IMG/VR virus record: IMGVR_UViG_3300017739_000090 | Location: 1 to 26,161 of that record | Strand: one strand, 5' to 3' | DNA from: a virus | Length of the DNA stretch: 26,161 bases | In this document: positions 1 to 26,161 of the stretch, one piece after another | Position numbering within the stretch: the stretch's first letter is position 1 | How the letters are laid out: every line of letters starts with the position of its first letter | The notes under the pieces: model-generated | What the model was told of the DNA's origin: nothing | What the model saw: the letters and a program-made list of their open reading frames with translations, nothing else | The model's database searches: none | Program-made: the position numbers and the translations under genes

Positions 1-1626
1 ATACCCTATCTACAGGCTACAGAGGGATTAGGGTATCAAGATGCTCTATTAGAATCGTTCAAGCGTGACCCGATGGTTCAGTCTTTGTACGCCAAATACG
101 GTGTGCAGCCTGTTCGTCAGACAAAAGACGGGTCTACCTATCTATATGACCCCATGACTTTTGGTGAGATACGCACCAAAGAAGTCAAAGATACCTCTGT
201 TAAAGATGCCCTAAAAATTGCAGGTATCGTAGGTCTATCTGTTTTTGGTGGTGGAGCACTTGCTGGCACGGCTGCGTTCGGCGGCGGTACTTCCGCAGCA
301 GGTACTGCGTTAGCCAAAGGTCTTACCTCTGCTGGAGTTACTGCGCTTACGGGCGGGGACACTAATGACATCTTAAAATCTTTTGCTTTGGCTGGGGCAG
401 GAGGATATGCAAAGGGGCTTAGCGCCAACGCAGCAGATTTAGCAAGCAAAGCAGCGGAGAATGCATTTACTTTGGGTGGTGCAGCAGATCCCGCATTATT
501 CGAGGCCGCAAATGCTGCTGCAAAAACTGCTGAAACATTCAACAAGGTAGTAGCAGGAGCTAAATTCGTAGACGCTGCGATAGACGGAAACGTAGCAGGT
601 GCAGCTATATCTCTGGTTGGCCCTAAATTCACTAAAGCAGCAATGGATAAAGTGGGGCTAGATAAAGAGTTTTTAGATGGCTACAACATAAACCAAGACG
701 ATGCTGTTGCGGGGTTTGTTAAAACCGAACTTGAGTTAGCGAAAGGTACCGATTTTGGTGATGCTATAGCTAAGGGTTTTGAGGAATACATAAAAGAGGG
801 CGGTGCATTAGCGCCAAACAACATGAAGACCCCGGAGTTTATTAAGAAGATAGGAGACGTAATATCAGAGACCGGCAGTCTCATAGACGATACTTTTTTA
901 CAGCCCGCAAAAGGGTTTGTAGAAGGCACGGTCAAGGTATTGGGTGATGTAGCAGAACCTGTGGTTGACGTTATCGAAGATGTAGCAGGTGCTGTGGTAG
1001 AAAAAGCACCACTCATAGAAGATGCAGTTAAGGCCACAGGAGCGGCAGTAGAAGATGTTGTTAAACCGATAGTCGAGCCGATCATAGACGCTGCACCCGT
1101 TGTAGAAGATGCAGTGCGAGCGGTAGGCTCTACCGTAGATGACGTAATCATAGAACCAGCAAAAGAGTTAGTAGAAGAAGTAGCACCAGTTGTAGAAGAC
1201 GTAGTGAAAGATGTAGGTTCTGCTGTAGACGATGCCGTTTTGCAGCCTGCAAAAGAAGTTATTGAAAGCGTGGTAGAGGCAATACCAGAGCCAAGTTTGC
1301 CGGACATTGATCTACCAAGTATTGATGTTGACCTACCTGAAGTTGACCTGCCCAAGGTTGATCTACCTAGACCTAGCGTATCTATGCCTACACCTACGTT
1401 TACGCCTACACGCGCCCCCTCTTCCCTTATCCGCACCCCCGGCATACTGCAAGAGACAGGTGCAGAGCTGTTTGATCTCGGGGATCGTGAAGAAAGACGC
1501 ACTAGCGATGACGACATAACAGCTTTCTTAGCTAGCCTTGCGGGCGGTGGCATGGCAAATGGTGGTGCGGTCAGAAACTCTTATGGTAGTCTTGACGAGC
1601 TGCTACGTATAGTCGGAGGCAAGTGA
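1..1626 (+). CDS. Partial Gly/Ala-rich virion-type protein with acidic Val/Pro repeats
   Basis: The reading frame is open from base 1, so the gene starts upstream of the window and the ATG at 73 is probably internal. The product has three visible zones. First is a Gly/Ala-rich, mildly hydrophobic stretch (about 220-640). Second is an acidic zone (about 1000-1260) with roughly 30-residue repeats built on AP-V-V-E-D-(A/V)-V, VDD and PAKE motifs. Third is a short DLP-rich zone (1303-1374). Near the C-terminus is a GGGMANGG motif that resembles motifs in the following genes. No enzymatic motif was recognised. Composition and position at the head of four other virion-type genes suggest a structural or internal virion protein, but this is inference. 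The stop codon overlaps the next start (TGATG), implying translational coupling. Confidence 0.75.
   Translation: MPYLQATEGLGYQDALLESFKRDPMVQSLYAKYGVQPVRQTKDGSTYLYDPMTFGEIRTKEVKDTSVKDALKIAGIVGLSVFGGGALAGTAAFGGGTSAAGTALAKGLTSAGVTALTGGDTNDILKSFALAGAGGYAKGLSANAADLASKAAENAFTLGGAADPALFEAANAAAKTAETFNKVVAGAKFVDAAIDGNVAGAAISLVGPKFTKAAMDKVGLDKEFLDGYNINQDDAVAGFVKTELELAKGTDFGDAIAKGFEEYIKEGGALAPNNMKTPEFIKKIGDVISETGSLIDDTFLQPAKGFVEGTVKVLGDVAEPVVDVIEDVAGAVVEKAPLIEDAVKATGAAVEDVVKPIVEPIIDAAPVVEDAVRAVGSTVDDVIIEPAKELVEEVAPVVEDVVKDVGSAVDDAVLQPAKEVIESVVEAIPEPSLPDIDLPSIDVDLPEVDLPKVDLPRPSVSMPTPTFTPTRAPSSLIRTPGILQETGAELFDLGDREERRTSDDDITAFLASLAGGGMANGGAVRNSYGSLDELLRIVGGK
1003..1260 (+). repeat. Degenerate ~30-residue acidic protein repeats
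   Basis: Within the first gene, at least three units of about 28-31 residues follow the pattern AP(L/V)(I/V)ED(A/V)V, x2, (T/V)G, x2, V(D/E)D, then a Pro-containing segment. Two units carry PAKE. A weaker related unit (DDTFLQPAKG) lies just upstream around 886-915. The repeats are conserved at protein level and diverged at DNA level. Confidence 0.7.
1303..1374 (+). repeat. Short DLP-type protein repeats
   Basis: The first gene carries about four consecutive units of 5-7 residues of the form (I/V)DLP-x, for example VDLPE, VDLPK and VDLPR. A Pro/Thr-rich stretch follows. An extended, fibre-like or linker segment is plausible. Confidence 0.65.
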
Positions 1627-2573
1627 TGAGTGTACTAGATTTTCTTGAAGTCGCTAAAAATGAAGAGTTTAACCCGTTAGAAGATGATCTTGCTGCTTAC
1701 ATGGGCGGTTCTAAATTTGATGACAAAGGGTTCAACTTAGATTTTCTTGATGCTTTAGGAACCGGAGATTTATCCGACTATTCCGGCAACTTTGACGATC
1801 AAGGTTTTAACATAGATTTTCTTGATAACATTTTTGGCACATCTGGTGGCTTCAGTGACGATATTTTTAGTAATACTTCTAACCTAGAAGCTCTTTTAGC
1901 AGCCGCACAAGGAGACTCTAAAGAAGACAAACCAAATGCTTTCGAGAGTCTTCTTGGGGGCTTGCTCGGTGGCGGGTCTAGCGGCAAAGGAGACCTAAAC
2001 TTAGGTCAGTTAGGTTTAGCTCTAGGACTATCTAGCTTCTTAAAAGATAGAGGTGCATTCAGCCCTGATATGGCACCTGTGGGATACCAAGGTGAAGTGC
2101 CGCGATATACTGCGGTACGAGAACAAGTTACAGGCAGAGACGACACAGACCGTCGTCCCGGCAGTGGTGGTAGACGGTATTTCTCTGACACCATGTTTGC
2201 TAAAGCGCCTGAAAACGAAGAACCAATGTCTGTAGAAGCTGCTCGCGCTGCGGCTAAATCACAAGCAGCAGGGTTTATGGGAGGCGGTTCAGTGCTGCAA
2301 GGCGGTGGTTACTTACAAGGTGATTCTGATGGGCAAGCCGACCTTATCCCCGCTGACATTGACGGTGTGCAAGAAGCACGGTTGAGTCACGGTGAGTTTG
2401 TGCTACCGGCAGACGTGGTAGCAATGTTGGGTAACGGTAACTCTGACGCAGGTGCAGAGGCGCTTGATGATTTTATGAAGAGCGTACGTACCAAAGCCAC
2501 AGGTACGCCAAAACAACAGAAGAATATAGACGCAGATCAAGTGCTTATGATGCTGTCTAAAAGGATGGGATAG
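1626..2573 (+). CDS. Virion-type protein with repeated FDD-GFN motif and GEFVLPADVV motif
   Basis: The ATG at 1626 overlaps the previous stop (TGATG) and has a GGAGG Shine-Dalgarno sequence six bases upstream. A GTG at 1623 is a less likely start. The 315-residue product begins with an acidic, aromatic region carrying two 12-residue copies of FDD-(K/Q)-GFN-x-DFLD (residues 31-42 and 56-67). Gly-rich runs follow, including GGLLGGGSSGKG. The C-terminal third has GGGSVLQGGG, then an acidic segment, then SHGEFVLPADVVAML and a charged tail. A 'DG...GEFVLPADVV' signature of this kind recurs in phage virion-associated proteins, to my recollection, with no established biochemical role. Function is unknown; a small structural or internal virion protein is likely by context. 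Confidence 0.8.
   Translation: MSVLDFLEVAKNEEFNPLEDDLAAYMGGSKFDDKGFNLDFLDALGTGDLSDYSGNFDDQGFNIDFLDNIFGTSGGFSDDIFSNTSNLEALLAAAQGDSKEDKPNAFESLLGGLLGGGSSGKGDLNLGQLGLALGLSSFLKDRGAFSPDMAPVGYQGEVPRYTAVREQVTGRDDTDRRPGSGGRRYFSDTMFAKAPENEEPMSVEAARAAAKSQAAGFMGGGSVLQGGGYLQGDSDGQADLIPADIDGVQEARLSHGEFVLPADVVAMLGNGNSDAGAEALDDFMKSVRTKATGTPKQQKNIDADQVLMMLSKRMG
1716..1826 (+). repeat. Two-copy FDD-GFN-DFLD repeat
   Basis: Twelve-residue units are encoded at 1716-1751 and 1791-1826. They differ at two residues (K/Q and L/I) but at several silent bases, which indicates an older duplication under protein-level selection. Confidence 0.75.
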
Positions 2574-2576
2574 GTT

Positions 2577-3797
2577 ATGAGTAACGGCCTTACAGTAGAA
2601 GATCCTAACAGCCCCGTAGGACAAATATCTGGAACTAACCAAGGACTAGCGGAGTTTGCTGGCCCTTACGTTACAGAGATGCTTGGTAGAGGACGTGCAC
2701 TAGCAGAAATGCCGTTTCAAGCGTACGGAGGCCCACTTACTGCTGGCGCTAGCGGATTGCAAGAACAGGCTTTTGCTGGATATGCAGGGTTAGATCCTAA
2801 CCAGCAAACTGGCATAGCTTCTTTTGGCGGTGATATGACTGCTGGACAACAGTTTGGTTTTGGTGATGCCGCAGGACAAGGCTATGAAGCAGGATTTACC
2901 CCCGGCTCCTACGATTTGTCTGGTATGCAGCAAGGTACGTTTCAAAATATGTACACCCCTGAAGCATTTACGGGGGCTGCTGCACAACAATACATGAACC
3001 CATACTTGCAGGCTGCGTTAGAACCGCAATTGCGAGAAGCAAAACGACAAGCAGAAATGCAACGTGTTGCAGATGCTGGTCGATTGACTCGTGCCGGTGC
3101 TTTCGGTGGATCTCGTCAAGCTATATTAGAGTCAGAAGGAGCGCGTAATCTAGGTACGCAGCTTGCGGATATTACTGGTAGAGGTTATTCCGAGGCTTTT
3201 GGTCAAGCGCAACGACAGTTCAACACTGAACAGCAACGTGCAATGGCTAACCGCGATGCCATGATGGCTCAATTTAACGAACAAGAACGTATGCGCCAGC
3301 GTATCGCTGAAGTCGGAGTAGATCAGTTTAATAAAGAAGAAGCAGCGCGGCGGCAAGCAGAAGAAGCACGACGTGGGCAGTTCAATATAGAAGCAGGTCG
3401 CCAAGAAGCACTTGATGAATCTCGTAGAAGACAATTTAATGAAGAACAACGTCGGGAAATAGAACGCCAAGAGCGTGAACGTGAGCAGTTCAACGAACAA
3501 GAACGTCGCAGAATAGCAGCCGAAGAAGCTGATCGTCGGTTTGGGTTGAGCGCACTACGAGACATGCGTGCCGCCGGACAAGAACAGCGTGGTATAGAAC
3601 AAGAAGGTATTACTGCTGACTACTTGCAGTTTCAACAAGAACAGCAATACCCGTATGAGCAGTTACAGTTTATGCAGTCGCTGCTACAAGGACTACCAAT
3701 TACCGCTACTTCTCGTCAGTTTGTCGAACCCGGAGGTTTTCAAGAAATAGGTGGCGGTGTAGGCGGTATTTTAGAGTTATTGCGTAGGATAGGATGA
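2577..3797 (+). CDS. Virion-type protein with six exact 18-residue helical repeats
   Basis: The ATG is three bases after the previous stop. The 406-residue product has an N-terminal globular-looking half with AYGGPLTAG near residue 50 and NPYLQAALEP then GAFGGSRQA around residues 140-180. It also has a highly charged Gln/Arg/Glu-rich half. Residues 214-321 are six tandem units of exactly 18 residues, each starting QFN. Eighteen residues equal five alpha-helical turns, so a long straight helix or coiled coil with one face marked by QFN is expected. The C-terminal end is again less charged. I recall the NPYL...GAFGGSR region from hypothetical proteins of marine phages, but its function is not established. 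The stop overlaps the next gene by four bases (ATGA). Confidence 0.85.
   Translation: MSNGLTVEDPNSPVGQISGTNQGLAEFAGPYVTEMLGRGRALAEMPFQAYGGPLTAGASGLQEQAFAGYAGLDPNQQTGIASFGGDMTAGQQFGFGDAAGQGYEAGFTPGSYDLSGMQQGTFQNMYTPEAFTGAAAQQYMNPYLQAALEPQLREAKRQAEMQRVADAGRLTRAGAFGGSRQAILESEGARNLGTQLADITGRGYSEAFGQAQRQFNTEQQRAMANRDAMMAQFNEQERMRQRIAEVGVDQFNKEEAARRQAEEARRGQFNIEAGRQEALDESRRRQFNEEQRREIERQEREREQFNEQERRRIAAEEADRRFGLSALRDMRAAGQEQRGIEQEGITADYLQFQQEQQYPYEQLQFMQSLLQGLPITATSRQFVEPGGFQEIGGGVGGILELLRRIG
3216..3539 (+). repeat. Six tandem 54-bp / 18-residue QFN repeats
   Basis: Units start at 3216, 3270, 3324, 3378, 3432 and 3486, each opening with Gln-Phe-Asn and running exactly 18 codons without insertion or deletion. 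The DNA of the units differs (cag ttc aac, caa ttt aac, cag ttt aat), so the period is maintained at protein level. Confidence 0.92.
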
Positions 3798-5596
3798 TGT
3801 TGGATAACCCTCTTAGTCAGATAGAACGCACTAAAGACGCCTACGCAGGCAACATGCAGGGGCTGCAAAAACGCGCCAACATGACCAAGGAATTGGTTGA
3901 TCTGCTTGCTATGCAGCAACTAAAGCAAGACCTAGATGCTATAAAACGTAACCAAGCCATGCAGCAACAAGGCAATCCTGCAACTATCAAAGAACAAATG
4001 CAGCAAGGTCTTATGGGCGAGTATCGCCAGCAAGCCGCAAAAGAAATGGGCATAGGCCCAAGCGAGATGGACGTTGTACAACGCGCACGACAGGGTATGC
4101 CTCAAGGTATGCCACAGCAACAACCGCGAATGGCTCAAGGTATGATGAGTCAGGCACGCCCAGTGCAGTTAGCTGGTGGTGGCATTGTTGCGTTTCAAGA
4201 AGGTGGCCCTACTAAAGATGAGTTAGCCAAATTTCTAAAAGCAGCGGCAGAAAAACGTCGTGCGTCTGAGCCTAGTCCGTCGTCTATTGAGCAAACACCT
4301 AGACAAAGAGAGATGCAAGAGCTAATAGCTAGGTTAGCAGAACGTCGTGGAAATCCTCTTATAGACCTATCAGGTACTAAGACTGAGATACAAGAACGCG
4401 AAAGAAGTAGAGCCTTGCAAGAGGAAATGGAGGAAATGTTTACTCCTAAAACAGGGGGTATACAGGTAGGGCAGATGCCTCGACCAGAACCTATTGTAGA
4501 TGAAGGAATTGCATCAAATTTGCCTCCTGCACTTAACCCCAACTACGTGCCCCCTGCACTTAGTCCGCGAACGCCTCCCGGTGGAGGTGTTTTAAGACCA
4601 GAAGATCCAACACCTACAAAACCTGCCCCTAGCATACAAGATCGGCTTGATGCGGTAAGAACTTCCGGTATTGCTGCAGGCATAGATCCTTACCAGTTAG
4701 ACCAGACACAGCGAGAGCAAGCAGAAGCTGATATAGCAAAAGATCCTGATAAAGCGGGGCTTGCTGCTATAGATCGCATAAAACGTCTATCGAAGATGGG
4801 CGAAAACGAAAAGCTGCTTGAAGACATGCAGAAGCGTGTACAGGCAACTTACGATGAAACTACGCCGTCTCGCATGGACGATCTTGTAGATTTGTTTACG
4901 GCTGCTGGTAGAGGCGGCATAACTGGTGTAGGTGTGCGTGGCGGACAACTGCGGCGTGAAGAAGCAGCGCGTCGTAAACAGTTAGATCAAGATGTAATGG
5001 GTATCCAAGCAACTACCATAGAGCTTAACCGTAACTACGGTGCTGATGCTGCGAAAGCATACGCAGATGCAGAATCCACTATAATTAATCAGAAAAACAA
5101 TGCGCGTAACTTCTTAGCAAATGCTGACCAAGCTGAACAAGCAAGCCTTATGGATCGAGCACGTTTAACACTAGACGAACAGCAAAACGTACGTCAGTTG
5201 TACACTGAGCAAGAACGAAACAGGTTACTCAGTGAACAGATAACAGAGGGTAATCTATCGTCATTGTCGAAATCTATTGACGATTCTCTTGCCTTAAATG
5301 CGACACAAGTTATGGCTATAACGGAACAGGTGAACGAAGATCCTAGATACGCAGAAATACGTAGTTTAGATCCAACAGATGATGATGATGCCCGTAAGCT
5401 AAAACTGCTAGAAGAAGCGCGAGACGCTGAGATAATTGCGCTAACCGCTGATCTTACTGCTATGTCTGACGCGCTAAGGGTTCGACAACTTCGGATACAA
5501 TCAATGCAAGACGATCAAGTAAGGCGGCTAACTCCCCGCGAAGAAGTTTCACTTTCTCCTGAAGCCCAGAAGGCTATGGCAAGCGCCGGAGGCTAG
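3794..5596 (+). CDS. Gln-rich coiled-coil virion-type protein with GGGIVAFQEGG motif
   Basis: The start (ATGATG) overlaps the previous stop. The 600-residue product begins with a Gln/Met-rich, predicted helical region (residues 1-125). Next comes GGGIVAFQEGG at residues 128-138, then a charged helical stretch, a Pro-rich linker at about 235-280, and a long, mainly helical C-terminal half rich in Ala, Glu, Gln and Arg. Near the middle it contains a Gly-rich loop (GRGGITGVGVRGG). No catalytic motif or signal peptide is visible. Position between two other virion-type genes and composition suggest an internal or ejected virion protein. This is inference only. Confidence 0.8.
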   Translation: MMLDNPLSQIERTKDAYAGNMQGLQKRANMTKELVDLLAMQQLKQDLDAIKRNQAMQQQGNPATIKEQMQQGLMGEYRQQAAKEMGIGPSEMDVVQRARQGMPQGMPQQQPRMAQGMMSQARPVQLAGGGIVAFQEGGPTKDELAKFLKAAAEKRRASEPSPSSIEQTPRQREMQELIARLAERRGNPLIDLSGTKTEIQERERSRALQEEMEEMFTPKTGGIQVGQMPRPEPIVDEGIASNLPPALNPNYVPPALSPRTPPGGGVLRPEDPTPTKPAPSIQDRLDAVRTSGIAAGIDPYQLDQTQREQAEADIAKDPDKAGLAAIDRIKRLSKMGENEKLLEDMQKRVQATYDETTPSRMDDLVDLFTAAGRGGITGVGVRGGQLRREEAARRKQLDQDVMGIQATTIELNRNYGADAAKAYADAESTIINQKNNARNFLANADQAEQASLMDRARLTLDEQQNVRQLYTEQERNRLLSEQITEGNLSSLSKSIDDSLALNATQVMAITEQVNEDPRYAEIRSLDPTDDDDARKLKLLEEARDAEIIALTADLTAMSDALRVRQLRIQSMQDDQVRRLTPREEVSLSPEAQKAMASAGG

Positions 5597-5600
5597 TTAA

Positions 5601-8600
5601 ATGGCAACAGTAGCGCAGGCTAGAAGAGCCATAGAGGTGTTAGAAGCTCGCGGCGATATAGCCGGAGCCGCTGCTATCCGAAGAGATTTAGATGCTGCCG
5701 GACTATCTGCTAGCACCACAGACTTTGAAGCGCAGGTTGCCGCAGAACGCCAGCAAAGACTAGAAAGGCGGGAGCAAGCCCGTGAAGCAAGCCAGCAGCG
5801 TCGGCTTGAATTAGCTGAATTAGATCGTGGAGCTATCTCCAGAGGTATCGACATTGGTACGGATCTGATAGGGCAAGCCACAGGGTCTACTCTTGAGGGT
5901 GTTGGTGGGCTGCTTGGCCTTGAAGGACTTGAGCAATATGGCGCTGAAGTAGCTCTCGAAAACGAAGCTGACATACAACGCAAAGCACGATTCCAAACCA
6001 GACTTGACGATGTTGAAGGCGTTGGAAGTTTTGGGTCTTTCTTAGGTGGTATTGCCGCAGAAAGCGCCCCACAGATGGGTGCTAGTATTGCTGGCGGTAT
6101 TGCAGGAGCTAAACTTGGTGCGGCTCTCGGCCCAGTAGGTGCGCTAATTGGTGGTATTGCCGGTGGTACTGCAGCTAACCTACCGTTTTTCTATGGTATG
6201 AACCGCGAGCGGCAAAAAGATGCTATAGATCAAGGACTGCGAACTGAAATAGACGAAGGTGCAGCCGCACTTACTGCCATACCTCAAGCAGCATTAGATA
6301 GCATTGTTGACCGCCTACTGGTTGGTGGGCTTGGACTTACCAGCCGTGCTGTTGGTGGCGGGGGTATATTTACTCGCGGGGTTAAAGGAGCAGGTACAGG
6401 TGCAGTAACAGAAGCACCCACAGAAGTAGGGCAACAGCTTCTTGAACGTGCTCAAGCAGGGCTACCTATAGACGACGAAGAAGCCCTCGCTGAATACCGC
6501 GAAGCTGGCATAGCTGGTGGCCTGTTAGGTGGTTCTATACGTGGTACTACCACTGTGTTTGGTGGTGACGTTGCAGCTAGAGAAGATGCCGAAATAGAGG
6601 CTAGGGAACAGCTACGAAGAGACAGTGAAGCCGCTGTAGCGCGTGGTCAAGCGCAAATAGAGATGTTCCCTACAGAAGAAGGGCCACGAGATGCTGCTGC
6701 GGAAGTTAGGGAACAGCTACGAAGAGACAGTGAAGCCGTAGAAACATCTCCAGATCAACTGTCACTGCCGGGGCTAGAACCATCCGTGCAGCTTTCGGAT
6801 GAAGAAGTAACCACTAGGCTAGCAGAGTTTACTGAGGAACAATTAGCAGATGCTATGGCTCCAGTGGGCACGCAGCTTGAATTAGTAGACGTGCCAAGGG
6901 CTGAAACAACTGACCAGTTAGCAGATACACTCGATGTCGAAGAGGTACGCGAGCGAGTATTTAAGGGTTTTAGCGAAAGTGCAAAACAAAAGCCCTTAGA
7001 TCAACTCACTACCAAGCAGAAAGCCACAATAGCCAAAAGAGCGCAAAAACTAGAATCGGCAGAGCTTGCCGCACTCGAAGAGGTATTAACACAAGAAGCT
7101 GCTACAAGGCAGGAAGCCGAACAACGTGACGCAGCAACGGCACAAGAAACTTTCCCGTCTCCTGCTGTAGGCCCACAATTACGAGGTTTGCCTTCGCCAG
7201 AAAGTGAACCTATTACGGTCACCCCTGAAGGAGAAGCAGTTACTGAACAGCAACGAAGACGAACTGACACGATAGCAGAACGGCAGCAACAGCAACTGAA
7301 TGCCGAGCAAGCTGCACGAGATGTGGTCACGGGTGATATGCCCGAAGCTGAAGTACGCCTAGCTAGAGAACGTGACGCGGTTGCCGAACGAACGCAGCCT
7401 GATTTGTTCCCCTCTGAACTTGTTGTAGCAGAAGAAGCCGTTACAGAACCTGAAGTTGTCCCGGCGGCTGAACCTTTGCGTGTAACATCTCAGACGCTAG
7501 ATTCTTTAGCGATCCCGCCCCGTGCCCCTATAAGAAAAGAAATCCCTGAAGGCGCGTCTTTAGACGATCCTGCTGTTTCTCCTAGAACTGGGAATCCGTT
7601 ACCCATAACTGTGCGTGAACGATTAGTCAGTTATGGTAGGAACAGAGGCTCAAAAGCCGTACAAGACAGCATTGATAATTTTCTACAAGGAGAACCTGAA
7701 GGCGTATCAACCAGACAACGTGCTTTACCTACTCGCGCTAAAAAAGAGCCAGATGCAGTAACAGATGTAGATACAGATACAGATACAGATACAGATACAG
7801 ATGCAGATTTAGACGAACTCATTGAACTACGAAATACAGAAAATAAAAATCCTGAACAAGAAACTAGGTTTTTAGAATTAGCCGGTAAAATTCGAGCACA
7901 AGCAGGCACACCCAAAGAGGGGATTGTTCGACGTAAAAGAAGCACTGAGGAAGTACGAAGACAAGCTGAATCTGAACCTGTTGAGATAGAATCAAAAGAA
8001 GAAACAGAGCTAGCTGCACTTCAAGACAGGGTAGACCTAGCTGTAGAAGAAGCTAGAAGCAAAAACGAGAAAAAATCGCCTTCCTTACCTCAAACAAAAG
8101 AAGCGCAAGATGTCAGGGAAGCTGTGCAAGACCTGCGAGAAAATGATCCTGATTACGCAGGGTTAGGCTATTCCGCAGCGAAAGATAAATACATAAAAGA
8201 ACAAGCTGGAATAATCTCAGCAGGTACACGAACCACGCCAGACGAAAGAGCCAAATACTTAATGAAAGTTAGGGATATGGGGCTGGATGTCAGGATGGCT
8301 ATGCGCGGGCTAGCACCGCCTATGTTTGGTTCTGGTAACGTAATATACGATGTTGATGCACCCTTAACGAATTCGGTCATGGACAAGGTGAATGCGGGGG
8401 ATGTACGTGGTGCGCTACAGGAGCTAGCAAAAACAACAAAAGACAAGCGTGCGGCTCGTGTAGCTAGAAAGTTGTTGAATTACGTAGGTACAACGCAGAT
8501 AGATGTGGTCAATATGCAGCCCATATCAGAGACCACTACGCTGCGTGAAGCTGACAATCTTGCCACCATGGTAGATACCCTGAAAGAGTATGGGCGAGCA

Positions 8601-11600
8601 CCTCTAGGTTTGTTTGTGCCTTCTGAAAACAGAATATTGTTGAACGCTAGCGGTGGACTTAACGAAGTCACTTTGTTGCATGAAATGACTCATGCGGCTA
8701 CGTTGAATGAAATAAAGACCAAACCAAACAGCGCCACCGTCAAAGATCTTAACAAGATATACGAAGCTGCAAAAGAGGTGTTAGGGACTGATCCTTATGG
8801 CACGACTAACCTAGAAGAGTTTGTTGCAGAAGCGTTTGCTAACCCAGAGTTTCAACGAGAGCTTGCTAGGATCAATGCAAAGGGCGAGCGACTAAGTTTG
8901 TTCCAAAGATTCAAGGCACGCATCGCACGGTTCCTTGGGCTTGATAGCTACGACGGAAATAAGTTCATTGGTGGCGACAAGTCAGCGCAAGCCGAAGTTA
9001 ATCGGCTAGTAGATAAGATACTAGCTACTGCACCTGCACGTTCTGGGTTGAACAACGTACCGTCGCTATCCGTCAAAGACGGGGTGCAGCAAGTCGCCAA
9101 AGAAATGATGGAGGCTAGCCAGTCTAAACTTTCTGATAAACAACGAAGAGCCAAAATCAAACGTGACTTCCTCGCTGTATTTTCTAAAGAAGACAACCCT
9201 CGGCTGAAAAAACTAATGCAGGGGGTCTTGGGTGTTCTACCTAACCAGCCCGTTTTCATAGAAATAGCCCAAGCTGTTGGCATTTCTGACGCAGATCTCG
9301 TAGGTAAAGCGATATTAGAGCAGCGGGGGGCACTGAGCGAATCTGAGGCACGAGTTAAAGCTGCGCTCGACCCTATTGTTAGGTGGTCAACCACAGCGTC
9401 AAAAGACACGATGGAAGCGTTTAACAATCTCGTGCATGACAGCACGGTAGATGAGGTAGACCCCTCACTAACACCAAAAGAAGCAGAGAAACGCTACGGT
9501 AACCAAAAAGTAGAGGGCACTAAGACTGGGCAGCTAAAAATAGACCGCTATAACGAGCTTCGTGCGGTATACAACAGTGCCACCTTTACTGCTGAAGGCA
9601 GAAAAAAGTATGTCGAGTTGCGTGACTTATACGCTGGTATAAACAAGGAGCTACAACAGTCCTTGTTGGGGCGCATAGATGGGTTAAACGTAGATGAGGC
9701 TGTAAAAACCAGCCTTAGAAACGACCTTTTCGCTAGGCTCATGGAATTATCAAGCATTGAGCCTTATTTCCCTCTAACACGTAAAGGTAAATACTGGTTG
9801 GCAGTACGAAACCCGGCAGACGGTGAGTTCGCTGTTGTTACTTACGAGACAATGGGGGATCGCAGCCAAGCACGAAGTAGATTTGAGGGGGAAGGGTATA
9901 ACGTAGAAACCATAGACCCCGACAACATGAAACGGTACACAGGCCAAGATGCGCCTTCTGGGTCTTTTGTCGCTCAAGTTCTTAGCGTGTTAAACACAAA
10001 AGGCATACCCGATTCTGCAAGGGAACAGGTTGCACGTCTGTATATCGAAGCACTGCCTGAAACGTCTTTTACCAAGTCTCTACTAAAGCGTAAGAAAACA
10101 CTGGGCTATGACATAGACGCTGTTGAAGCTGCGAGAAGTAAGGCATACGACTTAGCTCGACAGTCCGCAAGAATCCGTAGCAGTGCCAAGATCGAAGCCA
10201 CCATGAATGCCGTGAACGAAAAGTTCGCAGAAGAAAATGCAGATGCAGGTGACCGTGCTAGAGCCGTTCTCGCGGAAATGCAGAGCCGTGCAGATTTCGC
10301 TGTTAACCCACCGGCAGACAGTTTTGCAAAGAACGCAAACCGATTTGCGTTTATGTGGACTATTGGTTTTAACGCATCTTCTGCACTGGTCAACTTATCG
10401 CAAATCCCTTTGTTTGCTTACCCCATGCTAGCTGGCACTTACGGTTTCGTTAAAACTGGGGCAGCTATGAAGAACGCAGCTAAGTTGTTTAGTAGTTCTT
10501 ACGTACCTCATGCGCGAGAAGACTTTTCTAACGATCCACAAGAAGGTAAGAAATTCAGTGAGAAATACACGATACCTTCGTTGGATAATTACTACACTCG
10601 CAGAACTGAAGAAGATGGCACTGTTACGTATTCTGTTCGCACAGACTTGGATATACCTCAAGAAAGAAAAGAAGAGCTAGAGCGCATACGTCCACTGGTG
10701 CAACTCGCCGCCAAACGCGGAGAACTAAATACATCCTTCTTGGCAGAAACGCTTAGTGTAGATCAGTCGGGCCGTGAAACTAGCTTCCTAGACAAACTGA
10801 CTAATGCTTCTGCACTGATGTTCCATACCGCAGAAGTGATGAATCGGCAGACCGCAATGGTCATGGCCTACAACCTTGAACTAGACAAGCTGACTAACGG
10901 GAACCCCAAAAATGCTACAGCAGCGCAACAACAAGCGGCGGCAGAAGAGGCTTTATACAACACTCAACAAATTAACGGTGGGGCTACACTAGAAACCGGC
11001 CCTCGTTATGCTCGTGCAGGTCTTGGACGTATCGCTCTGATGTACAAGGGTTACGGCATTCAGATGTACTACACGATGTTCAAAACAGGTAAGCAGCTAG
11101 TACAGAACATGTTTCCGGGGGACAACGCTGAAAGTAGAGCGTTACGTAATCAAGCGTTCAAACAACTTGCAGGTATTCATTTGTCAGCAGTGTTCTTTGC
11201 TGGGCTGCAAGGTCTACCGTTGTATGGCGCTGTGTCTATGATCTACGACATGTTCCAAGATGATTACGAAGAAGATGCTGATGAGGCACTGCGTAGTTAT
11301 CTAGATAACGATGTGTTGTATAAAGGTGTGTTGTCTGAGGTAACAGGACTTGATGTATCTCAGCGCGTCAAACTAACCGATCTATTGTTTGAAGCAGACA
11401 AGTTCAACACTGATCCATCTCCAGAAGAATCATTTGGGCACTACTTTGGTGGCCCCGCATGGAGCGTAACTTCTAGAGGTATAGAAGGATTTAACGAAAT
11501 AATGGACGGTGAGTTTGAAAGAGGTATGGAGTCCATGCTGCCGGGGGCTGTGCGAAACGCCTATAAAGGTCTTATCAGATACCCTAGAGATGAAGGCATT

Positions 11601-11999
11601 TTAACTCGCCGTGGTGATCCTATATATGACGACATCACAACGGGCGACATACTTACACAGATATTGGGTTTCCCACCTGTAGGATACACACGGCAGATAG
11701 AAGAGACTTCTGCTGCTAAAAGCATGGAATCGGCGGCAAGGGACAAGCGTAGTAAGTTGATGAAACGATACTACATCGCTTTGAGATTTGGTGACTCTGA
11801 AGAAGCTAGAGAGGTTATGAAAGAGATCGTAGAGTTCAACCGTGAAGACATTATCAAGGTAGACCCCAAACTAGCTATAACGCCTGACACCATAGAACGA
11901 TCTATGCGTAGGCACCGAACCACTACCGCAAAAATGCACAACGGTGTGCTGCTATCTCCTTACATGAAATCTGCTGTGGAATCAGTTGGGTATCTGTAA
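5601..11999 (+). CDS. Giant large-polyvalent virion protein with HEMTH zincin domain
   Basis: A 2,132-residue protein. The ATG follows GGAGG and a nine-base spacer. N-terminal: a charged helical region, then Gly/Ala-rich hydrophobic stretches (about residues 145-198 and 300-320) of the type that can insert into membranes. Middle: a long acidic/Gln-rich linker (about 320-800) with duplicated REQLRRDSEA segments and several Q-x-x-L/M-F/P motifs. Residues 1027-1031 are HEMTH, with a downstream acidic helix (EEFVAEAF, 1072-1079) that could give the third zinc ligand, as in gluzincin-type proteases. C-terminal third: hydrophobic segments around 1580-1615 and 1857-1885 resembling the LPD38-type end of phage large polyvalent proteins. 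Such proteins are thought to be packaged and ejected with DNA. Protease activity is predicted, not shown. It is the last + strand gene before the convergent junction. Confidence 0.85.
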   Translation: MATVAQARRAIEVLEARGDIAGAAAIRRDLDAAGLSASTTDFEAQVAAERQQRLERREQAREASQQRRLELAELDRGAISRGIDIGTDLIGQATGSTLEGVGGLLGLEGLEQYGAEVALENEADIQRKARFQTRLDDVEGVGSFGSFLGGIAAESAPQMGASIAGGIAGAKLGAALGPVGALIGGIAGGTAANLPFFYGMNRERQKDAIDQGLRTEIDEGAAALTAIPQAALDSIVDRLLVGGLGLTSRAVGGGGIFTRGVKGAGTGAVTEAPTEVGQQLLERAQAGLPIDDEEALAEYREAGIAGGLLGGSIRGTTTVFGGDVAAREDAEIEAREQLRRDSEAAVARGQAQIEMFPTEEGPRDAAAEVREQLRRDSEAVETSPDQLSLPGLEPSVQLSDEEVTTRLAEFTEEQLADAMAPVGTQLELVDVPRAETTDQLADTLDVEEVRERVFKGFSESAKQKPLDQLTTKQKATIAKRAQKLESAELAALEEVLTQEAATRQEAEQRDAATAQETFPSPAVGPQLRGLPSPESEPITVTPEGEAVTEQQRRRTDTIAERQQQQLNAEQAARDVVTGDMPEAEVRLARERDAVAERTQPDLFPSELVVAEEAVTEPEVVPAAEPLRVTSQTLDSLAIPPRAPIRKEIPEGASLDDPAVSPRTGNPLPITVRERLVSYGRNRGSKAVQDSIDNFLQGEPEGVSTRQRALPTRAKKEPDAVTDVDTDTDTDTDTDADLDELIELRNTENKNPEQETRFLELAGKIRAQAGTPKEGIVRRKRSTEEVRRQAESEPVEIESKEETELAALQDRVDLAVEEARSKNEKKSPSLPQTKEAQDVREAVQDLRENDPDYAGLGYSAAKDKYIKEQAGIISAGTRTTPDERAKYLMKVRDMGLDVRMAMRGLAPPMFGSGNVIYDVDAPLTNSVMDKVNAGDVRGALQELAKTTKDKRAARVARKLLNYVGTTQIDVVNMQPISETTTLREADNLATMVDTLKEYGRAPLGLFVPSENRILLNASGGLNEVTLLHEMTHAATLNEIKTKPNSATVKDLNKIYEAAKEVLGTDPYGTTNLEEFVAEAFANPEFQRELARINAKGERLSLFQRFKARIARFLGLDSYDGNKFIGGDKSAQAEVNRLVDKILATAPARSGLNNVPSLSVKDGVQQVAKEMMEASQSKLSDKQRRAKIKRDFLAVFSKEDNPRLKKLMQGVLGVLPNQPVFIEIAQAVGISDADLVGKAILEQRGALSESEARVKAALDPIVRWSTTASKDTMEAFNNLVHDSTVDEVDPSLTPKEAEKRYGNQKVEGTKTGQLKIDRYNELRAVYNSATFTAEGRKKYVELRDLYAGINKELQQSLLGRIDGLNVDEAVKTSLRNDLFARLMELSSIEPYFPLTRKGKYWLAVRNPADGEFAVVTYETMGDRSQARSRFEGEGYNVETIDPDNMKRYTGQDAPSGSFVAQVLSVLNTKGIPDSAREQVARLYIEALPETSFTKSLLKRKKTLGYDIDAVEAARSKAYDLARQSARIRSSAKIEATMNAVNEKFAEENADAGDRARAVLAEMQSRADFAVNPPADSFAKNANRFAFMWTIGFNASSALVNLSQIPLFAYPMLAGTYGFVKTGAAMKNAAKLFSSSYVPHAREDFSNDPQEGKKFSEKYTIPSLDNYYTRRTEEDGTVTYSVRTDLDIPQERKEELERIRPLVQLAAKRGELNTSFLAETLSVDQSGRETSFLDKLTNASALMFHTAEVMNRQTAMVMAYNLELDKLTNGNPKNATAAQQQAAAEEALYNTQQINGGATLETGPRYARAGLGRIALMYKGYGIQMYYTMFKTGKQLVQNMFPGDNAESRALRNQAFKQLAGIHLSAVFFAGLQGLPLYGAVSMIYDMFQDDYEEDADEALRSYLDNDVLYKGVLSEVTGLDVSQRVKLTDLLFEADKFNTDPSPEESFGHYFGGPAWSVTSRGIEGFNEIMDGEFERGMESMLPGAVRNAYKGLIRYPRDEGILTRRGDPIYDDITTGDILTQILGFPPVGYTRQIEETSAAKSMESAARDKRSKLMKRYYIALRFGDSEEAREVMKEIVEFNREDIIKVDPKLAITPDTIERSMRRHRTTTAKMHNGVLLSPYMKSAVESVGYL
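6602..6738 (+). repeat. 32-bp exact direct repeat (35-codon spacing)
   Basis: The 32 bases at 6602-6633 are identical to 6707-6738, 105 bases apart, encoding REQLRRDSEA twice in the same frame. DNA-level identity implies a recent duplication inside the linker of the giant virion protein, unlike the diverged repeats elsewhere in the structural block. Confidence 0.9.
7761..7808 (+). repeat. Hexanucleotide microsatellite (acagat-type, 8 units)
   Basis: Eight consecutive hexamers ending in agat, six of them exactly acagat and five of these in uninterrupted tandem (7773-7802). They encode an alternating Thr-Asp tract in the linker of the giant virion protein. The six-base period keeps the frame, so slippage would change length without breaking the gene. 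Confidence 0.95.
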
Positions 12000-12001
12000 A
12001 A

Positions 12002-12040
12002 CCCTCCTACCGCAGTGAAGGGGAGCCTACGGTAGGAGGG
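12002..12040. terminator. Convergent-junction hairpin terminator
   Basis: CCCTCCTACCG (12002-12012) pairs perfectly with CGGTAGGAGGG (12030-12040), an 11-bp stem with a 17-nt loop. It starts two bases after the giant virion gene and lies between convergent gene blocks. Reading leftward (- strand) the stem is followed by TTTTAC, a weak U-run. Reading rightward there is no T-run. It probably ends the - strand transcript and may also block or protect the 3' end of the + strand transcript. Confidence 0.75.
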
Positions 12041-12091
12041 CAGGAGAGAAGATAAGACCTTTGGAGACCGACCTTATTGGGGCGGATCGTA

Positions 12092-12322
12092 TCATACGAG
12101 TCTCCATACGCGAACACCAGAAAGTGGTTTTTCTATCACTACTTTTGCAACAATCTCCCACCCCAACTCTTCCACGCAGATACGCTTAACCTGCTGCAAC
12201 GCTTTGTTTGTGTTGATGCACGGTATGAATATCGAACTACCTACTACCATAGCGCCCCAATCCACAACGATACGTACCCCATCAGGATTTACGTCATACA
12301 GTTTGAGCGTTATATCCGACAT
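12092..12322 (-). CDS. Small hypothetical protein (76 aa)
   Basis: The ATG (12322) directly follows the TAG of the primase-helicase gene with no gap, as expected for the last gene of the leftward operon. The product starts MSDITLKLYDVNP and is a mix of short beta-prone segments with a central hydrophobic stretch (GAMVVGSSIFIP) and a helical segment containing two Cys in total. No family recognised. A + strand ORF covers the same bases but lacks operon logic. The convergent terminator hairpin lies about 50 bases downstream of the stop. Confidence 0.65.
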   Translation of the reverse strand: MSDITLKLYDVNPDGVRIVVDWGAMVVGSSIFIPCINTNKALQQVKRICVEELGWEIVAKVVIEKPLSGVRVWRLV

Positions 12323-15226
12323 CTAATCCACGGCGTCGTATAAATTATCCTCGCCTGCGGCGTTATCTCCAAACAAGTTACAGTTAACAGCTATCACTCT
12401 GGTGTTGGGCATCATTGATCCTGCATGAGTGCCTTTACCGAGCCGCATCTGCACACGTTTACCACCCATGTTTTTCATCATACCTTCTACAAACGCACTG
12501 TAATCAATTTGGTGTGCAGCGCACCATGACTTCAAAAACTTTGGAACTATGTATGCTCTCTTTGTATCTGTCTCATAACGTGCTATCAGCTTTCCGCGTG
12601 GTAATGCGTCGGGTATGACGATGTTATCTAGTCCGTTACCAGAGGTGCTACGTAGATCATCCGTGCTTTTGAGAACCAGTATGTTGTTATAGTTTTCAGC
12701 TAGATAGTCACTCAACGTCTGCTCCACTGATGTACCCATATCCTCTATGGATTGTAAATTTGTCTTGAGTAGTTTGATCGTCCACTTGAACAACTCTCCC
12801 ATGTCGTAGTTCACCAGCCCTAGTTTGTTAGCGATATACGCGCCAGCTAGAGTGGTGGCTGCTCCGGCAGACCAGAAACGATTTTCTGCTGTAAGCCCTG
12901 CTTTCTCATCAACCATGCGTTGAAACCTAAGCACGAGCTTCTTAACATCTTCTAAGTTCTGTATGACATATTGAATGTAGATTAACCCCGCATGTCCGTA
13001 ATTATTCGTAAGGGCCATATCAAAACCATCGGTGTCTTTTTTGCTCTCAGTATCGCTAAATACACGCTCCGCTCTCCACTCTAATATCCTCTGTGCCTCT
13101 GCTTTCGGCGCTTGCTTATCCGCCGCAATACGTTGAACAACACTTGCGTTACCAGTGGTAACACATAAGAAGTGCCATGACTCACCACGGAGGCGTTCTT
13201 GGTTAGAGCCGCTGGACATGCGACCACGTTGTTCCCCAGCAGATATTTGGTAAACCAAATTACTTAGCTGCTTTCCTTCTGTGTTACTCAATTCATCTAT
13301 ATAGAACGGTAGGTTGCGTAACAGTTCTGCACGGTTGAATTTGAACGCATCAGTAGCAGCTTCAGGTGTCATCATACCCTTTTCAGCTCCCCATACTGAG
13401 GACGCTACTCGTACGGCTGCGGATTTACCGCACCCACTCAAGTTGTTATGTATATGCAACGCGCAAGCATTCTGAGGCAAAAAACTCATCAAGGGAGAAC
13501 CAAATGCTGTACACACGACATACTGGTGCATTACCAACTCAGGCCGCGTGTTGTAGAAATTAGCCATCTCTTTCCACGCTTCTAGCGTGCCTTTTGGTTG
13601 AAAGTACGAGATGTAAGCAGTGGTGGCTGTAGAGGGAGGGTTATGTTGAATATGGTCTGCGTGTATTTCTTTGTCGCCTAGAACGAAGGCGCTCATGCTA
13701 TCGTCAGTCCAACCGAATTGTCGATGTGCCGTATTTGCTGTAACGGTAGCTTGTAATTCGTTTACCCAAGTAATCATATATTGCATCAAGTCGTCTATTC
13801 GTGGGACGGCGACACCTTGCATCGCCATGTTCTTTCTAAACTCTTCACGAGAAGTCATCGCCGTAAGCGGCATCGTGAACTCTCGCACACCGTCTTTGGG
13901 CAGATGTATTCTACAAACTACAGATTCGCCTGCCTCTGCATCCAGTAAGCGTTGCGTTATGTATACGTCATGGTGATATATGACGTGTTCATCGACCTCT
14001 CCGTCTGGGGTTATGTTCCTGACGTACACACCGCCGTTCTGACCGCGAAAGTATGGGCGAGGGTATAAAGGTATAACGTGTTGTGTAGAAACATCCTGAC
14101 ATGCCAACTTTCCAAGTAGCGTACCTTGACCTGTTTGTAGTTGCTGATCCTGAAAGTCATTTGCATATGTACCGTCTTCGTTAATTTCTGCTTCTGATAC
14201 CCTACGTCCCAGTGTAATCGGTGAACTGATCTTGCCCCAGTGTGGGCAGTCAGTGCATATACCCCCTTCGTTTTCATCGAATGTAGTGCAACGGTACGGG
14301 CCTTTAATTAGATCCAACTTTTCGAGCGTTAGTTCTGGCGTATATTCGGGATGTTTCTCAGATATTTTCTGTGCGGCTTTGTCACCGTCTTCGCAAAACT
14401 TAGCGATGGACAACCCTGCTCTCCACATCGGCTCACTTGCTTCTGCTTGACCTTTGATTATACGAGCTAGTTGCTTACACCCTTTGTCGCTAGATGATTT
14501 TAAGAGAATGTCTTTGAAACTGTATTTGAGGTTCTGAATGATCGCTTCGCGTAGGTTAGCTGGCCCCTCTTCAGCTATGCGTTTCTGGGGCACTGGTATC
14601 GTGTCCAAACCTATTTTGCTGGCAAAGAAATCAAAGTTAATCGCGTCAGGTTTTTTATTGACGAGTTCCACTGGCGCTGGCGTTTCAGGTTTGTGGTTGT
14701 GTGTACCCACTACCCGCAGCACTCGCGCAGCATCTGCTGGCACTGCTGGGTCTATCTCTAACCCAAAGTCTCTGCACTTGCGTTTAAACTGTTCGGCTAC
14801 CGGCTTCCACTGCTCTACTGGTATAGACTCTGATAGAACCCAGTAGACGTGCACACCGCGCCCAGAGTTAACTATAAGAGGTTTTGGTAACTCTAGAGAT
14901 GTACAGAAGTCTTGCAGCCTGCGTAGCGCCTCCCCCTGCGTGGCAAACCCTTTGCCTTCGGCTGCTTTATCTTCTCCGCAATCTAGATCTAGGAAAAAAG
15001 ATTTAAGCTGTTTAACGTCTTCTGCTCGACGGGTATCTCTCGCAAAGTTGCCTAATGCGAAATAGGTGTCCCAACCTTCTGAGTCGTAGTAGTCAGCCGC
15101 CTCTGCTAGTTCATCCAGCGACTGAAAATATACTTGCCTATGTCTGCCTAATGTTGAGTTGCTCCGAAAGAGGACATACGTCCCCTCTGGGGGTAGCACC
15201 CAGTGTAAAAATTCTATCGTATTCAT
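12323..15226 (-). CDS. AEP-type primase fused to DUF927-like helicase/ATPase
   Basis: Start chosen at ATG 15226 (967 aa). An upstream in-frame ATG at 15274 would add 16 residues and lies inside a hairpin arm of the leader. The N-terminal domain has archaeo-eukaryotic primase features: FFLDLD (Asp80, Asp82), SGRGVHVYW (about 121-129) and a following RVLRVVGTHNHK segment. A cysteine cluster (about 312-330, ICTDCPHWG) may bind zinc. The C-terminal half resembles DUF927-family ATPases: Walker A LSGCGKSAA (Lys601), then FYIDELSN as Walker B, and a segment with ISAGEQRGR. By family knowledge it would prime replication and unwind DNA at the fork, replacing a T7 gp4-type primase-helicase. The stop abuts the next gene. 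Confidence 0.88.
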   Translation of the reverse strand: MNTIEFLHWVLPPEGTYVLFRSNSTLGRHRQVYFQSLDELAEAADYYDSEGWDTYFALGNFARDTRRAEDVKQLKSFFLDLDCGEDKAAEGKGFATQGEALRRLQDFCTSLELPKPLIVNSGRGVHVYWVLSESIPVEQWKPVAEQFKRKCRDFGLEIDPAVPADAARVLRVVGTHNHKPETPAPVELVNKKPDAINFDFFASKIGLDTIPVPQKRIAEEGPANLREAIIQNLKYSFKDILLKSSSDKGCKQLARIIKGQAEASEPMWRAGLSIAKFCEDGDKAAQKISEKHPEYTPELTLEKLDLIKGPYRCTTFDENEGGICTDCPHWGKISSPITLGRRVSEAEINEDGTYANDFQDQQLQTGQGTLLGKLACQDVSTQHVIPLYPRPYFRGQNGGVYVRNITPDGEVDEHVIYHHDVYITQRLLDAEAGESVVCRIHLPKDGVREFTMPLTAMTSREEFRKNMAMQGVAVPRIDDLMQYMITWVNELQATVTANTAHRQFGWTDDSMSAFVLGDKEIHADHIQHNPPSTATTAYISYFQPKGTLEAWKEMANFYNTRPELVMHQYVVCTAFGSPLMSFLPQNACALHIHNNLSGCGKSAAVRVASSVWGAEKGMMTPEAATDAFKFNRAELLRNLPFYIDELSNTEGKQLSNLVYQISAGEQRGRMSSGSNQERLRGESWHFLCVTTGNASVVQRIAADKQAPKAEAQRILEWRAERVFSDTESKKDTDGFDMALTNNYGHAGLIYIQYVIQNLEDVKKLVLRFQRMVDEKAGLTAENRFWSAGAATTLAGAYIANKLGLVNYDMGELFKWTIKLLKTNLQSIEDMGTSVEQTLSDYLAENYNNILVLKSTDDLRSTSGNGLDNIVIPDALPRGKLIARYETDTKRAYIVPKFLKSWCAAHQIDYSAFVEGMMKNMGGKRVQMRLGKGTHAGSMMPNTRVIAVNCNLFGDNAAGEDNLYDAVD

Positions 15227-15249
15227 GCTTGCACCCAATGCCGAGGGTA

Positions 15250-15309
15250 CGCTGTGACAGAGATGTCGGCGCATCTTTTTCGGGGAAAGGAGAACCCCTA
15301 GTCACAGCG
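15250..15309 (-). promoter_or_regulatory. Structured leader before primase-helicase (three-way-junction-like)
   Basis: A perfect 9-bp inverted repeat (CGCTGTGAC at 15250-15258, GTCACAGCG at 15301-15309) encloses two smaller hairpins. On the - strand these are GGGG/CCCC with a 9-nt loop and AGATG/CATCT with a 6-nt loop, separated by a GAAAA linker. The element lies in the 99 nt between the ssDNA-binding gene stop and the ATG at 15226, ending 23 bases before that ATG. It could be a processing site, an attenuator, a protein-binding operator or a structured 5' leader. No known riboswitch class was matched. Confidence 0.6.
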
Positions 15310-15325
15310 GAGTGATTGTTAGTGG

Positions 15326-16063
15326 TTAGTCATCCCAACCTTCAACAATGGCACTCAGATCGTCGTCATCTTCCTTGGGTGCGGGGGCAGATTTCTTCAC
15401 GACCTTTTTTGGTTCCTCTACTTGAGAGGTGTCTGGTTCGTCACCGAAAATGTCATCGCTATCATCTTCAGGCGCATCTATCGTACTACGAGTTGTATCA
15501 CTAAACGGGTTATCAGGTTGCGCTACAAAGCCGCCGTTTACGACGCCGAAAGGCGAACGTGCCGCTAAAGGCTTGTAGTCGATGACTTGTACGCCGTTAA
15601 TCCTCAAACTAACGCCATAACCGTTGATAGCGTATGGCACAAACGTAAATGCCACGTTTACAATGCTGCCTGTGGTCAGTTGGAAGTCTGACGGTAGCTT
15701 ATTGTTTTGAGCATCGACTTGCAGTGGAGGCGTTGTCTTGTCGCTGCCGTATGCGCCTTTCAATCTGGCCTTACCTACCCAGCGACCACCTTCCTGCTTT
15801 TTCAGCGGGTTAGGAAACTTATCAGGCCAACCATCTTTTTTCTCAGCTTTGTAAGCGACAGCCATCGCCTTATGTAGCGCCTTAGCTTTCGTTGCATCCA
15901 TGACAAAGGACATTTCGTATGCAGCATTGTCATCCAAAGCATCGCACTTCACAGAAGCACCTTTGCCGTTATTAGCCATTTGATCGAACTTGTATGTGGT
16001 ATCGAGTTTTGGGTATAGAGCCTCGACGTTCTCTATCGTGTAGTACTTGTAATCGTCAGCCAT
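15326..16063 (-). CDS. Single-stranded DNA-binding protein, Enc34/gp2.5-like (DUF2815 type)
   Basis: The 245-residue product has a beta-rich core (about residues 20-165) containing KARLKGAYG and a hydrophobic strand region (VNVAFTFVPYAINGYGVSLRI), followed by a long disordered acidic tail ending DDDDLSAIVEGWDD. An OB-fold-like core with an acidic, aromatic-ended C-terminal tail is the hallmark of phage ssDNA-binding proteins such as T7 gp2.5 and the Enc34/DUF2815 family. The tail recruits partners such as polymerase and helicase. It sits immediately upstream of the primase-helicase in the same operon. The start has a strong Shine-Dalgarno sequence (AGGAG) that overlaps the previous stop. Assignment is by architecture and context. 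Confidence 0.8.
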   Translation of the reverse strand: MADDYKYYTIENVEALYPKLDTTYKFDQMANNGKGASVKCDALDDNAAYEMSFVMDATKAKALHKAMAVAYKAEKKDGWPDKFPNPLKKQEGGRWVGKARLKGAYGSDKTTPPLQVDAQNNKLPSDFQLTTGSIVNVAFTFVPYAINGYGVSLRINGVQVIDYKPLAARSPFGVVNGGFVAQPDNPFSDTTRSTIDAPEDDSDDIFGDEPDTSQVEEPKKVVKKSAPAPKEDDDDLSAIVEGWDD

Positions 16064-16075
16064 ATTGGTCTCCTA
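16064..16075 (-). promoter_or_regulatory. Stop-overlapping ribosome binding site
   Basis: The stop of the upstream gene is the first three bases of TAGGAGACCAAT, followed directly by the ATG of the ssDNA-binding gene. The same element with one base changed occurs at 24437-24448. Confidence 0.7.
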
Positions 16076-16723
16076 GTTGGCTATCGTGAACCCTTCAGTC
16101 GCAGTGAAGGGCGAACCTTCACGGTTGTGTGGTGTGATGTCGAAAGCGATTGCCGCTAACGTGTCATCTGCATCCACTATCTCTCTAACTAAAATCAGTT
16201 CCTGTTCTTCTAGTGGTCGTTGTGGGTAAAAGAACAGCTTTGGCACAGCACTAGCCGCATCAAAACTTATTCTCGTCACCACTGCTGCACTGGGCGTTCC
16301 ATGCCCAGATAAAAATTTGGCGTACGCTTGTAGAGGCATGGAGCTTCTACCTACGGCCTTACCAAATATCGACGTGGCAGGTACTTGCAGTTGGTACACC
16401 GTATCTAACGCACGCTCTTCAACGATTGCTAGACGTTGACTAAATCTGCAAGCCCTACCCTGTCCGTCGCCAGATCCTCTTATGTTGTTAGCACAGTCCA
16501 TACAACGTGCGCTCTGTTTCTGTCCATCTGGCACTTCGGGTGCGGGTCTCTGAGTATCGCTAGACCAACAAGTCGGAAAGCGTTTGGCGTTTGGATCGAA
16601 AGCATCTTTGTAATATGCGCGGGATACTCCTGCTGCATTCACGATGATTACGTCTATTGACCTGCTGTCCGGTTGGTGATCTAACCCAGTAAACTTGTTA
16701 CCCAGTAAACTGACTCGACGCAT
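16073..16723 (-). CDS. Conserved phage protein with Cys4 cluster
   Basis: A 216-residue protein. Four cysteines, Cys52 (FPTCWSSD), Cys74 and Cys77 (RCMDC) and Cys92 (GRACRF), are spaced like a zinc-binding site. The segment from Cys52 to the LAIVEE strand is the most family-like part. I recall phage hypothetical proteins with the same CWSSD, CxxC and G-x-x-CR arrangement near replication genes, but no activity is established. The C-terminal half is a mixed alpha/beta region without recognisable motifs. The start overlaps the upstream HTH gene stop (TAATG), and the gene precedes the ssDNA-binding gene by nine bases. A replication or recombination accessory role is a context-based guess. Confidence 0.75.
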   Translation of the reverse strand: MRRVSLLGNKFTGLDHQPDSRSIDVIIVNAAGVSRAYYKDAFDPNAKRFPTCWSSDTQRPAPEVPDGQKQSARCMDCANNIRGSGDGQGRACRFSQRLAIVEERALDTVYQLQVPATSIFGKAVGRSSMPLQAYAKFLSGHGTPSAAVVTRISFDAASAVPKLFFYPQRPLEEQELILVREIVDADDTLAAIAFDITPHNREGSPFTATEGFTIAN

Positions 16724-16965
16724 TACACATCTTCGTCAGGATCAAAGTCAGTCGGGTTGAACCCTTCTTCTGCTGGTGCTTCCTCATCTGCGCTGCCTTT
16801 CAACAGAGCTTCTGCGATACTCGCCAGCGCAAATCTTTGAGTGTGCCCTATTTTGATGTAGGTATTCTCTGGTATGACCCCATCCCGAACCCATTTACGG
16901 GTCGTGGATAATGACACACCAAAGTGCTTCGCAACATCTTCTATGGGTACTAACTGCTCCATCAT
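16723..16965 (-). CDS. Small HTH DNA-binding protein (excisionase/MerR-type fold)
   Basis: The 80-residue product contains VPIEDVAKHFGVSLSTTRKW (about residues 6-25), then an RDG turn and a short wing-like segment (IKIGHTQRFALASI). This is the pattern of HTH_17/excisionase-family domains. The tail from about residue 58 is strongly acidic. A good Shine-Dalgarno sequence (AAGGAA) precedes the paired ATGATG start. The gene overlaps its neighbours at both ends (ATGA upstream, TAATG downstream). In phages such proteins act as small transcription regulators or recombination directionality factors. With no integrase visible, a regulator of the replication operon is the more economical inference. Confidence 0.8.
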   Translation of the reverse strand: MMEQLVPIEDVAKHFGVSLSTTRKWVRDGVIPENTYIKIGHTQRFALASIAEALLKGSADEEAPAEEGFNPTDFDPDEDV

Positions 16966-17372
16966 GCTTTCCTTATCGTTAGCGCATACTCAGAATCCAC
17001 GTTCAATCCCTTCGGCAGTAAGTCAGGGTTCTCTTCCAGAAACTGCTTAACTGCTCCTTGGTGCAAACGCTTTTCAAGAAACTCTGGCACCGAATGCTCC
17101 ATGATGAACTGGTGCATCGACTCCCAATCAGAAGTCCAATACCTTTGTTTTACGCTACGGTAAAACGTACCAGCATCAGTTTTAACGCTCTTGATGTCGT
17201 TCTCTTTCAGATACCCGAGCAACGCGCTCTTGATTTTATTTTGCTTACCGACAAGTTTCTCGTCAGCCTCTTTATATTCAGCGGATAGCTCATCCCTTGC
17301 TGCTTTCAGATTCAGGTAAGCCCGAGTCAGTTTCAGCACAGGTATGTCTCCCACGTTCTTCGCATCAGCCAT
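16962..17372 (-). CDS. Conserved phage protein, coiled-coil N-terminus (136 aa)
   Basis: Starts MADAKNVGDIPVLKL. Residues about 15-55 are a charged helix (AARDELSAEYKEADEKLVGK) suited to a coiled coil. Then comes SALLGYLKENDIKSVKTDAG, followed by a compact C-terminal region with YWTSDW, VPEFLEKR and a hydrophobic LPKGLNVDSEYALTIRK ending. The helix followed by a 'NDIKSVKTDAGTFYR' strand recalls Gp157-like phage proteins, but I cannot confirm membership. AAGGA is positioned eight bases before the ATG. The gene is the first after a predicted promoter in the intergenic gap, so it may head its own transcript with the HTH, Cys4, ssDNA-binding and primase genes. Confidence 0.75.
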   Translation of the reverse strand: MADAKNVGDIPVLKLTRAYLNLKAARDELSAEYKEADEKLVGKQNKIKSALLGYLKENDIKSVKTDAGTFYRSVKQRYWTSDWESMHQFIMEHSVPEFLEKRLHQGAVKQFLEENPDLLPKGLNVDSEYALTIRKA

Positions 17373-17401
17373 GTTTTCGTCCTTCCATTGCCGAGAAAGA
17401 C

Positions 17402-17430
17402 AATATAATGGTGAACTATGCGTTATTCAA
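17402..17430 (-). promoter_or_regulatory. Predicted sigma70-type promoter
   Basis: On the - strand TTGAAT (17430-17425) and TATATT (17407-17402) are separated by exactly 17 bases, matching 4/6 and 5/6 of the consensus. It lies in the only sizeable gap (50 bases) of this part of the operon, overlapping the 3' end of the helicase gene, with about 30 bases to the next ATG. The prediction is by eye only. Confidence 0.45.
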
Positions 17431-18958
17431 GTATTTCCTTGTAAAGATCAATAATTTTTGTATGTGTGTCTATTTTGTTATCTAGAAGTGCGTATACGCG
17501 CTTTTCTATGTGCGATCCTCGTAACTGTACAATCGTACATTTGTGATCCTGTCCTGCTCTGTGAATACGAGCGTTCGCTTGTGCGTAAGTCTCCACCGAA
17601 CTGGTTGGCCCCCACCACACAATTGTGTTCGCAGCGGTTAACGTAACGCCGTGCGCTGCCGCTTGCGGTTGAATGACCAGCACTCGTGGGGTATCTGTTT
17701 CTTGGAACTCTTTGAAGATGCGGGTGCGGTCACCAGCCTTGACTGCCCCGCTAATAATCTCAGTAGGTATCTTGTCTTTACGTAGCTTCTCAGCAAGCAG
17801 TGTGATCGTGTGTTTGAACGGTACAAATATCAAAACTTTCTTACTGGATTCGTCAATCACCTCGCGCAGAACCTTGTATCTGTGCTTGATGTCAAACTCC
17901 ACCACCTCGTTATCGTCGGTATACACCGCACCAGAACTTATTTGTAACAGCTTATTCATGTTTACCGCCGCCGTAGCTGCTGTGACTGTTTCCTCCGCAG
18001 CTTCCATGACCATTCGATTTTTTAGTTCTTTGTAGTATTTATCCTGCTGACGAGTGAGCGGTACGTCACGAGTTGTGTATATGATGTCAGGTAGATCAAG
18101 ACACTCTTCCTTGGTGAACCGTATCGCTGGTTGCAGTGCGTTGAAGACTGTCTCTGTAGCGTTGGGCTTAGGCACCCACTTGAAGTTTGTGACCTTTATC
18201 ATGGTCTGGTCACGGAAAGAACCAAAGAAGCGTGGCACCGCTTTCGGGTTAACAAGTTTAGCCAGACCGTATGCGTCCAGTGGACTCTGTGCAGCGGGAG
18301 TGCCAGTCATCATCCACAGCCATTTGTCAGGGCCAAGCAGACTGTTAAGTGTTTTCCAGCGGTCAGTCTGTGCGTTTTTGTAGTGAGTTGCTTCGTCCAC
18401 GATGACCAGATCAAACCCACCGTTGGCGATAGCTTCGGATGCGATTGCCACACCGTCATAATTTATTATAACAAACTCTGCATCGCTCTCTATTATCTGC
18501 GCTCTCTTCTTAGCCGTACCGTAAGCCACGTCCACTTTGCGGTGCATGGCAAAAGTAAACAGATCTTCTCGCCATGCAGAATCCATAATCGACAGAGGAC
18601 AGACCACAAGAACACGGTTGATGCGTCCTTGGTTCATCAGAAAGTCTGCTGCCCAAATAGCACTGGCGGTTTTGCCTGTACCCTGTTCATTGAAGCAGAA
18701 CGCACGTTTGTTAAGTGTCAGAAACCCTGCTGTGGTTTTTTGGTGCTTGAACGGCTGGTGCTTGCCCGTCCACTTATACTTGCCTTCGATGGGCGACGGT
18801 GCGTGAATGTCGAGATTCTTGAGTACGTGGGCCTCGTCTACACCCCAGTTAACCACCACACGGTTACCTGATAACTCCTTACTCTTTGGTATGACATCGG
18901 TGACTTTTGCTGGATCACGTAGCCGCAGTAGGAGCGCCTTGTTGTCTATGACTTTCAT
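17423..18958 (-). CDS. SNF2-type superfamily 2 DNA helicase/translocase
   Basis: A complete 511-residue SF2 ATPase. Motifs in order: Q-like region HQPFKHQK (about 67-74), Walker A EQGTGKTAS (Gly93-Thr97), Walker B/DEAH-type VDEATH (188-191), motif III MTGTP (218-221), and in the second RecA-like domain IQPQAAAHGVTLTAANTIVW and motif VI ARIHRAGQ (463-470). The RIHRAGQ form and HGVTLTAA sequence are typical of SNF2-family translocases. Short phage members lack the chromatin-remodelling accessory domains and are usually found in replication modules. It probably translocates on double-stranded DNA to remodel forks or strip proteins. The start overlaps the upstream gene by ATGA. Confidence 0.92.
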   Translation of the reverse strand: MKVIDNKALLLRLRDPAKVTDVIPKSKELSGNRVVVNWGVDEAHVLKNLDIHAPSPIEGKYKWTGKHQPFKHQKTTAGFLTLNKRAFCFNEQGTGKTASAIWAADFLMNQGRINRVLVVCPLSIMDSAWREDLFTFAMHRKVDVAYGTAKKRAQIIESDAEFVIINYDGVAIASEAIANGGFDLVIVDEATHYKNAQTDRWKTLNSLLGPDKWLWMMTGTPAAQSPLDAYGLAKLVNPKAVPRFFGSFRDQTMIKVTNFKWVPKPNATETVFNALQPAIRFTKEECLDLPDIIYTTRDVPLTRQQDKYYKELKNRMVMEAAEETVTAATAAVNMNKLLQISSGAVYTDDNEVVEFDIKHRYKVLREVIDESSKKVLIFVPFKHTITLLAEKLRKDKIPTEIISGAVKAGDRTRIFKEFQETDTPRVLVIQPQAAAHGVTLTAANTIVWWGPTSSVETYAQANARIHRAGQDHKCTIVQLRGSHIEKRVYALLDNKIDTHTKIIDLYKEILE

Positions 18959-20151
18959 TTATCACCCTTCTTGTCTTTCGTTAACACGTAGTCTTTAGTG
19001 ACGATGCCGTACTTCGCATCGCCGCGTCGGTGCGCGTCAATCCATATCACTCGCCCATTTTTGTACTCTCTCTTATGACCTTTCACCTCATGCAGTGCGT
19101 TACCAAACTCACGGGTGCGTTGAGTTTGCTTGCCCTCTATAACTTGTTTTTCTTTGGGTAGCTTGATCTCAAGTTTGTAGTGGCGGTTGCGAGGTTGCAT
19201 CCGACTACTAATGTTCTTCGTGTGTTTGCCGCGAGATACAGGTTCTGTGAACACCCAGTTAAAGTTTTGTGCGGCTATAAACCCCAAGAGTTTTGAGAAA
19301 GACTTAATCATCAGTATTACATAGACGTTTTCTTCTTCAATAGCACTTTGCATGAACCTCGCAGCGCCAAGATGAGGGTCGAAGTCACCCTCTGGAAAAC
19401 TGGTTGGCATAGCAGAGATTTGATTAAGCATACGCTTTTCATCAGAACTTAAATCGTGCGCCCACTCGTCATAATTTACGTGGGCCTCACCCGTTACAGG
19501 ATCAATAGAACCGAACTTAGGTATAGCAACAATGCGTTTGAATACCTCGAAGAGTGTTAGCCCCGCCGCATCTTTGGAACCGTTATCATATTCAGCTTCG
19601 TAACCCGCCCACGGCGCGTCTTGTGCGGCATCGAAGTAACCTGTATTAACAATGGATGTGGGAAGGTGGGTGATGTGTAACCTCTTATCACCTGCACCTG
19701 CTTCACCGACGTAGTATTGATAACGATAAAACGTGTCTGGTGTTGCCACTGGTTTATCGACACGTATAGCGAGAGCCTGCTCTCCATGTACTTTAGTTAT
19801 CAGCCATCCCTCGAATACTTGCTCACCTTTATCCTCCATATCGACAGGTTTAGGCAATTCCCATGCTATAAACATATCTTCGTGTGGAATCCTTGCTTCC
19901 CAAAAATTAGTAACCATTTGCCTGCGAGTGCTTTTTTCGATTTTGGCTGTCGTATCTAGAACCACGTCTTCCGATACTTCATAGACGACACTGTTCAACA
20001 ACTGACTAGCCGCAGCGGGCGCTACATCGTTTATCATCTTTTTTAAGAGCGGCTTGGTAGGAAGCGTCACACCTCTCACTCGCAGATACGGCTTCTGCAT
20101 CGTGTGCGCTATCTCGGCTTGAAAATCTGCTACTGTAAATCTGTTACCCAT
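18955..20151 (-). CDS. Conserved phage protein of unknown function with His-rich C-terminal motif
   Basis: Start chosen at ATG 20151 (398 aa, MGNRFTVADF) because AAGGGG lies six bases upstream. An earlier ATG (20193) would overlap the terminator hairpin. The product is mixed alpha/beta without transmembrane segments. Its most distinctive part is the C-terminal HEVKGHKREYKNGRVIW, then DAHRRGD (His354, His359, His374). I recall an H-E-V-(R/K)-G-H...YK-x-G-x-x-V-W...H-x-RGD signature at the end of many phage hypothetical proteins, which suggests a conserved but uncharacterised metal- or nucleic-acid-binding end. It is the first gene after a strong terminator and is translationally coupled to the SNF2 helicase, so a functional link with that enzyme is plausible. 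Confidence 0.8.
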   Translation of the reverse strand: MGNRFTVADFQAEIAHTMQKPYLRVRGVTLPTKPLLKKMINDVAPAAASQLLNSVVYEVSEDVVLDTTAKIEKSTRRQMVTNFWEARIPHEDMFIAWELPKPVDMEDKGEQVFEGWLITKVHGEQALAIRVDKPVATPDTFYRYQYYVGEAGAGDKRLHITHLPTSIVNTGYFDAAQDAPWAGYEAEYDNGSKDAAGLTLFEVFKRIVAIPKFGSIDPVTGEAHVNYDEWAHDLSSDEKRMLNQISAMPTSFPEGDFDPHLGAARFMQSAIEEENVYVILMIKSFSKLLGFIAAQNFNWVFTEPVSRGKHTKNISSRMQPRNRHYKLEIKLPKEKQVIEGKQTQRTREFGNALHEVKGHKREYKNGRVIWIDAHRRGDAKYGIVTKDYVLTKDKKGDK

Positions 20152-20168
20152 GTTTTGCCCCTTCATGC

Positions 20169-20201
20169 AAAAAAGCGCGAAGTGGTTGTCCACTACACGC
20201 G
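20169..20201 (-). terminator. Rho-independent terminator
   Basis: On the - strand CGCG-TGT-AGTGG pairs with CCACT-T-CGCG around an ACAA tetraloop, followed by C and six T (20174-20169). It separates the polymerase/nuclease transcript from the downstream helicase block. The downstream gene's Shine-Dalgarno sequence starts only a few bases after the T-run, so some readthrough or an unseen promoter must express the downstream genes. Confidence 0.8.
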
Positions 20202-20204
20202 GTT

Positions 20205-20441
20205 AAAAAATGGGGCAGGGCAACAGGGTTAGCCTGTTCCGAGCATCCGGTTGAGACCCCCTATTACTAAAGGGTCATACCCCGAAACTGATTGTGGTGG
20301 TCGGCGAGATTGGCGCTTCATTCCCATCGCTCTATCAGACGATGTGTGAGGGAACGCACTTCATCTCACCCTTTCTTTAGCAAGGCTTATCCATGCCTCG
20401 GGAGAAGTCGGATGCCACCACTCACCCGACTACTATGCCCC
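20205..20441 (-). other. Structured interval, candidate non-coding RNA
   Basis: About 237 nt between a tiny membrane gene and the terminator, with no convincing gene. Read on the - strand, its first six bases (GGGGCA, 20441-20436) are complementary to TGCCCC near the far end (20217-20212), which is followed by A and six T. Inside are several short hairpins: AGTCGG/CCGACT (20431-20406), AGGC/GCCT (20398-20383), GACCC/GGGTC in the middle, and AACAGG/CCTGTT close to the end. The pattern suits a structured RNA with its own terminator. The stems are short and may be chance. No tRNA, tmRNA or RNase P signature was recognised. Confidence 0.35.
20229..20327 (-). CDS. Possible 32-residue basic peptide
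   Basis: An ATG at 20327 opens a 32-codon frame (MGMKRQSRRPPQSVSGYDPL...) ending before the last small hairpin. The first half is basic and the second half has a plausible hydrophobic turn. No clear Shine-Dalgarno sequence precedes it. The frame competes with the RNA-structure reading of the same bases. It is listed because the operon is otherwise gapless, but the support is weak. Confidence 0.25.
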   Translation of the reverse strand: MGMKRQSRRPPQSVSGYDPLVIGGLNRMLGTG

Positions 20442-20534
20442 TCACTTAGAAACTAAATATAAAATGTACGCTGTAAGGTATATGCCAGCAGCAATACCAA
20501 CTCCAGCCAAAACACCTTTAATCTCTTCGCTCAC
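20442..20534 (-). CDS. Tiny single-pass membrane peptide (30 aa), GTG start
   Basis: The GTG at 20534 overlaps the stop of the upstream gene as GTGA, the same coupling used at 21857/21854. The product has a charged start (SEEIK), then one hydrophobic segment of about 22 residues (GVLAGVGIAAGIYLTAYILY and the following LV), and ends in SK. Composition and length fit a single transmembrane helix. It could be a holin-like, superinfection-exclusion or membrane-anchor peptide. Nothing in the sequence decides between these. No strong Shine-Dalgarno sequence is seen, consistent with coupled translation. Confidence 0.55.
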   Translation of the reverse strand: MSEEIKGVLAGVGIAAGIYLTAYILYLVSK

Positions 20535-20833
20535 TGCCTGCGTCGAGGTCTAGCGGTAGCTTTTCTCAAAGGCTTTTCTCCATTCCGACTACGGTTGGCG
20601 CTCTTGCTCTCCACACGAACACCATCCTTGTTGCTGCCTCCACGACTTAACATCTTATTGTGGCTGACATCTTTGCCTTCACGTTTGTCTGCTTTGCCAT
20701 TTTTGTTGGCATCGCGTCCGGCTTTATCCATAGCACGCCGCGCACGCTGTCTCTCCATCCGTGCTTCGTGCGCCTTGCTGCCGACAGGCGGGTTCTTTTG
20801 TTTCTTACGATCTTTTGGATTTTTATACGGCAT
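20531..20833 (-). CDS. Small very basic protein, degenerate HNH-like
   Basis: Start chosen at ATG 20833, which overlaps the upstream stop as TGATG. The ORF can be extended by 14 residues into that gene, which is less likely. The 100-residue product is dominated by Lys and Arg. Residues 55-82 (DVSHNKMLSRGGSN, then a VRVESKSANRS segment) resemble the DH-x-x-P-L-S-x-G-G-x-N...N-R-S core of small phage HNH-type proteins, although the usual Asp-His pair is replaced by Ser-His. It may be a weak or inactive nuclease, or a nucleic-acid-binding protein. It follows the Cas4-like nuclease gene. Domain membership is tentative. Confidence 0.65.
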   Translation of the reverse strand: MPYKNPKDRKKQKNPPVGSKAHEARMERQRARRAMDKAGRDANKNGKADKREGKDVSHNKMLSRGGSNKDGVRVESKSANRSRNGEKPLRKATARPRRRQ

Positions 20834-21504
20834 CAGTTTTTTCCGTTGTGTGGGCATTCCAACACTGGGCACCATGCTTTACACAGTCCACTGGGGTTGG
20901 GATTCCACGTATCGTTCTCAAAAGCTGTTTCCATATGGTTGTACTCACCGAACCATTTAGTCCACAACTTCTCCTCTTCTTCTGTGGTGTAACGATCTCT
21001 TATCAGATCATTGCTCACCACAAATAGCAGCCCAGCCCGAATGGTCTCCACTTCGGGATAGTGCTTAAAAGTAGCCAAAGCCATAAGCTCTAACTGCCCT
21101 TTGTCTGCGTATTTTGCATTCCTACCAGTCTTATAGTCAACAACCCATGCTAACTTTTTATCACGATTTAATATCAATAAGTCTGCGATACCACGAAACC
21201 ACACGTCATTCGCACCGAACCTACAGGGTTCTAAATCTTTTGTTAGCCCCATACGGATCTCACATAACTTCTCACCCTCTTTAGCGTTTAACGCATCAAG
21301 GGCACCTCGTGCATATTCAAAGCGGGGGTCTAACTCTTCACCGTCACGTATGTATTTTTCAGCAGCTCTGTGAAACTGGTTGCCGTAGATCGTCGCCGTG
21401 GTTTGTTTGAACGGATATTGCTTGATTACTTTCTCGTGATAGAACTGCTTAGGGCATTGCTGAAATGCCTTTATCCTACTGAATGACCACGGCGCTGCGT
21501 TCAT
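20833..21504 (-). CDS. PD-(D/E)XK nuclease, Cas4/RecB-like with four candidate Fe-S cysteines
   Basis: A 223-residue protein with RecB-family nuclease motifs: FSRIKAFQQCPKQFY at the N-terminus, GNQFH (His45), GIAD (Asp108), VVDYKTGR (Asp123, Lys125) and a downstream Gln137 in GQLELMAL. Cys17 and the C-terminal cysteines Cys208, Cys212 and Cys217 are arranged as in Cas4 and AddB nucleases, where one N-terminal and three C-terminal cysteines hold a [4Fe-4S] cluster. It would act as a DNA exonuclease, probably in replication-linked recombination or host DNA breakdown. No CRISPR array or cas1/cas2 is nearby, so an adaptation role is not suggested. The start overlaps the upstream gene by ATGA. Confidence 0.9.
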   Translation of the reverse strand: MNAAPWSFSRIKAFQQCPKQFYHEKVIKQYPFKQTTATIYGNQFHRAAEKYIRDGEELDPRFEYARGALDALNAKEGEKLCEIRMGLTKDLEPCRFGANDVWFRGIADLLILNRDKKLAWVVDYKTGRNAKYADKGQLELMALATFKHYPEVETIRAGLLFVVSNDLIRDRYTTEEEEKLWTKWFGEYNHMETAFENDTWNPNPSGLCKAWCPVLECPHNGKN

Positions 21505-21857
21505 GTTTCATTAGGCCAAAGTCGGCTACCTAATGATTCATTTTCCCACCCCATATAGGTAGTCCCTTTGTGTTGAAGTATTAACAAATCAGGTGTCTTA
21601 CAAGAATGCTCGCACCAAAAACTAATTCGTATACCCTCCCTTGCTCCAGAGGGATTCAATATGTCTGCGTGCAATCTGGTGTGCACCGTGCACTCTCCGT
21701 CTGGGGCAATTAAGACCCCTTGATTATCATTATGAGTATGGCGATAAACCCCCACGGCTCGCTGATGCAGATTATCCCCATTGCAGATAGGGCATATTAA
21801 ACGGTGGTTAAAATGATCTGACGTTAGTGCCACGTCTTCTTCGTAATAACTCGTCAC
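21501..21857 (-). CDS. Zinc-ribbon-like phage protein
   Basis: A 118-residue product with a GTG start (21857) that overlaps the polymerase stop as GTGA. Two cysteine pairs, Cys22/Cys25 (CPICNGD) and Cys82/Cys86 (WCEHSC), flank a central beta-rich region, giving a zinc-ribbon pattern. His85 and His31 are nearby alternatives as ligands. The stretch LLILQHKGTTYMGW follows the second pair and recurs, to my recollection, in hypothetical phage proteins. Function is unknown. The tight coupling between polymerase and nuclease suggests a nucleic-acid-associated accessory. Confidence 0.75.
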   Translation of the reverse strand: MTSYYEEDVALTSDHFNHRLICPICNGDNLHQRAVGVYRHTHNDNQGVLIAPDGECTVHTRLHADILNPSGAREGIRISFWCEHSCKTPDLLILQHKGTTYMGWENESLGSRLWPNET

Positions 21858-23683
21858 TCACAATCCCCGTATGCGTATGCCATACCGCTCTCACATTCTA
21901 GCGGCAGTCCTTTGGCCCATGACGGTACGTACCTCATGCACCGTTCAACATACTGTTGTGCCTCTTCCGCTTCAGGTTCAGGCACACATGCGATAACTGA
22001 GTCGTGGACTGTCAGCACTGCTCTATATCTCTTGTTTATCAACAGCATCTGATCGCTTATCACACAACGTGCTAGGGCTTGGCAAACATTCTCTATGACT
22101 TTCCCACCGTAGATTCGCTTCCGACCTTTGCGTACTTTGTACGTGTACTCAGTCCCCTCTGCGTTCTGTTCCCCTACAAGATCCTCATAACGCATTAGGA
22201 GCTTAGACGGTAGACGGATGGCTCCCCGGTTTCCTATGACTTCTATCACACCTTTCCTGCCAAACTGGTAGGAGTCACCCTGTGCCATGCGAACGACCAT
22301 GTTCTGAGCTTCCCGCCACACATGACCAATCCTCCAATTTGTTTGGCGATATATGTTAATGATGCGTCTTGCTTCATCCAAATCTATTTCAGTTCCAAAC
22401 GATTTCAACTGTGCCTGAAATTTGGTTGCGCCCATGCCATACCCAGCACCGAGGATCGTAGTCTTACCAACGAACCGCTGATCTTTTGTCACTTGATCTT
22501 CGGGTATCTCATAAATGCGCGAGGCCATTTTGACGTACACGTCTTCTTTCTTGCGGAACGCATCAGTCAAATCATTCTGCCCTGCAAACCATGCCAGTAT
22601 CCGCGCTTCGATCTGCGACGAGTCGCAGTCTATGAGGATATATCCTTCAGGCGCGATGATGCTTCTCTTTAACATCTTACCGTTTGGCCCACGGCTCGGT
22701 AGGTTCTGTAGATTGATCTTATCGGAACCACCCCAGCGACCTGTATGTGCAGCGTAGTACCGCACAGGAACCGGCAGAGTCCCGCGACTAGATATGTCAA
22801 TGAACCGCTGCGTGCGAGTTTCTTCTAACGTGCTTTTGTTGCCCAACCTAGCAGCAGCCAGTGTCTGTACGTCTGCGTCCCAATGTTCTATAAGGCTCTT
22901 GAATCCTTCATCGGTTTTAGCGAATGCGTAGGTTTCTTTGCCTGTGGCTGCACTTATTTTAGTGGGAGGTGTTACACCCTTCGAGCGTAACAAATCTGCG
23001 AACTTGTTGTTGCTCATCAAGTCTTCTTTCTCTACCCCTGCATCACATAACAGCTTATGCTTACGTTCTTTGATCTGATCGAGATGCTCTTCCAGTAAAT
23101 TCAAATCTAGTTCTAACAGGGGATGTATGAACATACGCAGTGTGCAGTCGATAACCCGCAACTCTTTCTTTGGAAACCCCTCCCACATAAAGTTGCTGAA
23201 CAGCCTATAGGTCAACTCTACGTCGTTGATGCAGTAGTCGCCGTAACGATCTAACTCATCTTCAGTAAACTCTTCTCGACGTTTACCTAACCCGTTCAGT
23301 ATTTCGGTGCCTTTAACGCCCACGTTGTATCTCTCTGCAAGTGCTTTGAGACTTCCACTAACCTCCACCCCATGTAGAGCACGGGCAATACACAAAGTAT
23401 CAAGCCAAACGCGAGGACGAATATCAAAGAGCCAAGATAATATAGCGCCATCGAACATAGTGTTATGGGCGAGTACCATACTGTTGGCCCAGTCAAATTC
23501 GTGAAGATACTCTTTAAGTTCTTCATGCGTCCCAGACGCCCACTCTGTAGCACCATTGTTTACTTTCACTCCCACACCCACGACCTCAAAGCGAGGATCG
23601 CGGATGTATTCTTCTGTGGTTAATTTAGACAGTGAGAAGTCCTTATCGTAGTACGTCTCGAAGTCTAGGGTTATTAGCTGCAC
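21854..23683 (-). CDS. Family A DNA polymerase with 3'-5' exonuclease domain (Leu762 type)
   Basis: A GTG start (23683) overlaps the upstream stop as TAGTG. The 609-residue protein has exonuclease motifs LDFET (Asp7, Glu9), HNTMFD (Asp78) and YCINDVELTY (Asp154). Polymerase motif A is DSSQIEAR (Asp354). Motif B is RFVGKTTILGAGYG (Arg403, Lys407, Tyr415). Motif C is TVHDS (His560, Asp561). All catalytic positions are present, so both proofreading and synthesis are expected. Leu411 occupies the position of E. coli Phe762 / T7 Tyr526, a variant reported from virioplankton. The N-terminal 5'-3' nuclease domain of bacterial Pol I is absent, as usual for phages. There is no DnaJ-like insertion. Confidence 0.96.
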   Translation of the reverse strand: MQLITLDFETYYDKDFSLSKLTTEEYIRDPRFEVVGVGVKVNNGATEWASGTHEELKEYLHEFDWANSMVLAHNTMFDGAILSWLFDIRPRVWLDTLCIARALHGVEVSGSLKALAERYNVGVKGTEILNGLGKRREEFTEDELDRYGDYCINDVELTYRLFSNFMWEGFPKKELRVIDCTLRMFIHPLLELDLNLLEEHLDQIKERKHKLLCDAGVEKEDLMSNNKFADLLRSKGVTPPTKISAATGKETYAFAKTDEGFKSLIEHWDADVQTLAAARLGNKSTLEETRTQRFIDISSRGTLPVPVRYYAAHTGRWGGSDKINLQNLPSRGPNGKMLKRSIIAPEGYILIDCDSSQIEARILAWFAGQNDLTDAFRKKEDVYVKMASRIYEIPEDQVTKDQRFVGKTTILGAGYGMGATKFQAQLKSFGTEIDLDEARRIINIYRQTNWRIGHVWREAQNMVVRMAQGDSYQFGRKGVIEVIGNRGAIRLPSKLLMRYEDLVGEQNAEGTEYTYKVRKGRKRIYGGKVIENVCQALARCVISDQMLLINKRYRAVLTVHDSVIACVPEPEAEEAQQYVERCMRYVPSWAKGLPLECESGMAYAYGDCE

Positions 23684-23874
23684 TACACCCGCTCCCTTTC
23701 AGATATAGCTGTAACAACTAACCCTGTGGTGATGGGCATACGAACAGTCGTACCGCAATCATCTATGGCTTGGTATCGCGCTACTTCTTCGTTCTTTGCT
23801 TCCACCACCACTTGCCTTGAAATGGTTTCCTCAATGGTCACATAGAACACTTTAAGATCTGCACCCTCATCCAT
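23683..23874 (-). CDS. Small hypothetical protein (63 aa)
   Basis: Start chosen at ATG 23874, one base after the stop of the upstream gene. The ORF can extend a further 39 residues back into that gene, in a frame that looks non-coding. The product (MDEGADLKVFYVTIEE...) has alternating hydrophobic residues, then a helix-like VEAKNEEVARYQAIDD and a final beta pair. A compact alpha/beta fold is likely; no family recognised. It ends on the GTG start of the polymerase, so it is translationally coupled to it. Confidence 0.7.
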   Translation of the reverse strand: MDEGADLKVFYVTIEETISRQVVVEAKNEEVARYQAIDDCGTTVRMPITTGLVVTAISERERV

Positions 23875-23875
23875 A

Positions 23876-24436
23876 TCAACCCCCCAACCGCTTGATCTCA
23901 GCGTCAATGTAAAACTTGATCTTCCTAGCATCACGTAACTCATCACTGTGGGATGATTCGCCGTAACGCATACACGCACGGAAAATCTCACCGATCTGAG
24001 CGTTCATGTTCTTATACGAAATAAGATCCTGTAGCTCTTTCGCCCCAGCAGGTAACTCGTAATAGGATGCAGTGCTACCGTCACTCCGGCCTGCCAACGT
24101 CTGCATTATCGGTGCCCGTTGTGCATTGTCCGTCAGCTTCGTATCCAACGATGACCTTTTCTGTTCCGCTAACACCTCTTCTTTTAACTTGAGTTTCATA
24201 GTGGGCCTACCATCAACGTATTCGATTGCATTGTCCGATAGGTGTGTTTTATGTACCTGTGGTTTTGGAATGTAGTCTTTGGATCTAACCACAGGAGTTG
24301 TTTTACAGAACTCTTTTTTGATCGTCCAAGCGTTACCGTAACTACAGTTTGCCCACTCCGCAGCTTCCTTCGCTGTCGCTTCAGGGTTTCTCTTAAAATA
24401 CCTACGCAGCTTCGCTGCCTTAGTTCCATTCGCCAT
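23876..24436 (-). CDS. HTH protein with DUF3310-like C-terminal domain
   Basis: A 186-residue protein. Residues about 3-45 (KLRRYFKRNPEATAKEAAEW, then NCSYGNAWTIKKEF) look like a small winged or simple helix-turn-helix. The middle is charged and probably flexible. Residues about 125-184, with YYELPAGAKELQDLIS, IGEIFRACMRYG and ARKIKFYIDAEIKRL, match the layout of the DUF3310 domain found in many phage proteins, which some annotations call a nucleotide kinase without a demonstrated P-loop. No P-loop is visible here. A DNA-binding front end fused to this domain suggests a regulator or replication accessory. The ribosome binding site is a near copy of the one before the ssDNA-binding gene. Confidence 0.75.
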   Translation of the reverse strand: MANGTKAAKLRRYFKRNPEATAKEAAEWANCSYGNAWTIKKEFCKTTPVVRSKDYIPKPQVHKTHLSDNAIEYVDGRPTMKLKLKEEVLAEQKRSSLDTKLTDNAQRAPIMQTLAGRSDGSTASYYELPAGAKELQDLISYKNMNAQIGEIFRACMRYGESSHSDELRDARKIKFYIDAEIKRLGG

Positions 24437-24448
24437 TTTGGTCTCCTA
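24437..24448 (-). promoter_or_regulatory. Stop-overlapping ribosome binding site (second copy)
   Basis: TAGGAGACCAAA, followed by ATGGC, begins with the stop codon of the upstream VRR-NUC gene. It is identical in 11 of 12 bases to 16064-16075, and the following ATGGC is shared. Confidence 0.7.
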
Positions 24449-24769
24449 AAAATCAAACGTCATCTGACGTTCATCGGTTTCTCTCTCGTTGAGAATATCC
24501 GTGACTGTATGCACGCTATCCTCGTTTATCACCGCAGCAATTCCACCCGCCGCCGTAATCTCTTCTAGGTTCCTAGCCTGCAACGTTGTCACTTTCCCCT
24601 TGCCAGCTTTGCACTCAATACCAAAGAACCTTCCTTCGTAGCACCCAACAATGTCCGGCACACCGCTCCTACCATAGCCTCCGGTTACGGGATAAAAGTA
24701 GTAAACACCTAACTTCTTTAGTGCATCAGCTACTTTTCTTTTTACCTTTGATTCTGGTGTTGCCGCCAT
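24446..24769 (-). CDS. VRR-NUC domain nuclease (PD-(D/E)XK)
   Basis: Start chosen at ATG 24769 because GGAG lies six bases upstream. Two earlier in-frame ATGs (24811, 24781) lack one. The 107-residue product is a minimal VRR-NUC protein: an N-terminal helix (KVKRKVADALKKLG), GRSGVPDIVG (Asp39), FFGIECKAGKGK (Glu52, Lys54) and Gln64 in the following helix. This is the stand-alone form common in phages, thought to act on branched DNA or as a Holliday-junction-type nuclease. The extreme C-terminus is RQMTFDF, which resembles a sliding-clamp-binding peptide. It sits among replication genes and its stop forms part of the next gene's ribosome binding site. Confidence 0.9.
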   Translation of the reverse strand: MAATPESKVKRKVADALKKLGVYYFYPVTGGYGRSGVPDIVGCYEGRFFGIECKAGKGKVTTLQARNLEEITAAGGIAAVINEDSVHTVTDILNERETDERQMTFDF

Positions 24770-24795
24770 AACTGTCTCCATGGGCGCTGGTTTCG

Positions 24796-25110
24796 TTACA
24801 TGTAGATCCAAAAACTATCTTTACCAGACCGCAGCCCTACACCAAGCACTTCGGATTGTTGAGGTTCCAACATGCGAAGAACCGCAAGTTTCTCCTGCAA
24901 CTCAGTAGGTAAAGTCTCCGTACCACGATAGATGCCACCATGCGGCAAGTCAATACACTCAGTACCTAAACATGTTAACTGCCATATATCTTTGTCGGGT
25001 TCTACCTTCGCATGGTAGATAGCTCCCAAATGTGTTAACTTGTTTTGGTTGCCCAGCGTGGTGGCTATGTCCTCGATCATGCGTAACGTATCGAAATGTT
25101 TAGCAGACAT
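24796..25110 (-). CDS. Hypothetical protein (104 aa)
   Basis: The ATG at 25110 lies 11 bases inside the upstream gene, preceded by GAGGAT at a good distance. The product (MSAKHFDTLRMIEDIATTLG...) starts with an amphipathic helix and continues with short beta segments (HLGAIYHAKV, IWQLTCLG) and a second helix (LPTELQEKLAVLRML). The C-terminus (SFWIYM) is aromatic. Two cysteines are present without a metal-site pattern. No family recognised. Its position between the unknown 282-residue protein and the VRR-NUC gene gives no clear role. Confidence 0.7.
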   Translation of the reverse strand: MSAKHFDTLRMIEDIATTLGNQNKLTHLGAIYHAKVEPDKDIWQLTCLGTECIDLPHGGIYRGTETLPTELQEKLAVLRMLEPQQSEVLGVGLRSGKDSFWIYM

Positions 25111-25948
25111 AGAACATATCCTCGGCGGCTTTCATGCCAACGCCAGACACATACTCACCGACTGTAGCCATGTTCAACACGCTGACCTTGCCGACCAGAT
25201 CAGAGTAACCGTCACTCAACTCATTGAAATACTGAGGTTGCTCGTCTGTTTCAATGGCACTGTAGCGCGTGTGCACTCTCAACGTCGCTAACCGCTGATT
25301 GCCACGATGATCCTCACAGATATGTACGAACATCGGGTTAGCGCCAACAGATGTAAGGCTATCCAGATCTTCTTTCTGACGTGTTATGTCCTGTATCTTA
25401 GAACGGACATCCAAGTCCGGTATCAAGTCCCCCATATTTCGCAAAGCACGCCACGCCATTGTGCTTCGACCTGCACCTAACTCTCGAAACAACTGTTTCA
25501 ATTTACCGTCTGATTCGCTCACCTGTTCGTTGCGTGATGCCTCATATTCACGGCAGTGCACCGCAGCCATCTCATATACTGACCACGGGGTCAGTGCCGC
25601 CGCAGCTTTCTTGACCGCAGTAGCCAGCTTACCGCTCCACTGCATGTAGTGTTCTGAGCTATAGCTAGCGTATCTACCATTCTCAATGGTGCGGCTGACC
25701 ACCGCATAAGCACCCTCAAGTCGGTAGATATAAAGCTCACCCCGAACAAATGTCTCGTGCGGGTAGTACACCCAACATCTATGCTGACCGTCCTCATGGT
25801 TCAAGGCAAACTGCACACCGTGCATTTTCTTACGCAGCGCGTTTTGAAACTGCGTCAAATCTTTGATCGGTTGAACATCGGAAGGCTGTCTTGCAATGAC
25901 ATCCTTGGTTCGATGTATAAACTCTGCTTTTGGTTTGTTAGCCCACAT
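25100..25948 (-). CDS. Hypothetical protein following VWA-like gene (282 aa)
   Basis: The ATG at 25948 has AAGGAG nearby and follows the VWA-like gene by 12 bases. The product has an N-terminal half with beta segments (HRCWVYYPHE, ELYIYRLEGAYAVVSRTI) and a HYMQWSGKLATAVKKAAAAL helix. A central helical, charged region carries VSESDGKLKQLFRELG. The C-terminal half contains VGANPMFVHICEDH, RGNQRLATLRVHTRY and VSVLNMATVGEYVSGVG. No family or catalytic motif was recognised. Phage VWA-like proteins commonly neighbour large uncharacterised proteins and MoxR-type ATPases, so it may act with the VWA-like protein, but this is a context guess. Confidence 0.75.
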   Translation of the reverse strand: MWANKPKAEFIHRTKDVIARQPSDVQPIKDLTQFQNALRKKMHGVQFALNHEDGQHRCWVYYPHETFVRGELYIYRLEGAYAVVSRTIENGRYASYSSEHYMQWSGKLATAVKKAAAALTPWSVYEMAAVHCREYEASRNEQVSESDGKLKQLFRELGAGRSTMAWRALRNMGDLIPDLDVRSKIQDITRQKEDLDSLTSVGANPMFVHICEDHRGNQRLATLRVHTRYSAIETDEQPQYFNELSDGYSDLVGKVSVLNMATVGEYVSGVGMKAAEDMFYVC

Positions 25949-25960
25949 AACACTTTCTCC

Positions 25961-26161
25961 TTACATATCACTTGTTTTGATGTGTACGACCTTGCCCGTA
26001 TCGGGAGTCGCATCGTCGTTGTCCAGAACACACCACAGAGTCGGGCAGTCCCATGTACCCCAGTCACCGAACAGGTAACCATCGGTGAGGATGACTGTCG
26101 CCTGCGGCTTGATCTGATGCTCGTCCATGTATCTGACAACACACTCGACATCGGTGCCGCC
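25961..26161 (-). CDS. VWA-like domain protein, C-terminal fragment
   Basis: The frame is open to the window edge, so only the last 66 residues are seen. They contain GGTDVECVVRYM, ATVILTDGYLFGDWG and PTLWCVLDND, ending TGKVVHIKTSDM. The ILTDGY element is the second metal-ion-dependent adhesion site motif, and the GGTD opening fits the VWA-like (DUF2201-type) C-terminal domain of predicted metallopeptidases. In bacteria and phages these often pair with a MoxR-type AAA ATPase, which would lie upstream, outside the window. Another - strand ORF over the same bases is a shadow frame with no recognisable motif. Confidence 0.85.
   Translation of the reverse strand, partial: GGTDVECVVRYMDEHQIKPQATVILTDGYLFGDWGTWDCPTLWCVLDNDDATPDTGKVVHIKTSDM

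Follow-up and report, generated by a model that had tools for sequence, protein, structure and literature searches.

The window analysed here, a stretch of viral DNA of 26,161 nucleotides, carries on its minus strand the gene for an Enc34-type ssDNA-binding protein (SSB; 15326..16063) and, downstream of it, that for a DUF927 primase-helicase of 967 aa (12323..15226; Pfam PF06048, E 7.7e-27). The SSB gene was assigned from a weak match to Pfam PF10991 (E 6e-4, below the cut-off of that family) together with DNA similarity to the annotated ssDNA-binding protein of Roseobacter phage CRP-823. Upstream of SSB, the replication operon also contains a small helix-turn-helix gene (16723-16965, minus strand; HTH_17 just under the Pfam cut-off), and the oppositely oriented half of the window holds a 2132-aa open reading frame (5601-11999, plus strand). 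Between SSB and primase-helicase lies a 60-nt three-way junction (15250-15309, minus strand) that begins 16 nt past the SSB stop codon and ends 23 nt ahead of the start codon at 15226. A closing stem of 9 bp (P1) encloses two hairpins of 4 bp (P2) and 5 bp (P3), exactly as the initial annotation had described, except that the RNA is the minus strand.

Read 5' to 3' along the minus strand, the element starts with the 5' strand of P1 (CGCUGUGAC, 15301..15309), which is followed by the junction strand J1/2 (UA, 15299..15300), invariant both in our alignment A3 and in the Rfam int-alpA consensus. The P2 hairpin (GGGG-UUCUCCUUU-CCCC, 15282..15298), of which shorter and longer versions exist among relatives, has a loop of 9 nt and is connected by J2/3 (GAAAA, or GAARA in the family; 15277..15281) to the P3 hairpin (AGAUG-CGCCGA-CAUCU, 15261..15276). 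The 6-nt loop of the latter, L3 (CGCCGA, 15266..15271; UGCGCCGACA with the flanking P3 bases), is the proposed switching loop. J3/1 (CU, 15259..15260), like J2/3, is supported by the Rfam consensus and the family alignment, and leads into the 3' strand of P1 (GUCACAGCG, 15250..15258). The three helices and the linkers are those of the minimum free energy structure. Downstream of P1 come two short segments complementary to L3: site A (UCGGC, 15240..15244), which can form a pseudoknot with GCCGA of the loop (duplex -9.1 kcal/mol), and a Shine-Dalgarno-like GGGUG with the overlapping site B (15230..15236), in which GGUGCA (15235-15230) pairs with UGCGCC of L3 (duplex -10.5 kcal/mol). The start codon of the primase-helicase follows at 15224..15226 and is the one used in all close relatives. 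Another candidate start, the ATG at 15274, does lie inside the element, in P3, as had been pointed out, but the idea that folding of the element decides start choice did not survive comparison with relatives: homologous proteins start at the equivalent of 15226, the same ATG in L010 lies out of frame, 47 nt from the real start, and in L013 no ATG is present at this place. Relatives do not preserve the frame that opens at 15274, and 15226 is therefore taken as the start.

The minus strand of the element folds with -23.6 kcal/mol, compared with -13.0 +/- 3.0 kcal/mol for shuffled sequences (z -3.58; 2 of 200 shuffles were as good), and thus folds better than shuffled sequence in the comparison proposed in the initial annotation. 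The plus strand folds as well (z -3.75), and thus folding energy alone cannot pick the strand. That minus is the relevant RNA strand follows from the orientation of the SSB and primase-helicase genes, both of which are encoded on it, and the choice is decided, as judged from pairing and covariation in homologous leaders, by evolution.

A protein-based rather than an RNA search yielded 79 IMG/VR loci with a homologous gene, and comparison of their leaders revealed the same junction with changing stems (CGCUGUGAC/GUCACAGCG, CACUAUGGC/GCCAUAGUG and CAGUAUGGC/GCCAUACUG for P1). For the analysis of covariation, 20 distinct leaders including that of the window were aligned, most of them from the protein search and six from later loci. 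Standard pairs occupy 99.5% of the pair cells, whereas controls in which the pairing was slid reach 30-52%. Both sides have changed at 8 pairs (4.3 in shuffles, 0-2 in slid controls), giving 29 double-changed cells (7.8 in shuffles, 0-4 in slid controls); the shuffle control is inflated by related sequences, while the slid control retains relatedness. Double compensatory changes affect five of the nine P1 pairs and two pairs of P3, among them its first pair, which has gone from G-C to A-U in the clade of the window. In this clade the normally invariant G-C pairs beside the junction are now A-U on both strands, and L009 represents an intermediate, with an A-C mismatch at a junction-flanking pair. 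The covariation check suggested at the outset thus came out in favour of the element, which, on this comparative evidence, is a real and conserved RNA structure. In the sets collected by pattern (see below) the core sequence is fixed by construction and a few pairs are fixed by the stem filter; statements on conservation are therefore based on the set selected mostly by protein and on those pairs that the filter leaves free, namely the outer pairs of P1. It is hard to reconcile these data with a DNA-level element, such as a replication origin or a recombination or protein-binding site, or with a chance inverted repeat. Folding of both strands and the location in a replication module would fit such an element, but G-U pairs are kept on the coding strand (in the 20-leader alignment they are clearly more numerous than unpaired cells), the conserved joints are asymmetric, and the position before the start codons of many different genes is consistent in strand. 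We regard this explanation as highly improbable.

P1 varies in length from 4 to 10 bp among relatives, and in L053-L057 it is reduced to 4 bp with the junction bases kept. This bears on the possibility that the element serves RNA processing or 3' stabilisation, for example as an RNase III cut between cistrons or as a barrier protecting the upstream mRNA. The intergenic position and the stable closing stem would suit such a role, as would the plain hairpins that are found in place of a three-way junction at the same leader position in distant primase-helicase homologues (L047-L049, L051, L056, L067-L069, L076-L079). Against it, what is constrained is the junction, together with L3 and sites A and B, and not a long stem, and P1 is followed by UACCCUCGGC with no U-tract, hence no intrinsic terminator. 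An RNase III site as main function, one of the initial proposals, would be expected to show a long, conserved and uninterrupted stem, whereas here the junction sequence is conserved and the sequence of P1 changes freely; processing or stabilisation in general appears unlikely to us. A hammerhead ribozyme was also considered and discarded, because the junction strands are UA, GAARA and CU instead of CUGAUGA and GAAA, and no Rfam match to this class was obtained. In Roseobacter phage CRP-823, too, the leader of the primase-helicase gene holds a plain hairpin at this place (L322, 5640-5680).

A degenerate pattern derived from the same-gene leaders occurs in very many IMG/VR contigs, ahead of unrelated genes. 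A first, loose DNA pattern mixed true members with chance matches and was replaced by a longer one; in GTDB genomes, more than half of the pattern matches fail the stem test. When 16 pattern-matching contigs were scanned with cmscan, seven (L130, L168, L171, L174, L186, L187, L194) were found to contain int-alpA RNA (RF02996), and one of these matches (L171, 47.8 bits) lies in front of a gene homologous to that of the window. The Rfam gathering score for this family, 35.8 bits, is exceeded in the records of 4 of 15 same-gene relatives: besides L171, these are L206 (40.5 bits) and L063 and L066 (36.1 bits each). The window copy itself gives no relevant Rfam match, neither at the gathering score nor at E<=10, so int-alpA was recognised through its relatives only, and no riboswitch family of Rfam is matched by the window or by the 16 contigs. 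To test homology without circularity, a covariance model (R1) was trained on 38 members that exclude all DUF927 leaders. In 56 sources (586 kb) it produced 37 matches, with E values from 2.7e-8, all of them at the DUF927 leader position. With filters off the element of the window receives 30.9 bits from R1 (E 4e-8 in 201 nt, or about 5e-6 when scaled to the window), while a search of the window with default filters missed it. The window shares with int-alpA the three helices and the junction strands UA, GAARA and CU. Taken at the level of sequence and position, the element is a divergent relative of int-alpA, positionally orthologous to formal members and below Rfam's own threshold.

The name int-alpA reflects a location between an integrase gene and alpA. 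The window, with its SSB and DUF927 genes, departs from this context, as do other members, which precede many types of gene. Matches to the Rfam model are present in 47 of 291 genomes of one bacterial class, and one Desulfobacterales genome (G017) has three int-alpA-type matches (L432, L435, L436). Pseudomonas phage D3, a classical cultured phage, contains a degenerate int-alpA-type element (21.5 bits) upstream of orf11, before a KilA-N gene (L323:1109-1172); the loop of the third hairpin of this element is complementary to 7 nt (GAUGAGC) that lie immediately ahead of the Shine-Dalgarno sequence. In the literature searched, no functional work on int-alpA RNA was retrieved, one paper mentioning the name in passing, and searches on three-way-junction leaders and orphan riboswitches of phages returned nothing on this element.

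Members of the family sit between the stop codon of one gene and the start codon of the next, and most begin 3-20 nt past the upstream stop. The upstream genes include those for major tail proteins (L186, L356, L389), a tail sheath (L212), a major head protein (L173), a virion structural protein (L337), a portal (L151), the SSB of the window and also HTH regulators. Among the genes downstream are those for DUF927 primases, DUF1376 proteins, KilA-N, Rha and BRO regulators, integrases, HNH, NUMOD3 and GIY-YIG endonucleases, a DnaB-like helicase, a methyltransferase and glycosyltransferases. Such surroundings suit a device for setting or gating how strongly a single gene is translated within a strongly expressed operon. 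The element had also been proposed to be a translational operator bound by a replication protein. The operator part of this proposal fits the conserved junction, the covariation and a loop predicted to pair with the ribosome-binding site, whereas the occurrence of the element ahead of such unrelated genes as integrase, homing-endonuclease and tail genes speaks against a regulator dedicated to this replication operon.

It is conceivable that the element is simply a fixed intercistronic attenuator, a structured spacer by which the second gene is translated less, or independently of the ribosomes that leave the first, with nothing being sensed. Abundant proteins such as SSB, major tail protein or sheath would then be made in excess over primase, chaperones and endonucleases, and the element indeed directly follows genes for major tail, sheath, major head, virion structural, portal and SSB proteins and precedes genes probably needed in small amounts. 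Yet unpaired junction bases would not have to be conserved in such an attenuator, nor would it require site A as a decoy in competition with site B. We consider it the less probable reading, albeit one that deserves to be taken seriously. Another scenario, implied by the Rfam label 'sRNA', is that of a small RNA acting in trans. A -10 box is found 3-9 nt ahead of P1 in a minority of members, in keeping with this label. It does not explain the short and regular distance to the next start codon ahead of unrelated genes, nor why L3 fits the downstream Shine-Dalgarno sequence of its own leader better than those of other members, and we deem it quite unlikely.

In most relatives L3 is complementary to a site A shortly after P1 and to a separate site B that overlaps the Shine-Dalgarno sequence and mostly ends 1-11 nt ahead of the start codon (start codons in the member sets being assigned automatically). 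The best pair of non-overlapping sites was scored for each leader and compared with the score obtained when the L3 of each leader was exchanged for those of other members. Both sites are strong in 46 of 64 leaders from IMG/VR and GTDB (set 1), against 14.3 +/- 2.9 with swapped loops. A hold-out (set 2), fetched after set 1 with a different P1 closing sequence, has both sites in 29 of 36 members with distinct L3 (null 10.1 +/- 2.2), and in a third set, defined by the Rfam model in genomes of one bacterial class, from which the script parsed 14 of the fetched loci and 12 leaders were scored, all 12 have both (null 4.8 +/- 1.5). The swapped-loop control rules out the trivial explanation that every L3 is a generic anti-Shine-Dalgarno. 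Over 100 relatives together suggest that this loop can pair with either a decoy or the ribosome-binding site. In the window, the pairings with site A and site B use overlapping bases of L3 (GCCGA and UGCGCC) and are thus mutually exclusive. Site A is paired with L3 in all 20 same-gene leaders, with a double change from G-C to A-U in two; in L181 and L242, loop and site A have changed together (ACCGA/UCGGU), which at the sequence level is direct compensatory evidence for the pseudoknot in the DUF927 gene family. Site B is paired in 95% of cells of the window clade, within which its covariation does not rise significantly above shuffles. Since sites A and B are alike, local duplication of a Shine-Dalgarno-like sequence could explain part of the signal. 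About a third of the DUF927-associated members (L099, L116, L159, L171, L206, L211, L215, L227) keep the junction yet lack convincing L3 sites; even among DUF927 leaders the switch is thus not universal. Together with the plain hairpins of distant homologues, this indicates that the leader evolves freely between devices. Small hairpins that present the Shine-Dalgarno sequence in their loop are enriched before the start codon (mean stem score 10.3 compared with 8.8 +/- 0.2; n=97, z 7.1), many of them exact, for example AUCGCAU-AAGGG-AUGCGAU in L348. An early idea, pairing of J2/3 (CCGAAGAG) with CUCUCGG, was dropped once L3 pairing proved general.

The most appealing scenario, and in our judgement the probable one, is that this divergent int-alpA relative works in cis, switching or attenuating translation of the gene that immediately follows it, a role that we infer, like every functional statement made here, from sequence. 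The initial suggestion of a small structured regulatory RNA is in line with it, given the conserved junction, the covariation and the complementarity of the loop to the ribosome-binding site. Three helices would meet in a junction with the conserved strands UA, GAARA and CU. L3 would pair either with site A, immediately behind the 3' strand of P1, so that the Shine-Dalgarno sequence stays free, or with site B, which overlaps that sequence, blocking the ribosome, such that site B pairing represses translation and site A pairing relieves the repression. For the change of base pairing by which a riboswitch would uncover or mask the ribosome-binding site, the two exclusive L3 sites provide support at the computational level. 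Conservation of the unpaired joints suggests that they may bind some factor, and rather than imposing a fixed low output the junction may sense a signal, be it a metabolite, a protein or a ribosome that completes translation of the upstream gene; the gene context points to no particular ligand.

A bolder and more speculative extension, which we put forward tentatively, is that int-alpA-type RNAs form a large class of riboswitch-like translational switches of phages, placed before unrelated selfish or replication genes, whose junction senses a common intracellular cue of infection. Many of them would dimerise through palindromic L2 loops, transcript dosage thereby becoming part of the signal, and the branch of the window would control a replicative primase-helicase. 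The L2 loops of many members (L235, L250, L251, L255, L262, L263, L278, L290 and others) contain a palindromic hexamer, different from member to member (GCATGC, CTGCAG, CCATGG, ACCGGT, TCCGGA), as a kissing-loop homodimer would need. Palindromes of at least 6 nt occur in 16 of 61 L2 loops of set 1 (4.3 expected) and, weakly enriched, in 7 of 31 of the hold-out (2.4 expected). They show no enrichment in the Rfam-defined set 3 and are absent from most of the window clade, and dimerisation is therefore kept as a side hypothesis.

If the preferred reading of a cis-acting switch is true, it would explain by what means phages set or gate the output of individual genes within strongly expressed operons, here that of primase relative to SSB, and it would offer a compact natural part for expression control. 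Elements of this type occur in numerous viral contigs as well as in bacterial genomes of several phyla. Our reading recasts int-alpA, typed 'sRNA' in Rfam, as a cis element with an explicit switch in which L3 chooses between decoy and Shine-Dalgarno sequence, whereas the Rfam model line has neither the pseudoknot nor site B. The likeness itself is close: the junction is the same, with joints C-UA-G, C-GAAAA-G and C-CU-G, and the Rfam consensus also has an L3 (CCUUU) complementary to the tail (AAGGG). The window differs in that the usual G-C at two junction-flanking positions is replaced by compensated A-U, and in its score below the cut-off. Glutamine (glnA and downstream-peptide) riboswitches are three-way junctions in which the third loop base-pairs with the segment that directly follows the closing stem on its 3' side; this arrangement of loop and 3' strand is the one proposed for the window, but the core sequence is different. 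Homing-endonuclease genes of T-even phages, such as that of I-TevI, have a leader hairpin that hides the ribosome-binding site. In these too a structure in the leader of a phage gene hides the ribosome-binding site, as it would in the window, and several of the relatives described here precede HNH or GIY-YIG endonuclease genes. The I-TevI-type leader, however, is a simple hairpin present only in a longer early transcript, whereas the window type is a junction with a decoy site.
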